Source: Pandoraea fibrosis (GTDB lineage Bacteria > Pseudomonadota > Gammaproteobacteria > Burkholderiales > Burkholderiaceae). From it: a stretch of DNA of 64,000 nucleotides. The position numbers and the translations under genes were made by a program. This document shows positions 1 through 64,000 of the stretch, piece by piece (the stretch's first letter is position 1; each line of letters begins with the position of its first letter). The stretch is taken from assembly GCF_000807775.2 (NCBI RefSeq), contig NZ_CP047385.1, positions 2,728,001 to 2,792,000 on the forward strand, in the 5' to 3' direction. A model generated the notes under the pieces. The model did no database searches, was not told the DNA's origin, and saw only the letters and a list, made by a program, of their open reading frames with translations.

Positions 1-125
1 TTTTTCGCTCCCGGAATGTTTTGAAAGCCATTGCGTGAGAATCGAGGGTTTATTGGCTCAAGATTCTTGAATGGTCACCCGTTATGCCGTGCGATTGTTG
101 TCGTTTTATCGCATAGGGAGCGGGC

Positions 126-1721
126 ATGAAGTTCTTGGGTAGTCTCAAAATCGGCACACGGTTGACCATCGGGTTTGCCATTACGTTGGTTCTGCTGTGC
201 ATCGTGGGTGGCATGGCGGTGTTCCAGGCGTCGCGCATTTATGGCGGTACCCGCGATCTGGCCGACAACTGGCTGCCCAGCGTGCAGACGCTCGGTACCG
301 CACAGGTCGCGGCCAACGCAGCGCGCCGCGCCACGCTCGCCACGCTGCTGACGACGGTCGACAGCACTCGGGCGGACGAAACGAAAAAGCGCCAGGCGTC
401 CATCGATCTGATGAACAAGACGCTCGACAGCTACAACAGCATGGTGGCCTCGGACGAAGACCGTCGCGCGTATGACGCCGTGCGCGCCGCCTGGGCAAGC
501 TATCTCGAGGTCGATAACCGTGTGGCCGATCTGGAAAAGGGCGATGACGCAGCCAAGGAGCAGGCGCGCACGCTTGTGATGACCGACGCCGTCAAGCGGT
601 TCGCGGTGCTCAGCGACAGGCTCACCGAACACGTGGCGGTGAACCGTGCCGGCGCACAGGCGGCGAGCGAGGCGGCCGCCAACAACTATCACACCGCTTT
701 TATCGCTGCCGTTGTGCTGATCCTGCTGGCACTGGGCGTGAATATCGTGATTGCGCTGGTCATCACGCGCTCGATTACGGTGCCGATCGGTCGCTGCGTC
801 GACATCGCACAGACGGTGGCCCGGGGCGATCTCAGTTCGCGTATCGACGTGCACGGCAAGGACGAACTCGCGCAATTGCTGGGGTCGCTGCGCGATATGA
901 ACACGAAGCTGGCGCAGGTCGTGGGGCAAGTGCGTCATACCAGCGAGAGCATTGCGACGGGGTCGGCGCAGATCGCCGCCGGCAACACCGATCTGTCGTC
1001 GCGCACCGAACAGCAGGCGGCGTCGCTGGAGGAAACGGCGGCGAGCATGGAGGAACTGACGACCACCGTCAAACAGAACGCCGACAACGCGGAGCAGGGT
1101 AATGTGCTGGCAACGAACGCGTCGCATATCGCCCAGCGCGGCGGCGAGGTGGTGCGTCAGGTGGTCGAGACGATGCGCGAAATTTCCGAAGGGTCGGCTC
1201 GCGTCTCGGACATCACGAGCGTGATCGAAGTGATTGCGTTCCAGACCAACATCCTCGCGCTCAATGCCGCGGTGGAAGCGGCGCGCGCCGGAGAGCAGGG
1301 CCGCGGCTTCGCGGTCGTCGCCGGGGAAGTGCGCACGCTCGCGCAGCGCAGCGCCAATGCGGCGAAGGAAATCAAGGAGCTGATCGATGCGTCGACGCGT
1401 CAGGTCAGCGACGGTGCAAAACTCGTCGCCGAGGCGGGTAGCACGATGGACGAGGTGGTGCACGCCGTCAAACGCGTGACCGATCTGATGGCGGAGATTG
1501 CCGCCGCGTCGACCGAACAGCGCACGGGCATCGAGCAGGTCAATCAGGCGGTGATGCAGATGGATACCGTGACGCAGCAGAACGCCGCGTTGGTCGAAGA
1601 AGCCTCGGCCGCCGCACAATCGATGGCAGCGCAATCGGGCGGTCTGCGTGAACTCGTGTCGATCTTCACGCTGGAGGGGGCGGCAAATCAGGGGCATCGC
1701 GCGCAGCGACTGTCGGCCTGA
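126..1721 (+). CDS. Methyl-accepting chemotaxis protein
   Basis: 531-residue Tar/Tsr-like transmembrane chemoreceptor that would pass a periplasmic ligand signal to CheA/CheW. Membrane segments lie at about residues 11-33 and 189-213 and flank a four-helix-bundle type periplasmic domain of about 155 residues. HAMP follows (about 214-267), then a long signalling coiled coil. The conserved hairpin tip is plain ([20 protein letters not shown], about residues 385-405). The C-terminus ends AQRLSA, so there is no NWETF-type CheR-binding pentapeptide. GGGAG lies a few bases before the ATG. The ligand cannot be predicted. It stands alone, convergent with the CoA-transferase gene. Confidence 0.95.
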
Positions 1722-1760
1722 ACGCCCGTCGTCGGGCTGCAAAAAGGTAGGAGGTAAAAG

Positions 1761-1790
1761 GCGGCTCGCCAGCGATCGCCGGCGAGCCGC
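1761..1790. terminator. Hairpin between convergent genes
   Basis: Perfect 10-bp inverted repeat, GCGGCTCGCC with GGCGAGCCGC, and a 10-nt loop. It lies between the converging ends of the chemoreceptor and the CoA-transferase. No clean T-tract follows on plus; on minus a T/C-rich stretch follows. Probably a bidirectional terminator. Confidence 0.5.
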
Positions 1791-1931
1791 GAATGCCTGA
1801 ACACTCTCACCAGCGTTCGGCCCACAGGACCGCATGCGTCCCATGTTCTTCTCGGCATCGACCTTGACCATCGATGCCGGTCAATCGGCGTCCGGCCGCC
1901 CGCCCCCCGGCGTCGGCAACCGGCGCCGATG

Positions 1932-3428
1932 TCATTTCCCTGCCAGCATCGAACCGCGTTCGCGCAAGTTGACGTGCATGTCGAACGCGCGTTCCAGCGC
2001 GTGCGGCGTCTGACCGCCGTAACGCAGTGCGTCGCGGTAATAGTCGCGCAGGACTTCCCGATAGCTCGGGTGTGCGCAGTGATCGATCACCAGATTCACG
2101 CGCTCGCGCGGGGCAAGCGTGCGCAGGTCGGCCAGACCTTGTTCCGTCACGATGATGTCCACATCGTGCTCGTTGTGATCGACGTGCGGCACCATCGGGA
2201 CGATGCTCGAAATCTTGCCGTCTTTGGCAATCGACTTGGTGGCGAAGATCGCCATGCGAGCGTTGCGGGCAAAATCGCCCGATCCGCCGATACCGTTCAT
2301 CATGTGCGTGCCGCCGACATGCGTGGAATTCACGTTGCCGTAAATGTCCGCTTCGAGGGCTGTGTTCAACGCAATCAGCCCCAGTCGGCGAATGACCTCC
2401 GGATGGTTGCTGACCTCTTGCGGACGCAGCACGAGCTTGTCGCGATAACGCTCCAGATGTTTGAATACGCGGTCCTGCACCGCCTGGGACACCGTGATCG
2501 ACGAGCCCGACGCGAATACCATCTTGCCGGCGTCCATCAGCTCGAACGTCGAGTCCTGGAGCACCTCGGAATACATCGTGAGGTCGTCGAACGGCGAATC
2601 GATGAAACCCGTGAGCACCGCATTGGCGATGGTGCCGATTCCGGACTGAATCGCGGGCAGCGTGCGTGGCAGACGACCACGCGAGACTTCATGCTGGAAG
2701 AATTCGATGAGATGGCCGGCAATGCGCTGCGTGTCGGCATCGGCCGGCAGGGCATTGGAGGCGCTGTCCGGCGTGTCGGTAATGACGATGGCGGCGATTT
2801 TCTCCGGCGCAATTTTCACCACATTCGTGCCGACACGGTCACGCACGTCAACGATGGGCAGCGGCGCGCGATGCGGACGTTGACCCGGAATCCAGATGTC
2901 GTGCATGCCCTCGAAGGCTAGCGGTTGCGCGAGGTTGATCTCGACGATGACCTTTTCTGCGAGGATCGCGAAGCTCGCCGAGTTGCCGACCGACGAACTG
3001 GGTACGAGCCCGCCGTCTTCGGTGATGGCAACCGCCTCGATCACCGCCACGTCGAGCTTGCCGAACTGGCCGGTGCGCAGGAACTCGACCGTCTCCGACA
3101 GATGCTGATCGACGAACATCACCTCGCCGCGATTGATGGCGCTGCGCAACGTCGTGTCGACCTGAAACGGCAAACGCTTGGCGAGCACACCCGCTTCGGT
3201 CAGCGTCTTGTCGGAATCGTGCCCCAGCGATGCCCCGGTGATCAACGTGATCTTCATCGGGTGGGCCTTTGCGCGCTTGGCCAGCGCGATCGGCATGTCC
3301 TTGGCGTCGCCGGCGCGGGTGAACCCGCTCATGCCGACCACCATGCCGTCGCCAACGAGCTTTGCAGCGTCGTCGGCGCTCATCACCCGGTCGCGTAGCG
3401 ACGCCAGGCGGATGCGGTCTTCATACAT
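1932..3428 (-). CDS. Acetyl-CoA hydrolase / succinate-CoA transferase family protein
   Basis: 498-residue class I CoA-transferase of the acetyl-CoA hydrolase family (ScpC/Ach1/AarC type). It would move CoA between acyl groups such as acetate, propionate and succinate. The expected catalytic-glutamate region EADIYGNVNSTH is followed by the glycine-rich NGIGGSGDFARN. Length fits the family (about 490-510). GAGGAG lies about 6 nt before the ATG at 3428. It is divergent from the LysR gene at 3624, its likely regulator. Hydrolase versus transferase cannot be told from sequence; a transferase would fit with the propionate genes elsewhere in the window. Confidence 0.9.
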   Translation of the reverse strand: MYEDRIRLASLRDRVMSADDAAKLVGDGMVVGMSGFTRAGDAKDMPIALAKRAKAHPMKITLITGASLGHDSDKTLTEAGVLAKRLPFQVDTTLRSAINRGEVMFVDQHLSETVEFLRTGQFGKLDVAVIEAVAITEDGGLVPSSSVGNSASFAILAEKVIVEINLAQPLAFEGMHDIWIPGQRPHRAPLPIVDVRDRVGTNVVKIAPEKIAAIVITDTPDSASNALPADADTQRIAGHLIEFFQHEVSRGRLPRTLPAIQSGIGTIANAVLTGFIDSPFDDLTMYSEVLQDSTFELMDAGKMVFASGSSITVSQAVQDRVFKHLERYRDKLVLRPQEVSNHPEVIRRLGLIALNTALEADIYGNVNSTHVGGTHMMNGIGGSGDFARNARMAIFATKSIAKDGKISSIVPMVPHVDHNEHDVDIIVTEQGLADLRTLAPRERVNLVIDHCAHPSYREVLRDYYRDALRYGGQTPHALERAFDMHVNLRERGSMLAGK

Positions 3429-3563
3429 CGTGAGGCTCCTCGTCTCTCTTATTCGAATCTCTTGATCTCTTGGCGCGGTGACCCGCCATGCGGCCCTGAG
3501 CGCTTGACTCGAAGTGTATTGACCCGTCGGTCACATTTCCAATATATTGAACACGTCATTTTC

Positions 3564-3578
3564 ATACTTTTTATGTAT
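3564..3578. promoter_or_regulatory. Possible LysR-type operator
   Basis: AT-rich imperfect palindrome, ATAC then 7 nt then GTAT, in the divergent promoter between the CoA-transferase and the LysR gene. It fits the loose T-N11-A LysR box. The motif is short and would occur by chance in AT-rich DNA. Confidence 0.25.
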
Positions 3579-3623
3579 TATTGGTGCGAACCCCGGCGGG
3601 GCCGGGCTGACAGGGGAGTCGTG

Positions 3624-4541
3624 ATGGAATTGCGGCATTTGCAATATTTCATTGCCGTGGCCGAAGAGCGCCATTTCACGCGAGCCGCCGCGCGTGTCGG
3701 GATTCAGCAACCGCCGTTGAGTTTGCAGATACGGCAGTTGGAAGCGGAGCTGGGCGGCCCGCTGTTCGTGCGGTTGCCGCGCGATGTGGTGCTCACGGCG
3801 TTAGGCGAGGCGTTTCTGCCGGAAGCGCGACAGATTCTGGAGCGGGTGGAGCGCGTCAAGCGCCGCATGCACCAGATGTCGCGCGGCGAGGCGGGACAGA
3901 TTCGTATCGGGTTCGCCGGCGCGACCTACTTCGAGCCGCGTATTCCCGCGTGGATTCGCGACTTCCGTGCGCGGTATCCCGACGTGCAACTGCATCCGCA
4001 ACAGAGCAATACGGCGAGTCTGCTGACGGCGTTGGAGAACGAAGCGATCGACGCCGCGTTCGTGCGCACACCGTTCGACGTGCCGCCGGGCATCGTCAGC
4101 ATGCCGGTGGTCGATGAACCGATGATGCTGGTGTTGCCGCTTGGTCATCCCATGTGCGCGCACGAGCATGTGCCGCTGGCGGCGCTCGCTCAGGACGAGT
4201 TCATTTTGCTGCCGCGCGAGATCAGCCCTGCGCTGTACGACCGCACGATCGCGGCCTGCGAGGCGGCGGGCTTTCGGCCGAAACTGGGGCAGGAGGCTCC
4301 GCAGATCACATCTATCGTGCCGATGGTGGCGGCGGGGTTTGGGGTGTCGCTGGTGCCGGCGTCGGTGAGTCAGATTCGCACGCCTGGAATGGGTTTCTGG
4401 CCGATCGATGGCGAGGTGCCGCACGCGCCGATCAGTCTGGCGTATCGCGCAGACCACCGTTCGGCCGCGCTCGACAGGTTTATTGCGATGTTGCCTGCAG
4501 ATGCGCAAGACAGTGACGGCATCGCACGGCCTCACGCTTGA
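3624..4541 (+). CDS. LysR-family transcriptional regulator
   Basis: 305 residues from the ATG at 3624 (GGGGAG just upstream; the frame is open further upstream but not family-like). The winged HTH at the N-terminus begins MELRHLQYFIAVAEERHFTR, followed by a substrate-binding domain with motifs typical of BenM/CatM-like regulators (GFAGATYFEPRIP; SIVPMVAAGFGVSLVP). Divergent from the CoA-transferase gene, so probably its regulator. The last 62 nt overlap the 3' end of the opposite-strand gene at 4480. Confidence 0.92.
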   Translation: MELRHLQYFIAVAEERHFTRAAARVGIQQPPLSLQIRQLEAELGGPLFVRLPRDVVLTALGEAFLPEARQILERVERVKRRMHQMSRGEAGQIRIGFAGATYFEPRIPAWIRDFRARYPDVQLHPQQSNTASLLTALENEAIDAAFVRTPFDVPPGIVSMPVVDEPMMLVLPLGHPMCAHEHVPLAALAQDEFILLPREISPALYDRTIAACEAAGFRPKLGQEAPQITSIVPMVAAGFGVSLVPASVSQIRTPGMGFWPIDGEVPHAPISLAYRADHRSAALDRFIAMLPADAQDSDGIARPHA

Positions 4542-5037
4542 TCGTCTCGGCGCAGAAGGGACATGGTTTTTCGTCTGCCGTTGGGCTCGCGCTTTCGTTG
4601 ACGGACGGGCTTTGTGCCGGGTTGAAGGCGCGGTGTTCGGGGGCGGTGCCGAGCGCGGGTTTGATCGGGGCCAGGACCATGCCTGCGCTGCCGCGGTGGG
4701 TGCTCGGCATATCGGCGTAGGCATCGTAACCACGCTGGCCGGGGCTGGAGACGGCATTGTCGCGGGTGGGCAGCCAGCCGTTGGCGCGCAGTTTGCCGAC
4801 GAGCAGCGGGTGGATCATCAGCGAATAAAGCAGGCAGGTGAGTGGCAGCGAGATCGCCAGCGCAGATTCCCGCCAGATCAGGGCGGGGCCGATGGCGAGG
4901 GCGGTCCAGACCAGCGCATGCCATGCGAAGCCGTATGCCAGCAGGTAGAGGGGGCCGAGAAAGAATGCCGCGATGCACGACAGGTACGTGATCTCGACGA
5001 CATCGCCGCTCGCCGGATTACGGAATTTGTTCGTCAT
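4480..5037 (-). CDS. Membrane protein with C-terminal zinc ribbon
   Basis: 185 residues. Two or three hydrophobic helices lie at about residues 18-80 (rich in Leu/Ala/Trp, reminiscent of DUF2628-like small membrane proteins). A polar linker follows, then a rubredoxin-type zinc ribbon: C159-x2-C162 and C173-x2-C176, with TIKREAVRCRHC. The ribbon would face the cytoplasm if two helices span the membrane. Function unknown. The 3' end overlaps the LysR reading frame tail-to-tail by 62 nt. The cysteine spacing makes a real gene likely. Confidence 0.75.
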   Translation of the reverse strand: MTNKFRNPASGDVVEITYLSCIAAFFLGPLYLLAYGFAWHALVWTALAIGPALIWRESALAISLPLTCLLYSLMIHPLLVGKLRANGWLPTRDNAVSSPGQRGYDAYADMPSTHRGSAGMVLAPIKPALGTAPEHRAFNPAQSPSVNESASPTADEKPCPFCAETIKREAVRCRHCLAHLQATSQ

Positions 5038-5337
5038 GGCAGGGCCGTGGGGGGAGGCAGAAGGTGGAACGGTACGCCAGCGCCGACCCCCTTTCGTCCT
5101 ACTGCCGAAGGCCGGCCGAGTGCTCGCCGACTGCCGCCTAATGCCGGCTCGGCCGCACTCACCGGATCATCCGGCCACAGATGGCGGCGCATGAGATCGG
5201 TAGCCTGCGTTACCCCGTTTCCGGCTTGCGCCATGTGGGCCAAACGTGTGGCAATCCGATCTATCGGACAGACGGTGCGATACACTGGCGGCCATGCCCC
5301 TGTGGGTATACGGGGCGTTACGCGGACGCGATTCTCC
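5038..5337. other. Divergent intergenic region
   Basis: About 300 nt between the zinc-ribbon membrane protein (minus) and the EAL gene (plus). It must hold both promoters. I see no gene, strong palindrome or convincing consensus promoter. Confidence 0.5.
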
Positions 5338-6891
5338 ATGCAAACGCTTAGAGGACTGACTCGCTGGTTGCCGGTACTGACGGGTGCCATTGCGGGCATG
5401 TTGGTCATGCTGTTGGTAGGGCAGATCGTGCAGACCCGCATCGATGATTTCCGCCTGCGTGCCTACGTGCAGGAAATCATGGGCTTCATGGGCGACGCAT
5501 CGGTGTCTAGCCGCGATGCGTTGCTCAGCGCGATGTACAGCGGCGCGGTGCCCTGCACCGATGCCGACATTCTCGCGCTGCGCCGCGTCGCGATGCGCAG
5601 CCCCTACTTCCACGACATTGGCCGAATCCACGGCACCAAGTTGTTATGCTCGGCAATTGCCGGGCGCCTCGATCCGGAGCCGGAGCTGCCGCCGCCAAGC
5701 CATGAAACACGTAACGGCGTGAAGCTCTGGCACACGCTCACGGGCCTCGTGACGCCCGGCGTGCAAGTCAGTGCCACGGGCATGGGCGACGTGGTGGTGT
5801 TCAGCCCGCCGGTATTGCCGGAGCGGCTCGCCACGCCGCCAGGCGGCTTTGCCTCGGTGGCGTCCACGAGCGATATGCGTTTTCAGTTCTGGCGGGCAGG
5901 GATGTTCGAGGATCAGCAGCGTATCAAGCTGGGGGCGACGTCACGCTGGCTCGATATCGGATCGTTGCGACGCTACTCCGAGTGTTCCGGCCGGGTAGAC
6001 GTTTGCGCCTCGGCCATCTACGTGTCGTCGCGAATCGTGACGAATCCGCTGGGCCTCGTGCTGGCACTCTCGATTGGCGCGGGGGCGGGCGCATTGGTGG
6101 GCATGTCATGGCGTTCGCGGCGGCGCTACCGGATGTCGATCGACTGGGTGACGCAACAGGCCGCAGAGTCCGGAGGCATTCACGTCGTTTATCAACCGCT
6201 GGTGCGCCTGCGTGACCGCAAGATCGTCGGCGTGGAAGCGCTCGCGCGCCTGAACGACAGTGCCGGCGCACCGATTTCGCCGGACATGTTCATTCCGATT
6301 GCGGAGCGGCGGGGCGTCATCGGGCTGATTACGCGACAGGTCGTGCGCCGCGCATTGATCGACATGCATGGACGCGCGCTGGCCGATCCGGAGTTTCACA
6401 TCAGCATCAACCTCGCGGCGACGGACATCGTCGACAGCACATTCCATACGTATCTGAATCAGATGTCGGCCTCACTGCGGGTGCCGCGTGCGCAGATCGC
6501 ACTGGAGGTCACCGAGCGTTCGACAGACAGCATGACGCGGCTCAGAGAGGCGCTCGATCGTTTGCGTGTCGATGGATATCAAATTCACATCGACGATTTC
6601 GGGACAGGTTTTTCGAACCTCGCCTATCTGTCGACGCTCAACGTCGACGCGCTGAAGATCGATCGCATGTTCACGCAGGCCATCGGCACCGATACCGTGG
6701 GCAGCGCCATCGTCGATCAGATCTGCAAGATGGCAGCGTTACTCAAGGTCGAGGTGATTGTGGAGGGAATGGAGACCGAGGCGCAGGCGAACTACATGCT
6801 GGCGCGGTATCCCGAGGCGATCGGGCAGGGATGGTTGTTCGGCAAAGCGGTGCCGGCCGACGATTTGCCATCGGAAGCCGGCGACGTCTGA
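5338..6891 (+). CDS. CSS-motif EAL-domain cyclic-di-GMP phosphodiesterase
   Basis: 517 residues from the ATG at 5338. A hydrophobic helix lies at about residues 11-30, then a periplasmic CSS-like sensor domain (LLCSAIAGR), a second helix at about 235-255, then a cytoplasmic EAL domain. Catalytic elements are intact: EALARL, the Asn of SINLA, LEVTERS, DDFGTGFSNL, LKID, the Glu of VEGMET and the Gln of GQGWLFGK. It should therefore hydrolyse c-di-GMP, probably under redox control through the CSS cysteines. There is no GGDEF domain. The open frame reaches back to 4408, but that part crosses the opposite-strand gene and is not protein-like. Confidence 0.9.
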   Translation: MQTLRGLTRWLPVLTGAIAGMLVMLLVGQIVQTRIDDFRLRAYVQEIMGFMGDASVSSRDALLSAMYSGAVPCTDADILALRRVAMRSPYFHDIGRIHGTKLLCSAIAGRLDPEPELPPPSHETRNGVKLWHTLTGLVTPGVQVSATGMGDVVVFSPPVLPERLATPPGGFASVASTSDMRFQFWRAGMFEDQQRIKLGATSRWLDIGSLRRYSECSGRVDVCASAIYVSSRIVTNPLGLVLALSIGAGAGALVGMSWRSRRRYRMSIDWVTQQAAESGGIHVVYQPLVRLRDRKIVGVEALARLNDSAGAPISPDMFIPIAERRGVIGLITRQVVRRALIDMHGRALADPEFHISINLAATDIVDSTFHTYLNQMSASLRVPRAQIALEVTERSTDSMTRLREALDRLRVDGYQIHIDDFGTGFSNLAYLSTLNVDALKIDRMFTQAIGTDTVGSAIVDQICKMAALLKVEVIVEGMETEAQANYMLARYPEAIGQGWLFGKAVPADDLPSEAGDV

Positions 6892-6900
6892 GGAGGACGA

Positions 6901-7026
6901 GTGAGCGATTTTCTCAGCGATAACCCTGAGATTTTCGTGTGTTGGGAAGGCCGTCGAGAGGTGCGTTGGATTGTCGGCAGTCAGCAGAAAAAATTTGCGG
7001 CGCATCAGGCAAATTACCGAGAATAA
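6901..7026 (+). CDS. Possible 41-residue small protein
   Basis: GTG-initiated frame starting 9 nt after the EAL gene stop, with AGGAGG 4 nt before the start. It encodes 41 mostly polar residues beginning MSDFLSDNPEIFVCWEGRRE. No family recognised. The good ribosome site and position suggest translation with the EAL gene, but so short a frame may be chance. Confidence 0.3.
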   Translation: MSDFLSDNPEIFVCWEGRREVRWIVGSQQKKFAAHQANYRE

Positions 7027-7094
7027 CGACAACGATTCGGGACTAGATTGAAATCACCGTGGTCCTGATGTGCCCCCGACCTCCACGGACTATC

Positions 7095-7126
7095 CGGCTC
7101 GCTGCTATGGCGGGCCGCTTTTTTTT
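7095..7126 (+). terminator. Intrinsic terminator after the EAL gene
   Basis: 8-bp stem (CGGCTCGC with GCGGGCCG, one G-U pair), 7-nt loop, then C and eight T. It ends the EAL transcript. Confidence 0.85.
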
Positions 7127-7221
7127 CCTACCGTTTGTCGGGATTGTTGAACATGTTACGATTTCCCAAAAAACAGCGTTGGCAGACAGTTCCATAGCTG
7201 TCGTACTACCGAAGGGGACAT

Positions 7222-7488
7222 ATGACTGATTCGTATCATTTTTCGTGGCGTTACGTCAGCAATACGCCACCAGGGCGTCCGTTCGAACTGGCCGGGGCGA
7301 TCACGCCGCGTGCCGACGAACGCTTTGACGGGGCCGTCGATGCTTATTGCGATGGGCACTATATCGGCCGTTGCGAGTTCTCGAGTATCGACGCGCACGA
7401 CGCGTCTGAAGCGGCGGAGCAAATCCGAAAACGCATCGAGGTTCGCATCGAAGATCGCGTCGCCCGCGAAAACGCAACGTCGCACTGA
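7222..7488 (+). CDS. Small hypothetical protein (88 residues)
   Basis: 88 residues, acidic and soluble-looking, starting MTDSYHFSWRYVSN and ending in a charged helix (AAEQIRKRIEVRIEDRVARE). AAGGGGA lies a few bases before the ATG and a terminator lies just upstream, so it has its own transcript. No signal peptide, membrane segment or recognised domain. Confidence 0.7.
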   Translation: MTDSYHFSWRYVSNTPPGRPFELAGAITPRADERFDGAVDAYCDGHYIGRCEFSSIDAHDASEAAEQIRKRIEVRIEDRVARENATSH

Positions 7489-7617
7489 CGTCTGCACGCC
7501 GATTTTCCCTCCTGAGCGCCAGGCATCGAATCACGTTGAAGGCCACGCCAGGCGTTGCGCGTGGCCCAACATCAATGCGCGTATCAAACGCTTGCCGTGT
7601 CCACGGCAGGTGGTCGT

Positions 7618-8244
7618 TCAGCGCCAGCGATAGCAGCAGCGTCCCCCCCAGCCACCCCAGCCGCGTCCCCAAGAAAACGAAAACGATACGTTGCTAACCC
7701 AGGGCGACGGGCCGAACGCCGGGTAAACCGGTGCGTAAGCCGAATACACCGGATAGGCCGTGTAAGCCGTGTAAGCAGGGTAGGCCGAATACGCGGGGTA
7801 TGCCGGGTACGTCGAATAGGTCGCGTAGCCTGGGGCCTGTCCATAGGGGACGTTCGCTGATGGAGCCCGCGACGTCGGCGGCGGCACATAATCGAGCGGC
7901 ACCGGCGAGCCGTTCGGATAAACGGGCGCTCGCGGCGTCTGCTGCGCCGGCGGCCGGTAATCCGGTGGCACGGGCGAACCATTCGGATAGCTTTGACGTG
8001 CCGCGGTGCCAGCCGCCGGCGGGGGCAACGTCGAAGACGGGGCGACCGGCGTGGCAGAGACGTTCGGCGTTGGCACCGGCGCGCTCGACACGTCGACGGC
8101 ACCGGGCGCCCCCGGCGCGGCACGCATCGCTTGCGGTGCGACAGGGCTCGGAGAGAGCGCGAGTGCACCGCCCGGATACTGCACGACATAGCAGCCGGCG
8201 AGCGGCAAAACACAAAGCAGGGTGGCGAGTGGCACGAGTTTCAT
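7618..8244 (-). CDS. Lipoprotein with Tyr/Pro-rich repeats
   Basis: 208-residue predicted lipoprotein. Signal peptide of 17 residues with lipobox LAG-C18. The mature part is Pro/Ala-rich, carries two copies of YPNGSPVP (about residues 86 and 110), then a run of short YxAY-type repeats (about 145-180), and ends in a Trp/Gly/Arg-rich tail (WGRGWGGWGGRCCYRWR). The low complexity suggests a cell-envelope surface protein; no catalytic domain is visible. The repeats are visible in the DNA and may vary in copy number between strains. Confidence 0.75.
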   Translation of the reverse strand: MKLVPLATLLCVLPLAGCYVVQYPGGALALSPSPVAPQAMRAAPGAPGAVDVSSAPVPTPNVSATPVAPSSTLPPPAAGTAARQSYPNGSPVPPDYRPPAQQTPRAPVYPNGSPVPLDYVPPPTSRAPSANVPYGQAPGYATYSTYPAYPAYSAYPAYTAYTAYPVYSAYAPVYPAFGPSPWVSNVSFSFSWGRGWGGWGGRCCYRWR

Positions 8245-8345
8245 GGAAACGAGTGTAGCGCAGGAGGGCGTGGCTTCAGCGATGTCGGCGCCGCGCTTGC
8301 CTTACGGTCTATTGCCGCGGGCGCAGGGCTGGGCAGGAACGACAG

Positions 8346-8410
8346 GCAAAAAAAACGGCCAGCAATTTGCTGGCCGTGAAATCCACCAGGAGGAGGTGGA
8401 GGAGACAGGT
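8346..8410 (-). ncRNA. Candidate small RNA with anti-Shine-Dalgarno loop
   Basis: Minus-strand unit of about 60 nt. A TATAGT -10-like box lies at 8419-8414. Next comes a C/U-rich stretch, then a hairpin with stem CCACC/GGTGG (8399-8395 and 8387-8383) and loop TCCTCCT, complementary to AGGAGGA. It ends in an intrinsic terminator: 9-bp stem ACGGCCAGC/GCTGGCCGT (8377-8369 and 8363-8355) followed by Ts at 8354-8348. No reading frame uses it. The -35 (TTAACC, 19 nt away) is weak. Expression is inferred, not shown. Confidence 0.5.
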
Positions 8411-8479
8411 GCAACTATATCAGGGAAATCCCTAGACGGGTTAACCTTTGCTGAAAAAATATGTAGAAAAACCACAAGT

Positions 8480-8500
8480 GCGACAATTCGTCGCTTTTTT
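8480..8500 (+). terminator. Weak plus-strand terminator-like hairpin
   Basis: Stem GCGAC/GTCGC, loop AATTC, then six T. No plus-strand gene clearly feeds it. It may insulate the transporter upstream region or be chance. Confidence 0.35.
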
Positions 8501-8924
8501 GCCTACCGATCTCTCAATTTCCCGCCCCGTGCCCCGCCCCGCATAGCGTTTGGGTGTATTGCCCAAACGTCATTCCATTCTCCATATGGAGAAAAACCAC
8601 AGATCCCCGCGCGACAGCGCGCCCCAAAACGACGCAGGCCCCCTCCGGTGTCGTTCGGATCGTTGCGCGCAGCGGGGCACGCATCCCCCGGGAATCTAAG
8701 TGTTAACACCAAGCATTGAATTACGTTCGGCGATATAAACTTCCGCAAAGCGTAATTTTGTGTGTGTGAGACCTTGGCAATCCCAAACGCCGACCCGACG
8801 CACGAAATGCCCTGCATGCCCGACCGGGGCAGCGTGGGTGCCTGGCATGAGGCAACGACTGGAGAAGCCGGCGCCTCGACCGGGTACGCAATGACACGAA
8901 GTTGCGAGAACGTTTGGAGACAGG

Positions 8925-10280
8925 ATGAAAGCAGCAGATGTGAATGTGGGCAATCTGATCGACAACAGTCGACTGGGCGCCTATCAGTGGTGGGTGATCG
9001 CGTTGTGCGCGATGTGCCTGGTGGTGGACGGTTTCGACGTTCAGGCCATGGGCTACGTCGCACCGGTGGTGATCCGCGAGTGGGGCATCGCCAAGGAAAC
9101 GCTCTCGCCGGTATTTGGCGCAGGGCTGTTCGGCATGCTGGTCGGGTCGCTCACGTTCTCGGCGCTGGCGGACAAGCTGGGGCGTCGCCCGGTGCTGATC
9201 GGCGCGACGCTGTTCTTCGCCGTGTGCATGATCTTCACGGGCTTCGCCAACACGATCACGGAGTTGGTCGTCTGGCGTTTTGTCGCGGGTCTGGGGCTGG
9301 GTTGCATCATGCCGAACGCCATGGCGCTGGCCGGCGAGTACAGCCCGCGACGCATTCGTGTGTCGCTCATGATGATGGTGTCGTGCGGTTTCACGCTGGG
9401 CGGTGTGGTCGGTGGCCTCATCACGGCCGCGATCATCCCGAGTCTGGGCTGGCGTGCGGTGTTCTTCATCGGCGGTGCCATTCCGCTGGTGCTCGGCGTG
9501 CTGATGTGGATTTCGCTGCCCGAATCGATTCAATTCCTGATGTTCAAGAAGAGTGACCGCGTGCGTATTCGCAAGCAGTTGCTGCGCGTGTCGCCCAGCG
9601 CCAACGTGCCGGTCGACGCCAACTTCGTGCTCGATGAGCAGAAGGCGAAGGGCGTGCCGTTCATCGAACTGTTCCGGGACGGCCGCGCGCGCGTGACGGT
9701 GCTGCTCTGGGTCATCAACTTCGCCAACCTGCTCGACATGTATTTCCTGTCGAACTGGCTGCCGACGGTGATTCGTGATGCCGGCTATTCCACGCAGGTT
9801 GCTGTGATGGCGGGCACTGCCTTGTGGGCCGGTGGCGTGATCGGTACCTTGCTGCTTGGCCGGGTGATCGACCGCGTGGGCTTTACCAGCGTGCTGGCGG
9901 TCACGTTCCTGATTGCCATTGCGGCAACGGCGGCGATCGGGAATCCGGTGGTGATGGTGTCGATGGTCGCGGTGTTCGTCGCTATCTTCTTCGCGGGCTT
10001 TTCGATCATCGGCGGGCAACCGGCGCTCAACGCGCTGGCCGCAACCTACTACCCGACGTCGTTGCGCTCCACGGGCATCGGCTGGAGCCTCGGTATCGGC
10101 CGGATCGGCTCGGTGCTCGGCCCTGTGCTCGGCGGTGCACTGATGCATCTGCAGTGGTCGTCGTCGTCGCTGTTCCTCGCGGCGGCGGTGCCGGCATGCG
10201 TGTCGCTGATCGGCGTGTTGGCGATTGCCCGCACGCAGCGCAGCGACGGAGGCAACCTGCGCACGGCAACGGCCAGCTAA
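8925..10280 (+). CDS. Aromatic acid:H+ symporter family MFS transporter
   Basis: 451 residues, 12 predicted helices, AAHS type (PcaK/BenK/VanK-like). It would import an aromatic acid with protons. Seen: VVDGFDVQAMGYVAP in helix 1, with the acidic residues typical of AAHS carriers, and GxLADKLGRRPVL in the first loop. GGAGACAGG precedes the ATG. No ring-cleavage genes adjoin, so the substrate is open. A strong terminator follows at 10365. Confidence 0.9.
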   Translation: MKAADVNVGNLIDNSRLGAYQWWVIALCAMCLVVDGFDVQAMGYVAPVVIREWGIAKETLSPVFGAGLFGMLVGSLTFSALADKLGRRPVLIGATLFFAVCMIFTGFANTITELVVWRFVAGLGLGCIMPNAMALAGEYSPRRIRVSLMMMVSCGFTLGGVVGGLITAAIIPSLGWRAVFFIGGAIPLVLGVLMWISLPESIQFLMFKKSDRVRIRKQLLRVSPSANVPVDANFVLDEQKAKGVPFIELFRDGRARVTVLLWVINFANLLDMYFLSNWLPTVIRDAGYSTQVAVMAGTALWAGGVIGTLLLGRVIDRVGFTSVLAVTFLIAIAATAAIGNPVVMVSMVAVFVAIFFAGFSIIGGQPALNALAATYYPTSLRSTGIGWSLGIGRIGSVLGPVLGGALMHLQWSSSSLFLAAAVPACVSLIGVLAIARTQRSDGGNLRTATAS

Positions 10281-10364
10281 CCTCACTGACGGCGGTGTTT
10301 CGCGTCCACAGACCGCGTCATAAGCAGCGGTTAAGGGTCCGATAACCATCGAGTATGAAAGTGC

Positions 10365-10403
10365 GACGCCCGCCGGCGGTATCATGGCGGGCGTCGTTGT
10401 TTT
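10365..10403 (+). terminator. Terminator of the AAHS transporter gene
   Basis: Perfect 10-bp stem GACGCCCGCC/GGCGGGCGTC (10365-10374, 10386-10395) followed by GTTGTTTT. It contains the ATG at 10384 in its loop, which argues against that codon as the start of the next gene. Confidence 0.7.
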
Positions 10404-10455
10404 CGCGGCGTTTCCTACGGCGCGGCAGGGCTCGCGCCGAATCATCACAACGATA

Positions 10456-11664
10456 ATGACAACGACGTCCGAACTCTCTCCTGCGTTGCCGTCCGAGCGT
10501 GTGTTGCTCGGCATTCTCGGCCTGTTCATGATGATCGCGCCGGCGTCCACCGACATGTATCTGCCGGGGCTCGTGACGATGCGTCACGAGCTGGGCGCAA
10601 GTGCTGCGGCCACGCAGCTCACGCTGTCGTACTTCTTCCTCGGTTTCGCTTTCGGGCAACTCGTCTGGGGGCCGCTCGCGGATCGCTTCGGGCGTCGCCG
10701 GCCGATGGCGGCGGGGATTGCGCTATACATCTTCGGCTCGATCGGCTGTGCGTTTGCCGACAGCATGGATCACATGATGATGTGGCGTTTCGTGCAGGCA
10801 CTCGGGGGATGCGCCATGCCGGTCATTGCCCAGGCCATCGTGCGCGACGTCTATGGGCCACGCAACAGCGCGCGCGCCTTTTCGATCATGTTGCTGGTGA
10901 TGAGTGTGGCGCCGATCGTGGCGCCGCTCATCGGCGGACAGATGCTGCGCTTCACCACGTGGCGGGTGATCTTCGGCATTCTCGCCATGTTCGGCGTGGT
11001 GGCGATGTTAGCCTTGTGGCGTTTGCCTGAAACCGGCGCCGTGCATGCGCGCCAGACGGGCGGACCGCGCGCCGTGGTGGCGTCGTACCTGCACCTGCTG
11101 CGCGATCCGCATTTCGTCGGCTACATGGTGGCGGGCGGGGCGGTCTTCGGCGCGTCGTTCACCTACATTACCGGCACGCCGCTGGTGTACATGGAGTACT
11201 TCCACGTTTCGCCGCAGTTCTTCGGGGTGCTCTTCGGCATCAACATCGTCGGCATGGCTTCGGTGACGATGTTCAACTCACGCCGCGTGGGGCAGATCGG
11301 TCCCTATCGGTTGATGCGCATCGGCATCATCGGGTGCGCGATCGTCACGTCGGTGCTGTGTGCGACGGTGTGGCTCGGGGTCGCCTTGCTGCCGGTGATG
11401 GTCGCGTTGCTGTTCCAGTTCATGTCGCTGCGCGGCATCATCACCGCGAATTCGGTGGCAGGGGCGTTGGCCAATCATCCGACGCGGGCCGGCGCGGCAG
11501 CGGCGCTCGTCGGCAGCGTGCAATACGGCTTCGGCTTCGCTGCGGGCGGTTTGCTGGGCTGGCTCAACGACGGTTCTCCGCGTCCACTCGCGACGGTCAT
11601 GTGCGGATTCGCGGTGCTGGCGCTCATCGCGCTGCTGACGATGCTGCGCAAGCCTCAGCACTGA
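10456..11664 (+). CDS. Bcr/CflA-family multidrug efflux MFS transporter
   Basis: 402 residues from the ATG at 10456; the frame opens at 10384, but that codon is inside a terminator hairpin. Twelve-helix drug:H+ antiporter of the Bcr/CflA type. Seen: DMYLPGL near the N-terminus, then GPLADRFGRRRPM (motif A) and the helix 4-5 region AQAIVRDVYG typical of Bcr. Expected role is export of drugs or other small molecules. No clear ribosome site before 10456, so the start is moderately sure. Confidence 0.88.
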   Translation: MTTTSELSPALPSERVLLGILGLFMMIAPASTDMYLPGLVTMRHELGASAAATQLTLSYFFLGFAFGQLVWGPLADRFGRRRPMAAGIALYIFGSIGCAFADSMDHMMMWRFVQALGGCAMPVIAQAIVRDVYGPRNSARAFSIMLLVMSVAPIVAPLIGGQMLRFTTWRVIFGILAMFGVVAMLALWRLPETGAVHARQTGGPRAVVASYLHLLRDPHFVGYMVAGGAVFGASFTYITGTPLVYMEYFHVSPQFFGVLFGINIVGMASVTMFNSRRVGQIGPYRLMRIGIIGCAIVTSVLCATVWLGVALLPVMVALLFQFMSLRGIITANSVAGALANHPTRAGAAAALVGSVQYGFGFAAGGLLGWLNDGSPRPLATVMCGFAVLALIALLTMLRKPQH

Positions 11665-11670
11665 GAAAAA

Positions 11671-11699
11671 AAGGGGCGCAGTGATGAACTGCGCCCCTT
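11671..11699. terminator. Bidirectional terminator
   Basis: Perfect 11-bp stem AAGGGGCGCAG/CTGCGCCCCTT with 7-nt loop TGATGAA, between the converging Bcr/CflA and P450 genes. A-tract on the left gives a T-tract for minus transcripts; the plus side is less T-rich. Confidence 0.8.
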
Positions 11700-11726
11700 C
11701 GTGTTTCCGTCATCGGATGCGGCTGC

Positions 11727-14087
11727 TTACAGTGCCAGCACCAGTTTCTTGCCACAGGCGCGCGAGCAGCACGACATCATCTTCGTGTTCGCGTCGCGCT
11801 CAGTGCGTGTGAGCACCACGTCGCGGTGATCCACGTCGCCCTCCAGCACCTGCACTTCGCACGATCCGCACAGCCCTTCCTCGCAGTCGCTCTGCACGTC
11901 GATATTCGCCGCGCGCAGTGCCGTGAGCAAGGTCTGATCCGCCGGCACCGTGACCGTAATGCCCGAATCCTTGAGCGTGACCTCGAACGCATGCTCCTTC
12001 TCGGGGTCCAGTGTGCCCAGCTGCGACTGGAAGTGCTCGACGCGCAACGTGTCCTCCGGCCAGTGCGTGCAGCATTGCGCCAGACTATCGAGCATGCGCA
12101 CCGGGCCACAGGCATACACCTGCGTGCCTTCCTGCGGCGTGGCGAGCAGACGGGCGTAGTCGGCGCGCTGCCCCTCGTCCTTCACCCACAGATGCAGACG
12201 CTCGCCATGCAGCGTCTGAAGCTCGTCGATCAGCGCCATCGTGCGACGGCTACGGCCGCTGTAATGGATGTCGTAGTCGATGCCCAGCGCCTTCGCACGT
12301 CGTGCCATGGCGGCGATCGGCGTTATCCCGATGCCTCCCGCCACGAAGATCGCACGCGATGTCGTTTCATCGAGACGGAAGTGATTGCGCGGGCCGCGAA
12401 TGCGCAACCGGTCGCCGATGTTCACTTGCGTGTGGACCCAGTTCGAGCCGCCTCGGCCCTCGGGCTCGTGCAGCACGGCGATCTCGAAGGCGCTGGCGTC
12501 CAACGGGTCGCCGCACAGCGAATACTGGCGCGAGAGCCCCGTCTCGCCGCATTCGATGTCGATATGCGAGCCCGGTGCCCAGCGCGGCATGGCGCGGCCG
12601 TCCGGCGCAACGAGACGAAGTTTGACGATACCCTCTGCGACCGGGGTGACCGACTCGACCACCACCGGACGCGTCACGCTATGTCCCGACGGTTCACCGA
12701 TGCGCACAGGCGATTGGCGGGTCAGGACGGTGGCGTCGTGTCGCTCCGGATTCTGTGCCGGGTCCCATTCGACCCAGACATGTTCAGGGCCGCGGAACGA
12801 CGTATTCGGCACATACGTGAACGACTGCTCCGCGAGTTTCATGTGCGGCAGGCGGCGGGTGAATTCCTCGAGGAAAATCTGCATTTCCATGCGCGCGAGG
12901 TTCTTGCCCATGCACTGGTGCGAGCCGTAACCGAACGTGAGCTGATCGCTGGCATTTTCGCGGCGAATGTCGAACAGGTCGGCATCGGCGAAGTGTGCTT
13001 CGTCATGGTTGGCGGACGACGTGACGATCAGCAGCTTCGAGCCTGCCGCAATGTCGATACCGCCGATGTTCACGTCCTTCGTGGCCAGGCGACGCCATGC
13101 GGCGACCGAACCGTTGTGACGCAGACACTCTTCTACGGCGTTCGGAATCAGCGACGGGTCTTCGCAGATCTCGCGCCAGACGTCCGGGTGCTGAAGCAGC
13201 AGTTTCATCGCGTTGGCAGTGGCATTGGCCGTCGTCTCGTGCGCCGCCACGATGCCTGCCATCATCATCGAATGCAGATACGAATCGGTGACGACTTCCG
13301 GGTAATCCTTCTGCTTGCGAATGCCGTACTGCATCCAGCCCGGGCCATCCGGGTTCTGACGCATCTTGTCGAGAATCTTGCCCGCAAGTTGCCAGAAGTT
13401 GCCCACCGCGTGGGCCACGGCGACTTGCTCTTCGGGCTTCGGGCGTCCCCATGTGTTGACGGTGTGCGCGATGGAGTACTCGCGCAACTTGTCCATGTCC
13501 TCTTCGGGCACGCCGAGGAAGTGCAGCGCCACGGTGAGCGGCACTTCCCACAGCATCTGATCGACGAGATCGGCGCGACCATCGTTGATGAAGCGGTCGA
13601 CGTACTCGCGCGCAAGTTGGCGCACCAGCGGCTCGTGATGCTTGAGATGCTCGGGCGTGAACGGCTCCATCAACACGCGACGACGCGGCATGTGCGCCGG
13701 TTCGTCTTCATTGACGAGCGTGCGGTTCAGGGCAAATCCGTAAGACGCGAGCACGGCATTCGCTTCCGGTCCCGTCGGGGTAATCTTTTCCAGCGCAATC
13801 GACGGGCTGAAGGTGATGTTGTCGCGGAAGATCGCCTTGATGTCGTCGTATCGCGTCACCACCCAGTAGCCGAGCTTCGGGCTGTAGAACACCGGCTCCT
13901 GATCGCGCGCCCAGCGCACGTATTCCGGCGGGTCTTGCTGGTAGCCGTCTTCAAACGGATCGAATTCCGCGGCGCGTGCGCTCACCGGGCAGCCGTTAGG
14001 CGCCTTGGCTGGGGTGGTCTGATGAAACGGGCAGCCGCCGGCGCTTGCGGCGGTGGTGTCGGGGGTGGGGGAAATCGTTTGGCTCAT
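11727..14087 (-). CDS. Self-sufficient cytochrome P450 fused to reductase (CYP116B type)
   Basis: 786 residues from the ATG at 14087. Heme domain (about 40-445): I-helix AHETT at 282-286, K-helix ECLR, heme-binding FGYGSHQCMG with Cys392. A phthalate-dioxygenase-reductase-like part follows: flavin-binding RQYSL at 520-524, nucleotide-binding GGIGITP at 584-590, YACGP near 658. The C-terminal 2Fe-2S ferredoxin domain has C735-x4-C740-x2-C743 and a last Cys at 773/774. It is a complete single-chain monooxygenase using NAD(P)H. Substrate unknown. The frame opens further upstream but the sequence there is not P450-like. Divergent from an IclR regulator. Confidence 0.93.
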   Translation of the reverse strand: MSQTISPTPDTTAASAGGCPFHQTTPAKAPNGCPVSARAAEFDPFEDGYQQDPPEYVRWARDQEPVFYSPKLGYWVVTRYDDIKAIFRDNITFSPSIALEKITPTGPEANAVLASYGFALNRTLVNEDEPAHMPRRRVLMEPFTPEHLKHHEPLVRQLAREYVDRFINDGRADLVDQMLWEVPLTVALHFLGVPEEDMDKLREYSIAHTVNTWGRPKPEEQVAVAHAVGNFWQLAGKILDKMRQNPDGPGWMQYGIRKQKDYPEVVTDSYLHSMMMAGIVAAHETTANATANAMKLLLQHPDVWREICEDPSLIPNAVEECLRHNGSVAAWRRLATKDVNIGGIDIAAGSKLLIVTSSANHDEAHFADADLFDIRRENASDQLTFGYGSHQCMGKNLARMEMQIFLEEFTRRLPHMKLAEQSFTYVPNTSFRGPEHVWVEWDPAQNPERHDATVLTRQSPVRIGEPSGHSVTRPVVVESVTPVAEGIVKLRLVAPDGRAMPRWAPGSHIDIECGETGLSRQYSLCGDPLDASAFEIAVLHEPEGRGGSNWVHTQVNIGDRLRIRGPRNHFRLDETTSRAIFVAGGIGITPIAAMARRAKALGIDYDIHYSGRSRRTMALIDELQTLHGERLHLWVKDEGQRADYARLLATPQEGTQVYACGPVRMLDSLAQCCTHWPEDTLRVEHFQSQLGTLDPEKEHAFEVTLKDSGITVTVPADQTLLTALRAANIDVQSDCEEGLCGSCEVQVLEGDVDHRDVVLTRTERDANTKMMSCCSRACGKKLVLAL

Positions 14088-14318
14088 CCGTTCACGCTCT
14101 CTGGGTCGGGTGCGGCAACGGCCGTGCAGGGCTCGCGGCGACACACGCAATGAAACAAGTGTAGAGGAGCGGCTCGCGACTGGGCAGCGTGTGCGTGATC
14201 GCACGGACACCCGAGTGTGGCGGGACGTCTCCTCATCCCGATGTGATAGGCCCCGGTTCGCGCAGGGTGACTGACAACCTCGCGCCCGGAGAGCGTTCAC
14301 ATTCTCTGAATCTGTTAA

Positions 14319-14343
14319 GCGTAAATATAATACGCATTGCGTA
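14319..14343. promoter_or_regulatory. Triple half-site operator and -10 box, P450/IclR promoter
   Basis: Three alternating half-sites GCGTA, TACGC, GCGTA separated by 7 and 3 nt. The 3-nt-spaced pair is a perfect palindrome. A consensus TATAAT (14326-14331) for the IclR direction lies between the first two, so binding here would block the promoter. Likely operator of the adjacent IclR protein. Confidence 0.55.
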
Positions 14344-14378
14344 AATTAGTGGACTGGGGTTAACCTCTAGAGCGAGCA

Positions 14379-15323
14379 ATGGCGGGCGACAGCGATTTGC
14401 ATCATAAAATCTCGCCGATGACCACTAGCAAACGACCTACAGCAGGCCGCCCGCGTAACGCGGCTGCGCCTTCCGACGTGACGGACAGCCTCGCGGCGTC
14501 CGACACCGATGCCAACGACATGCCGCGTGAGCGCGGTCGCCGACAACGTGTCCAGTCAGCCGAAACCGGCATGGTCGTGCTCAAGGGACTGGCCCGTCTG
14601 GGCGGGCGCGCGAGCCTCACCGCCCTGGCGTTGCATGTGCAGCAAAGTCCCGCCAAGGTGCATCGCTATCTGATGAGTCTGGTGGAAGAGGGCCTCGTCG
14701 CGCAGGACGCCGACTCGCAGCACTATCATCTCGGGCTCGAAGCGATGCTTATCGGCGTGGCCGCCATGCGGCAGGCCGATCCGGTGCGGGCAGCCGAGCC
14801 GGCGCTCGTGCGTCTGCGGGAAGCGTTCGACGTCACCTGCTTCATCGCCGTCATGGGCAACAAGGGGCCGACCATCGTGCGATTCGAAGAGCCGGGTCTG
14901 CCGGTGACGATCAACGTGCGCATTGGTTCTGTCATGTCGGTGCTCTGGTCGGCGGCCGGCCGGGTCTTCCTCGGTCTGCTCGACGATCCGCAAGTGCTGG
15001 CGATGGCCGAAGCCGAACTGGCACACGCGTCGCCGGATCACCGTGCACAGCTTGATGCGACGGATCCGATTGGCGCCCTCCGGGCGTCGGTGCGTGCAGC
15101 GCAGGGTGCAAGCGTTCGCGACACCAACCTCACGGGCATTAGCGCATTGGCCGCGCCCGTCTTCAACTATGACGGGCGCCTCGTCGGCGTCATCACGGCA
15201 TTGGGCGCGACTGGCGGATTCGACGCCAGAATGGATGGCCCCATTGGCGAAGCCGTGCGCCGCGAAGCGCTGGCGGCCAGTCATTCGCTGGGGTATCGTC
15301 CGCCGCTGCCCGCCAGCGCCTGA
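14379..15323 (+). CDS. IclR-family transcriptional regulator
   Basis: 314 residues. After a polar, probably disordered 60-residue N-terminus comes the winged HTH (about 65-120: GMVVLKGLARLGGRASLTAL ... SPAKVHRYLMSLVEEGLV). The IclR effector-binding domain follows, with SVLWSAAGRVFL and GISALAAPVFNYDGRLVGVI. Divergent from the P450 gene with a palindromic operator between, so probably its ligand-responsive regulator. ATG at 14418 is an alternative start. Confidence 0.9.
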   Translation: MAGDSDLHHKISPMTTSKRPTAGRPRNAAAPSDVTDSLAASDTDANDMPRERGRRQRVQSAETGMVVLKGLARLGGRASLTALALHVQQSPAKVHRYLMSLVEEGLVAQDADSQHYHLGLEAMLIGVAAMRQADPVRAAEPALVRLREAFDVTCFIAVMGNKGPTIVRFEEPGLPVTINVRIGSVMSVLWSAAGRVFLGLLDDPQVLAMAEAELAHASPDHRAQLDATDPIGALRASVRAAQGASVRDTNLTGISALAAPVFNYDGRLVGVITALGATGGFDARMDGPIGEAVRREALAASHSLGYRPPLPASA

Positions 15324-15460
15324 TCCGTCGGCGGTTCCCAAGCCGCCGTCCGCCCACGGCAGCCGCATGGGCGGCTGCCCTCCATATGGCATCTCATTGG
15401 CCCATCGTCACACCCATTTCAGCGCGTTTCTGATGCGTCCTCCCATGGATCCTTGTGCTA

Positions 15461-15491
15461 TTATTTGATAATGATTCTCATTATCAAATAA
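15461..15491. promoter_or_regulatory. Fur box
   Basis: 14-bp perfect inverted repeat with a 3-nt centre. Its core GATAATGATTCTCATTATC (15467-15485) matches 17 of 19 positions of the classical Fur operator. It lies 70 nt before the gene at 15561 and predicts iron-dependent repression of that gene. Confidence 0.85.
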
Positions 15492-15560
15492 CCGGCCGCC
15501 GATGCCTTTGCGAGCACACGCAAGAATCGTCATCGGAGACCTCGCCTGTGGAGGTCGTCA

Positions 15561-16424
15561 ATGCTGATGTTGAAACGAACGGTGGATCCGACGCCGCGCG
15601 TCGCGTCGATTCCAACGCCTTCCATGACGTACTTGCCACTAGGGCAGTTCGGTCAGGGGACGCGCAAGCTGACCGGTGGCGCGCAGCATCGCGCGTTGGC
15701 CAGCAGCGATCGGGAAGCGGCGGCGTCTCCCGGCGGGCCCGCTTTTCCGCAATGCAGTGTCGACGAGCTGTGGCTGTGGCGTTTTCTGCTCGCCGGGCGT
15801 CCGTTCGGCGCGACGGGGGCTGCGGCTGGCGGGCCTGACGATGGCGCAACGTGGTTGTCGAGCGCGGAGCATGCGCTCGCGCGCCGTCTGCCGCGCCCGC
15901 AGATGCGCCATCGCTTTCTGTCGGAGCGGATCGCATTGCGCTGGATCTTCGGCCGCTGGTTCCATTGCTCTCCCCCGCAAGCCCCTGTTCCCACGCCTGC
16001 GCCCGGCGGCTCGCCGCTCGAATGCGACGGACCGCACGGCAAGGTGTGGGTCGATATGGCGCACGCGGGATTGTGGCTGTTCGTTGCCATGGGGCAGGGC
16101 CCGGTGGCACTGGCTGCGCATGCGCCGACACCGGTCGGGACGGATGGACCGGACGGCATGGCGCGGATGAGTGCACAACCGGGCGACCCGTTCGCCGTGG
16201 CGCGCGACGCCGCGCATCGCTCATGTCTGGCGCGGCTGGCGGGCGAGGGGGAAGCGCTGGCGTCGGGGGCGGCGATGCCGTTGTTGGCGCATCCTTATGC
16301 GAGCGTGCCGTATGCGGGCCGCACACGGTATCTGTACGACATGTCGGTCAGCTCCCGGTTGACCGTGGTGGTCGCGCGCGACAGCATCGTCCACCGCATG
16401 CGGGCCTTCGGTTGGCAGAACTGA
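15561..16424 (+). CDS. Degenerate 4'-phosphopantetheinyl-transferase-like protein
   Basis: 287 residues; GGAGG 6 nt before the ATG. Residues 68-135 resemble the N-terminal half of Sfp/EntD-type phosphopantetheinyl transferases (LWLWRFLLAG; LSSAEHALARRL; MRHRFLSERIALRWIFGRWF). GKVWVDMAHAGLWLFVAMG (160-178) lines up with the usual GKP...NLSHSG...A segment. The next motif, normally GVDLE with magnesium-binding Asp/Glu, reads PVALAAH, and no W..KEA motif is found, so activity is doubtful. A Fur box precedes it, suggesting a link to iron or siderophores, but no siderophore genes adjoin. The family call rests on pattern reading only. Confidence 0.6.
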   Translation: MLMLKRTVDPTPRVASIPTPSMTYLPLGQFGQGTRKLTGGAQHRALASSDREAAASPGGPAFPQCSVDELWLWRFLLAGRPFGATGAAAGGPDDGATWLSSAEHALARRLPRPQMRHRFLSERIALRWIFGRWFHCSPPQAPVPTPAPGGSPLECDGPHGKVWVDMAHAGLWLFVAMGQGPVALAAHAPTPVGTDGPDGMARMSAQPGDPFAVARDAAHRSCLARLAGEGEALASGAAMPLLAHPYASVPYAGRTRYLYDMSVSSRLTVVVARDSIVHRMRAFGWQN

Positions 16425-16552
16425 CGTTCGGCTTCGGGATTCGTGACTTCGGATATATGCATATGGGCCCGTGCAAAGGCAGTTATCCTGAATTTGCGCT
16501 ATTCTGATCCGCTGTTTTTTCAATCGTCATCGACTTCCTGGAGAAGAAGCTC

Positions 16553-18157
16553 ATGCGCCGTCGCTCGCGTCGTAATCTCGCTGCAGTTCTGACTGTCCTT
16601 TCCCTGCCGTTGGTGCCTCTCCTGGCGCACGCAAAACCGTTGACCGTATGCACCGAAGCCAGCCCTGAAGGTTTCGACGTCGTGCGCTACAACTCGCTTA
16701 CCACGACCAACGCCTCCGCCGATCCGGTGTTCAACCGTCTCGTTGAGTTCGATGCCGCGCAGGCGAAAGTCGTGCCGAGTCTGGCGACCAAGTGGGAAGT
16801 CAGCCCTGATGGCCTGACGTACACGTTCACGCTGCGTCCGAATGTGAACTTCCATAGCAACGACCTGTTCAAGCCGACGCGCGCCTTCAATGCCGACGAC
16901 GTCGTCTTCACGTTCGATCGCATGCTCAACGACAACGCACCGTGGCACAAGCTCACGCCGTCGGGCTTCCCGCATGCGCAATCGCTCTCGCTGGGCAAGT
17001 TGATCAAGTCGGTACAGAAGGTTGACGACAATACGGTGCGTTTCACGCTGTCCGAGCCGGATGCGGTGTTCCTCTCGATGCTGTCGATGGGGTTCGCATC
17101 GATTTATTCGGCCGAGTACGCGGACAAGCTCATCGCGGCCAGCAAGACGGATGAGCTGAATGCGCGTCCGATCGGCACGGGGCCGTTCGTTTTTCGCAGC
17201 TATCAGAAGGACAGCGTCGTTCGCTACGACGCGAACACGTCGTACTTCGGCGGCAAGCCGGCTTCGGAACGCCTGATCTACACGATCGTGCCCGATGCCG
17301 CCGTACGCGCCCAGAAGGTCAAGGTCGGCGAGTGCCAGATCGCGCTCTCGCCGAAGCCGCTCGACGTGCAGGCCGCGCGCGGCGACAAGGCGCTCAAGGT
17401 CGTGGAAACGCCCGCGTTCATGACGGCGTTCGTCGCCATCAACACGCAGCACAAGCCGTTGAACGACGTGCGTGTGCGTCAGGCGCTGAATCTGGCGTTC
17501 GACAAACCGAGTTACGTCAAGCAGGTCTTCGAGGGCACGGCCACACCGGCGGTCAATGTGTATCCGCCGAACACGTGGAGCTATGCGAAGACCGTGGCGG
17601 ACTATCCGCACAACATCGAGAAAGCGAAGAAGCTGCTTGCCGATGCCGGCTTCCCGCAAGGTTTCGAAACGACGATCTGGACGCGTCCTGCCGGCAGCCT
17701 GCTCAATCCGAACCCGCGTGTGGGCGCCGAGATGCTGCAAAGCGATCTGGCGAAGATCGGCGTGAAAGCGCAAATCAAGACCGTGGAGTGGGGGGAGTTG
17801 ATTCGCCGCGGCAAGGCCGGCGAACACGACTTGCTGTTCATGGGCTGGTCGGGGGATAACGGCGACCCCGATAACTTCCTCACGCCGCAGTTCAGCTGCG
17901 CGGCCGTCACGTCGGGCACGAACTTCGCGCGCTTCTGCGACGCCAATCTCGACAAGCTGATCAGCGACGGCAAGCGCACGGCCGATGTCGCCACGCGCAC
18001 GGCCAAGTATCAGGCGGCGCAGAAGACGATCAAGGACGACGCGCTGTGGATTCCGCTGGCCCATCCGACGGCCTCGGTGATTACGCGCTCGGACGTGTCG
18101 GGCTATCAGGTGAGCCCGTTCGGCCGCCAGAACTTCGCCACCGTGCAGGTCAAGTAA
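16553..18157 (+). CDS. ABC transporter peptide-binding protein (SBP_bac_5)
   Basis: 534 residues with a Sec signal peptide (cleavage near AHA-KP, residue 27). Periplasmic solute-binding protein of the DppA/OppA class: TVCTEASPEGFDVVRYNS at the mature N-terminus, ATKWEVSPDGLTYTFTLRPNV, RPIGTGPFVF, and DPDNFLTPQFSC near the end. It would capture di- or oligopeptides for an ABC importer. No permease or ATPase genes follow, so it must work with components elsewhere. A strong hairpin follows. Confidence 0.92.
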   Translation: MRRRSRRNLAAVLTVLSLPLVPLLAHAKPLTVCTEASPEGFDVVRYNSLTTTNASADPVFNRLVEFDAAQAKVVPSLATKWEVSPDGLTYTFTLRPNVNFHSNDLFKPTRAFNADDVVFTFDRMLNDNAPWHKLTPSGFPHAQSLSLGKLIKSVQKVDDNTVRFTLSEPDAVFLSMLSMGFASIYSAEYADKLIAASKTDELNARPIGTGPFVFRSYQKDSVVRYDANTSYFGGKPASERLIYTIVPDAAVRAQKVKVGECQIALSPKPLDVQAARGDKALKVVETPAFMTAFVAINTQHKPLNDVRVRQALNLAFDKPSYVKQVFEGTATPAVNVYPPNTWSYAKTVADYPHNIEKAKKLLADAGFPQGFETTIWTRPAGSLLNPNPRVGAEMLQSDLAKIGVKAQIKTVEWGELIRRGKAGEHDLLFMGWSGDNGDPDNFLTPQFSCAAVTSGTNFARFCDANLDKLISDGKRTADVATRTAKYQAAQKTIKDDALWIPLAHPTASVITRSDVSGYQVSPFGRQNFATVQVK

Positions 18158-18165
18158 GCCTTACG

Positions 18166-18205
18166 TGAGGCTGGCCATGCTCGACAATGGGCATGGCCAG
18201 CCTCA
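18166..18205. terminator. Strong hairpin between convergent genes
   Basis: Perfect 15-bp stem TGAGGCTGGCCATGC/GCATGGCCAGCCTCA with a 10-nt loop between the peptide-binding gene and the HIBADH-family gene. No T-tract on either side. Confidence 0.55.
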
Positions 18206-18214
18206 TGCACACGA

Positions 18215-19105
18215 TCACCCTTGCGGCGAACTCTCTGCTTCGCCGATCCGGAAAATCTGAGACAGATCCCAATCCGCCATGCCGCGTTGCGCGGCGTCAC
18301 TCAGCAGACGACGCACCTCCGGCAGCACGCGCTGCACCGTAGCGCTTGTGTGAGCCAGTTCTGCAATCGCATCGAGATCCTTGAGCATCACGCGAACCGT
18401 GCCGGTGGCATGCGCCGGCGGGGTCACCATGCGCGGCCACAACGTTTGCAGCAGCACGGAATCGGCCCAGCCGCCTTGCAGTGCCGACGGTACGGCCGAC
18501 GTGTCGATGCCGCTGCGCTTGGCGAGCAGGAACGCCTCGGCGAGCCCTGCGAGCGTGGTGGCGACGATGGCCTGATTGGCGAGCTTGGTGGTCTGGCCTG
18601 CGCCGGTCTCGCCCATGCGTGTGACGCGTGAAGCAAATGCGCGCAGCACCGGCGTGACCGCTTCGATCGCCTGCGCCGGGCCGCCGGCCATGATGGCGAG
18701 CGTGCCGGCCTCGGCGCCCGCTGTGCCACCGGACACCGGTGCGTCGATCCACACACTGCCGGTCGCCTCATGCCAGCGCCTGGCGAGCGTGCGCGTCAAT
18801 GCGGGCGAGAGCGTCGAATGGTCGACGAGAAAGCGCGGCGGCGGGCTCGCGTGCACGAGCCCATGCTCGCCGAACACCACGTCTTCCACGGCCTTGCCGT
18901 CGCCAAGGCAGAGCAGGGCGATGTCGACGCATTCGCCGAGCGCCTGTGGCGTGACGCAGGCCATGGCGCCAGCATCGGTCAGGGCCGTCAGCTTGGCCGC
19001 CGAACGGTTCCAGACGGCGACCTCGTGTCCGGCGGCCAGCAGCCGCTGCGTCATGGGTTCGCCCATGCGGCCGATGCCGCAAAAGCCTACGCGTGGGGTA
19101 GTCAT
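18215..19105 (-). CDS. NAD(P)-binding 3-hydroxyisobutyrate-dehydrogenase family protein
   Basis: 296 residues from the ATG at 19105 (AAGGA 9 nt upstream). Beta-hydroxyacid dehydrogenase: Rossmann [12 protein letters not shown] near residues 7-18, substrate loop [22 protein letters not shown], and the catalytic Lys in [11 protein letters not shown]. Reduces or oxidises a 3-hydroxy acid. The start codon overlaps the stop of the IlvD gene as ATGA, so it is the last gene of a coupled operon (MFS-SDR-IlvD-HIBADH). Substrate probably an intermediate of the same sugar-acid pathway. Confidence 0.9.
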
Positions 19106-20847
19106 CGATTCGGGTCCTTGTCGGTTGACGTCTCCCCGAGTAACGCTTCGTAAGGCCATTGCACGGCCCCCGAATGCGTGACGGCGCCCAGCTTGGCCGG
19201 GCGCACGAGGGCTTCGTACTTCTCGAGCACGCCACCCAGACGTCCGCGCACGAACGGCGGCGTTTGTGCCGCCCGCGCGGCGAGCGCCTCGTCGGAGAGT
19301 TCGACGTCGAGCTTACCCTTGATGGCGTCAATGTGGATACGGTCGCCGTCGCGCAGCAAACGGATCGGTCCGCCGGCCGCCGCTTCCGGGCCAACGTAGC
19401 CGATGCACATGCCGCGCGTCGCCCCGGAGAAGCGCCCGTCAGTGAGCAGCGCCACCTTTTCACCCATGCCCTGCCCGTAGATCGCCGCCGTCACACTGAG
19501 CATTTCACGCATGCCGGGCCCGCCCTTGGGGCCTTCGTTGCGAATGACCAGCACATCGCCCTCGCGATACGTGCCTGCCGCGACCACGGCCATGCAGTCC
19601 TCCTCCGTTTCGAAGACACGCGCGGTGCCGGAGAAGACCAGTTGCTTGAGCCCGGCTGTTTTCAGTGCGGCGCCATCGGGGGCGAGGTTGCCGCGCAATA
19701 CGACCAGTCCGGCGTTCGGCGAGAGCGGTTCGGTGTGCGGCTTGACGACGCGGCCGTCCGGGCCGGGAAACGCCCGTAGCGCAGCGTCGAGCGTCTCGCC
19801 ACTCTGTGTGAGCGTGTCGCCATGAATGTAGCCGCCTGCAAGCAGCGCGTTGAGGACAGCGGGCACCCCGCCAACATGATGCAGGTCGACTGCCAGATAG
19901 CGGCCACCAGGCTGCATGTCGCCGATGAGCGGTGTGCGGGCGAGCACTTCGGAGACGTCGTCGAGCGTGAAGGAAATGCCGGCTTCATGCGCGATCGCAG
20001 GGATGTGCAGCATGGCGTTGGTCGAGCCGCCAGTGGCGGCCACGGCCGCGCAGGCGTTTTCCAGACTCTTGCGCGTGACCAGATCGCGCGGCAGCGGCCC
20101 GCCATTGCGCAGGGCGCGCATGACGTTCTCTCCCGCGCGCCGGGCGATGGCAATGCGCTCGCTATACACCGCCGGCACCATCGCCGAGCCCAATGGCGCG
20201 AGACCGAGCACTTCCGCGACCATCGCCATCGTGTTCGCGGTGAATTGTCCCGGGCACGAACCGGCGGTCGGCGTGCAGCGCTTTTCAACGCCGAGCAACG
20301 TCTCGGCGCTCATGTCGCCGCGTTGCGCCGCACCGACCGCTTCGATGGCCGTGAGGATTGTGGCTTGCGTGCCGTCCGGCGCCACGCCCGGCAGCATCGC
20401 GCCGCCGAACAGAAACACCCCGGGGACATTCACCCGCACCATGCCCATCAGAATGCCGGGCAGTGTTTTGTCGCAACCGGCCACGCCGACGAGGGCGTCG
20501 TAACAGTGCGCGCGCACGAACAGCTCGACGCTGTCGGCAATCGTCTCGCGCGAGACCAGCGAGAAGCGCATGCCCGAGTGATTCATCGAGGTGCCGTCCG
20601 ACACCGAGATCGCCGAGCCGCGAATCGGCACGCCGCCCCCGGCCGCCACGCCCAGCCGGACGTTGTCCGAAATCTGGTTCAGCGACATGGAGCAGGGCGT
20701 GTTTTCGCCAAAAGTGTCGACAATCGCGACGAACGGTTTGTCGATGGCGGCGTCGTCCAGACCGGTGGCGCGCAGAAACGCGCGGTGCGGCGTGCGCGTC
20801 ACGCCTTCGGTCACCGTGCGTGAACGGTGTTTGTGCAGATCTGTCAT
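19102..20847 (-). CDS. IlvD/Edd-family dehydratase
   Basis: 581-residue Fe-S dehydratase of the dihydroxyacid / sugar-acid dehydratase family. Seen: [21 protein letters not shown] (cluster Cys), [15 protein letters not shown], and C-terminal [21 protein letters not shown] with GGPIRLL. It sits with an SDR, an HIBADH-family enzyme and a carbohydrate-acid type MFS rather than with ilvBC. A sugar-acid dehydratase (arabinonate, xylonate, galactonate or similar) is therefore likelier than branched-chain amino acid synthesis. Overlaps the next gene by 4 nt. Confidence 0.9.
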
Positions 20848-20895
20848 GGGGACTTCCTTATGTTGTTTCTCGCCTGATGCGTCCGATGCTGTCGC

Positions 20896-21675
20896 TCAGG
20901 TGTTCAGCAGCAAACCGTTTTCGATGGCGAGCACCTGACCGGTCATCGCCGGTGCGTGGGCCGCGAGGAACCAGGCGAGGTCGGCGATTTCCGACGGCTG
21001 CGAGACGCGCTTGAGCGGCGCGTTCTCGCGCATGCCGTCGACTACGCGGGCGTAAGCGTCGTCGCCGAGCACCCGTCGCAGCAAGCCGTCGTCGACCATG
21101 CCCGGCGCGATGGCGTTCACGCGTACATGCGGGGCGAGATTGCGCGCGAGCGAGAGCGTGAGCGAGTTGACGGCGCCCTTGGACGCGGCATAGGCGATCG
21201 ACGACCCGGTGCCGTTGAGCGACGCCAGCGACGAAATGTTGATCACGGCGGCCGACGAAGCCCCCGCAGAGCGTTCGCGCAGCAACGGTGCGGCGGCACG
21301 CGTCATCTGGAACATGCCGATCAGGTTGACGCGGTAAATGCGCTCGAATTCGACGTCGTCGATGGCGTCGAGGTCGCCGTGCGGGATCACGCGCGTGGTG
21401 CCCGCGCTGTTCACGAGTGCGTCGAGCCGTCCCCACTGCGCGCCGACGGCGTTCGCCATGCGACGGCATGCGGCGTCGTCGCCGACGTCGGCATCAATGA
21501 CGAGCGTTTGCGCACCGGCGTCGCGGCATTGCGCGGCGACCGACTCCGCCGCAGCGCGGGTGCTGTCATCGAAGTTATTGATGGCCACGGCCCAGCCATC
21601 GCGGGCGAAGCGCAGGGCAGTGGCGGCGCCGATGCCGGTAGCGGCGCCGGTCACGAGGCAGACGGGAAAACTCAT
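20896..21675 (-). CDS. SDR-family oxidoreductase
   Basis: 259 residues from the ATG at 21675, which overlaps the MFS stop as ATGA. Classical short-chain dehydrogenase: TGAATGIG cofactor loop, VNSAG, catalytic Ser in NISSLAS and YAASK. It probably oxidises the sugar or sugar alcohol that feeds the IlvD-family dehydratase. The open frame extends upstream into the MFS gene but that part is not protein-like. Confidence 0.92.
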   Translation of the reverse strand: MSFPVCLVTGAATGIGAATALRFARDGWAVAINNFDDSTRAAAESVAAQCRDAGAQTLVIDADVGDDAACRRMANAVGAQWGRLDALVNSAGTTRVIPHGDLDAIDDVEFERIYRVNLIGMFQMTRAAAPLLRERSAGASSAAVINISSLASLNGTGSSIAYAASKGAVNSLTLSLARNLAPHVRVNAIAPGMVDDGLLRRVLGDDAYARVVDGMRENAPLKRVSQPSEIADLAWFLAAHAPAMTGQVLAIENGLLLNT

Positions 21676-23000
21676 GCGTGACTCCGTTGTGGCTTGAGCG
21701 ACAGCACGATGCAGGCGCCGCCGATCAACGCACACGCCAGCACGATCATGCCGGGCAGCAGTTGGCCGGTGCTGTCCTTGAGAAAGCCGATGACATATGG
21801 GCTGACGAAGCCCGCCAGATTGCCGGTCGAGTTGATCAGCGCGATGGCCGCTGCCGCACCGGCGCCGCCCATCATGGCCGTGGGAATGCCCCAGAAGACC
21901 GGCGCAATCGAATTGATACCGATGGCCGCGACGATGAGTGCTGCCATCGACCACCACAAATGTTGTGCGAGCAACACCGAGGCCAGCATGCCGGCCGCGC
22001 CCAGCAAACAGCACACAGCGACATGCACACGGCGTTCGTTACGACGGTCCGCGTGGCGCGCCACGAGAATCATGGCAACGGCGCTCACGAGCGAGGGCAC
22101 GGCGGAGAGCAACCCGATGTTGCCCAGGTTGGCGACGCCGGCCGCGCGGATCATCGTCGGCAGCCAGAACACGAGACCGTAATTGCCCATCGCGATACAG
22201 AAGTACAGCAGACCGAGCAACCAGACCTTGCCGTTACCGAACACCTCGCGCACGCTCTGATGCGCGCGGGTGCTGTCGTCGGCCGCGAGATCCTGCGCGA
22301 GCAGACGCTTCTCGTCTGCGCTCAGCCACTTCACTGCTTCGATGCGGTCCTGCAACACGAAGAAGGCGGCGATCCCGACGAATAGCGAGGCGATGCCTTC
22401 GATCAGAAACAGCCATTGCCAGCCAGCGAAGTCGTGCAGGCCGCCAAAGCGTTGCATGATCCAGCCGGACAGCGGCCCCCCGATGGCGCCGGACACCGGA
22501 ATCGCCACCATGAACAGCGCGATGATCTGCGAGCGTTTGTTCGAGGGAAACCACTTCGAGAGATACAGCACGATGCCGGGGAAGAAACCGGCTTCGGCCA
22601 CGCCAAGCAGGAAGCGCAGCACGTAGAACGACATCGGGCCCTGCGTGAACATCGTCAGGCAGGAGATGATCGACCAGGTGACCATGATGCGCGCGATCCA
22701 CATGCGTGCGCCGACGCGATGCAGGATCAGGTTGCTCGGCACTTCGAAAATGAAGTAGCCGAGGAAGAACACGCCCGCGCCGGCCCCGTAGACGGTTTCG
22801 GACAACGACAGGTCCGCGAGCATCTCCAGTTTTGCGAAGCTCACGTTCACGCGGTCGATGTACGCGACGATGAAGGCGAGAAAGAGGAACGGGATGATGT
22901 GCCAGGTCAGCTTGCGATACAGCGCGTCGCGCTGCGTCGGGTCCAGGGCGGCATTCGCGCCGGCATGCGGCCGCGCGCCGCCGGAAAGGGACGTGCTCAT
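21672..23000 (-). CDS. MFS transporter, ACS family
   Basis: 442 residues, 12 helices, anion:cation symporter family (GudP/DgoT/phthalate-like). Seen: YIDRVNVSFAKLEM in helix 1, EVPSNLILHRVGAR after helix 2, FLLGVAEAGFFPGIVLYLSKWFP in helix 4. It would import an organic or sugar acid. First gene of the operon and divergent from a LysR gene. The ATG at 23000 has a GGAG 10 nt upstream; the frame before it is not protein-like. Confidence 0.92.
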   Translation of the reverse strand: MSTSLSGGARPHAGANAALDPTQRDALYRKLTWHIIPFLFLAFIVAYIDRVNVSFAKLEMLADLSLSETVYGAGAGVFFLGYFIFEVPSNLILHRVGARMWIARIMVTWSIISCLTMFTQGPMSFYVLRFLLGVAEAGFFPGIVLYLSKWFPSNKRSQIIALFMVAIPVSGAIGGPLSGWIMQRFGGLHDFAGWQWLFLIEGIASLFVGIAAFFVLQDRIEAVKWLSADEKRLLAQDLAADDSTRAHQSVREVFGNGKVWLLGLLYFCIAMGNYGLVFWLPTMIRAAGVANLGNIGLLSAVPSLVSAVAMILVARHADRRNERRVHVAVCCLLGAAGMLASVLLAQHLWWSMAALIVAAIGINSIAPVFWGIPTAMMGGAGAAAAIALINSTGNLAGFVSPYVIGFLKDSTGQLLPGMIVLACALIGGACIVLSLKPQRSHA

Positions 23001-23280
23001 GGGTGTTGTCTCCGTGGATGCGTGCCATTCGGCACGTCGAGTTATTGGGCAGCGTGGCGCACGTTCGGTTATGCGGTGGCGGCTCGATGAGGAACGGCAA
23101 GGGGCCATTCCCGACTGAGCGATACGCCATGAGGCTGCCCGCGCGACAGTGCTGCTCGATCGAAGGGTAAGGCGTGGGCAGGCGCAACGGCAAATCACAC
23201 TTTGCGCTCGCGACATTACCATTTGGTTATGATGTTGGCGTTCTGCCCTTGCCCAACGCTACGGACTCTTCACGCCCGCC

Positions 23281-24246
23281 ATGTCAACGACCGATACCTC
23301 GATAGAACGCTTTTTCCGCAGCGGCCTGAAGCTGGGCCATCTGCGCATACTGGTGACGTTGGGGGAATTGCGGCAGGTCACGCGCGTGGCGGCGGCGTTT
23401 CACGTCACGCAGCCGGCAATTTCCAAGCAGATCGCGGAGATTGAAGAGGCGTTGGGCGCTCCGGTCGTGCGACGCGTGGGAAATGCTGTCGAGCTGACCG
23501 GCATCGGGCGTGTGCTCGTCGAGCGAGGCCGAGAGATTCTCCGGCAGATCGAGCTGGCGCGACGTGATGTCAGTGCGCTGAGCGCCGGCACGGCGGGGCA
23601 TGTGCGCTTCGGTGCCGTGGTCACGATTCCCCAACCGTTGATCGCGCATGCGGTCGAGTTGTTCACACGGCGCGCACCGAATGCGTCGTTCTCCTTCGTG
23701 GAAGCCACGCTCGACCGTCTGCTCAAAATGATGGACGAGGGCAATCTCGATCTGGCGCTCGGACGCAATCGCGTGACCGGTCACTTGCCCGTCATGCGCC
23801 ATGAATCGCTGCACCATGAGCCGTTCGTGTTTGTGGTCGGCACGCGGCATCCGCTGGGCGGGCACGACACTGCCGACAGGCCGGTCACCTGGGACGATTT
23901 GCAGGACGTTCGCTGGATCACACCGATGCGTGGATCGCCCGCGTTTGCGACGATGGTGGAAATCCTCGCCGAACATGGGGTGACGTTGCAGCGTCCGGCG
24001 ATCGAGTCGAGTTCGTTGGCATTGAATCTCGCGTTGCTGCGAGGCGGCGATTTTGTCTCGATCCTGCCACTGTCACTTGCCCGGCGTTATGTGCAGCGCG
24101 GTTCGATGCGTGTGCTGCCGCTGCCGCCACTCGGCCCCTTGGGCGAGGCGATTCTCTACTGGCGCGAAGACACCACCACCCCTGCCGCGCAGCTCTTCGC
24201 CGCGTGTTTGCGTGAGTCCTCGGCCGAACTGATCGACGCGAACTGA
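23281..24246 (+). CDS. LysR-family regulator (GbpR-like)
   Basis: 321 residues. Winged HTH at about residues 18-80 (LRILVTLGELRQVTRVAAAF ... TQPAISKQIAEIEEALG), then an effector domain. Resembles the GbpR/CbbR-type LysR regulators that control sugar-acid uptake. Divergent from the MFS-SDR-IlvD-HIBADH operon, so its probable regulator. A short ACCA-TT-TGGT palindrome at 23218-23227 in the shared promoter could be part of its site. Confidence 0.9.
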   Translation: MSTTDTSIERFFRSGLKLGHLRILVTLGELRQVTRVAAAFHVTQPAISKQIAEIEEALGAPVVRRVGNAVELTGIGRVLVERGREILRQIELARRDVSALSAGTAGHVRFGAVVTIPQPLIAHAVELFTRRAPNASFSFVEATLDRLLKMMDEGNLDLALGRNRVTGHLPVMRHESLHHEPFVFVVGTRHPLGGHDTADRPVTWDDLQDVRWITPMRGSPAFATMVEILAEHGVTLQRPAIESSSLALNLALLRGGDFVSILPLSLARRYVQRGSMRVLPLPPLGPLGEAILYWREDTTTPAAQLFAACLRESSAELIDAN

Positions 24247-24643
24247 GGCGATTGGCATGTTTGGCGCCGCTGTCCCTCGACACTGCCTGGCGCGCATGCG
24301 TTGCGCGGCGGCGCTTCGTGGAACGGCTTTGCGTTGTAAGCGTTTCAAGAACGATACATTTTCGGCGGGTGGCGCTTCGGTGTCTCGCAAATTGAGTTAT
24401 TAGTTTCTTTTAAATCAATTGGTTAGGTCGTCTGGCACGGAATTCGCGTATGTGAATCGTGTATGGCGAAGCGCCAACCCGGAATTTCCGCAGGCAGTTG
24501 GCAAGGTGTCCCTGTGCATCAACGCACGGGCCGGCCCGCTATTGCCCGCGTTTTTCGCTGATGCGCTTACGTCGTAACGCAGAACCTTCTGGCGGGGGTC
24601 TGTGTGTTCCGAAGTGAGGGTACGCGTGCGCGGGGAGGGGACC
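24247..24643. other. Upstream region of the glycine-rich gene
   Basis: About 400 nt without a gene. Holds an AT-rich stretch near 24390-24425 and a sigma-54-like element at 24433. Nothing else recognised. Confidence 0.5.
24433..24447 (+). promoter_or_regulatory. Possible sigma-54 promoter
   Basis: TGGCACGGAATTCGC: perfect TGGCACG half, GG and GC exactly 10 nt apart, but TCGC in place of TTGC. Predicted start near 24459, about 185 nt before the glycine-rich gene. Confidence 0.4.
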
Positions 24644-25225
24644 ATGAACGGGTTCAAGGCGACTTTGGTGGGAGCAGCGGCGGTAGCCATGCTGTGTGGT
24701 GTTTCGATCGACGCGTCGTATGCCGCCGGAGGTGGCGGTGGGCGCGGTGGCGGAGGCGGTATCGGTTTCGGTGGCGGCGGTGGATTGGGGGGACTTGGCG
24801 CGTTCGGCGGCCCGGGCGGGACAGGAACGGGGGTAGGTGTCGGTGTCGGGATCGGCGGTGCCGGCGGCTGCGGTTGCGGTAGCCACGGCGGCGGCCCCGG
24901 TGGTGGTCCTGGCGGTGGTCCCGGTGGCGGCCCCGGCGGTGGTCCCGGTGGCGGCCCCGGCGGCGGCCCCGGCGGTGGACCCGGCGGTGGACCCGGTGGT
25001 GGCCCTGGCGGTGGCCCCGGCGGCGGAGGAACTGGGGGTGGCCCTGGCGGCGTTGGCGCCAGCAGTGGCGGAGGTGGGGGCGTGGGTGCCTCCGGTCCTG
25101 GCGGACGCGGCATTGGTGGCTCGGCCGGTGGTAACGGGCTTGCCGCCTTCGGTGGTCCCAGCGGTTTCGGCGGTGGTGGGGGATGTGCAATGAACGGCCA
25201 GAACGGCGAGGAGCCGTGCCCCTGA
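24644..25225 (+). CDS. Secreted glycine-rich repeat protein
   Basis: 193 residues from the ATG at 24644 (GGAGGGG 3 nt upstream). Signal peptide of about 27 residues ending SYAAG. The mature protein is nearly all glycine, with a block of 11 perfect GGGP units (24887-25018, 12-nt DNA repeats) and only scattered Ala, Val, Ser and Cys residues. No catalytic fold is possible, so a structural, surface or matrix role is likely. Reading on the opposite strand gives Pro-rich frames that are artefacts of the repeat. Possible sigma-54 promoter upstream. Confidence 0.7.
   Translation: MNGFKATLVGAAAVAMLCGVSIDASYAAGGGGGRGGGGGIGFGGGGGLGGLGAFGGPGGTGTGVGVGVGIGGAGGCGCGSHGGGPGGGPGGGPGGGPGGGPGGGPGGGPGGGPGGGPGGGPGGGPGGGGTGGGPGGVGASSGGGGGVGASGPGGRGIGGSAGGNGLAAFGGPSGFGGGGGCAMNGQNGEEPCP
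24887..25018 (+). repeat. 12-bp tandem repeat, 11 units (GGGP)
   Basis: Eleven in-frame 12-nt units, consensus GGYGGYGGYCCY, with third-position variation only. Each encodes Gly-Gly-Gly-Pro. Slippage would add or remove four residues without a frameshift. Confidence 0.95.
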
Positions 25226-25240
25226 GCCAGTCGTGGGCAG

Positions 25241-25270
25241 CCTGCACGCGCTCGGCACGGCGCGTGCAGG
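25241..25270 (+). terminator. Hairpin after the glycine-rich gene
   Basis: Perfect 10-bp stem CCTGCACGCG/CGCGTGCAGG with a 10-nt loop, 16 nt after the stop. Followed by GTCTGTTCTG, not a clean T-tract. Confidence 0.5.
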
Positions 25271-25402
25271 GTCTGTTCTGCAATGCAACGGTATAGCGAG
25301 TCTCACAGGTTGATCGTCGGTTCCTGATGCGACCGGCTGGCGGCGGTTGCTGCCAGCCGTGCCACCCCCCCGGCCCGTGATCAGGTTGTTCTCCCGGCGA
25401 CG

Positions 25403-25434
25403 AGCCCCCTCGGTGAACCGAGGGGGCTTTTTTT
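25403..25434 (+). terminator. Strong intrinsic terminator
   Basis: Perfect 11-bp stem AGCCCCCTCGG/CCGAGGGGGCT, TGAA loop, then seven T. It lies 170 nt after the glycine-rich gene, so it either ends a long 3' UTR or a separate short transcript. Confidence 0.9.
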
Positions 25435-25639
25435 ATCATTTGCCCTGGCTATCGAAACGAGTGGGGGATATGGAAATGCCGATTATGTATTTCGCGTAAA
25501 CCCGCATCTGTGGCAGCATCCGGGGTCTGGGTTGCGAGAGGGGCCGAGGGCTCCCCGTCACCGCTGCGGGCTCATCAGGCTCGCGTGATATCGAACAGGC
25601 GCTCAACAGGCGTCACATAAGCAAAAGGAGAATTTGCAC

Positions 25640-26443
25640 ATGCTGTCCCGTCAACTGATTAACGCGTTCCTCGGCGCTACGTTTGCGCTGGCATCCCTCG
25701 GCGCCACGGCCCAGACGGCCGACAAGCCCCTGAAGGTCGGCACGATGGCCGGCTCGGACGCGCAGATCTTCGAAGTCGTGAAGAAGGTTGCGCATCAGCG
25801 TGGCCTCGAAATCAAGATCATCGAGTTCAGTGACTACGCACAGCCGAACGCCGCGCTCGACGCGGGCGACCTGGACGCCAACGGCTTCCAGCACAAGCCG
25901 TTCCTCGACAGCCAGATCAAGGATCGCGGCTACAAGATCGTGAGCGCTGGCCTTACCTATGTTTCGCCGCTGGGCTTCTATTCGAAGAAATTCAAGTCGC
26001 TCAAGGATCTGCCGAACGGCGCGAAGGTCGGTATCCAGAACGACCCGTCGAATGGCAATCGCGCGCTGCTTCTGTTGCAAAAGGAAGGCCTGATCAAGCT
26101 GCGTGCCGGTCTGGAAGGCAAGAATGCCACGCCGCTGGACATCGCCGAGAACCCGAAGAAGCTGAAGATCGTGGAACTCGAAGCTGCCCAATTGCCGCGC
26201 GCACTGCCGGATCTGGACGCCGCGTCGATCAACACGAACTTCGCAGCGCAAGCCGGTCTGGTGCCGCAGCGTGACGCCATCGCCATCGAAGATCTGAAGG
26301 GCCCGTATGCCAACCTGATCGCGGTGCGCGTGCAGGACGCGAACAAGCCGTGGGTCAAGCAACTGGTCGACGCCTATCACTCGGACGAAGTGAAGAAATT
26401 CATCGAAACGCAGTTCAAGGGTGCGCTGATTGCGACGTGGTAA
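25640..26443 (+). CDS. MetQ/NlpA-family substrate-binding protein
   Basis: 267 residues from the ATG at 25640 (AAAAGGAG 9 nt upstream). Periplasmic D-methionine/lipoprotein-9 family: LKVGTMAGSDAQIFEVVKKVA, then GDLDANGFQHKPFLDSQ and the IQNDPSNGNRALLLLQ segment. The signal peptide ends near GATAQT and has no lipobox; the whole protein lacks cysteine, so it should be soluble rather than lipid-anchored. No metN or metI adjoins, unlike typical metNIQ operons. Binds methionine or a related amino acid by family. Confidence 0.9.
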   Translation: MLSRQLINAFLGATFALASLGATAQTADKPLKVGTMAGSDAQIFEVVKKVAHQRGLEIKIIEFSDYAQPNAALDAGDLDANGFQHKPFLDSQIKDRGYKIVSAGLTYVSPLGFYSKKFKSLKDLPNGAKVGIQNDPSNGNRALLLLQKEGLIKLRAGLEGKNATPLDIAENPKKLKIVELEAAQLPRALPDLDAASINTNFAAQAGLVPQRDAIAIEDLKGPYANLIAVRVQDANKPWVKQLVDAYHSDEVKKFIETQFKGALIATW

Positions 26444-26460
26444 GCACTGAAACCGCTTTC

Positions 26461-26479
26461 GATGCGCATGATGCGCATC
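26461..26479. repeat. 19-bp perfect palindrome
   Basis: GATGCGCATGATGCGCATC, arms of 9 bp around one G, 17 nt after the MetQ-like stop. Could be an mRNA hairpin preceding the terminator or a protein site. Confidence 0.5.
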
Positions 26480-26496
26480 GTTCGAGGTCCATGAAG

Positions 26497-26523
26497 AACC
26501 GGGGTTTCGACCCCGGTTTTTTT
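26497..26523 (+). terminator. Intrinsic terminator of the MetQ-like gene
   Basis: Perfect 8-bp stem AACCGGGG/CCCCGGTT, 6-nt loop, then a run of seven T. Confidence 0.9.
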
Positions 26524-26609
26524 ATGCCGTCCGGGTGTCGAGATCGGGACGCAGGTATGAAAACGGTTGACTAGAATGGAAGCATCATCCGGACCGACAG
26601 GAGGCCGCC

Positions 26610-26771
26610 ATGTCCATGCTCAACGTTTCGATGATGCTTGTGGCGCTGCTCGTCGGCTTCGCCATCGGTATGGTTGTCGATCACTTCTGGGTGACGCATC
26701 ACGACGAGCCGGCTGAACACAAGCGCCTGGACTGGCACGCGATGTGGGACCGCATCCGTCACCAGCATTGA
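26610..26771 (+). CDS. 53-residue single-pass membrane protein
   Basis: ATG at 26610 with AGGAGG 5 nt upstream and a TGA at 26769. One hydrophobic helix at about residues 5-24 (MLNVSMMLVALLVGFAIGMV), then a His/Asp/Trp-rich polar tail (DHFWVTHHDEPAEHKRLDWH). No family recognised. Strong ribosome site and clean helix argue for a real gene; function unknown. Confidence 0.6.
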   Translation: MSMLNVSMMLVALLVGFAIGMVVDHFWVTHHDEPAEHKRLDWHAMWDRIRHQH

Positions 26772-26799
26772 CAAGCGTTTTAGGCTGCTTCGATGACAT

Positions 26800-28896
26800 T
26801 CAGTCGTCCCGCGTGTCGCGAAGTTTGCGCCAGAGGGTCGAGCGACTGATGCCGAGCGCCTCGCAGGCGGCGCTGCGATCCCCCCCGCAGGCCGCCAGCG
26901 TGGCGTGAATGCGCTCGAGTTCCTCGGCGGCGCGCCGAGCGCGGCCCGACATGGGCGGCACCGGGTCCGCGCGCTCCCCGGTCATGTCCATTCCGGGCGA
27001 CGCATGTGAGTCGATTTTCCGGCCGCTGTTCGCTTTTGAAACATCGGATGGCGCTGCGCCGAGCTCCGGGGCGATCTCGATCAATCGCGCATGACCGATT
27101 TCGCGGGCGTCGACGACGTCTGCGCACACGACCGCAATGCGCTCCAGCAAATTCTCCAGTTCCCGCACGTTCCCCGGCCAGCGATAGGTGGCGAGCAGCG
27201 GCAGCAGCGATGCCTGCAGCGCATCGACGCTCATCCGCGCCCCGGCGCGGGCGAGGGCGCGTTCGAGAAAGAGGGGAGTGAGGCGTGGCAGGTCTTCCAT
27301 GCGTTCGCGCAGCGGCGGCAAGACCATTCGCAAAATGTTGAGCCGGTAGTACAGGTCTTCGCGGAACAGGCCAGCGGCGACTTGCTGACGAAGATCGCGG
27401 TGCGTGGCGGCAATCACGCGCACATCGCAGGGGACTGGCTCGGTCGCCCCCAGGCGCAGGACTTCGCGTTCCTGCAAGACCCGCAACAGCCGTGTTTGCA
27501 ACGGCATCGGCATCTCGCCGATCTCGTCGAGGAAGAGGGTGCCGTTGTGAGCGGTCTCGAACAGTCCCGCCTTGCCGCCGCGCCGGGCGCCGGAGAAGGC
27601 GCCGTCTTCATAGCCGAACAGTTCGCTCTCGAGCAGCGTCTCCGGAAACGCGGCGCAATTGATGGCGACGAAGGGGTAGTCGCGCCGGCGGCTGGCGTTG
27701 TGAATGCCTTGTGCGAGCAGTTCCTTGCCGGTACCGCTCTCGCCGTGAACGAGCACGGTCGAATCGGTTTGTGCGTAACGGCGTGCCAGCGTGCGCACTT
27801 GCATCATTGCCGCCGAATCGCCGATCAGGTCGTCGAGCCGGTAGCGTGCCACGAGATGACGCGGGCGATGGCGCGAGCGAAGCGAACGATCCACGCGCGC
27901 GAACGATTGCGAGTCCTGGCAGGTGAGCAATGCACCTGTGAGCGTGCCCTGATCGAGCAGTGGAATTCGGTTGATGACCCATGTCTTGCCCGCCATCGAG
28001 ACGATGGCTTCAAGCTCGGCGCTCGCGCTTTCCAGCGTGCGGGCAATATCCAGCGCGGGGGCAATCGCGTCCAGCGGGCGACCCAGCGCGTCGGCAACCG
28101 TCACGCCAAGCATGCTGGCCATCGACGCGTTGATGGCTTCGATGCGGCCGTTCAGATCGACTGCCGCCACGCCTTCGTGCAGGTGTCGCAGTACGGTGTC
28201 GAGCCGCTCGCGGCGTTGCGCCTCGATGCGGCCGAAACGCGCCACTTCGAGCGCAGTATCGAACGCTGCGCGCACCGAATCCTGCGAGTAAAGAAACACG
28301 CCTGTCAGTCCTGCCCGCTCGGCCAGCTCGGTCACGAGGCCGGGGCCGACGATGACCTGCATGCCTTCGTCGCGCAACCGGTGTACGAGGTCTTCCGCAT
28401 CGTGCGCATCGAAATACGCGTGTTGGGCAATATCGAGGTGAAAGGCGCTCTTGAAGCGCTCGAACTCCTGGGCTGGGCGCGCATAAGACACCAGCGCGAT
28501 CCGTGATGCGGGCGCGGGGGATGGCAGCGCACGACGCGCACGCGCCAGCGCATGCATCACGTCGAATCCGGTGACTTTCACGAGCACCACCGGCAGTGCG
28601 ACGCGCTCGCGCAGAAAGGCACCATTCGATCCCGCAGCGACGATGCCGTCGACGCTACCCGGGGGTAAGCGTTCCAATGCCTCGATGACCGCGTCATACC
28701 CCTTGTCGATGATCTGCACGTCGGCTTGCGCGGCGTAGTCCGGCACGATATCTCGGTACAACTCGCCGAGCTTGCTGATGCCCACGGCCCAGATAACGGG
28801 CTTGCGTATGGCGAAGACCGGTTGCGCGAGTGCCGCGCGAACGACGCTGGTGCTCGATACGGGGAGGCGGGGTGGTAAATCGGTAGCGCTGGGCAT
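26800..28896 (-). CDS. prpR: Propionate catabolism sigma-54 activator PrpR
   Basis: 698 residues from the ATG at 28896; the start is uncertain (the frame runs to 29061 and ATG 28965 is another option). Domains: PrpR N-terminal sensor (VIWAVGISKLGELYRDIVPDY; expected 2-methylcitrate receptor), PAS-like region, AAA+ sigma-54 interaction domain (GESGTGKE Walker A, GAFSGA loop in place of GAFTGA, TLFLDEIGE Walker B), and a C-terminal Fis-type HTH (ACEALGISRSTLWRKL). Divergent from prpB, whose sigma-54 promoter it should activate. Confidence 0.93.
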   Translation of the reverse strand: MPSATDLPPRLPVSSTSVVRAALAQPVFAIRKPVIWAVGISKLGELYRDIVPDYAAQADVQIIDKGYDAVIEALERLPPGSVDGIVAAGSNGAFLRERVALPVVLVKVTGFDVMHALARARRALPSPAPASRIALVSYARPAQEFERFKSAFHLDIAQHAYFDAHDAEDLVHRLRDEGMQVIVGPGLVTELAERAGLTGVFLYSQDSVRAAFDTALEVARFGRIEAQRRERLDTVLRHLHEGVAAVDLNGRIEAINASMASMLGVTVADALGRPLDAIAPALDIARTLESASAELEAIVSMAGKTWVINRIPLLDQGTLTGALLTCQDSQSFARVDRSLRSRHRPRHLVARYRLDDLIGDSAAMMQVRTLARRYAQTDSTVLVHGESGTGKELLAQGIHNASRRRDYPFVAINCAAFPETLLESELFGYEDGAFSGARRGGKAGLFETAHNGTLFLDEIGEMPMPLQTRLLRVLQEREVLRLGATEPVPCDVRVIAATHRDLRQQVAAGLFREDLYYRLNILRMVLPPLRERMEDLPRLTPLFLERALARAGARMSVDALQASLLPLLATYRWPGNVRELENLLERIAVVCADVVDAREIGHARLIEIAPELGAAPSDVSKANSGRKIDSHASPGMDMTGERADPVPPMSGRARRAAEELERIHATLAACGGDRSAACEALGISRSTLWRKLRDTRDD

Positions 28897-28966
28897 GGCG
28901 TAGCTCGTCGGCGAACTGGCGGCGCGGGAATAGCGCCGCAGCAGGAGGTCCCCGAATCGTAGCATG

Positions 28967-29017
28967 ATGCGACGCAATGTTTCATAATGAGTTTCAAAAT
29001 GAAACGTCATGCGACGC
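28967..29017. promoter_or_regulatory. Candidate PrpR upstream activating sites
   Basis: A perfect palindrome GTTTCA-AAA-TGAAAC (28991-29005), an extra GTTTCA half-site at 28979, and two direct copies of ATGCGACGC (28967, 29009) exactly 42 nt (about four helix turns) apart. They lie about 125-175 nt before the prpB sigma-54 promoter, a normal enhancer distance. Confidence 0.5.
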
Positions 29018-29139
29018 GCATGCGATGACTCGCGCGACAACCGGCTTGACGTCAACGTCACACCCGCGAAGAATTTCCGCTGTCAAATGAACATCTTAGG
29101 TACGTCGTGCCGATGCTCGCGTCGGCTGATGTGCCCGGC

Positions 29140-29155
29140 TGGCACGGCCATTGCT
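29140..29155 (+). promoter_or_regulatory. Sigma-54 promoter of the prp operon
   Basis: TGGCACGGCCATTGCT matches TGGCACG-N4-TTGCW at every defined base; GG and GC are 10 nt apart. Transcription should start near 29166. Confidence 0.9.
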
Positions 29156-29237
29156 AATGAAGTCACCGCAACTTAACCAACGTGCGATTCGGCAGGCTCA
29201 GGCCGCCGGTCGCGCACGACACGACCGAGGGACTCAA

Positions 29238-30128
29238 GTGACGCAAACCATTCGTTCGGCCGGCGCCGCCTTCCGCGAGGCCGTCAAGACCGAGCAACCG
29301 TTGCAGGTTGTCGGCGCTATTAATGCCAACCACGCTTTGCTTGCCAAGGCGGCCGGTTTCAAGGCGATCTATCTGTCCGGTGGCGGCGTGGCGGCGGGTT
29401 CGCTCGGCCTGCCCGATCTGGGCATTTCCACCCTCGACGACGTGCTCACCGATGTGCGCCGCATTACCGACGTCTGCGATCTGCCGTTGCTGGTCGATGT
29501 GGATACCGGTTTCGGTCCGTCGGCGTTCAACATTGCGCGCACGGTGCAGTCGCTCATCAAGTTCGGCGCCGGGGCAATGCACATCGAAGATCAGGTTGGC
29601 GCGAAGCGTTGCGGTCATCGTCCGGGCAAGGCCATTGTGAGCCAGCAGGAGATGGTCGATCGCATCAAGGCCGCGGTCGATGCCCGTACCGACGAGAACT
29701 TCGTCATCATGGCGCGCACCGACGCGCTGGCCGTGGAAGGCCTTCAGGCCGCCATCGATCGCGCCTGCGCGTGCGTCGAGGCCGGGGCCGACATGATCTT
29801 CCCGGAAGCGATGACCGAACTGCCGATGTACCGCCAGTTCTCCGACGCCGTGAAAGTGCCGGTGCTTGCGAACATCACCGAATTCGGCTCGACGCCGCTG
29901 TTCACGGTGGAAGAGTTGAAGAGCGCGCAGGTCGGCCTGGTGCTGTATCCACTCTCGGCCTTCCGCGCCATGAACAAGGCAGCGGAGAACGTCTATCACA
30001 CGATTCGACGCGACGGCACGCAAAAGGCCGTTCTCGACACGATGCAAACGCGCGCCGAACTCTATGAGAGCATCGGCTACCACGCTTACGAACAGAAGCT
30101 CGACGCCCTGTTCGCACAACAGAAATAA
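29238..30128 (+). CDS. prpB: 2-methylisocitrate lyase PrpB
   Basis: Splits 2-methylisocitrate into pyruvate and succinate, the last step of the methylcitrate cycle. 296 residues from the GTG at 29238, the usual PrpB length, with AGGGA upstream. Earlier in-frame starts at 29151 or 29157 lie at or before the predicted sigma-54 start site near 29166 and are excluded. Seen: [31 protein letters not shown] opening, DVDTGFG, and the catalytic KRCGHRPGK loop. First gene of prpB-prpC-acnD-prpF-prpD. Confidence 0.95.
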
Positions 30129-30156
30129 CCGAATCCCTGATCCTGGAGGAATGAGC

Positions 30157-31308
30157 ATGAGCGAGACGACTGCCACTGGCCTCAAGCCGAAGAAATCCGT
30201 CGCCCTGTCGGGGGTGACCGCCGGCAATACGGCCCTGTGTACCGTGGGCCGTTCGGGCAACGATCTGCACTACCGCGGCTACGACATTCTGGATCTGGCC
30301 CAGACCTCGGAGTTCGAGGAAATCGCGTATTTGCTGGTCTACGGCAAGCTGCCGAGCGTGGCGGAACTGCGCGGTTACAAGGCCAAGTTGAAGTCGCTGC
30401 GCGGCTTGCCGGCCGCCGTCAAGGACGCCCTTGAGACCATTCCCGCTGCCGCGCATCCGATGGACGTGATGCGCACTGGCGTCTCGGTGCTGGGCACCGT
30501 GTTGCCGGAGAAGGACGACCATAACGTGCCGGGCGCACGCGACATCGCCGACCGACTGATGGCAAGCCTCGGCTCGATGCTGCTGTACTGGTACCACTAC
30601 AGCCAGAACGGCGTGCGCATCGATGTCGAGACGGACGACGACAGCATCGGCGGGCACTTCCTGCATCTGCTTCACGGCGAGAAGCCGTCGGACCTGTGGG
30701 TGCGCGCGATGCACACCTCGCTGATCCTGTACGCAGAACATGAATTCAATGCGTCGACCTTTACGGCACGCGTGATCGCCGGCACGGGGTCGGACATTCA
30801 CTCCGCGATCACCGGCGCCATTGGCGCGCTGCGCGGTCCGAAGCACGGCGGTGCGAACGAAGTGGCGTTCGAAATTCAGAAACGCTACGACTCGCCCGAC
30901 GAAGCCGAGGCCGACATTCGCGCGCGCGTCGAGAACAAGGAAGTGATCATCGGCTTTGGCCACCCGGTCTATACCGTGAGCGACCCGCGCAACAAGGTCA
31001 TCAAGGAAGTCGCACACGAACTGTCGAAGGATCAGCAGAACACGAAGATGTATGACATTGCCGAGCGTCTGGAGTCGGTGATGTGGGACGTCAAGAAGAT
31101 GTTCCCGAATCTGGACTGGTTCAGCGCCGTGAGCTACCACATGATGGGTGTGCCGACCGCGATGTTCACGCCGTTGTTCGTGATTGCGCGCACGTCGGGC
31201 TGGAGCGCGCACATCATCGAGCAACGTATCGACAACAAGATCATCCGCCCGAGCGCCAACTACACGGGCCCGGAAGATCAGAAGTTCGTGCCGATCGACA
31301 AGCGCTGA
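30157..31308 (+). CDS. prpC: 2-methylcitrate synthase PrpC
   Basis: Condenses propionyl-CoA with oxaloacetate to 2-methylcitrate. 383 residues; the ATG at 30157 has GGAGGA at 6 nt, whereas the ATG at 30151 has no spacing. Citrate-synthase signature [14 protein letters not shown], with catalytic His in KHGGAN and Asp further on. Short type II citrate-synthase-like length, as usual for PrpC. 28 nt after prpB. Confidence 0.95.
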
Positions 31309-31441
31309 GATCGCTGGGCCGGGCATGCTTTGCCCGGCCGGCGCGGGGTGGCGCTGGCTGGATCTGCGTCGCCGCCCCGCGCATCGCTCAGGCACATTGT
31401 TTGACCACCGCCACAGGCCGGGCCGACACTTTCCTCACATG

Positions 31442-34051
31442 ATGAATACCGAATACCGCAAAACGCTGCCTGGAACGTCGCTCGATTATTTCGACGCCCG
31501 CGCGGCTGTCGAGGCCATTGCACCGGGCGCCTACGACACGCTGCCCTACACCTCGCGCGTGCTGGCCGAAAACCTCGTGCGCCGCTGCGATCCCGCGACG
31601 CTCACCGATTCGCTCAGGCAACTGATCGAGCGACGCCGCGATCTCGATTTCCCGTGGTTCCCCGCACGCGTGGTGTGCCACGACATTCTCGGCCAGACGG
31701 CACTGGTCGATCTCGCCGGTCTGCGCGACGCCATCGCGGCGCAAGGCGGCGACCCGGCGCTGGTCAATCCGGTGGTGCCGACGCAACTCGTTGTCGATCA
31801 CTCGTTGGCCGTGGAGTGCGGTGGCTTCGATCCGGATGCGTTCGCGAAGAACCGCGCCATCGAAGATCGCCGTAACGAAGACCGTTTCGACTTCATCAAC
31901 TGGACGAAGAACGCGTTTCGCAATGTCGACGTGATTCCGCCCGGCAATGGCATCCTCCACCAGATCAACCTCGAGCGCATGAGCCCGGTGATTCAGGTGA
32001 CGGACGGTGTGGCTTATCCCGACACCCTGGTGGGCACCGACTCGCATACGCCCATGGTCGATGCCCTGGGCGTGATCGCCATCGGCGTGGGGGGACTGGA
32101 GGCGGAGAGCGTGATGCTCGGCCGCGCGTCGTGGATGCGTCTGCCGGATATCGTCGGCGTCGAGTTGACGGGCAAGCCGCAGCCCGGCATTACGGCAACC
32201 GATATCGTGCTGGCGCTGACCGAGTTTCTGCGCAAGGAAAAGGTGGTGTCCACCTATCTCGAGTTCTACGGCGAGGGTGCGGCGAACCTGACGCTGGGCG
32301 ACCGCGCGACGATCTCGAACATGGCGCCTGAGTTCGGCGCCACTGCGGCGATGTTCTACATCGATTCGCAGACGATCAAATACCTCAAGCTCACCGGCCG
32401 CGACGACGCGCTGGTGGCATTGGTCGAGACCTACGCGAAGCAAACGGGTCTGTGGGCCGACAGTCTGACGAAGGTGCAATACGAGCGCGTGCTCACGTTC
32501 GATCTGTCGAGCGTCGTGCGCAACATTGCCGGCCCGTCGAATCCGCACAAACGGGTGCCGACGAGCGAGCTGGCCGCCCGCGGCATCAGCGGCAAGGTCG
32601 AGAACGAACCGGGCCTGATGCCCGACGGCGCGGTCATCATCGCGGCGATCACGAGCTGCACGAACACCAATAACCCGCGCAACATGATTGCCGCCGGCCT
32701 GTTCGCGCGCAATGCCAACCGTGCGGGTCTGGTGCGCAAGCCGTGGGTCAAGAGTTCGCTGGCGCCGGGCTCGAAGGCCGTCACGCTGTATCTGGAGGCC
32801 GCCGGTCTGTTGCCGGAACTCGAAGCGCTCGGCTTCGGTGTCGTCGCCTACGCCTGCACTTCGTGCAACGGGATGTCCGGGGCGCTCGATCCGGTGATCC
32901 AGCAGGAAATCATCGAGCGCGATCTGTACGCCACCGCCGTGCTCTCGGGCAACCGCAATTTCGACGGCCGCATTCATCCGTATGCGAAGCAGGCATTTCT
33001 CGCGTCGCCGCCGCTGGTCGTGGCCTATGCCATCGCGGGCACGATCCGCTTCGATATCGAGAAGGACGTGTTGGGTGTCGATGCCGATGGCAAGCCCGTG
33101 AAGCTTGCCGACCTGTGGCCGGCGGACGAAGAGATCGACGCGATCATCGCGAGCAGCGTCAAGCCGGAGCAGTTCCGCCGCGTGTATGAGCCGATGTTCG
33201 CGGCGTCTGTGCAGCACGGCGAGCCGGCCGAGCCGCTGTACAACTGGCGTGAGATGAGTACCTACATCCGTCGTCCGCCGTACTGGGAAGGTGCGCTTGC
33301 CGGTGAGCGCACGTTGCGCGGCATGCGCGCACTGGCCGTGCTGGGCGACAACATCACGACCGATCACCTCTCGCCGTCGAACGCGATCATGGCCGACAGC
33401 GCAGCCGGCGAGTACCTCGCGAAGATGGGACTGCCGGAGGAAGACTTCAACTCCTACGCCACGCACCGCGGCGATCACCTGACGGCGCAGCGCGCCACGT
33501 TCGCCAACCCGACGCTCAAGAACGAGATGGTCGTGGTCGACGGGCAGGTCAAGGCGGGTTCGCTGGCGCGCATCGAGCCGGAAGGCAAGATCACGCGCAT
33601 GTGGGAAGCGATCGAGACGTACATGGCGCGCAAGCAGCCGCTCATCGTGATTGCCGGGGCCGATTACGGTCAGGGGTCGTCGCGCGACTGGGCGGCCAAG
33701 GGCGTGCGTCTGGCGGGCACCGAGGCTATCGTTGCCGAAGGATTCGAGCGCATTCACCGTACCAATCTGGTTGGCATGGGCGTGCTGCCGCTCGAATTCA
33801 AGCCGGGCACGAACCGCAAGACGCTGGGCATCGACGGTAGCGAAACGTTCGACGTGATCGGTAAGCGCACGCCGCGTGCGGACCTCACGCTGGTCATTCA
33901 TCGCCAGAAGAAGGACGGAAGCCACGAGCGCGTGGAGGTGCCGGTGACCTGTCGTCTGGATACGGCCGAAGAGGTGTCGATCTACGAGGCGGGCGGGGTG
34001 TTGCAGCGCTTCGCGCAGGACTTTCTGGAATCGTCGCAGGCGGCTGCCTGA
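31442..34051 (+). CDS. acnD: Fe/S-dependent 2-methylisocitrate dehydratase AcnD
   Basis: Aconitase-family dehydratase acting on 2-methylcitrate; its product is isomerised by PrpF. 869 residues from MNTEYRKTLPG (the codon before is also ATG). Iron-sulfur ligands appear in SCTNTNNP and CTSCNGMSG; GADYGQGSSRDWAAKG marks the swivel domain. 133 nt after prpC, with no good ribosome site visible, but length and N-terminus match AcnD. Confidence 0.94.
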   Translation: MNTEYRKTLPGTSLDYFDARAAVEAIAPGAYDTLPYTSRVLAENLVRRCDPATLTDSLRQLIERRRDLDFPWFPARVVCHDILGQTALVDLAGLRDAIAAQGGDPALVNPVVPTQLVVDHSLAVECGGFDPDAFAKNRAIEDRRNEDRFDFINWTKNAFRNVDVIPPGNGILHQINLERMSPVIQVTDGVAYPDTLVGTDSHTPMVDALGVIAIGVGGLEAESVMLGRASWMRLPDIVGVELTGKPQPGITATDIVLALTEFLRKEKVVSTYLEFYGEGAANLTLGDRATISNMAPEFGATAAMFYIDSQTIKYLKLTGRDDALVALVETYAKQTGLWADSLTKVQYERVLTFDLSSVVRNIAGPSNPHKRVPTSELAARGISGKVENEPGLMPDGAVIIAAITSCTNTNNPRNMIAAGLFARNANRAGLVRKPWVKSSLAPGSKAVTLYLEAAGLLPELEALGFGVVAYACTSCNGMSGALDPVIQQEIIERDLYATAVLSGNRNFDGRIHPYAKQAFLASPPLVVAYAIAGTIRFDIEKDVLGVDADGKPVKLADLWPADEEIDAIIASSVKPEQFRRVYEPMFAASVQHGEPAEPLYNWREMSTYIRRPPYWEGALAGERTLRGMRALAVLGDNITTDHLSPSNAIMADSAAGEYLAKMGLPEEDFNSYATHRGDHLTAQRATFANPTLKNEMVVVDGQVKAGSLARIEPEGKITRMWEAIETYMARKQPLIVIAGADYGQGSSRDWAAKGVRLAGTEAIVAEGFERIHRTNLVGMGVLPLEFKPGTNRKTLGIDGSETFDVIGKRTPRADLTLVIHRQKKDGSHERVEVPVTCRLDTAEEVSIYEAGGVLQRFAQDFLESSQAAA

Positions 34052-34062
34052 GGAGAGACGTG

Positions 34063-35253
34063 ATGGCGCATCAGCCACAAATCCGTATTCCCGCCACCTA
34101 TATGCGTGGCGGTACCAGCAAGGGCGTGTTCTTTCGCTTGCAGGACCTGCCTGCTGCCGCCCAGGTGGCGGGGCCGGCGCGCGACGCACTGCTCATGCGT
34201 GTGATCGGCAGTCCGGACCCCTACGGCAAGCAGATCGACGGCATGGGCGGCGCGACGTCGAGCACCAGCAAGACGGTCATCGTCGCGAAGAGCGAGCGGC
34301 CCGGGCACGATGTGGATTATTTGTTCGGTCAGGTGTCGATCGACCAGAAGTTTGTCGACTGGAGCGGTAATTGCGGCAATCTGTCGGCGGCCGTTGGCCC
34401 GTTCGCGATCAGCGGCGGGCTGGTGGACCCCGCGCGGGTGCCGCGCGCCGGCGTGGCCATCGTGCGTATCTGGCAGGCCAATATCGGCAAGACGATCATT
34501 GCGCATGTCCCGATGACAGACGGTGCGGTGCAGGAGACGGGCGACTTCGAACTCGACGGCGTGACGTTCCCGGCCGCCGAAGTTCAGCTCGAATTCCTCG
34601 ATCCTGCGGCGGAGGAAGACGGCGAGGGCGGGGCCATGTTCCCGACCGGGCATCTCGTCGACGATCTCGAAGTGCCCGGTGTGGGCACTTTCAAGGCGAC
34701 GATGATCAACGCCGGCATTCCGACCATTTTCCTCAATGCGGAAGATATCGGCTATCGGGGCACGGAATTGCAGGACGCGATCAACGGCGATCCGAAGGCG
34801 CTCGCGATGTTCGAGACCATTCGTGCGCATGGCGCGATCCGCATGGGCCTGATCAAGGAGGTGTCGGAGGCCGCGACGCGCCAGCACACGCCGAAAGTCG
34901 CCTTCGTGGCGAAGCCGGCCGGCTATACGGCGTCGAGCGGCAAGGCCGTGAATCCCGGCGACATCGATCTGCTGGTGCGTGCCCTGTCGATGGGCAAGCT
35001 GCATCATGCCATGATGGGCACCGCGGCAGTCTGCATTGGCGCTGCGGCGGCGATTCCGGGCACGCTGGTCAATCTGGCCGCCGGTGGCGGCGAGCGCAAT
35101 GCCGTGCGTTTCGGGCATCCGTCGGGCACATTGCGGGTCGGGGCGGAGGCGAAGCAACAAGATGGCGAGTGGACGGTCACGAAAGCCATCATGAGTCGCA
35201 GCGCCCGTGTGCTGATGGAAGGTTGGGTGCGAATTCCCGGAGACGCGTTCTGA
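34063..35253 (+). CDS. prpF: 2-methylaconitate cis-trans isomerase PrpF
   Basis: Isomerises the 2-methylaconitate made by AcnD. 396 residues from the ATG at 34063, with AGGAGAG just upstream and overlapping nothing; 11 nt after acnD. DAP-epimerase-like fold: PATYMRGGTSKGVFF at the N-terminus, and CGNLSAAVGPFAI with the conserved Cys. No membrane segment. Confidence 0.95.
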   Translation: MAHQPQIRIPATYMRGGTSKGVFFRLQDLPAAAQVAGPARDALLMRVIGSPDPYGKQIDGMGGATSSTSKTVIVAKSERPGHDVDYLFGQVSIDQKFVDWSGNCGNLSAAVGPFAISGGLVDPARVPRAGVAIVRIWQANIGKTIIAHVPMTDGAVQETGDFELDGVTFPAAEVQLEFLDPAAEEDGEGGAMFPTGHLVDDLEVPGVGTFKATMINAGIPTIFLNAEDIGYRGTELQDAINGDPKALAMFETIRAHGAIRMGLIKEVSEAATRQHTPKVAFVAKPAGYTASSGKAVNPGDIDLLVRALSMGKLHHAMMGTAAVCIGAAAAIPGTLVNLAAGGGERNAVRFGHPSGTLRVGAEAKQQDGEWTVTKAIMSRSARVLMEGWVRIPGDAF

Positions 35254-35277
35254 GCACGTGATCACAGGAGGTCGTCG

Positions 35278-36726
35278 ATGTCTGCTGGCATCTCGAATGT
35301 GCGTCCCTCGCCCGACAAGGTTCTCTCAGACATTGTCGACTACGTCCTGACTTACGAGATCCGCAGCGATCTCGCCTTCGACACCGCCCGCAACTGCCTG
35401 ATCGATACGCTCGGCTGCGGTTTCGAAGCGCTGTCCTATCCCGCCTGCACCAAGCTGTTGGGACCCATCGTGCCGGGCACGGTGGTGCCGAACGGCGCGA
35501 AGGTGCCTGGCACGCCGTATCAACTCGATCCCGTGCAGGCCGCGTTCAGTCTGGGCGCGATGATTCGCTGGCTCGACTTCAACGACACCTGGCTGGCTGC
35601 CGAATGGGGGCACCCGTCCGACAATCTCGGCGGCATTCTAATGACGGCCGACTGGCTCTCGCGCACGGCGGTGGCGCAGAGTCAGCCGCCGCTGACCATG
35701 CGTCATGTGCTGGCTGCCATGATCAAGGCGCATGAGATTCAGGGGTGTCTGGCGCTGGAGAACTCGTTCAATCAGGTCGGCCTCGATCATGTCGTGCTGG
35801 TGAAAGTCGCGTCGACGGCGGTTGTCGGCGAAATGTTGGGCCTTTCCCGCGACGAACTGATCAATGCACTTTCGCTCGCCTTCGTCGATGGGCAGAGTCT
35901 GCGCACGTATCGTCACGCGCCGAACACCGGCAGTCGCAAGTCGTGGGCGGCCGGCGATGCGACGAGCCGCGCCGTGCGGCTCGCGCTGATGGCACGTACC
36001 GGCGAGATGGGCTATCCGTCGGTGCTTACCGCCAGTACCTGGGGCTTTTACGACGTGCTGTTCAAGGGCAAGCCGTTCACGTTTGAGCGTCCCTACGGGT
36101 CGTATGTAATGGAGAACGTGCTGTTCAAGATCTCGTTTCCGGCGGAGTTTCACGCGCAGACCGCCGCAGAGGCCGCGATGACATTGCATCATCAATTGCA
36201 GGCAATGGGACGTAGCGCGCAGGAGATTCGCTCAGTCAGAATCCGCACGCATGCGGCGGCGATTCGCATCATCGACAAGCAGGGGCCACTCGCCAATCCC
36301 GCAGATCGCGATCACTGCATTCAGTACATGGTGGCGGTGCCGCTGTTGTTCGGGCGTCTGACGGCGGCCGATTACGAGGACGCGGTCGCGGCCGATCCCC
36401 GTATCGACGCGTTGCGCGCGAAGATCGTCTGCGAGGAAGATCCGCAGTTCACCCGCGACTATCACGATCCCGACAAGCGCTCGATTGCCAACGGACTGAC
36501 CGTGACTCTGAGCGACGGCACCGCGCTCGACGAAGTGCTGGTCGAATATCCCATCGGCCATATGCGCCGGCGTGCGGAGGGAATTCCGCTGCTTGTGGAG
36601 AAGTTCAAGACGAATCTGGCGCGGCGGTTTGCCGCTCGCGCGCAATCGCGTATTCTCGACGTTGCGCTCGATCAGCAACGGCTCGAGGCGATGCCGGTGC
36701 ACCAGTTTGTGGACTTGATGGTGTGA
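35278..36726 (+). CDS. prpD: 2-methylcitrate dehydratase PrpD (MmgE/PrpD)
   Basis: 482 residues, close to E. coli PrpD (483). MmgE/PrpD fold: [81 protein letters not shown] 6 nt before the ATG and 24 nt after prpF. Dehydrates 2-methylcitrate by a cofactor-free route, apparently duplicating the AcnD/PrpF step in the same operon. Confidence 0.95.
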
Positions 36727-36804
36727 TCTGGCGCCGAGCGCAGCCCCATCGATCACCCGCAGCGCCAGTGGCGCCTCAACGTCCGCCAACCGCCCCTACG
36801 CCCG

Positions 36805-37617
36805 ATGGGCACGGACATGTTCGAACCGTATCTGAAACGATGGCGCCTCACCCGCGACGGCGAGGCGTTTACCTCTCATGCCGGCCAATTGCTGCCTGTG
36901 CGTCAGGGGCACACGCCTGCCATTCTCAAGATCTCGCATGAACCCGAAGAAATCGCGGGGGCGAATCTTATGGTGTGGTGGGGCGGCGACGGTGCCGCGC
37001 CTGTGCTGGCGCACGACGGTGAGGCGCTGCTGATGGTGCGGGCACAGGGCTCGGCGTCGCTCGCGGAGATGTCCAGAACGGGCCATGACGACGATGCAAC
37101 CCGCATTCTTTGTGCGACCGTCGGACACTTGCATCGGCCGCGTGCCGGGCGCCGGCCGGCGCTCGCGACGTTGCATGACTGGTTCGGCGCGCTGCTGGCG
37201 TCGGCGCCGGGAGGGCCGTCCATCCTGCGTCATAGCGCGAATGCCGCGCTTGCGTTACTGAACGCGCCGCGTGACGAAGTCGTATTGCATGGGGATGTGC
37301 ATCATGCCAACGTGCTGGACTTCGGCGACAGAGGGTGGCTCGCCATTGATCCGAAAGGACTCTACGGCGAGCGCGGCTTCGACTATGCGAATCTCTTCTG
37401 CAATCCCGACGACGACACGGCACTGGCGCCCGGCGTCTTTGCGCGGCGCGTCGAGATCGTGACGCATGCTGCCGCCATCGAGCATCAACGGCTGTTGCAG
37501 TGGGTATTGGCGTGGGCAGGGCTGTCTGCCGTCTGGCACGCTGAGGATGGCGGCGATGCCCGGGGCACGTTGGCGGTAGCGCGGCTGGCCGCTGCCGCGC
37601 TGGGCATCGTCGAATAA
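36805..37617 (+). CDS. Aminoglycoside phosphotransferase-like kinase (APH(6)/StrB type)
   Basis: 270 residues. Protein-kinase-like small-molecule kinase of the streptomycin 6-kinase/hydroxyurea family: catalytic VLHGDVHHANVLDFG with the Brenner motif HGDxHxxN, and metal-binding AIDPKGLYGERGFDYAN. The N-terminal lobe has AILKIS with the likely ATP-contact Lys. Chromosomal members are common in Burkholderiales and need not confer resistance. ATG at 36805 lacks a clear ribosome site; ATG 36817 is an alternative. 78 nt after prpD but functionally unrelated. Confidence 0.85.
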   Translation: MGTDMFEPYLKRWRLTRDGEAFTSHAGQLLPVRQGHTPAILKISHEPEEIAGANLMVWWGGDGAAPVLAHDGEALLMVRAQGSASLAEMSRTGHDDDATRILCATVGHLHRPRAGRRPALATLHDWFGALLASAPGGPSILRHSANAALALLNAPRDEVVLHGDVHHANVLDFGDRGWLAIDPKGLYGERGFDYANLFCNPDDDTALAPGVFARRVEIVTHAAAIEHQRLLQWVLAWAGLSAVWHAEDGGDARGTLAVARLAAAALGIVE

Positions 37618-37649
37618 GGCAATCGCCGTGATGAGATGACGCGTGCGTC

Positions 37650-38801
37650 TCAGCCCTTGTGGGTATAGCGCAGGCGGGTCATCTGTTCCGCGCTGTCGGT
37701 GAGCAGGCCTGCGGCATCGGCAATCGCCTTTTCCAGCGTGGTCGGGCCGAACGTCAGCGAGAAACATCCCGAGAATACACGCGAGAGGCTATCGAGCGCG
37801 CTGCGATCGATGGCGCCCGAGAGCAGCGATGCGCTCGCACCTGCCTTGATGGCCACCTGCGCGGCAATCATCGGTGTCTTGCCGGAGAGCGTTTGCCCGT
37901 CGCTACGGCCTTCGCCGGTGATGAGCCAGTCGGCACCTTCCACCGCCTGCGGCAGGCCGACGCGCTCGGCGACCACCTCGGCGCCGGAGCGGAATTGCGC
38001 ACCGAGCAAATGCAACGCAAAGCCGAGACCGCCTGCGGCGCCGGCACCGGCACGGCTCGCCGCTTCGTTGGCGTTGAACGCGCGATGGGCATGGCCGGCG
38101 AAATGCGCGATGGCGCGATCAAGCGGTTCGACCTGGGCTTCACTCACACCCTTTTGTGGTCCGAAGATTGCCGTCGCGCCTTGCGTGCCGTTGAGCGGAT
38201 TGTTGACGTCGGACATGGCGATCAGCTCGCAGTCCTTCAGGCGGGCGTCGAGCCCGTTCAGATCGATCGATGCAACGCGATGAAGCGCCGCGGGCACCGG
38301 CGGCACGGCTTCGCCCGATTCGTCGAGCAGGCGCGCGCCGAGACCGACCAGCAGACCGGCGCCGCCGTCGTTCGTGCTGCTGCCGCCCAGACCGATGAGC
38401 ACACGGCGTGCGCCGGTATCGAGCAGTGCGCGCAGCAGTTCGCCGAGGCCCACCGTCGAGCGCTCGGCCACCGGCGTCTGCATGCCGACGGGGTCGGTAA
38501 TGCTCACCACATTGGCGCTCTCCAGCACCCCCGTGCCGTCGGGCATGATGCCGTACTCGGCCGTGACCGACGCCTGACCTGCGCCGCGCACGGACAGCGG
38601 CACCCGGCGCCCGCCGGCGGAGAGCAGGGCGTCGAGCGTGCCTTCGCCGCCGTCGGCCATCGGACGCAGCCGCAGATCGGCCTGCGGCAACACCCGGGCA
38701 ATGCCGGACGCGATGGCGCGCGCCACTTCCGGGGCACTCAACGAACCTTTGAACGAATCGGGGGCGATGACGATGATCGGGGCTTGCGCATTGCTGGACA
38801 T
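37650..38801 (-). CDS. Glycerate kinase
   Basis: 383 residues from the ATG at 38801. Class II glycerate kinase (GarK/GlxK): PDSFKGSLSA at the N-terminus, ADGGEGT, and GGSSTNDGGAGLL. Phosphorylates D-glycerate to 2- or 3-phosphoglycerate, the end of the glyoxylate/tartronate semialdehyde or serine routes. No gcl, hyi or glxR nearby. Convergent with the kinase at 36805. Confidence 0.94.
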   Translation of the reverse strand: MSSNAQAPIIVIAPDSFKGSLSAPEVARAIASGIARVLPQADLRLRPMADGGEGTLDALLSAGGRRVPLSVRGAGQASVTAEYGIMPDGTGVLESANVVSITDPVGMQTPVAERSTVGLGELLRALLDTGARRVLIGLGGSSTNDGGAGLLVGLGARLLDESGEAVPPVPAALHRVASIDLNGLDARLKDCELIAMSDVNNPLNGTQGATAIFGPQKGVSEAQVEPLDRAIAHFAGHAHRAFNANEAASRAGAGAAGGLGFALHLLGAQFRSGAEVVAERVGLPQAVEGADWLITGEGRSDGQTLSGKTPMIAAQVAIKAGASASLLSGAIDRSALDSLSRVFSGCFSLTFGPTTLEKAIADAAGLLTDSAEQMTRLRYTHKG

Positions 38802-39353
38802 GGAAATCGGGACAGTCGCAAAAAGTGGATACGGGTTGGCTGGATTCACGTGCGCCACGGGTGTCGATCAGCCCGCTTGTTGTTATCGCTTATGGCGTAC
38901 CGGCCGGATGGTCGATCCAGGGCCCGGTGGACGGGATGGCACGTCGGCTCGCAGCAGGGTCGTGCACGAGGCGGTGCGGCGCAGTGTGACAGAAACATGC
39001 AATATACGCGATTCGGGCCAGCGCGCATTGCGTGAATTGCCATGCTATGAATAACACGAGTAAGATGAGCGCCAACTGGCGGTGTGTCGCCCGATAGGCC
39101 GCATGGCCCGCAATGCAAGGCGCGGGGTGTGCGCGTGGGGCGTACCGGCATCACCAGAGCAGAACGAACAATACGGCGCGAGCTGTGGCCCGACCCGGAT
39201 GCAGAAAGACATCGCGTGGCCAGTAGCCGACCATCCCTCAGCGATTGGGCGCCGGAACCAGATACTAGGTTGTCGACACGACGATGCCCGGCTGGCGGCG
39301 GCGGCCGGAAGACATGGCGCGTGCGACAGTCATTTGCAAGCGTGGAGCGGGGC
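38802..39353. other. 552-nt gap without convincing gene
   Basis: Between glycerate kinase (minus) and a lipoprotein (plus). Short frames exist on both strands but have no family-like features. A TTG-started minus frame at 39075-38890 has a hydrophobic N-terminus yet no ribosome site. No strong repeat or hairpin seen. Confidence 0.5.
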
Positions 39354-39857
39354 ATGAACCGGGGCAAAGACAGGAATTCCGGCACGACGCGTGGGGCGCG
39401 GCGCAGTGCCACTGGGGCGGTTGCCGCAGCGAGCGTGGCGCTCGTTGTGTTGCTGGCCGCATGCGCGCAGACGGCGCCCGTCGCATCGCGCGACGATCCG
39501 CCGGTCGGTAGCGTTGCCGACGTTGCACCGGAAAATGTAAAAGTCGAGACGTTGCCCGCCTATCGCGACACGATAGACGACGCGCGCAGCAACGGCGCCG
39601 TCTGGCAGGGGGCCTCGAAAAAGGCATTTGCGAGCGTGAGTGCCTGCACGGCGCGTCTCTGGAAGAAGCAACTGCCTTACGCCCGTCTGCAACGGCAAAA
39701 GGCCGGCACGGGCCAAACGCTCCAACTCTCCTCGCAGGACGACGGCATTCTCGCCGTTCTCGATCTCGCACCGCACAAGCCGGGCAGCCAGGGTTCGCTC
39801 TATCTCGGGTCGACCGGCCCGCAGTCGCTCGCCGACGCCGTGCGTCAGTGCCTCTGA
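39354..39857 (+). CDS. Hypothetical lipoprotein
   Basis: 167 residues from the ATG at 39354 (GGAGCGGGG upstream). Arg-rich N-terminus, hydrophobic helix and lipobox LLAA-C37, so a lipoprotein. The mature domain (about 80-167) is small, with ASVSACTARLWKKQLPYARLQ and a LDLAPHKPGSQGSLYLG strand region. No family recognised. The open frame starts at 39084 but only this part looks like a protein. Confidence 0.75.
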   Translation: MNRGKDRNSGTTRGARRSATGAVAAASVALVVLLAACAQTAPVASRDDPPVGSVADVAPENVKVETLPAYRDTIDDARSNGAVWQGASKKAFASVSACTARLWKKQLPYARLQRQKAGTGQTLQLSSQDDGILAVLDLAPHKPGSQGSLYLGSTGPQSLADAVRQCL

Positions 39858-39940
39858 TCGCCACGGCCCGGCGGTAGTCGCCGGGCGTCATGCGGTTGTC
39901 ACGGCGGCGTCATACAACGACGGGGTATCATGACGACGAA

Positions 39941-39963
39941 CATGCCGCCGGCCGGGCGGCATG
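39941..39963. other. GC-rich hairpin before glpR
   Basis: 9-bp stem CATGCCGCC/GGCGGCATG. It covers the ATG at 39961 and could hide it, which is one reason for placing the regulator start at 39988. Confidence 0.4.
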
Positions 39964-39987
39964 AGGGTTTTGACTGCGTGCGTACCG

Positions 39988-40851
39988 ATGTCCCATACCG
40001 AATCCTCTGAATCCGTCGATGCTTCATCCGTCGATGTCACCTCCGTCGATACCTCAGGGGCGCCCACCGCGACAGGAGATGCGGCGCAGGCCTCGCTGAA
40101 CCCGCGTCAGCAGGCGCTGTTCGACGCGGTGCGCCGCGACGGCTTCCTCACGGTCGACGAACTGGCCGCACGCTTCGACGTGACGCCGCAGACGATCCGG
40201 CGCGACATCAACTCTCTGGCCGAACGCAAGTGGGTGCGCCGCTACCATGGCGGCGTTGGCCTGCCGGGTGGGGCGGAAAACGACGCGTACGATGCCCGGC
40301 AGACACATCTGGCCGACGAGAAACGCCGCATCGCGGTACGTCTGGCGGAGCAAATCCCCGATCACGCCTCGATCTTCATCAATCTGGGCACCACGACGGA
40401 AGCCGTGGCCCGGGCGTTGTCACGCCACCGCGGTTTGCGCGTCATCACCAACAATCTGCACGTCGCCGCCATGATGAGCAGTTACGCCGATGCCGAGGTG
40501 ATCATCACCGGCGGCGTAGTGCGCGCCCGCGATCAGGGCGTGACCGGCGAGGCTACGCTCGACTTCATTCGCCAGTTCAAAGTCGATTTCGGCATCGTGG
40601 GGATCTCTGCCATCGACGCCGACGGCACGCTGCGAGACTTCGATTATCGCGAAGTGCGTGTTGCCGAGGCGATCATCGCGCAGTCGCGCACCGTATTTCT
40701 GGCCGCTGACCACAGCAAGTTCGGTCGCCCCGCGCTTGTCCGGCTCGGACACCTGTCTCAGGTCGACGCGCTGTTCACCGATCGTCCGGTGCCTGAAGGC
40801 ATGGCGCAGGTGATCGCCGAGGCGGGCACGGTGGTACACGTCGCGGACTGA
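39988..40851 (+). CDS. glpR: DeoR-family regulator, glycerol-3-phosphate repressor GlpR
   Basis: 287 residues from the ATG at 39988 (39961 possible). After a Ser/Val/Asp-rich stretch comes a DeoR HTH (RQQALFDAVRRDGFLTVDELAARFDVT, PQTIRRDINSL), then a phosphosugar-sensing domain (NLGTTTEAVARAL, ITGGVVRARDQGVTGEATLDFI, ADHSKFGR). Located directly before glpD-glpK with a GlpR-type operator in between, so it should repress them until glycerol-3-phosphate is present. Confidence 0.92.
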   Translation: MSHTESSESVDASSVDVTSVDTSGAPTATGDAAQASLNPRQQALFDAVRRDGFLTVDELAARFDVTPQTIRRDINSLAERKWVRRYHGGVGLPGGAENDAYDARQTHLADEKRRIAVRLAEQIPDHASIFINLGTTTEAVARALSRHRGLRVITNNLHVAAMMSSYADAEVIITGGVVRARDQGVTGEATLDFIRQFKVDFGIVGISAIDADGTLRDFDYREVRVAEAIIAQSRTVFLAADHSKFGRPALVRLGHLSQVDALFTDRPVPEGMAQVIAEAGTVVHVAD

Positions 40852-40947
40852 CGCGGCTCGCGGAACAAGATTGGCGCGAATTCGCACATCGAGGCAAGGA
40901 AATGCGCGAATTCGAAACTCAATTGACGTGATCTGTTAAAATTCGAA

Positions 40948-40975
40948 TATCGATGTTCGAAAACGAACATCGATA
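40948..40975. promoter_or_regulatory. GlpR operator of glpD
   Basis: Perfect 12-bp inverted repeat TATCGATGTTCG/CGAACATCGATA around AAAA. The core ATGTTCG...CGAACAT matches the known GlpR consensus (WATGTTCGWT-AWCGAACATW). Lies 55 nt before the glpD start; a further CGAAC half-site follows at 40977. Confidence 0.88.
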
Positions 40976-41030
40976 ACGAACAGTTTCGACCTTTCTCTGA
41001 TTTGACGCCCATCACCCCGGGAGTGACGAC

Positions 41031-42569
41031 GTGCAGACATCCGCCCATTCACCATCGGACAATCTCCTTGCACCCTACGACTTGCTGGTCGTCGGCGGCG
41101 GGATCAATGGAACGGGCATTGCGCGCGATGCCGCGGGGCGCGGTCTGCGGGTATTGCTCGTCGAGCAGGATGATCTGGCATCGCATACCTCGTCGGCGAG
41201 CACCAAGCTGATTCACGGCGGGTTGCGCTATCTCGAGTATTACGAGTTCGGTCTGGTCCGCAAGGCGTTGCAGGAGCGTGAAGTGCTGTTGCGCGCCGCG
41301 CCGCACATCATGTGGCCGCTTCGCTTCGTGATGCCGCATATGCCGAACCTGCGTCCGGCGTGGCTGATTCGTGCCGGGCTGTTCCTCTACGATCATCTGG
41401 CACGGCGAGAAATACTGCCGGGCTCGCGCGGCATCGATCTGCGCCAGCATCCGGCCGGTGCGCCGTTGCGCCGCGATCTCACGCGCGGTTTCGTCTACTC
41501 GGACGGCTGGGTGCAAGATGCGCGTCTGGTCGTGCTCAACGCGCAGGATGCCGCCGAGCGCGGCGCCACGGTTCTCACGCGCACGCGCCTCATCGGCGCG
41601 GATCGCGGCGAGCACATGTGGACGGCACAGATCGAGACGCCCGACGGCTCCCACCAGACCGTGCGCGCGCGGGCCATGGTGAATGCGGCCGGGCCCTGGG
41701 TCGGTCATCTGCTGGGTGAGGTGCTGCGCCAGAGTGCAACGCACCGCGTGCGCATGGTCAAGGGCAGCCATATCGTGACGCGCAAGCTGTTCGATCACGA
41801 TCACGCCTACATCTTCCAGAATCCGGACAAGCGCATCATCTTCGCGATTCCGTATGAGCGCGACTTCACGCTGATTGGCACAACCGATATCGAGTATCAC
41901 GGCGACCCGGCGCACGTTGCGATCAACGATGACGAGATCGCTTATCTCTGCAAATCGGCCAGCGAGTATTTCACCCGGCCGATCGTGCCGGGCGATGTCG
42001 TCTGGACTTATGCGGGCGTGCGGCCGTTGATGGAAGAAGAGGTCTCGAACCCGTCGGCCGTCACGCGCGATTACAAGCTCGAGCTGGATGCCTCCGCCAA
42101 GCGTGCGCCGCTGCTGTCGGTATTCGGCGGCAAGATCACGACGTACCGTCGTCTCGCGGAAGAGGCCATGTCGCACCTGCACGGCCCGCTGGGCTTCACG
42201 CATGGCGACTGGACGGCGGGCGCGCCGCTGCCGGGGGGCGACATGGCCGAGCCGGATGCCGGCGCCTTCGAAACATCGCTGCGTGCGCAGTTTCCGTGGC
42301 TACCGCAGGCGCTGGCGCATCGCTACGCGCGCACCTACGGTACGCGCACGCATGTGCTGGTGGGCGATGCGACCTCGCTCGACGGGCTGGGGCAACACCT
42401 CTGCGGCGATCTGTATGAAGCCGAACTGCGCTATCTTGTGCAATACGAATGGGCGCGCACTGCACAAGACGTGTTGTGGCGCCGGACCAAACTTGGTCTG
42501 CACGTCGGAAAGGACGGCGAAGCCAGCGTGCAACAGTGGTTCGCGCAGCACATGGAAATGGCTGCCTGA
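41031..42569 (+). CDS. glpD: Aerobic glycerol-3-phosphate dehydrogenase GlpD
   Basis: 512-residue FAD enzyme, membrane-associated, that oxidises glycerol-3-phosphate to dihydroxyacetone phosphate and passes electrons to quinone. N-terminal dinucleotide fold [21 protein letters not shown], then [13 protein letters not shown] and [15 protein letters not shown] near 370. Starts at a GTG (41031) with GGGAG upstream; no earlier ATG fits. 29 nt before glpK. Controlled by the GlpR operator at 40948. Confidence 0.95.
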
Positions 42570-42598
42570 CGTTCACACAAAAACAGGAGACAAGCGCA

Positions 42599-44101
42599 AT
42601 GGCAGGAGGCGGCTACATCCTCGCGTTCGATCAGGGTACGACCAGTTCGCGAGCATTGCTGTTCGACCGCGATGGCCATGTCGTGGCAACCGCACAGAAA
42701 GAATTCCGTCAGATTTATCCGCACCCCGGATGGGTCGAGCACGATCCGCGCGAGATCTGGTCGACGCAGGCCGGCGTGGCTGCCGAAGCATTGACGCATG
42801 CCGGTGTGGGTGGCAGCGACATCTCGGCCATCGGCATCACAAATCAGCGCGAGACGACCGTTGTCTGGGACCGCCGCACGGGCGAGCCGGTATATAACGC
42901 CATTGTCTGGCAGGACCGCCGCACGGCCGATTTCTGCGATGCGTTGCGTGCGCAGGGCAAGGAAGCGCTGGTATCGAGCCGCACCGGGCTGCGCATCGAC
43001 TCCTATTTTTCCGGCACCAAGATTCGCTGGATTCTCGATAACGTCGAGGGGGCGCGCGAGGCCGCCGACGCCGGGCATCTCGCGTTCGGCACGGTCGATA
43101 GCTGGCTCGTCTGGCATTTGACGGGGGGCAAGCTGCACGTCACGGACGTGTCGAATGCGTCGCGCACCATGCTCCTCAACATCCATACGCTCGCGTGGGA
43201 CGACGAGCTCCTCGCATTGCTCGGGGTGCCGCGCAGCATGTTGCCCGAGGTGCGCTCGTCGAGCGAAGTGTTCGGCCACACGGCCACGCCATTGTTCTCG
43301 GTGCCGGTGCCGATTGCGGGTATCGCGGGCGACCAGCAGGCGGCGCTCTTCGGCCAGATGTGTCTTTCACCGGGCATGGTGAAGAACACCTACGGCACGG
43401 GTTGCTTCATGGTGATGAACACCGGCAGTCAACCGCAGGCATCGCGTCACAACCTGCTCACGACCGTGGCGTGGAAGATCGGCGAACGGGTGGACTATGC
43501 GCTCGAGGGCAGCATCTTCATCGGCGGTGCGGTCGTGCAGTGGTTGCGTGACGGACTCGGCATCATTCGCCACTCGCGCGATGTGGAAGCACTCGCGACC
43601 AGCGTGCCCGATGCCGATGGCGTTGTGCTCGTGCCGGCGTTCGCCGGACTCGGCGCGCCACATTGGCAACCCCATGCACGCGGCACGCTGTTCGGCGCCA
43701 CGCGTGGCACCACCGCCGCACATGTGGCGCGGGCCGCACTCGACAGCATCGCCTTCCAGACGCTCGACGTCTTGCGCGCCATGGAGGCCGACGCCGGTCT
43801 GCATGTGTCGGAGTTGCGTGTCGATGGCGGCGCGGCGGCCAACGATCTCCTGATGCAGTGGCAGGCAGATTTGCTGGGGGCCGATGTAGTTCGCCCGAAG
43901 GTGATCGAGACGACAGCGGCGGGTGCCGCCTATCTCGCCGGACTGGCCGTCGGATTTTGGCCGGACATCGACACGCTGCAACGTCAGTGGCAGCTACAGC
44001 GACGGTTTTCCCGCAAGCTCTCCGAGAGCGACGTGACCCGTGCCGTGAGCGGCTGGCAGCGCGCGGTGCGTGCGGCCAAGGTCTGGGCGGAAGAGGGCTG
44101 A
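42599..44101 (+). CDS. glpK: Glycerol kinase GlpK
   Basis: 500 residues, the usual length. FGGY kinase: [15 protein letters not shown] phosphate loop, [24 protein letters not shown] and C-terminal [16 protein letters not shown]-dependent phosphorylation of glycerol. GGAG about 9 nt before the ATG. No glpF glycerol facilitator adjoins. Confidence 0.96.
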
Positions 44102-44846
44102 AGCCACCTGACGAGGGTTGGCTTCAGCGCAAGGCTCTCCCGGGCGCCACATGGCGGCGATCGCCAGCGGCATCGTGCCGCCGGTGCCGCCAACTCGCAC
44201 ACCGCTCACGCGGATGACGGCGGGCCGACTTGGCCGGGCTCGCAGGCGCGAGCGACCGGACGCAGGGACTTAGGGCGCAAGGCCCGGTTCGGCGCATTTG
44301 CATGATCCCCTCCCTGAAGATTTCCCATCGTCCGACATGAATCGGTCACCGGTGCAATCCGTCCGCGTCCGGGGCGCTCCCGGCGAGGGATAGGCATCGG
44401 GCGTGCCGGGGCCATGTGGCGTTCATGGCTTGATTCCCGAGGCGGTCGACCCGGGCGAGGAGACTTCCCCGGAAGCGGACGGCTTGCCCCCTCATCAATG
44501 CGAGAAGCATGCCAATCGATGCAACTCATTGAATCGACAGGAAAGTTCGTTGGTTGAAACAGCGTGTTCGCTGTCCTTCGAACGAAAACGTTTCAGGAAT
44601 GAAAGGCTGGGTGGGGGAGAAACACGGGAAGTGACAGCGTGTTGCAAAGCGCCTGCCGGGGCGCGTGAGTGCCGCACCGGTGACGGCAAATTAGGCAATG
44701 CACTTGACACTCAATGCCGGCGGGCGTTTGCGCCGCCGGCCGAGGACTTATGCAAAGGGTTATCAACAGTTGCTGTGGATATCCTTGCCGACCGGTGCAG
44801 GGGCCGTAAGATCGTCGCCACGATGATCGGACGACGAATCAAATCG
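44102..44846. other. 745-nt gap without convincing gene
   Basis: Largest empty stretch of the window, between glpK (plus) and a FAH-family gene (minus). No frame on either strand looks like a protein. It holds a GC-rich hairpin near 44716-44741 and, just after, two inverted DnaA-box-like 9-mers. Confidence 0.55.
44760..44782. other. Pair of inverted DnaA-box-like sequences
   Basis: TTATCAACA (44760-44768) and the complement of ATATCCACA (44774-44782), each 8 of 9 to TTATCCACA, facing each other over 5 nt. No replication gene adjoins, so an origin is unlikely; might titrate DnaA or be chance. Confidence 0.3.
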
Positions 44847-45551
44847 TCAGGCCGCGGGCTTCTTGCCGACGGTGAAGGCAATCTCTCCCACACCGGCTAC
44901 GCCGGCGCTGACCTTGTCGCCCGGTTCGAGCGGCCCGACGCCAGCCGGCGTGCCGGTGAAGATCAGGTCGCCTGCGGCGAGCTTCACGCTGCGCGAGATC
45001 TCGGCGATCAGATCGGGCACCGACCAGATCAGTTCGTTGAGATCGCCGGTCTGACGGGTTTCGCCGTTCACGTCGAGCCAGACGCGGCCTTCCTTCGGAT
45101 GCCCCACTTCCGCCACAGCGTGCAGCGGGCCGCAGGGTGCCGAGGCGTCGAACGCCTTGCCCCAGTCCCACGGACGACGCGTGTCTTTGGCCTGCTGCTG
45201 CAGGTCGCGACGCGTGAGGTCGACACCCACTCCGTAGCCCCACACGAGCGACAGTGCCTGGCGGGCATCGACGTTCTCGCCGTCGGCACCAATGGCCACG
45301 ACCAGTTCGATCTCGTGATGCAACTCGCTCGTGAGCGGCGGGTAGGGCAGCGTGCCTTCGGCCGCGACCACGGCGTCAGCCGGCTTCATGAAGAAGAACG
45401 GCGGCTCGCGATCCGGATTGCTACCCATCTCGCGCGCATGCGCAGCGTAGTTGCGGCCGACGCAGAACACGCGGCGCACGGGGAAACGGGCGTCGCTGCC
45501 TGCGACGGCGACCGACGCCTGAGGCGGCGCCGAAATAACGAATTGGCTCAT
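44847..45551 (-). CDS. Fumarylacetoacetate hydrolase family protein
   Basis: 234 residues from the ATG at 45551. FAH superfamily, resembling fumarylpyruvate hydrolases (NagK-like): FCVGRNYAAHAREMG, FFFMKPADAV, metal-binding HHEIELV and GYGVGVDLTRRDLQ, TGTPAGVGPL. Probably cleaves an acylpyruvate from ring fission. 76 nt after the VOC gene on the same strand; both face away from the LysR gene at 46237. Confidence 0.92.
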   Translation of the reverse strand: MSQFVISAPPQASVAVAGSDARFPVRRVFCVGRNYAAHAREMGSNPDREPPFFFMKPADAVVAAEGTLPYPPLTSELHHEIELVVAIGADGENVDARQALSLVWGYGVGVDLTRRDLQQQAKDTRRPWDWGKAFDASAPCGPLHAVAEVGHPKEGRVWLDVNGETRQTGDLNELIWSVPDLIAEISRSVKLAAGDLIFTGTPAGVGPLEPGDKVSAGVAGVGEIAFTVGKKPAA

Positions 45552-45627
45552 GAGAAGACTCTCGGCTGAAACGAAACAATAACTAACGATAGACAAGCGC
45601 CGACACACGACGGCGCCTTGAACCGCA

Positions 45628-46047
45628 TTACTTGGCGAAGACCTGCGACAAGTCGGCGAACGCCTTGAACTCCAGTGCGTTGCCGGCCGGGTCGTAGAAG
45701 AACAGCGTTGCCTGCTCGCCCACCTGTCCGGCGAAGCGAATATGCGGTTCGATCACGAAACGGGTGCCGGCGGCGCGCAGGCGGTCGGCCAGTGCGTGCC
45801 AGGCGGCCATGTCAAGGATAACGCCGAAATGCGGGACAGGAACCTCGTCGCCGTCGACCGGATTCGTGATGCGCTTGCCGGCCTCGTCCGGCGAGAGATG
45901 CGCGACCAGTTGATGGCCGAAGAAATCGAAGTCGATCCAGTGATCGGAACTGCGGCCTTCGGGGCAGCCCATCACGCCGCCGTAGAAGCGGCGGGCCGCT
46001 TCGAGGTCGTCGACGGGAAACGCGAGGTGAAAGAGCGGTGTTGCCAT
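45628..46047 (-). CDS. VOC-family (glyoxalase/dioxygenase-like) protein
   Basis: 139 residues, one vicinal-oxygen-chelate module: [26 protein letters not shown] at the N-terminus, HFGVILDM, and [18 protein letters not shown] with the metal-ligand Glu. Could be an isomerase, dioxygenase or glyoxalase-like enzyme; pairing with a FAH hydrolase suggests aromatic or keto-acid metabolism. Confidence 0.88.
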
Positions 46048-46236
46048 GTGGACTCCGGTGCAATGTGGGGTTGAGCGAGGTGCGAATGTCGCGACGTCTC
46101 GCAGACGTCCTTTTTTCCTTGGCTATCGGCGCGTGAACACTGACAACGGCCGCACCGATTTGCTGTAAATTCTATCCATCGATAAAAATAATCAAAAACG
46201 AATAATTCGACCGCTCAGTCACAAAATTTTCGATCA

Positions 46237-47172
46237 ATGATCCGTTACCTGAAAACCTTCGTCACGGCAGCCGAAACCGCGTCGTTCTCGGCGGCGGGGG
46301 CGCGTCTCGGACTGACACAGTCGGCTGTGAGTGCCCAGATTCAGCGGCTCGAGGACGATCTCGGCGTGCAACTCTTCGAGCGGACCGGCCGCGCCGTGTC
46401 GCTATCGGACGATGGTCGCCGTTTGCTTGCACAGGCGCAGGGCGTGATTTCGGGGTATCAGGCCATGCGCGGCGAGGCCGGGGCGCATGACGGTCAGGCG
46501 GCGCTCGCACCGATTCATGTCGGCGCCATCCTCACCGTGCAGCTTGGTTTGCTGCCGGGAGCGGTGCAACGCTGGACGGCGCTCGGTGCCATGCCGCATC
46601 TGAACATCGTGCCGGGCATGTCCGTGCAATTGCTGGGGCAGCTCGACGCAAAAGAGCTTGATCTGGCCGTGATGATCCGACCGCGCATCGGCGTGCCGGC
46701 CGATATGAAATGGCTCACGCTGATGCAGGAGCCCTATGTCGCCATCGCACCAAAGGGCACGTGTGGCACGGTGGCCGATTGGGCGATGGCAATGCCCTTC
46801 GTGCGCTACAACCGACGCTCCTACGGCGGCGATCTGGTGGATCGATACCTGCGGCGGCATCGGCTGTGGGTGCGAGAAGGCGTGGAGCTGGACGAGCCCG
46901 AGGTCATTGTTCGGCTGGTGCGTGCACGATTGGGATGGTCGATCGTGCCCGCGACGCTCATCGGCCTGCCGGTCGATGCCCATGCCGCAGCGAAAACGGC
47001 AAAGGCCGGCAAAGGCGGCGGCATGCTCGCGCAGGGCGTTCAGGTGCTGTCGTTGTCCGGTGCACCGCTCACCCGCGAGCTTGGGGTGCTCGTGCGTCAA
47101 TCGGCGCTCAAGCGTGCGCCGGTCGCCACGCTGATGAAGTGTCTCGCCGACGAGGCTCAGTCGCTGGGGTAG
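46237..47172 (+). CDS. LysR-family transcriptional regulator
   Basis: 311 residues. HTH MIRYLKTFVTAAETASFSAA ... TQSAVSAQIQRLEDDLGVQLFERTGR, then a LysR substrate domain. Divergent from the VOC-FAH pair, so likely its regulator; the 190-nt shared promoter is AT-rich near 46170-46235. Its last 16 nt overlap the end of the outer-membrane factor gene on the opposite strand. Confidence 0.92.
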   Translation: MIRYLKTFVTAAETASFSAAGARLGLTQSAVSAQIQRLEDDLGVQLFERTGRAVSLSDDGRRLLAQAQGVISGYQAMRGEAGAHDGQAALAPIHVGAILTVQLGLLPGAVQRWTALGAMPHLNIVPGMSVQLLGQLDAKELDLAVMIRPRIGVPADMKWLTLMQEPYVAIAPKGTCGTVADWAMAMPFVRYNRRSYGGDLVDRYLRRHRLWVREGVELDEPEVIVRLVRARLGWSIVPATLIGLPVDAHAAAKTAKAGKGGGMLAQGVQVLSLSGAPLTRELGVLVRQSALKRAPVATLMKCLADEAQSLG

Positions 47173-48686
47173 GGATTGGCCGTTGCGGCGGGGGCATCGG
47201 CCGTTGCCCCACCGAGCGCCTGCCAAAGGGCCGCCGTGTCCGTCAGACGTGCGCCCTGGGCGTCGAGCCGGGCACGCGTGGCGTCGAGTGCCTGACGTTG
47301 TGCGTCGAGCAGCGCGAGATGGCTGATGCCGCCCACGCGGTATCGCTCGCTCGCAATCCGGAACGCGGCTTCCGCGCGCCGCGCCGCGTCGTCCCGTGCG
47401 GCGAGTGTGCTGGCGTCCGCCTCCAACGCGCGCATCGCGTCGGCGACCTGTGCCAGGCCGAGCAGGACGGTGTCCTGATACGACGCCAGTGCCGCGTCAT
47501 AAGCGGCGACGGCGGCGCGCCGTTGTGCGCGTAACTCGCCGCCGCGAAACAGCGGTTGCAGCAGATTCATGCCGATGTTCCAGATGTTGATGCCGTTGCC
47601 CAGATCGGCCGTTCGCATGCGCTGGGTGCCGAAGCTGCCGGAAAGGGTGAATTGCGGATACAGATTCGCCGTCGCCACGCCAACGTCGGCACTGGCTTTG
47701 TGCAGCAGCGCTTCCGAGGCGCGAATATCCGGGCGTCGCCGGGCCAGTGTCGATGGCAGGGAAACGGGAACCGCGCGCGGCAGGTGCAGGCTGTCGAGAT
47801 CGATGACGGGCGACGTGAACGCCCCGGGCGGCTGACCGGTCAGCCGCGCCAATTGATGATCGTACTGGGCGATCTGCAAGCGCAGTGCGGGCAACTGCGC
47901 TTCGGTCTGCGCCACGAGTGCGGCCTGATTCTCGACGTCCAGTGTGGCGACGCCGCCGGCACGTTGACGCGAACGCGTGATATCGAGCTGCGCGCGCTGA
48001 GCGCTCGCCATGCCTTCCAGCGCCGAGAGTTGCGCCCGTGCGCTGGCTTGCCGCAAAGCGGCCGTCACGACATTGCCCGCAAGGGAGAGCCGGGCGGCCT
48101 CCGCTTCGAAGCGTTGATAGTCGATCTGGGCGGCCAGACCTTCCAGTGCCCGTCGGTTGCCGCCGAACACGTCCAGCGTGTATGAGACATCGACACTCGC
48201 GTTATACAAGGTGAACGGCCCGGGACTCGGCACGCTGGTGATGCCGAACGACGCCAGATCGACTTGCTCGCGTGTGGCGGAGAGTTTCAGATCGGCAGAG
48301 GGCAGCAATCGCGCGCCTGCCTGCGCGCGGTAGTCTTCTTGCGCCTGACGCAGCTTCGCCTGCGCCTGCCGCAGCGTTGGGCTATCGGTCAGCGCTTGCG
48401 CGACGAGCGCGTCGAGCGCAGGGGAGTCGAAACGTGTCCACCAGCGCGACGGTACATCGTCCCCGGCGACGAGGGTTTGCGCGGCGCCCTGCGCGCCCTC
48501 GGTGCCGAGGGTCGTGGCCGACTGAGTACCGGTGGTGTATTGCACAACGTTGGCGGGCTCAGGCGTGTGGAAGTCCGGCCCGACCGCGCAGGCGGCGAGT
48601 GTGGTGCTGAGCCCGAGGGCAAGCCACCCTCCGAACGTCAGGCGGTGGGTTGCACAGTGACACGTCGCACGTCGGGCAACTCGCAT
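47157..48686 (-). CDS. NodT/OprM-family outer-membrane efflux lipoprotein
   Basis: 509 residues. Lipobox LAA-C33 followed by VGPDFHTPE, the usual NodT-type mature start. Two OEP repeats form the TolC-like channel; seen WWTRFDSPALDALVAQAL, YTLDVFGGNRRALE and RRPDIRASEALLHKASADVGVATANLYP. The last gene of the exporter operon, 7 nt after the ABC-2 permease. Carries substrate across the outer membrane. Confidence 0.93.
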   Translation of the reverse strand: MRVARRATCHCATHRLTFGGWLALGLSTTLAACAVGPDFHTPEPANVVQYTTGTQSATTLGTEGAQGAAQTLVAGDDVPSRWWTRFDSPALDALVAQALTDSPTLRQAQAKLRQAQEDYRAQAGARLLPSADLKLSATREQVDLASFGITSVPSPGPFTLYNASVDVSYTLDVFGGNRRALEGLAAQIDYQRFEAEAARLSLAGNVVTAALRQASARAQLSALEGMASAQRAQLDITRSRQRAGGVATLDVENQAALVAQTEAQLPALRLQIAQYDHQLARLTGQPPGAFTSPVIDLDSLHLPRAVPVSLPSTLARRRPDIRASEALLHKASADVGVATANLYPQFTLSGSFGTQRMRTADLGNGINIWNIGMNLLQPLFRGGELRAQRRAAVAAYDAALASYQDTVLLGLAQVADAMRALEADASTLAARDDAARRAEAAFRIASERYRVGGISHLALLDAQRQALDATRARLDAQGARLTDTAALWQALGGATADAPAATANPYPSD

Positions 48687-48693
48687 GATGGCC

Positions 48694-49836
48694 TCAGTCG
48701 AGCGTTCGTTTGTAGAACTTCACGGCCACCGTCATCAGTACCGCGGAGAACACCAGCAGCGGCCACAGGTCGTGCCAGGCATCGCCCCAGCCATTGCCCT
48801 TGAGCAGAATGCCGCGAATGAGCCGGTTGAAGTAGGTGAGCGGCAGCACGTTGCCGATGGCCTGGGCCCACGCCGGCATGCCGCGAAACGGAAACATGAA
48901 GCCCGAGAGCAGCATGTTCGGCAGGAAATAGAACACGGTGAGTTGCATGGCCTGCAACTGATTCTGCGCGAACGACGACAACGCGATGCCCACGGTCAGA
49001 TTGGCCGCGATGAACACCAGTGCCGAAAGATAGATCGCGATCACGCTACCCTCGAAGGGCACGTGAAAGACAAAGCGTGCCGCGATGAGAATGATGCTCG
49101 CCTGAATCAGGCCGATGGCGATGTACGGCACGATCTTGCCCGTCATGACCTCGATGGGCAGCACGGGTGTCGCGAGCAGGTTCTCCATCGTGCCGCGTTC
49201 GCGCTCGCGCACGATGGCGAGTCCGGTCATCATGGCGAGCGTCATCGTCAGAATCACGCCCATCAGGCCGGGAATGATGTTGTATTGGGTGATGCCTTCG
49301 GCGTTGTAGAGCCGGTGTACCTGCACGTCGAACGCACCCTGGCCGCCGGCCAGCGAAGCGAGCGGGCCGGTCAGATCCTTCTGCGCGACCGACTGTGCGA
49401 TGGCAGGCAATGCCCCGAGCGCAGAGGCCATCGCCATCGGGTCGGTCGCGTCGGCCTCGACAAGGACAGCGGGCCGTTCGCCTCGCAACAACCGCCGCGT
49501 GAAGTCGGCGGGGATATTCAGCACGAACTGAACGCGTCCCTGCGCCAGCGCGGCGCGCCCCGCGTCTTCGCTCGTGAGCGTCTCCGTGAAGTGGAAGTAT
49601 TCCGAGTGCTCCATCGCCGCGACCAAGCTGCGCGTGAATTCGCTGTCGTCGGCCACGATTGCCGCAGTGGGCATGTGTTTGGGGTCGGTATTGATGGCAA
49701 AGCCGAAGAGCGTCAGTTGCACGAGCGGCACGCCCACGATCATCGCGAAGGTCACGCGGTCGCGGCGCAGTTGCAGAAATTCCTTGCACACAATGCTCCA
49801 CCACCGCGCGATGGAAAACCCCAGCGGCGCGCTCAT
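48694..49836 (-). CDS. ABC-2 type permease (YhhJ/YbhR-like)
   Basis: 380 residues. One N-terminal helix, a large periplasmic domain (about 60-175), then five C-terminal helices. Seen: ARWWSIVCKEFLQLRRDR, ERERGTMENLLATPV (coupling helix) and LSGFMFPFRGMPAWAQAIGNVLPLTYFNRLIRG. Forms the inner-membrane channel with the ATPase before it. The start overlaps the ATPase stop as ATGA. Only one permease gene is present, so it probably works as a homodimer. Confidence 0.93.
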   Translation of the reverse strand: MSAPLGFSIARWWSIVCKEFLQLRRDRVTFAMIVGVPLVQLTLFGFAINTDPKHMPTAAIVADDSEFTRSLVAAMEHSEYFHFTETLTSEDAGRAALAQGRVQFVLNIPADFTRRLLRGERPAVLVEADATDPMAMASALGALPAIAQSVAQKDLTGPLASLAGGQGAFDVQVHRLYNAEGITQYNIIPGLMGVILTMTLAMMTGLAIVRERERGTMENLLATPVLPIEVMTGKIVPYIAIGLIQASIILIAARFVFHVPFEGSVIAIYLSALVFIAANLTVGIALSSFAQNQLQAMQLTVFYFLPNMLLSGFMFPFRGMPAWAQAIGNVLPLTYFNRLIRGILLKGNGWGDAWHDLWPLLVFSAVLMTVAVKFYKRTLD

Positions 49837-50825
49837 GCGTCGTCTCCGAAGTTGTCCTTCGCGTGGCTCATCAGATAGATGAAGACATCTTCCAGACTGG
49901 TGTCGATGGGCGTGACACGCAGTCCGTGTGTCGCGGCAAGTTCATGCAGCAGCTCGCCCAGTGCATCGGCGTCCTGCCCGCTCACATGCAACGCGCTGCC
50001 GAACGCGACCGTCTGCGCTACAGCGGGTTGTGCGCGCAGTTCGCGCGCAAGATCGACGAGATTGTCCCCGTGGACGGTCCATGTCGACAGATGCTGGCTA
50101 TCGATGACCTCGGCCGCCGTACCCTGCGCGAGCAATTCGCCGTAGGAGATGTAGGCGAGCTTGTGGCAGCGCTCGGCTTCGTCCATGTAGTGCGTGCTCA
50201 CGAGCACGGAAATGCCGCGCGAGGCCAATTCGTGCAGTTCCTCCCAGAAGTCGCGCCGCGCGGTCGGGTCGACGCCTGCCGTCGGTTCGTCGAGGAGCAG
50301 CACCTGTGGCTCGTGCAACATGCACGCCGCGAGCGCGAGTCGCTGCTTCCAGCCCCCCGAGAGCGAGCCGGTCAACTGCTTTGCGCGGCCCTTGAGCCCG
50401 AGCCCTTCGATCGCCCGATCGACGGCTTCGCGCCGGTTCGGCATGCCGTACACGCGCGCGACGAAATCCAGATTCTCGCGAATCGTGAGATCTTCCCAAT
50501 ACGAGAAGCGTTGCGTCATATAGCCGACGTGGCGCTTGATCTGCGCACTCTCGCGCACGATGTCGAAGCCCAGACAGGTGCCGCTGCCCGAGTCGGGCGT
50601 CAGCAGGCCGCACATCATGCGGATGCAGGTCGTCTTGCCGCTGCCGTTCGGGCCGAGGAAGCCGAAGATCTCGCCGCGCCGAACTTGCAGCGAGACATCC
50701 TTGACGACGTGCTTGTCGCCAAAGTGTTTGTTCAATCCGTTCACGTCGATGGCGAGTTCGCCGTTGCCCCCGCGAGGGTTCTGCGACGCCGTCGTGCCGG
50801 GCGGAGGCGTATCGCGGCCGTTCAT
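49833..50825 (-). CDS. ABC transporter ATP-binding protein
   Basis: 330 residues from the ATG at 50825, overlapping the adaptor gene stop as ATGA. Walker A GPNGSGKTT, signature LSGGWKQR, Walker B LLLDEPTAGVDP, switch His in STHYMDEAE. The C-terminal extension (about 240-330) is typical of YbhF-like ATPases, here a single rather than tandem cassette. Powers the ABC-2 exporter. Confidence 0.94.
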   Translation of the reverse strand: MNGRDTPPPGTTASQNPRGGNGELAIDVNGLNKHFGDKHVVKDVSLQVRRGEIFGFLGPNGSGKTTCIRMMCGLLTPDSGSGTCLGFDIVRESAQIKRHVGYMTQRFSYWEDLTIRENLDFVARVYGMPNRREAVDRAIEGLGLKGRAKQLTGSLSGGWKQRLALAACMLHEPQVLLLDEPTAGVDPTARRDFWEELHELASRGISVLVSTHYMDEAERCHKLAYISYGELLAQGTAAEVIDSQHLSTWTVHGDNLVDLARELRAQPAVAQTVAFGSALHVSGQDADALGELLHELAATHGLRVTPIDTSLEDVFIYLMSHAKDNFGDDA

Positions 50826-51796
50826 TGGCGCGTGACCTGCACGGGCTGCCCCGGATTGAGCTTGGTGGCGTCGGCCGCAGCGGGGTGCGCCTCGATCATG
50901 TAGACGAGTTTGTCGCGCGTGTCGTTGCTGTAGATGACCGGTGGTGTGTACTCCGCCTGATGGGAGATGTAAGTGATGCGGGCGTCGACACCCGCGCCAC
51001 AGCCGTCGCAGCCGATATGCACCGTTTGCCCGGCACTCAACCCGCCCAGCGCGGCTTCGGGCACGAAGAAGCGGACCTTGATGTTGCCCGGAGGCAGCAG
51101 CCGCACGACAGGGCTGCCTGCCGCTACCCATTCCCCTACGCGATACATCGTGTCGTACACGCGCCCGGCAGCACTCGCGCTCGGACGCTTCTGCGCGAGT
51201 TGCCAGTCGGCCTGCGTGAGCGAGGCGCGCGCCGCGTCGACCTGAGCGGCCTGTGCCTGCCGCTGCGCCTGGCGACCCGGCAGTCTCGCCACAGCGAGGC
51301 TGCTTTGCAGTTCCTGTACGCGGGCGGTGCTGCTGCGGGCGTCGGCACGGCTGGCGTCGAGTTGCTCGCGGGAGATGCCGCCTGCGGCGTATTGCGCCTG
51401 ATCGCGATCGAACTGAGCGACCGACTTGTCGCGCACGGCGATGGCCTGTTTGAGTTGTGCTGCGGACACTGCGATCTCGTCGGGGCGCTTGCCGGTATCG
51501 AGATCGCGCAATTGCGCTTCGGCGCTGGCGAGCGTTTCGCGCGCGTGCGATTGGGCGGCCAGCTCGAAGGTGGACTCAAGCGCGAAGAGGGCGTCGCCCG
51601 CCTTGACCTGCTGGCCGCGCGCGACCGACAGCGTCTGGAGCGTGCCGGCCTGAGAGGAGGCGACGTAGACGAACTCGCCTTCCACATAGCCCTGCCACGG
51701 CGCAGGGCCGCGATCGCCGCAGCCGGCCAGTGCGGCCAGTGCGACGGTAATGGCAAGAGTCATCGCGTTAGTGCACATGCGAGTGTATGCCTGCAT
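50822..51796 (-). CDS. HlyD-family periplasmic adaptor lipoprotein
   Basis: 324 residues. Lipobox LAG-C (residue 26) and a lipoyl/barrel-sandwich pair (YVEGEFVYVASSQAGTLQTLSV; SASAAGRVYDTMYRVGEWV) around an alpha-helical hairpin rich in Ala/Gln. YbhG-like adaptor linking the inner-membrane exporter to the outer-membrane channel. First gene of adaptor-ATPase-permease-channel. ATG at 51796 with GAGG upstream; ATG 51778 or 51763 are possible. Confidence 0.92.
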   Translation of the reverse strand: MQAYTRMCTNAMTLAITVALAALAGCGDRGPAPWQGYVEGEFVYVASSQAGTLQTLSVARGQQVKAGDALFALESTFELAAQSHARETLASAEAQLRDLDTGKRPDEIAVSAAQLKQAIAVRDKSVAQFDRDQAQYAAGGISREQLDASRADARSSTARVQELQSSLAVARLPGRQAQRQAQAAQVDAARASLTQADWQLAQKRPSASAAGRVYDTMYRVGEWVAAGSPVVRLLPPGNIKVRFFVPEAALGGLSAGQTVHIGCDGCGAGVDARITYISHQAEYTPPVIYSNDTRDKLVYMIEAHPAAADATKLNPGQPVQVTRQ

Positions 51797-52003
51797 GACA
51801 CGCCTCGTGCGTTGCGGTTGTCCGCTGCCACCTTAGCGCAAAAGCGCGGGGGCGGGCAATCCGGGAATGCGGGGCCGTCGGGGGGGGGGCGACATGCGCC
51901 CGAAGGGACTCTCTGCTATTGTGCGCACATGTCCGGCGGCGCACGGGGCGCGCAAGCCGTAGCGGCGCAGCGCACCGGACCTCATGCAAGGAGCTTGATT
52001 GAT

Positions 52004-52570
52004 ATGTCTCACGACACGTTCGACGAAAACGACTGGAAGCGATTCCTGAAACACATCGGCGAAGACCCGGACCGCCCCGGCCTGCACGAAACGCCGTCAC
52101 GTGTGCAAAAAGCATGGCGTCAATGGACGGCCGGTTATGGTCAGGACCCGGCTGAAGTGCTCAAGGTCTTCGAAGACGGGGCAGAGCAGTACAACGAATT
52201 GATCGTGGTGCGTGGCATTCCTGTCTACAGTCATTGCGAACACCATCTCGCGCCGTTCTTCGGCAAGGCGACCATTGGTTACCTGCCCAACGGCAAGATC
52301 GTCGGCTTGTCGAAGCTCACGCGTCTGGTTGACTGCTTCGCCCGCCGTTTGCAAGTGCAGGAGCGTTTGACGACGCAGGTCGCCGAGGCGCTGATGACGC
52401 ATCTTCAGCCGAAGGCGGTAGGTGTGGTGGTGTCGTGCCGTCACATGTGCATGGAAAGCCGTGGCATTCGCACGGCGGGCGAGGAGACGGTGACCTCGGC
52501 CATGCTTGGCGAGTTGCAGCCCAATCTGGCGCTGCGCACCGAGTTCCTGGCGCTGGCTCGCGACAAGTAA
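52004..52570 (+). CDS. folE: GTP cyclohydrolase I FolE
   Basis: 188 residues from the ATG at 52004 (AAGGAG 10 nt upstream). Opens the guanine ring of GTP to give dihydroneopterin triphosphate, the first step of folate and pterin synthesis. Seen: zinc and active-site motif SHCEHHLAPFFGK, VGLSKLTRLVDCFARR, and SCRHMCMESRG. No other folate genes adjoin. Ends in a strong terminator. Confidence 0.95.
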   Translation: MSHDTFDENDWKRFLKHIGEDPDRPGLHETPSRVQKAWRQWTAGYGQDPAEVLKVFEDGAEQYNELIVVRGIPVYSHCEHHLAPFFGKATIGYLPNGKIVGLSKLTRLVDCFARRLQVQERLTTQVAEALMTHLQPKAVGVVVSCRHMCMESRGIRTAGEETVTSAMLGELQPNLALRTEFLALARDK

Positions 52571-52599
52571 GTACGCGGCGGCAAGCGGACAAAGAAGAA

Positions 52600-52633
52600 G
52601 CGCTGGCGGGAATCCTCCCGCCAGCGCTTTTTT
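52600..52633. terminator. Terminator between folE and the PEBP gene
   Basis: Perfect 12-bp stem GCGCTGGCGGGA/TCCCGCCAGCGC with ATCC loop, extended by two A-T pairs, then six T on plus. On minus the 3' side is also T-rich (AGCGCTTCTTC). Confidence 0.9.
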
Positions 52634-52648
52634 ATGACGTGGGCCGTG

Positions 52649-53212
52649 TTATCGGCCGTAGCGCGCCACGATGGTCGAGCCGTTCAGGGTATGACCGGCG
52701 AGCGCGGCGGACAGGCCATTGGCATCGAGCCCTGCCGGCAACTGACCCGGTTCGATATCGGTGGCCGTCACGGTGATGATGTAATGATGCGGCGTGTCGC
52801 CGACCGGCGGGCATGCGCCGCGATACGCTTGCGCGCCACTGACGTTCTTGCCGACGGTAATGCCCGGGCCCGTTTCGTTACCCGCACCGGCGGCGAGCGA
52901 CGAGACCGTGGCCGGAATGTTGTAAGCGAGCCAATGCACGACACCGCCGCCCTTCGCGCCGTCGGGGTCCTTCATCGTGACGACGACGCTGTGCGTGGCT
53001 TGCGGCAAATTTTTCCATTCGACGGGCGGGCTGACGTTCTTCCCGCCGCACTCGCCCAACCCGGCATGGATCGCGGGCAGCAGGCCGCTGTCTGCGAACG
53101 CGCTCGACGAGACGCTCATGCCTTCGGCACGCGCCGTCCCGGCGGCGAGCGCCATGGCGATGGCCGCGGCACTTGCAGCACAAATTGCGACCGGGGATGA
53201 AAGCCGTTTCAT
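52649..53212 (-). CDS. YbhB/YbcL-family (PEBP) secreted protein
   Basis: 187 residues. Signal peptide ending ARA-EG near residue 30, then a phosphatidylethanolamine-binding-protein-like fold: SPPVEWKNLPQATHSVVVTMKDPDG, VVHWLAYNIPA, YRGACPPVGDTPHHYIITV. The ATG at 53212 has AGGAGG at 7 nt, better than the ATG at 53218 (1 nt). Periplasmic, ligand unknown. Confidence 0.92.
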   Translation of the reverse strand: MKRLSSPVAICAASAAAIAMALAAGTARAEGMSVSSSAFADSGLLPAIHAGLGECGGKNVSPPVEWKNLPQATHSVVVTMKDPDGAKGGGVVHWLAYNIPATVSSLAAGAGNETGPGITVGKNVSGAQAYRGACPPVGDTPHHYIITVTATDIEPGQLPAGLDANGLSAALAGHTLNGSTIVARYGR

Positions 53213-53223
53213 AAGCATGCCTC

Positions 53224-53412
53224 CTATTTGGCAGATGCAATGATGAGTTTGAATGGTAGTGCAAGCAGTGTGGTACCCGCGACACCTGCACACCATAGCG
53301 CGATAAACCATCCCCAGCGAATCAGGCCCTGCTGCCACGCCGGGCGTACCGCTACCGCCTGCTCGCGGTGCTGGCGCACCGAGGGACGCACGAGATCAGT
53401 GATAGTGCGCAT
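53224..53412 (-). CDS. DUF2474-family small membrane protein of cytochrome bd
   Basis: 62 residues, one transmembrane helix at about 35-57 (GWFIALWCAGVAGTTLLALPF). Overlaps the 3' end of cioB by 17 nt on the same strand. The place and layout match the DUF2474/CydX-like accessory proteins found with cyanide-insensitive bd oxidases. Likely stabilises the oxidase. Confidence 0.8.
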   Translation of the reverse strand: MRTITDLVRPSVRQHREQAVAVRPAWQQGLIRWGWFIALWCAGVAGTTLLALPFKLIIASAK

Positions 53413-54394
53413 CGTGTGTCACCTTGCCGCGAAATACCCAGTAGGCCAGCATCGTGTAAGCGATGATGACAGGAATGATGAACGCTGCGCCCCACAGTGT
53501 GAATGACAGACTCGAATGCGGTGCGGCGGCGTCCCAGAGCGTGATGCCCGGCAGAATCGCGTAGGGATAGGCGCTGATGAGCAGGCCGCTGTAGCCGAGA
53601 AACACGAGGCCGATGGCGAGCCAGAACGGGGTGGCGTCGTGTGCCTGACGCAGCACGCGACGCATGACGAGGGTGGCGCCCGCCACGAGGAACGGTACCG
53701 GCAGGCAGCGCCAGAACCATGCGTCGTCGAACCAGCGTTCGGCCACGAGCGGCAGTCGCAGCGGGGTCCACAGCGAGACGATGGCCATGGTCGCCACGAG
53801 CGCCAGTGTCAGCGGCCACGCCAGCACGCGCAGGCGGCGCTGTAAGTCGCCCTCGGTCTTGCCGATCAGCCAGCACGCACCGAGCAACGCGTATGTCACG
53901 AGCAGGCCCAGGCCGGTGAACAGATTGAACGCCGTGACCCACGCGAAGGCGTCGCCCGCGAACTGACCGTTCTCGACCGGTATGCCGGAGAGATACGCGC
54001 CGAGTGCGACACCCTGAAAGAACGTGGCGCCCGCCGAGCCTCCGATGAACGCCAGATCCCACCACTGACGAGTGCGGCGCGACTTCCCGCGAATCTCGAA
54101 AGCCACGCCGCGAAAGATCAGACACACCAGCATGAACACCAGCGGCAGATACAGCGCCGAGAGCAGCACCGAGTACACCATCGGGAATGCGGCGAGCAGG
54201 CCCGCGCCGCCGAGTACGAGCCACGTCTCGTTGCCATCCCAGACTGGGGCGACGGAGTTCATCATCGTGTCGCGCTCGCGCGCATCGGGGAAGAACGGGA
54301 AGAGAATGCCGATGCCGAGGTCGAAGCCGTCGAGCACCACGTAGAGAAACAGGCCGAGCGCGATGATGGCGGCCCAGGCTAAGGTCAGATCCAT
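53396..54394 (-). CDS. cydB: Cytochrome bd-type quinol oxidase subunit II (CydB/CioB)
   Basis: 332 residues from the ATG at 54394, multi-helix. Seen: LYVVLDGFDLGIGILFPF, WDGNETWLVLGGAGLLAAFP, YHTML-like end IIPVIIAYTMLAYWVFRGKV. Partner of subunit I, with DUF2474 following. 40 nt after cioA. The open frame continues upstream but the sequence there is not CydB. Confidence 0.95.
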   Translation of the reverse strand: MDLTLAWAAIIALGLFLYVVLDGFDLGIGILFPFFPDARERDTMMNSVAPVWDGNETWLVLGGAGLLAAFPMVYSVLLSALYLPLVFMLVCLIFRGVAFEIRGKSRRTRQWWDLAFIGGSAGATFFQGVALGAYLSGIPVENGQFAGDAFAWVTAFNLFTGLGLLVTYALLGACWLIGKTEGDLQRRLRVLAWPLTLALVATMAIVSLWTPLRLPLVAERWFDDAWFWRCLPVPFLVAGATLVMRRVLRQAHDATPFWLAIGLVFLGYSGLLISAYPYAILPGITLWDAAAPHSSLSFTLWGAAFIIPVIIAYTMLAYWVFRGKVTHDAHYH

Positions 54395-54434
54395 GAGAAG
54401 TCTCGTTAAGGTCGATGTCGTGTCGGGCCGGCGA

Positions 54435-55889
54435 TCAGGTGGCGTGCGCGCGGTCGGTGTCCATCCGTCCGGACAAGCCGGATACGGCGGGCGCAGCGTG
54501 CGCGGCGGGCGGTAGGCGATGTCCGTCATGCGGCGCATGATCGTTGCCGGGAGCCGTCGACGGATCGCCGGGCAGCACCGGGCCGCCGCGCAGAATCTTC
54601 AGCAGGTAATACACGCCGGTGCCGAACACCAGAAAGTAGGCCAGCACGAGGATCAGCAGCGACACTTGCACTTGCTGCGCGCTCACCGGCGACATGGCGT
54701 GTGCGGTCCGCATCACCCCGTAGACGACCCACGGCTGGCGCCCGGCCTCGGTGGTGACCCAGCCGGCAAGCAGTGCAACGAATCCGGTCGGCGAGAGCAC
54801 GAGCATGGCGCGAGCGAAGTTGCGCGATGTGAAGAGCGTGCCGCGACGGCGCAGCCAGACGGCGGCAAGGGCTGCGGCGATCATCGCGAGGCCGAGACCG
54901 ACCATGATGCGAAAGCTCCAGAACACCAGAGGCACGTTGGGGCGCTCGTCCTTTGGAAACTCCTTCAGACCGCGAATCTCACCGTCCCAGCTATGGGTGA
55001 GGATGAGGCTGCCCAGATGCGGGATTTCGAGCGCGTAGCGCGTGGTCTCGGCTTCCATGTCGGGCCAGCCGAACAGATTGAGCGGCGTGCCGCCGGTCTT
55101 CGTTTCCCAAAGCCCTTCGATGGCGGCGAGCTTGGCGGGCTGATGTTCGCGCGTGTTCAGCCCGTGGAGATCGCCCACGAAGGCCTGCAACGGTGCGAAG
55201 ATCAGCAGCAGCCACATGGCCATCGAGAACATGGTCTTGACGGCAGGATCGCGGCGCCCGCGCAGCAGATGCCATGCACCGGTGCCCGCCACGACCAGCG
55301 CGGCCACGACGAACGCCGCGATGCTCATGTGTGCCAGACGGTACGGGAAAGATGGATTGAAGATCACGTCCCACCACGAGAGCACGACCACGCGGCCGTC
55401 GACGATTTCGTAACCCTGCGGTGTTTGCATCCAACTGTTCGACGCGAGAATCCAGAACGTCGAAATCAGCGTGCCGATGGCGACACACAAGGTGGCGGCG
55501 AAGTGCGCACGGGGGCTCACCCGATTCCAGCCGAACAGCATGATGCCGAGGAAGCCGGCTTCGAGGAAGAACGCGGTCATGACCTCGTAAGTGAGTAGCG
55601 GGCCGGTCACCGCTCCGGCGAAACTCGAAAAGCCCGACCAGTTGGTACCGAACTGATAGGCCATCACCACCCCCGAGACCACCCCCATGCCGAAGCACAC
55701 GGCGAAGGCCTTCGACCAGAAGCGGCAGAGATCGAGATAGTGTGGCTGACGTGTTTTGAGCCAGAGACCTTCGAGAACGGCAATGAAGCTGGCCAGACCG
55801 ATGGAGACGGCGGGGAAAACGATGTGGAACGAGACCGTGAACGCGAATTGCAGGCGTGCGAGGTCGAGGGCTTCCGGAACGGCAGTCAT
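54435..55889 (-). CDS. cydA: Cytochrome bd-type quinol oxidase subunit I (CydA/CioA)
   Basis: 484 residues, shorter than E. coli CydA (522) because the Q-loop is short, as in the cyanide-insensitive (CIO) branch. Seen: ARLQFAFTVSFHIVFPAVSIGLA with the heme b595-side His, the FFLEAGFLGIMLFGW helix with conserved Glu, GLNTREHQPAKLAAIEGLWET, and GWVTTEAGRQPWVVYG. Reduces oxygen to water using quinol; high-affinity or inhibitor-resistant respiration. Confidence 0.95.
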   Translation of the reverse strand: MTAVPEALDLARLQFAFTVSFHIVFPAVSIGLASFIAVLEGLWLKTRQPHYLDLCRFWSKAFAVCFGMGVVSGVVMAYQFGTNWSGFSSFAGAVTGPLLTYEVMTAFFLEAGFLGIMLFGWNRVSPRAHFAATLCVAIGTLISTFWILASNSWMQTPQGYEIVDGRVVVLSWWDVIFNPSFPYRLAHMSIAAFVVAALVVAGTGAWHLLRGRRDPAVKTMFSMAMWLLLIFAPLQAFVGDLHGLNTREHQPAKLAAIEGLWETKTGGTPLNLFGWPDMEAETTRYALEIPHLGSLILTHSWDGEIRGLKEFPKDERPNVPLVFWSFRIMVGLGLAMIAAALAAVWLRRRGTLFTSRNFARAMLVLSPTGFVALLAGWVTTEAGRQPWVVYGVMRTAHAMSPVSAQQVQVSLLILVLAYFLVFGTGVYYLLKILRGGPVLPGDPSTAPGNDHAPHDGHRLPPAAHAAPAVSGLSGRMDTDRAHAT

Positions 55890-55898
55890 GTTGCGCTC

Positions 55899-55967
55899 TA
55901 TGTATGCAAATAAACCCTGTCATGTATGGCGTATTGATAGACTAATCGCCATTTATTTGCATGCATA
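55899..55967. promoter_or_regulatory. Long inverted repeat before cioA
   Basis: Arms TATGTATGCAAATAAA (55899-55914) and TTTATTTGCATGCATA (55952-55967), 15 of 16 complementary, 37 nt apart, ending 10 nt from the cioA start codon. Candidate paired operator for the oxidase operon; the regulator is unknown. Confidence 0.5.
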
Positions 55968-56087
55968 TTAGGAGATGCTGCGACGCAGCACGCGTGACAA
56001 GTCGTCACATGTGGCGCATTGACGCGGCATGCTTCGGTGCGGCCATCGGTGCTATTTGTATGTTTCTAAAGAAGATTATGTCGGTAT

Positions 56088-56112
56088 CCCGTGCGACGTC
56101 ATGTCGCACGGG
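56088..56112. terminator. Hairpin after the DUF1345 gene
   Basis: Perfect 10-bp stem CCCGTGCGAC/GTCGCACGGG with 5-nt loop, 32 nt beyond the DUF1345 stop on minus. No clear T-tract. Confidence 0.5.
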
Positions 56113-56143
56113 GCGAGGTGTGGGGAGCGGCGCGCGGCGTGGC

Positions 56144-56815
56144 TTAGCTGAGCAGCCCGGCGCCGATGTTGATCGACAGACCGAGCACGGCCAGATTGAA
56201 GAAGAACGAGAGGATGGCTTGTGCCAGCGTGGCGCGCCGCATGCGGCGTGACTTGAGCGCGACGTCGGCGGTCTGCGACGCCACCGCGATGGTGAACGAG
56301 AAGTACAGGAAGTCCCAGTAATCCGGATCGCAGTCACGGTCTGGCCACGCCAGCGCGTAGGGCGACTCGGTGTCTGTGAAGTACAGCCGTGCGTAGTGCA
56401 GCGTGTAGATCGTCGGTACGAGGAACCAGCCGGCAATGAGCGTGGCGGCCGCGAACAGCACATGTTCGGACGTCTGGTGCGGGCTGCCGGATTTGGCGCT
56501 GGCCAGAATGTGGATGATGGCGACCACGCTGGCAATGGCCGACAGGCTGACGACCGTGAGCACGATGGCGGCGCTCTGGTCTTCCTGTTCTGCGAAACGC
56601 TCGATGCTGCGTTTGGGCGCGGTGACCATCATGAACCAGATCATCGCGAGGTACGACCACGCGCCCGCGTTCCAGCCGATCAGGGTTCGGGTGATGGGAC
56701 TGAACTCGCCCTTCACTGCAAGCTGAACGAACAGACCGGCGAGCACGCCGATGGCAATGGCGATGAGTAGCCGGGGGTGAAAGCGAACCAGGTGCGGGAA
56801 GAGCTTGGCATTCAT
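56144..56815 (-). CDS. DUF1345 membrane protein
   Basis: 223 residues from the ATG at 56815 (a TTG at 56821 is possible). Five hydrophobic helices; DUF1345 hallmarks GWNAGAWSYLAMIWFMM and DYWDFLYFSFTIAVASQTADV. No known reaction. Upstream of cioA on the same strand but 254 nt away with its own hairpin, so probably a separate transcript. Confidence 0.88.
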   Translation of the reverse strand: MNAKLFPHLVRFHPRLLIAIAIGVLAGLFVQLAVKGEFSPITRTLIGWNAGAWSYLAMIWFMMVTAPKRSIERFAEQEDQSAAIVLTVVSLSAIASVVAIIHILASAKSGSPHQTSEHVLFAAATLIAGWFLVPTIYTLHYARLYFTDTESPYALAWPDRDCDPDYWDFLYFSFTIAVASQTADVALKSRRMRRATLAQAILSFFFNLAVLGLSINIGAGLLS

Positions 56816-57027
56816 TGGCAATGTCCGGACGATGACGGCGAGCGGTTCGATTATCCACTAACGCCGTGCCCCGTCGGGTCTTTGGGCGAACCGCGAACCG
56901 CATAACTCGCAACCGCCGCCGGACGCGATGCTGGTGATGGAAGTCGCCGAGGGGCTGCGGCCGTTCGGTGGGCCCCAGATGCGGCTAAGTTCCGACTGTC
57001 CTGAAATTGCCCTGAACTATCAAGTGA

Positions 57028-57046
57028 GCGCACGTTAATGGTGCGC
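57028..57046. promoter_or_regulatory. NtrC-type enhancer site
   Basis: GCGCAC-N7-GTGCGC, a perfect palindrome fitting the NtrC pattern GCAC-N7-GTGC. Lies about 165 nt before the sigma-54 promoter at 57209. Confidence 0.6.
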
Positions 57047-57208
57047 CGCCGCATCGCGATGCGGCATTGTGCCCGTTGTCATGCCACCGCATGGGGGCCG
57101 CGCCACCGGTGTGTGCTCTGGCACTAATCGCCTTCACGCGCTCCTCCCTTTCGCAAACCGCCGCAGTATGGACGTCTGCGGCGATGCCGCCTTCGTTGAA
57201 CATCCCCT

Positions 57209-57224
57209 TGGCACACCACTTGCT
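57209..57224 (+). promoter_or_regulatory. Sigma-54 promoter of the narK-like gene
   Basis: TGGCACACCACTTGCT: TGGCAC and TTGCT with GG and GC 10 nt apart. Predicted start near 57235, three bases before the first leader hairpin. Confidence 0.8.
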
Positions 57225-57237
57225 AGTCATTGCGCAA

Positions 57238-57375
57238 GGCCAACGGTGGCCGAGTGAAGACAAGCGAATTTTCTGCACCGCATGCATACCCCCGCGCGAG
57301 CGGGGACTTCGGGGCAACGGCGTCCCGAAGCCATAGGCCTGTTCACAGGCGTAAGGCTTCGGGACGCTTTTTTTT
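57238..57375 (+). promoter_or_regulatory. ANTAR (NasT/NasR-type) antitermination leader
   Basis: Hairpin P1: GGCC-AACGGT-GGCC (57238-57251). Hairpin P2: CTTCGGGGC-AACGGC-GTCCCGAAG (57307-57330). Both hexaloops have A at position 1 and G at 4, the ANTAR-protein target rule. The terminator stem (57321-57332 with 57355-57366, 12 bp) followed by eight T reuses the 3' arm of P2, so P2 and terminator exclude each other. A CCCCGC-GCGA-GCGGGG hairpin lies between. An ANTAR regulator bound to P1/P2 would let transcription read into the transporter gene. Confidence 0.75.
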
Positions 57376-57399
57376 CGGCATTCGAACACGAGGGTATCC

Positions 57400-58788
57400 A
57401 TGAGCACGCTCACGCAATCGTTGAAAAGTGGCAACTGGCGCGCGCTGGTTGCGTGTTTTCTCTACTTCGACACCGGTTTCACCGTCTGGGTGATGCTCGG
57501 ACCTCTGGCCCCGTTCATCGGCAAAGACATTGCGATGACACCCGCACAGACCGGCTTTCTCGTGGCCGTGCCGGTGTTGGGGGCGGCGATTCTGCGCGTC
57601 ACGCTGGGCAATCTGTATCAGGCCTTCGACGGTCGCAAGATTGCGTTGATGGGGCTCACGCTCTCGGCCATCCCGTCGGTGGTGCTGTTGCTGATGCCGG
57701 GAACACCGTCGTACACGCTGCTGCTGGTGCTGGGCGTGTTCCTCGGTATCGGCGGGGCAAGTTTCGCGGTGGCGTTGCCGATGGCGGGCAGCAACTACCC
57801 GCCGAAGGTACAGGGTCTGGTGCTCGGTCTTGCGGCGGCAGGCAATGTCGGCGCGGTGCTCGACGGCTTCATGTTCCCCGGACTCGCCGAGCACTACGGG
57901 TGGGCGCACGCGGCGGGGGCTGCATTGCCGCTGCTCGCGCTCGCTGCGCTGGCGCTGGTGTTCTGGGCCAAGGATCAGGGCGTGAAATCGGGCAGCGCAA
58001 CGCGCGCATTCACGAGCTTCTTCATCACCGTGTTCGGCCTCATTGCCCTCGTGCTGTGCGTGCATGCAGGCGCATTCGGGGAAGGCAAGGCCGGCGTGCT
58101 GTTGCTGCCGGTGCTGGGGGCGTTGCTCGCGATTGCCGTCCTGCCGCGCCATTATCGCGGTGTGCTGGCCGAGCGCGATACGTGGGTGATCATGCTGGTC
58201 TACAGCATCACGTTCGGCGGTTTCGTCGGCATGTCCTCGTATGTCACGACATTGTTGATTTCTCTATACGGCATGGCGCGTATCGAAGCGGGCCTCTTCA
58301 TGTCGTTGCTCGCGTTCCTCGGCGCCCTGGTGCGTCCGATCGGAGGTCTGGTCGCCGACAAGATTTCCGGTGTGCGTGCCCTGGTGCTGCTGCTCGCTGC
58401 AATCTCGGCCATCGATCTGATCTTCGCCGCATGGATGCCACCACAAGGTGCCGGTATCGCACTGCTCGTGCTGGTCTACGTGTGCTTCGGCCTTGGCAAT
58501 GGCGCAACGTTCCAACTCGTGCCGCAACGCTGGCAGGGCAAGACAGGCCTGATGTCCGGGATCATCGGCGCTGCGGGTGGCATCGGCGGGTTCTATCTGC
58601 CAGTGATCATGGGCATCGCGAAGGAATCGACGGGCAGCTATCAGATGGGCTTTGCCACGTTCGGTGCGCTGGCGGCGCTGGCGTTCGTGCTGGTTCTCGC
58701 GCTGCGCACGCACTGGATGTCGTGGGCATTGCCGAAGGAGGTGGCGGGTGGTGCGGTCCTGGCAGGCGGCGTGGCGCACGTCGAGTAA
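57400..58788 (+). CDS. NarK-type nitrate/nitrite MFS transporter
   Basis: 462 residues, 12 helices. NNP-family features: FDTGFTVWVMLGPLAPFIG in helix 1, GGASFAVALPMAGSNYPPKVQGLVLGLAAAGNVGAV (nitrate signature around helix 5) and the second Gly-rich stretch GLMSGIIGAAGGIGGFYLPV. Imports nitrate or exchanges nitrate and nitrite. GAGGG 6 nt before the ATG. The sigma-54/NtrC/ANTAR leader points to nitrogen assimilation rather than respiration. No nas or nar enzymes follow. Confidence 0.9.
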   Translation: MSTLTQSLKSGNWRALVACFLYFDTGFTVWVMLGPLAPFIGKDIAMTPAQTGFLVAVPVLGAAILRVTLGNLYQAFDGRKIALMGLTLSAIPSVVLLLMPGTPSYTLLLVLGVFLGIGGASFAVALPMAGSNYPPKVQGLVLGLAAAGNVGAVLDGFMFPGLAEHYGWAHAAGAALPLLALAALALVFWAKDQGVKSGSATRAFTSFFITVFGLIALVLCVHAGAFGEGKAGVLLLPVLGALLAIAVLPRHYRGVLAERDTWVIMLVYSITFGGFVGMSSYVTTLLISLYGMARIEAGLFMSLLAFLGALVRPIGGLVADKISGVRALVLLLAAISAIDLIFAAWMPPQGAGIALLVLVYVCFGLGNGATFQLVPQRWQGKTGLMSGIIGAAGGIGGFYLPVIMGIAKESTGSYQMGFATFGALAALAFVLVLALRTHWMSWALPKEVAGGAVLAGGVAHVE

Positions 58789-58877
58789 GGTTGGCCAAGA
58801 AGCGGTTGCGCAATCGTTTTGGAAAAGATCTTAAACATGTCTTGCGCGTCGACGACGAGGGGGCTGCCGAGCTTGCG

Positions 58878-58905
58878 CCGGTCCGTGGAATTCGGGCCGG
58901 TTTTT
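58878..58905 (+). terminator. Terminator of the narK-like gene
   Basis: 7-bp stem CCGGTCC/GGGCCGG (one G-U pair), 9-nt loop, then five T. Confidence 0.7.
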
Positions 58906-59047
58906 CTTCGCCGGCGTGGCGCGAATCGCCGAGTTGTCGACAAGAGCGCGCGTCAAATCGATGCCGCCACACCGAGGCGAGCAGGGCGCTTCGCTCCGGG
59001 CCAGATATCGAGGGGAGCTCAAAGCCGCTTCGCCAATCACAGAACGA

Positions 59048-59746
59048 CTAGGCGCGCAGCGAAAGCAACACCTGGGGCGTGCCTGTGAGGAATGCGTCTA
59101 CGCGTAAATCGATGATGCGGTCCAGGTCCTTGGGCGCGGGCTGCTGGTAGACCCACTTGCGCACGCCGATATAGAAAATGCTCGAGTGCATGGCCCAGAT
59201 CAGTTCGATTTCGTCGTCTTCCTCCTGAGGCGACGCAGGATCGGGAATCTTGTATTCATGGCGCATCTCGCGCGCCATGACCTTGAAGTGGCGCTCCTTC
59301 AGGCGATCGAGATACTTTTGATTGATTCCCGGACGAGAGAGTCCGGCGAAGATAAAAATTCGTACCCACTCACTGCGGAGAATGAAGCGGGCGTAGTCCC
59401 GGAAATAGCGCTTCATACGCTCAGCAAGTGTCGACGACCTGTCGGCGAGCCACTCCTCCCAGTCGGGATTCCAGCGCCGCACGAACACCTCCTCGTAGAC
59501 ACGGTCGACCAGCGCATCCTTGGTCGGAAAGTACCGGTAAAGCAATGGCTGCGTAACGCCGAGTTCGCGCGCCAGATCTCGCGTGCTCGCTTCAAATCCG
59601 CGGCTGGCGAAAAAAGAGATCGCGCTTTGAACGATCTGATGCTCGCGATCTTCGGGCGCAAGACGTCTCGTTGCGGGGGCGGCCCCGGAGTTTCCGATTT
59701 CCTTCGATCCGGCCTCAGTCTCGCTGGTTTGCTGAGGTTTCTTCAT
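59048..59746 (-). CDS. TetR-family transcriptional regulator
   Basis: 232 residues. After a polar 30-residue N-terminus, a TetR HTH (QIVQSAISFFASRGFEASTRDLARELGVTQPLLYRYFPTKDALVDRVYEE), then a helical ligand domain with many aromatic residues. Divergent from the VOC-OYE-SDR-MFS cluster and therefore its probable repressor. Confidence 0.93.
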   Translation of the reverse strand: MKKPQQTSETEAGSKEIGNSGAAPATRRLAPEDREHQIVQSAISFFASRGFEASTRDLARELGVTQPLLYRYFPTKDALVDRVYEEVFVRRWNPDWEEWLADRSSTLAERMKRYFRDYARFILRSEWVRIFIFAGLSRPGINQKYLDRLKERHFKVMAREMRHEYKIPDPASPQEEDDEIELIWAMHSSIFYIGVRKWVYQQPAPKDLDRIIDLRVDAFLTGTPQVLLSLRA

Positions 59747-59781
59747 GGCGGCTCCGTTCGGGTGATCCTGGTTTTAGTTGG

Positions 59782-59942
59782 CTAATTTATCACAAAATAA
59801 CTTGAGATCTCTCGCGTGAGCCTTTGCCGCTTGTAGCTCTCGGATGAAATCCATGCGTTAACGTCAAATAATTCCGAGGTTTTGTCCGGGTAACCCCTTG
59901 GTTGACATGCTTCCGTCCAACATCTAATTTATCAATCGATAA
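59782..59942. promoter_or_regulatory. Candidate TetR operators in divergent promoter
   Basis: The 11-mer CTAATTTATCA occurs twice, at 59782-59792 near the tetR start and at 59924-59934 near the VOC start. The second is part of a palindrome TTATC-AATC-GATAA (59929-59942). One copy per promoter fits autorepression plus control of the cluster. Confidence 0.5.
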
Positions 59943-59966
59943 TTAATGATTGTCCAAGGGGGCGAA

Positions 59967-60425
59967 ATGGCAATGCTCGGACTGGATCACTTCACGCTTC
60001 GCACCGCGAAGCTGGAAGAAACCAAGGAATTCTTCATGAAGGTGGCGGAGTTGCACGTAGGGCCGAGACCCGCATTCCAGTTTCCTGGCTATTGGCTCTA
60101 CAGGAATCAGCAGCCCGTGGTTCACCTCGCTCAAGCCGACGTCGATGCAGATGAGGAACTGTCGCGGTATCTGGGGGAACGCCCGAGTATCGGCCCGTCG
60201 GGAAGTGGTGCGCTGGATCACATCGCATTTCGCTGTGAGGGACTGCCGGATTTTGAGCAGCGGTTGCGCGCGCTGGAGATCGCTTATCGCGCGCGCACTG
60301 TCCCCGACCTGAGAGAGCACCAGATTTTCGTCTCCGATCCCAACGACATCGTCGTGGAGTTCATTTTTTCAAGTGAGGAGCTTGCCTCTTGGGTGTCGGA
60401 CGACGCCGGCGTTTCCATTCCCTGA
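59967..60425 (+). CDS. VOC-family protein
   Basis: 152 residues from the ATG at 59967 (AAGGGGG 4 nt upstream; the ATG at 59946 has none). One vicinal-oxygen-chelate domain: LGLDHFTLRTAKLEETKEFF, ALDHIAFRCEGL and HQIFVSDPNDIVVEFIF with likely metal ligands His and Glu. Glyoxalase or extradiol-like; first gene of the TetR-controlled cluster. Confidence 0.88.
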   Translation: MAMLGLDHFTLRTAKLEETKEFFMKVAELHVGPRPAFQFPGYWLYRNQQPVVHLAQADVDADEELSRYLGERPSIGPSGSGALDHIAFRCEGLPDFEQRLRALEIAYRARTVPDLREHQIFVSDPNDIVVEFIFSSEELASWVSDDAGVSIP

Positions 60426-60477
60426 CTTGCACTTGAGCGTGCACCTTTTTTCAAATCAAAACCTAGACGAAAGCATC

Positions 60478-61581
60478 ATGACGACCTCGAAAAAACTACT
60501 CAGCCCGTTTTCCCTGGGGCGCCTCGTCCTGCCAAACCGGATCGTGATGGCGCCGCTGACCCGCAATCGCGTCGGTCCCGGCAACGTGCCGACTGCCATG
60601 ATGGTGAAGTACTACGCCCAGCGAGCCTCGGCCGGCCTGATCATTTCCGAAGCCACGCAAATCAGTCCGGAAGCTCAGGGCTACGACCTCACGCCGGGCA
60701 TCCATTCCGCCGAGCAGATTGCTGGCTGGCGCGAGGTCACGGATGCGGTGCATGAGCGCGGCGGACGGATCTTCCTCCAGCTTTGGCACGTCGGTCGTGT
60801 GTCCAACGTTGCGCTCCAGCCCGGCGGCGTCGCCCCGGTGGCGCCGTCGGCGATTCAGGCGCAGGCGCGCACATGGGTCGCGGGTGACTTCGTCGCGACC
60901 TCCCCCCCGCGTGCGCTGACCCTAGAAGAGATTCCCGATGTCGTCGCCAAGTATCGGCGCGCCGCCGCCAATGCCATTGCCGCCGGATTCGATGGCGTGG
61001 AACTGCATGGGGCCAACGGTTACCTGATCGACCAATTTCTGCGCGACGGGTCGAACCACCGCACGGATGCCTACGGTGGCTCGATCGAGAACCGCGTTCG
61101 CTTTCTGCGGGAAGTGGCGCAAGCGGTTGCCGACGAGATTGGCGGTGATCGACTCGGGGTACGGCTCTCGCCCGTCACCCCGGCCAATGGCGCTTTCGAT
61201 TCCGATCCGTTGCCGCTGTTCTTCCATGCCGTTGAAACGCTCAACACGGTTGCCCCCGCGTATTTGCACGTCATCGAGGGCGAAACACGCGGCGCACGCG
61301 ATTTCGGTCCCGCGCTCGATTACCGAAAGATCCGGCAAGCCTTCCGGGGCGCGTATATCGGCAACAACGGCTATGACTTCGGCCTGGCCGAGCGCGCGGT
61401 CGGTGATGGAGCGACGGATTTGGTCGCGTTTGGCCGCGCCTACATCGCCAATCCGGATTTGGTCGAACGCTATGCACACGGGGCGCCGCTTAACGAGCCT
61501 CACGTCCCCAGCTTCTATGGCGGTGATGATGCCGGCTACACCGATTACCCCCAAATGGACGACATCGTGAGCCGCGCCTGA
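60478..61581 (+). CDS. Old Yellow Enzyme family FMN oxidoreductase (NemA-like)
   Basis: 367 residues. TIM-barrel flavoprotein: SPFSLGRLVLPNRIVMAPLTRNR at the N-terminus, substrate-binding HGANGYLIDQFL (HxxN-type), HRTDAYGGSIENR and C-terminal FGRAYIANPDLVER. NADPH-dependent reduction of alpha,beta-unsaturated carbonyls, nitroesters or nitroaromatics. 52 nt after the VOC gene. Confidence 0.94.
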   Translation: MTTSKKLLSPFSLGRLVLPNRIVMAPLTRNRVGPGNVPTAMMVKYYAQRASAGLIISEATQISPEAQGYDLTPGIHSAEQIAGWREVTDAVHERGGRIFLQLWHVGRVSNVALQPGGVAPVAPSAIQAQARTWVAGDFVATSPPRALTLEEIPDVVAKYRRAAANAIAAGFDGVELHGANGYLIDQFLRDGSNHRTDAYGGSIENRVRFLREVAQAVADEIGGDRLGVRLSPVTPANGAFDSDPLPLFFHAVETLNTVAPAYLHVIEGETRGARDFGPALDYRKIRQAFRGAYIGNNGYDFGLAERAVGDGATDLVAFGRAYIANPDLVERYAHGAPLNEPHVPSFYGGDDAGYTDYPQMDDIVSRA

Positions 61582-61695
61582 GTGCGCGTGAGTGAGTTTC
61601 GGTCGCGTACGCGCTGGCCGAGTTGATTTCAACCTTTCGCGGCGAAGGCGTATTCGCTGACGCCACGACAGAGACACCCAAGAGAGCATTCGAAA

Positions 61696-62448
61696 ATGTT
61701 GTTAGACGGATATACCTGTGTCATCAGCGGCGCCGGCACCCCTCGGGGCATCGGCCGGGCAACGGCCATGTTGTTTGCCCAGCAGGGGGCCCGCATCGCG
61801 GTCCTGGATCTGAACCTGGCAGATGCGCAGGCGACTTGCGCCATCCTGCCTGGCACGGGTCACAAGGCGTATGCCTGTGACGTGCGATCTCGTGAGCAAT
61901 GTGAGGCCGTTTCCACGGCGATTCTCAGCGATTTCGACGCGGTCGACGTGCTGATCAACAACGCAGGCATCGCCTCGCCGGATCGCTTCATGGATATCGA
62001 CGATGCCACCTACGAGCGCGTGCTCGACATCAACCTGCGTGGCACGTTCTTCATGAGTCAGGCGTTCGTGCCGCATTTCAAAACCCGCCAACGTGGCGTC
62101 ATCGTGAACATGTCTTCCGTGGCTGCGCAGCGCGGCGGCGGTGTATTCGGCGGCGCTCACTATGCGGCGTCCAAGTCGGGGGTATTGGGGCTGACCAAGG
62201 CCATGGCGCGAGAGCTGGGGCCGGCGGGCATTCGGGTGAACGCGATCTGTCCGGGAATGATCGATACCGACATCACACAAGGTGGCATTCCGGCGGATCG
62301 CCGGGCGATGCTCCTGGCCCAGACGCCGCTTGGACGGGCAGGCGAGGCATCCGAGATTGCCGGTTGCTGCCTGTTTCTCGCAAGCCCTCTCTCCTCATAC
62401 GTGACCGGCGCAGAGATCGATGCCAACGGCGGCAGCCACATTCATTGA
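61696..62448 (+). CDS. SDR-family oxidoreductase
   Basis: 250 residues. SGAGTPRGIGRATA cofactor loop, NNAGIASP, catalytic NMSSVAA Ser and HYAASK, and PGMIDTD. Alcohol/ketone interconversion with NAD(P)H. 114 nt after the OYE gene and 87 nt before the MFS; part of the same cluster. Confidence 0.94.
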   Translation: MLLDGYTCVISGAGTPRGIGRATAMLFAQQGARIAVLDLNLADAQATCAILPGTGHKAYACDVRSREQCEAVSTAILSDFDAVDVLINNAGIASPDRFMDIDDATYERVLDINLRGTFFMSQAFVPHFKTRQRGVIVNMSSVAAQRGGGVFGGAHYAASKSGVLGLTKAMARELGPAGIRVNAICPGMIDTDITQGGIPADRRAMLLAQTPLGRAGEASEIAGCCLFLASPLSSYVTGAEIDANGGSHIH

Positions 62449-62535
62449 GTCATTGAGCGACGGGGCATCGCTGCCCCGCGCTCATGACCAACACAAAACA
62501 AAACACACGATAAAGAACTACCAGGAGATGAAGAC

Positions 62536-63858
62536 ATGGACGCGATCGACCCGGACAAGCTATTCAGGAAAACAGCGTGGCATATATTGCCCGTGCTGAT
62601 GTTGGGATTCTTTCTTGCCTACCTTGACCGCGTGAATGTCGGGTTTGCAAAACTGGAGATGGCGCCTGCTCTCGGATTCAGCGATGGGGTTTATGGCTTC
62701 GGTGCCGGTGTCTTTTTCCTGGGATATTTTCTCTTCGAGGTGCCCAGCAACGCCATTTTGCATCGCGTCGGTGCGCGTCGATGGATCTCCCGGATCATGC
62801 TGACGTGGGGGCTGATCTCGGCCCTCACGATATTCATCCAGACACCCACCCAGTTCTACGTGATGCGTTTTCTGCTCGGACTTGCCGAGGCGGGTTTCGC
62901 GCCTGGCGTCATCTACTACACGAGCCAGTGGTTTCCTGCGGCATACCGTGGCCGGGCCTGGAGCATCTACTACACGTCGCTCGGGCTCGCGGGTGCGGCA
63001 GGCGGCGTGATGTCGGGGCTGATCCTCTCGAAGATGTCCGGTATCGGTCATTTGGCGTCGTGGCAATGGCTGATTTTGCTGGAGGCCGTGCCGACGCTAC
63101 TGCTCGGCGTCTACATCTTCTTCTTTCTCAACGAGAGAATCGCGACCGCGAAGTGGTTGTCGGCGCATGAAAAGCAGTATCTGACGGACGTGCTTGCACA
63201 GGAGAACCGCCAAAAGCTGTCGATCGGTTTCGGCAAGCTGATGCGTAACAGAAAGCTGTGGCTGCTGATCTTCATCTACTTTTCCTATAACTCGGCGCTG
63301 TACGCGATCAGTTTTTGGACGCCGACGCTGGTGCAATCGATGGGCGTGAGAGATCAATGGTCGATCGGATTGTTCTCCGCGCTGCCTGCGCTGTGCGCAA
63401 CGGTGAGCATGGTGGTTTTCGGTTACAGCTCGGATCGATGCCGAGAACGCCGGTGGCATCTGGTGACGGCATTTTCCATGGCAGCTACCGGTTTGCTGAT
63501 CGTGGTATGGGCCCGTCATCCCGCATTGGGCATCGCCGGACTTTGTCTGGCGAGTATGGGCGCGATGTCGGTCCCGACATTGTTCTGGAACATTCCCACG
63601 GCGATGCTTGCCGGCGCCACGGCCGCCGCTGGTATTGCGACGATCAACGCCACGGGCAATCTTGCCGGCTTCCTCTCCCCTTACATGATCGGTTATGTGA
63701 AAGAGACGACCGGCCGCGCCGATATCGGTATGTTCGTCATTGTCGGGCTTCTCTGTCTGGGAATAGTGGGACTGCTGCGAACACCGAAGCAAACGGCGAG
63801 CGTGTCGGGAGTGCCGATTTCCGGCACGGGGCTGAACGTTGAGGGTACGGCAAACTGA
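62536..63858 (+). CDS. MFS transporter, ACS family
   Basis: 440 residues, 12 helices. YLDRVNVGFAKLEMAPALGFSDGVYGFGAGVFFLGYF, EVPSNAILHRVGARRWISR, and FLLGLAEAGFAPGVIYYTSQWFP are anion:cation symporter marks. Imports an organic acid, probably the substrate or a product of the cluster enzymes. AGGAG 9 nt before the ATG. Confidence 0.93.
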   Translation: MDAIDPDKLFRKTAWHILPVLMLGFFLAYLDRVNVGFAKLEMAPALGFSDGVYGFGAGVFFLGYFLFEVPSNAILHRVGARRWISRIMLTWGLISALTIFIQTPTQFYVMRFLLGLAEAGFAPGVIYYTSQWFPAAYRGRAWSIYYTSLGLAGAAGGVMSGLILSKMSGIGHLASWQWLILLEAVPTLLLGVYIFFFLNERIATAKWLSAHEKQYLTDVLAQENRQKLSIGFGKLMRNRKLWLLIFIYFSYNSALYAISFWTPTLVQSMGVRDQWSIGLFSALPALCATVSMVVFGYSSDRCRERRWHLVTAFSMAATGLLIVVWARHPALGIAGLCLASMGAMSVPTLFWNIPTAMLAGATAAAGIATINATGNLAGFLSPYMIGYVKETTGRADIGMFVIVGLLCLGIVGLLRTPKQTASVSGVPISGTGLNVEGTAN

Positions 63859-63939
63859 CAATCTCGCTGGGAATGACATGGATGGCGCGGCGGGCGGAAA
63901 CGGCCCCGTCGCATCACCTCAGACACGTTGGAGATGACG

Positions 63940-64000
63940 ATGAGCAGAGTCGGATTTGTCGGGCTGGGCGATATGGGCCTGGCCATGGCGCGCAACCTGA
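63940..64000 (+). CDS. HIBADH-family dehydrogenase, 5' end only
   Basis: Starts at ATG 63940 (GGAG 6 nt upstream) and runs off the window after 20 codons: MSRVGFVGLGDMGLAMARNL. This is the N-terminal Rossmann strand and GxGxMG loop of 3-hydroxyisobutyrate dehydrogenase-like enzymes. Continues the catabolic cluster. Confidence 0.8.
   Translation, partial: MSRVGFVGLGDMGLAMARNL

Follow-up and report, generated by a model that had tools for sequence, protein, structure and literature searches.

In the definition of Ramesh et al. an ANTAR-target leader comprises two hairpins, here called P1 and P2, and a linker of variable length. The eut leaders of Enterococcus have linkers of 5-12 nt, and with 14 nt a drastic loss of EutV action in vivo is reported (PMC3369931). 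In vitro, antitermination by EutV was abolished when the linker was extended by 20 nt (PMC8934654). According to the same structure paper EutV has similar affinities for the two hairpins when each is offered alone, and its authors propose loading on P1 and passage to P2 within a spatial limit (PMC8934654). A catalogue of actinobacterial leaders treats linkers of 2-25 nt as an established feature (PMC8164766).

Several described leaders precede nitrate genes. In Klebsiella oxytoca the protein acting at the nasF leader is reported to be NasR, a one-component NIT-ANTAR sensor. In Azotobacter, Pseudomonas and Paracoccus NasT is encoded beside NasS. In Paracoccus nitrate is reported to separate NasS and NasT, and NasT binds the nasA leader RNA (PMC3795266); the upstream hairpin HI was essential and a mutation of HII of little effect (PMC5424462). 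Bradyrhizobium narK, equipped with predicted NasT hairpins, is reported to be higher without NasT (PMC6759348). For Burkholderia cenocepacia it is reported that an ntrC mutant is unable to use nitrate, that transcripts of the nitrate transporter, nirB and nasT fall in this mutant, and that the nitrate reductase cluster is listed among shared sigma-54 targets (PMC5491218).

We describe the leader of a narK gene from Pandoraea fibrosis. The window, i.e., the whole stretch of 64,000 nt that was analysed, comprises positions 2728001-2792000 of contig C1, the single contig of a 5.59 Mb genome. We propose, with a probability of roughly 80%, that the narK leader is a two-input switch in which an NtrC/sigma-54 promoter is combined with antitermination by NasT, loaded on P1 and then acting on P2. 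The logic of NtrC/sigma-54 and NasT is known; new is the long-linker form which breaks the EutV spacing. With the NasT/NasS leaders the locus shares NasT beside NasS and hairpins plus a terminator before nitrate genes, and with the nitrate systems of Paracoccus and B. cenocepacia, as reported, the NtrC input. It differs in that narK stands alone behind a leader of its own, about 640 kb from the nirB-nasTS locus, and in a linker of 55-60 nt with an extra hairpin. This distance is far and counts against the switch. Two hairpins, a nitrate signal and Ntr control, as described for nasF of K. oxytoca, would be common to both leaders, with NasS-NasT in place of the one-component sensor. The EutV leaders as reported share the A1/G4 hexaloops, i.e., A at loop position 1 and G at position 4, and a P2 which overlaps the terminator, unlike their linkers: 5-12 nt there, 39-90 nt between the stem cores in the leader family of the window. 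The C-G closing pair matches the reported SELEX motif of NasR.

Table 1. Parts of the narK leader, with positions in the window
Feature	Position	Strand	Remarks
NtrC-like palindrome GCAC-N7-GTGC	57030..57044		179 nt upstream of -24/-12
Sigma-54 promoter TGGCACACCACTTGCT (-24/-12; GG-N10-GC)	57209..57224	+	
P1, ANTAR-type hairpin GGCC-AACGGT-GGCC	57238..57251	+	loop A1, G4, C-G closing pair
P1-P2 linker, 55 nt	57252..57306	+	
Extra linker GC hairpin CCCCG-CGCGAG-CGGGG	57290..57305	+	without ANTAR loop
P2 antiterminator CTTCGGGGC-AACGGC-GTCCCGAAG	57307..57330	+	9 bp, -14.5 kcal/mol
Intrinsic terminator	57319..57368, T8 57368..57375	+	-41.0 kcal/mol; begins at P2 loop position 4
narK/nasA-type MFS nitrate/nitrite transporter, 462 aa	57400..58788	+	

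The palindrome, the promoter, the two hexaloop hairpins and the terminator named in the earlier note were all found at their places, and the terminator does share an arm with the second hairpin, as had been claimed. The transcript presumably starts at about 57235, judging by the usual spacing of sigma-54 promoters. The segment 57224-57385 folds with z = -5.63 (0/200 shuffles as low), and the predicted minimum free energy structure of the leader RNA contains the terminator. Because the latter is far more stable than P2 (-41.0 versus -14.5 kcal/mol), the default state would be 'off'. Terminator and P2 are mutually exclusive since the terminator starts within the P2 loop. In the P1 loop AACGGT, A1 can pair with U6, and the predicted minimum free energy structure closes this A-U pair; this counts against the switch. 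Measured by the definition of Ramesh et al. the leader has two A1/G4 hexaloop hairpins, a P2 which excludes an intrinsic terminator, and an ANTAR protein encoded in the genome. In this broad sense its sequence marks it as a genuine member of the class, and the earlier reading of the leader appears essentially right. The narK protein scores 255.6 bits with TIGR00886, under the cut-off of 311.7, and 106.2 bits with MFS_1. A TetR-like gene lies downstream of narK on the opposite strand.

When the genome was searched for nasS and nasT, a check suggested in the earlier note, exactly one ANTAR protein emerged, a NasT-like receiver-ANTAR protein (66.7-69.4 bits). Its gene adjoins a NasS-like gene (NMT1_2, 288.6 bits) in the row nirB, nirD-like (Rieske), nasA-like, cobA, nasT, nasS, i.e., adjacent NasS-like and NasT-like genes together with nitrate genes, the mark of a NasS-NasT system. 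By alignment NasT keeps 7 of the 11 RNA-contact residues of EutV; it has D, G and K in place of N173, R175 and R177, and R in place of K147. These apparent changes of contacts count against the switch. The genome also has an NtrC gene (TIGR01818, 665.3 bits, neighbours in frame). GG-N10-GC, the upstream GCAC-N7-GTGC and an encoded NtrC are all present.

A second leader lies upstream of nirB: TGGCATGCTTGTTGCA, a P1 with AAAGGC, a P2 with AACGGC and a terminator, preceded by an exact GCAC-N7-GTGC at -107. A covariance model, R2, was made from 53 leaders of other genera with zero Pandoraea rows. In a scan of the whole genome its top match was the narK leader of the window (45.3 bits, E 1.5e-10), followed by the leader before nirB (25.8 bits, E 1.6e-4). 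A third leader was sought among the next four R2 matches (18.7 bits for the third match, none higher); promoter, T-run and the nitrate genes sought were missing from them, and they look like chance matches.

The narK protein of the window is 93-98% identical to 17 of 18 Pandoraea proteins and 90% identical to the eighteenth (best segments). Among 80 narK homologues 59 have the leader, including all 18 from Pandoraea: in 31 it lies within 700 nt, and in 28 a P2-like hairpin with a T-run lies 0.86-2.27 kb upstream (26/28 within 1 kb). At L049, the one distant-leader locus of named hosts that was read closely, a PilJ-domain gene is situated between leader and narK, and several further genomes have the same arrangement. 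Elsewhere in the genome of the window none of 10 matches to a PilJ-like gene was full-length, the best being 34% identical over the MCP-like part. From narK loci, second leaders, the window and its own nirB leader 74 leaders are complete with promoter, P1, P2 and T-run; L068, a P2 lacking a promoter, and three narK leaders with a mismatch in the P1 stem (L034, L043, L045) were left out. All 16 second leaders precede a nirB-like frame. The host genera, all of the Burkholderiaceae, are Pandoraea, Paraburkholderia, Burkholderia, Caballeronia and Trinickia.

The palindrome GCAC-N7-GTGC is exact, with varying N7, in 17 of the 18 Pandoraea-type leaders directly before narK (the window, L008-L023 and L031); L020 has one mismatch. 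Upstream of 48 of the 74 leaders the NtrC-like site is exact, which holds for 5.5% of background segments; in the remaining 26 it has a single mismatch, a level that 37% of the background reaches as well.

Lack of covariation in homologous leaders had been named as a possible refutation. Covariation is present in P1: 5 of 6 pairs have two-sided changes, with 98.7% of cells paired, in 52 distinct non-Pandoraea leaders, rows preselected for 4 bp or more in the P1 stem. The whole structure has 71 two-sided cells versus 20.5 (sd 5.9) in shuffles, 0/500 being as high. Two-sided changes are absent from P2, where G-U/A-U exchange is the only change besides outer positions left unpaired; this would be expected of a hairpin that shares its 3' arm with the terminator. 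A smaller alignment, A1 (28/33 leaders), gave a weak signal of 5 two-sided cells versus 2.7, and 50/500 shuffles reach 5. The invariant columns of this alignment, and of alignment A2 which left out L028 (90-nt gap) and every Pandoraea row, fall solely in P1 or P2; P1 among the 74 leaders had been sought by loop A1 and G4 and the C-G closing pair, so conservation in both alignments and covariation are partly by choice. The terminator arms (14 distinct pairs) have two-sided changes at positions 9-12 with pairing kept; of the 14, one departs from pairing at position 8 and two at position 13. The nirB leader is the only source of the changes at 9 and of the C-G changes at 10 and 11. In 33/33 leaders examined the terminator starts at P2 loop position 3 or 4.

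For an unbiased test of P1, all hexaloop hairpins 22-52 nt after the first base of the promoter were compared and the longest-stemmed one was taken, whatever its loop or closing pair. At 70 of 77 P2 sites with promoter this hairpin carries A1 and G4, and these 70 always have A2 and the C-G closing pair; A1/G4 occurs in 5.4% of 15,405 background hexaloop hairpins from the same loci. The test failed at seven sites (three without a 4-bp stem, four with another hairpin of longer or equal stem), which counts against the switch. These data bear on the idea that narK is controlled by NtrC and sigma-54 only, behind a leaky terminator and decaying hexaloops. That the gene can do without the leader is indicated by 17/80 narK homologues with a sigma-54-like element 71-124 nt upstream and no leader found; we nevertheless give this idea scarcely any weight in view of conserved, covarying P1, P2 and terminator arms and the co-occurrence of leaders with ANTAR proteins.

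The 55-nt gap between the 4-bp stem of P1 and the 9-bp stem of P2, with a GC hairpin inside, was found as previously noted; it lies outside both the EutV-type spacing of 5-12 nt and the actinobacterial limit of 2-25 nt. The remark that such a gap is unusual stands in comparison with EutV and falls within the leader's own family, where a long gap is the rule: between the 4-bp cores it measures 39-90 nt (median 51; 74 leaders), 60 nt in the window. The intolerance of EutV for long linkers counts against the switch. An extra hairpin of -8 kcal/mol or lower occurs in 36 of 53 distinct narK linkers (5.8 expected) and in 2 of 14 distinct nirB-type linkers (0.6 expected), the shuffles keeping composition only and not dinucleotides. 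As a necessary part this hairpin is unsupported, being absent from the Pandoraea nosoerga leader L016 and uncommon in nirB-type linkers. A helix closing the linker ends, which would bring P1 beside P2, was rejected as well: end-to-end pairing of narK-type linkers is weaker than in shuffles, again matched in composition only (-4.49 versus -6.19 kcal/mol; 100/100 shuffles as low).

Could the linker hairpin be a degenerate near P1 that NasT still uses as the actual counterpart of P2? Of 53 distinct narK linkers 52 bear a hairpin, and in 32 of these it is 2-8 nt away from the P2 core, about where three-hairpin leaders place their near ANTAR hairpin. Against this, A1/G4 hexaloop hairpins of any kind occur in 4 of 67 distinct linkers versus 3.4 expected, L016 lacks the hairpin, and nirB-type linkers mostly have no stable one; we consider the proposal very improbable. 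Less far-fetched, and in our view still unlikely, is an action of NasT on P2 alone, with P1 merely capping the 5' end, the hairpins not cooperating and linker length consequently free. Linkers of 39-90 nt with little conservation and no end-to-end pairing agree with it, as do the location of P1 at the transcript start and the reported binding of single hairpins by EutV with similar affinity. A mere cap, however, needs no loop identity, and P1 has A1/G4 at 70/77 sites in the unbiased test together with stem covariation; moreover, the hairpin reported as essential in Paracoccus is the upstream one, HI.

A single match in the window passes the Rfam gathering thresholds, and it lies outside the leader. 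The leader itself reaches 22.2 of 70 bits with P11 (RF00625) and 21.3 of 43.2 bits with narK RNA (RF03032), below both gathering scores; other matches at the leader, e.g., to microRNAs, are far under their thresholds. The P11 leaders of Pseudomonas resemble the window in sigma-54 promoter, P2 (GGAC-AAAGGC-GUCC) and terminator, and differ by having a near hairpin, whose A1/G4 loop is a different one (ACAGAG in L208). The narK RNA consensus shares the sigma-54 promoter and P1 with the window, unlike its linker, which is usually short. It consists of the promoter, a drawn hairpin with an AACGGC loop and the tail ACGACAAAGACGUCGC, and this tail reads as a second hexaloop hairpin, P2, left undrawn by Rfam. 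The family appears to be the short-linker form. At E <= 0.001 narK RNA matches 15 of 150 genomes from the order, one of them above the gathering score. An ANTAR protein is found in 73 of the 150, and every genome with a narK RNA match belongs to these 73 (P 9e-6). In 14 of the 15 a strict scan (described below) found P2 and terminator, and in the fifteenth (G014) both were read by eye. These results give Rfam narK RNA a likely function. The open-access literature, as far as its accessible part was searched, contained no report of narK RNA as an ANTAR target, which is weak evidence.

Some leaders work differently: Rli55 of Listeria and EutX of Enterococcus soak up ANTAR proteins. With this precedent, and with partial matches to narK RNA and to P11, which is filed as sRNA in Rfam, the terminated leader RNA of about 140 nt might work in trans, either as a small RNA or by sequestering NasT like a sponge. 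We hold this to be quite unlikely, since the next gene, where checked, is narK, nirB, nasA or a PilJ-like gene, and since P2 is excluded by the terminator. A sponge role and antitermination are not mutually exclusive.

The two-input switch, which we prefer, would operate as follows. Under nitrogen shortage phosphorylated NtrC at the palindrome would activate sigma-54 polymerase at the promoter. The transcript would begin almost at P1, and its default end would be the terminator. With nitrate or nitrite NasS would release NasT, the sole ANTAR protein of the genome, which would load on the emerging P1 and then keep P2 folded. Folded P2 would withhold its 3' arm from the terminator, and polymerase would read into narK. 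An AND logic of nitrogen shortage and nitrate is likely, and the nirB leader would put reduction under the same two signals as transport. As P1 is near the 5' end and the linker spans some 40-90 nt, we infer that NasT must bridge this distance or be handed over. The switch is supported by the R2 ranking, the single NasT beside NasS and the leader in 59/80 homologues; by unbiased P1 loops, P1 covariation, terminator arms and NtrC-like sites; and by the contacts kept in NasT, the co-occurrence of narK RNA with ANTAR proteins, the NasS-NasT work in Paracoccus with its essential HI, and the reported need for NtrC in B. cenocepacia. Two reports count against it: HII hardly mattered in Paracoccus, and narK of Bradyrhizobium was higher without NasT.

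A wider proposition, which we hold at even odds, is that ANTAR leaders are not bound to tight spacing. In NasT regulons of the host family and its relatives P1 would be anchored to the transcript start and the linker free (about 20-110 nt loop to loop), some leaders having three hairpins; the NasT clade of the host family, with AKR in place of the AKG motif, would do without a near hairpin and act over at least 40 nt; and P1 would be a loading site with hand-over. If this is true, the EutV spacing rule would be a special case. Between the first promoter base and the P1 loop 66 of the 74 leaders have 32-36 nt, and the other eight have 40-47 nt. In the genomes surveyed, the first promoter base and the first loop are 32-39 nt apart in 19 leaders of the host family, and 34-51 nt in 28 of 31 leaders of other families (the rest 63, 69 and 109). 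The P1-P2 loop-to-loop distance is 22-89 nt in the host family and 21-111 nt in the others. The narrow first spacing and the wide range of the second indicate a P1 fixed relative to the transcript start and a linker of free length.

The strict scan covered stretches around ANTAR genes and RNA matches and accepted A1-A2-N-G4 hairpins with C-G closing pair and overlapping terminator. It yielded 87 sites, 65 with a sigma-54-like element, classified by P1 distance as near (<=25 nt), middle (26-34) or far (>=35). In the host family 15 are far-only, 2 middle, 1 near and 1 near plus far, five of the 15 far-only sites deriving from loci fetched with a long-linker model, R1, and two from the own genome. 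ANTAR neighbourhoods alone, i.e., free of model choice, gave 8 far, 2 middle, 1 near and 1 both (n=12). Other families, with some loci drawn from Rfam matches, have 19 near sites, 6 near plus far, 4 far and 2 middle, and a P1 by these rules is missing at 15; 25 of their 31 P1-bearing leaders have a P1 within 25 nt. Altogether seven leaders possess three hairpins, near and far, and with a background of 0.0099 such hairpins per 60 nt these are not due to chance. A looser first scan had found 58 sites versus 4 on reversed sequence, none of the four with P1. R1 matched only 8 of 23 ANTAR-positive host-family genomes under strict filters, which counts against the switch; its low yield in the order search (4/150) is ascribed to the filters and not read as absence. 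In the open-access literature, searched in part, neither a long-linker or three-hairpin ANTAR leader nor an experiment on one came up, again weak evidence. The survey suggests that leaders of this kind would escape a catalogue whose linkers are limited to 2-25 nt. Linkers of 39-90 nt, short-linker relatives, three-hairpin leaders and the hairpin loss in L016 provide a natural series for the loading model.

The spacing correlates with NasT phylogeny. In a tree of 68 NasT-like proteins, made by quick search with SH-aLRT support only, 11 from the host family, including that of the genome under study, form one group (support 99). Nine of its genomes have a P1 that was found, in none of them within 25 nt; neighbouring branches have near, mixed or three-hairpin leaders. 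The P1-distance label changes 8 times on the tree versus 14.6 when shuffled (0/500 as low), and the label for no near P1 also appears in seven other rows outside this group. A longer segment between receiver and ANTAR domains was considered and rejected: it has 92 residues in 11/11 of the group and in 54/56 others. Lys149 of EutV is reported to contact loop G4 (PMC8934654). By alignment, and with numbering placed by us, it is directly followed by the G/R residue of the AKG motif. This residue is R in 11/11 of the long-linker group versus G in 51/56 others; R is also seen in 3 of these 56, one of which has a P1 distance of 36 nt, and G is retained in other long-linker rows. In these alignments AKR and the long linker appear as a correlation.

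The ANTAR core of the NasT proteins that constitute the long-linker clade of Burkholderiaceae, the protein of the window genome included, reads AKR instead of AKG in all 11 members, whereas AKR is found in only 3 of the 56 other proteins. The narK RNA of Rfam (RF03032; loci L088-L102) resembles a sigma-54 promoter followed by a tandem ANTAR leader. The second hairpin of this RNA is absent from the structure drawn by Rfam. All 15 genomes which it matches possess an ANTAR protein.

Three ANTAR-type hairpins precede a single terminator in the leaders L127, L159, L165, L124, L164 (two) and L227; L223 is built likewise, but lacks a promoter. A sigma-54-like element lies 71-124 nt ahead of 17 narK homologues for which the search revealed no ANTAR leader (L046, L057-L060, L062, L064-L066, L069, L076, L079-L083, L087).

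A small PilJ/MCP-domain gene is located downstream of the leader in L049, L169-L172 and L178. In L049, L169 and L172 it is positioned between leader and narK; in genome G178 it follows a third leader (L178). In L034, L037, L040, L043-L045, L048, L049, L074 and others, the second, nirB-type leader is preceded by two exact GCAC-N7-GTGC sites spaced 21 bp. Further, in the narK linkers a short CGAATT/CGATTT-like block recurs 3' of the first hairpin, P1 (leader alignments A1 and A2, the latter without Pandoraea).

Coordinates of individual features
Feature	Position	Strand	Remark
NasT of the Burkholderiaceae long-linker clade	L002:8400-9092		AKR shared with ten relatives
Small PilJ/MCP-domain gene	L049:2243-2977		
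Betaproteobacteria toxic small RNA (RF02278) match	window 8348-8407	minus	54.9 bits
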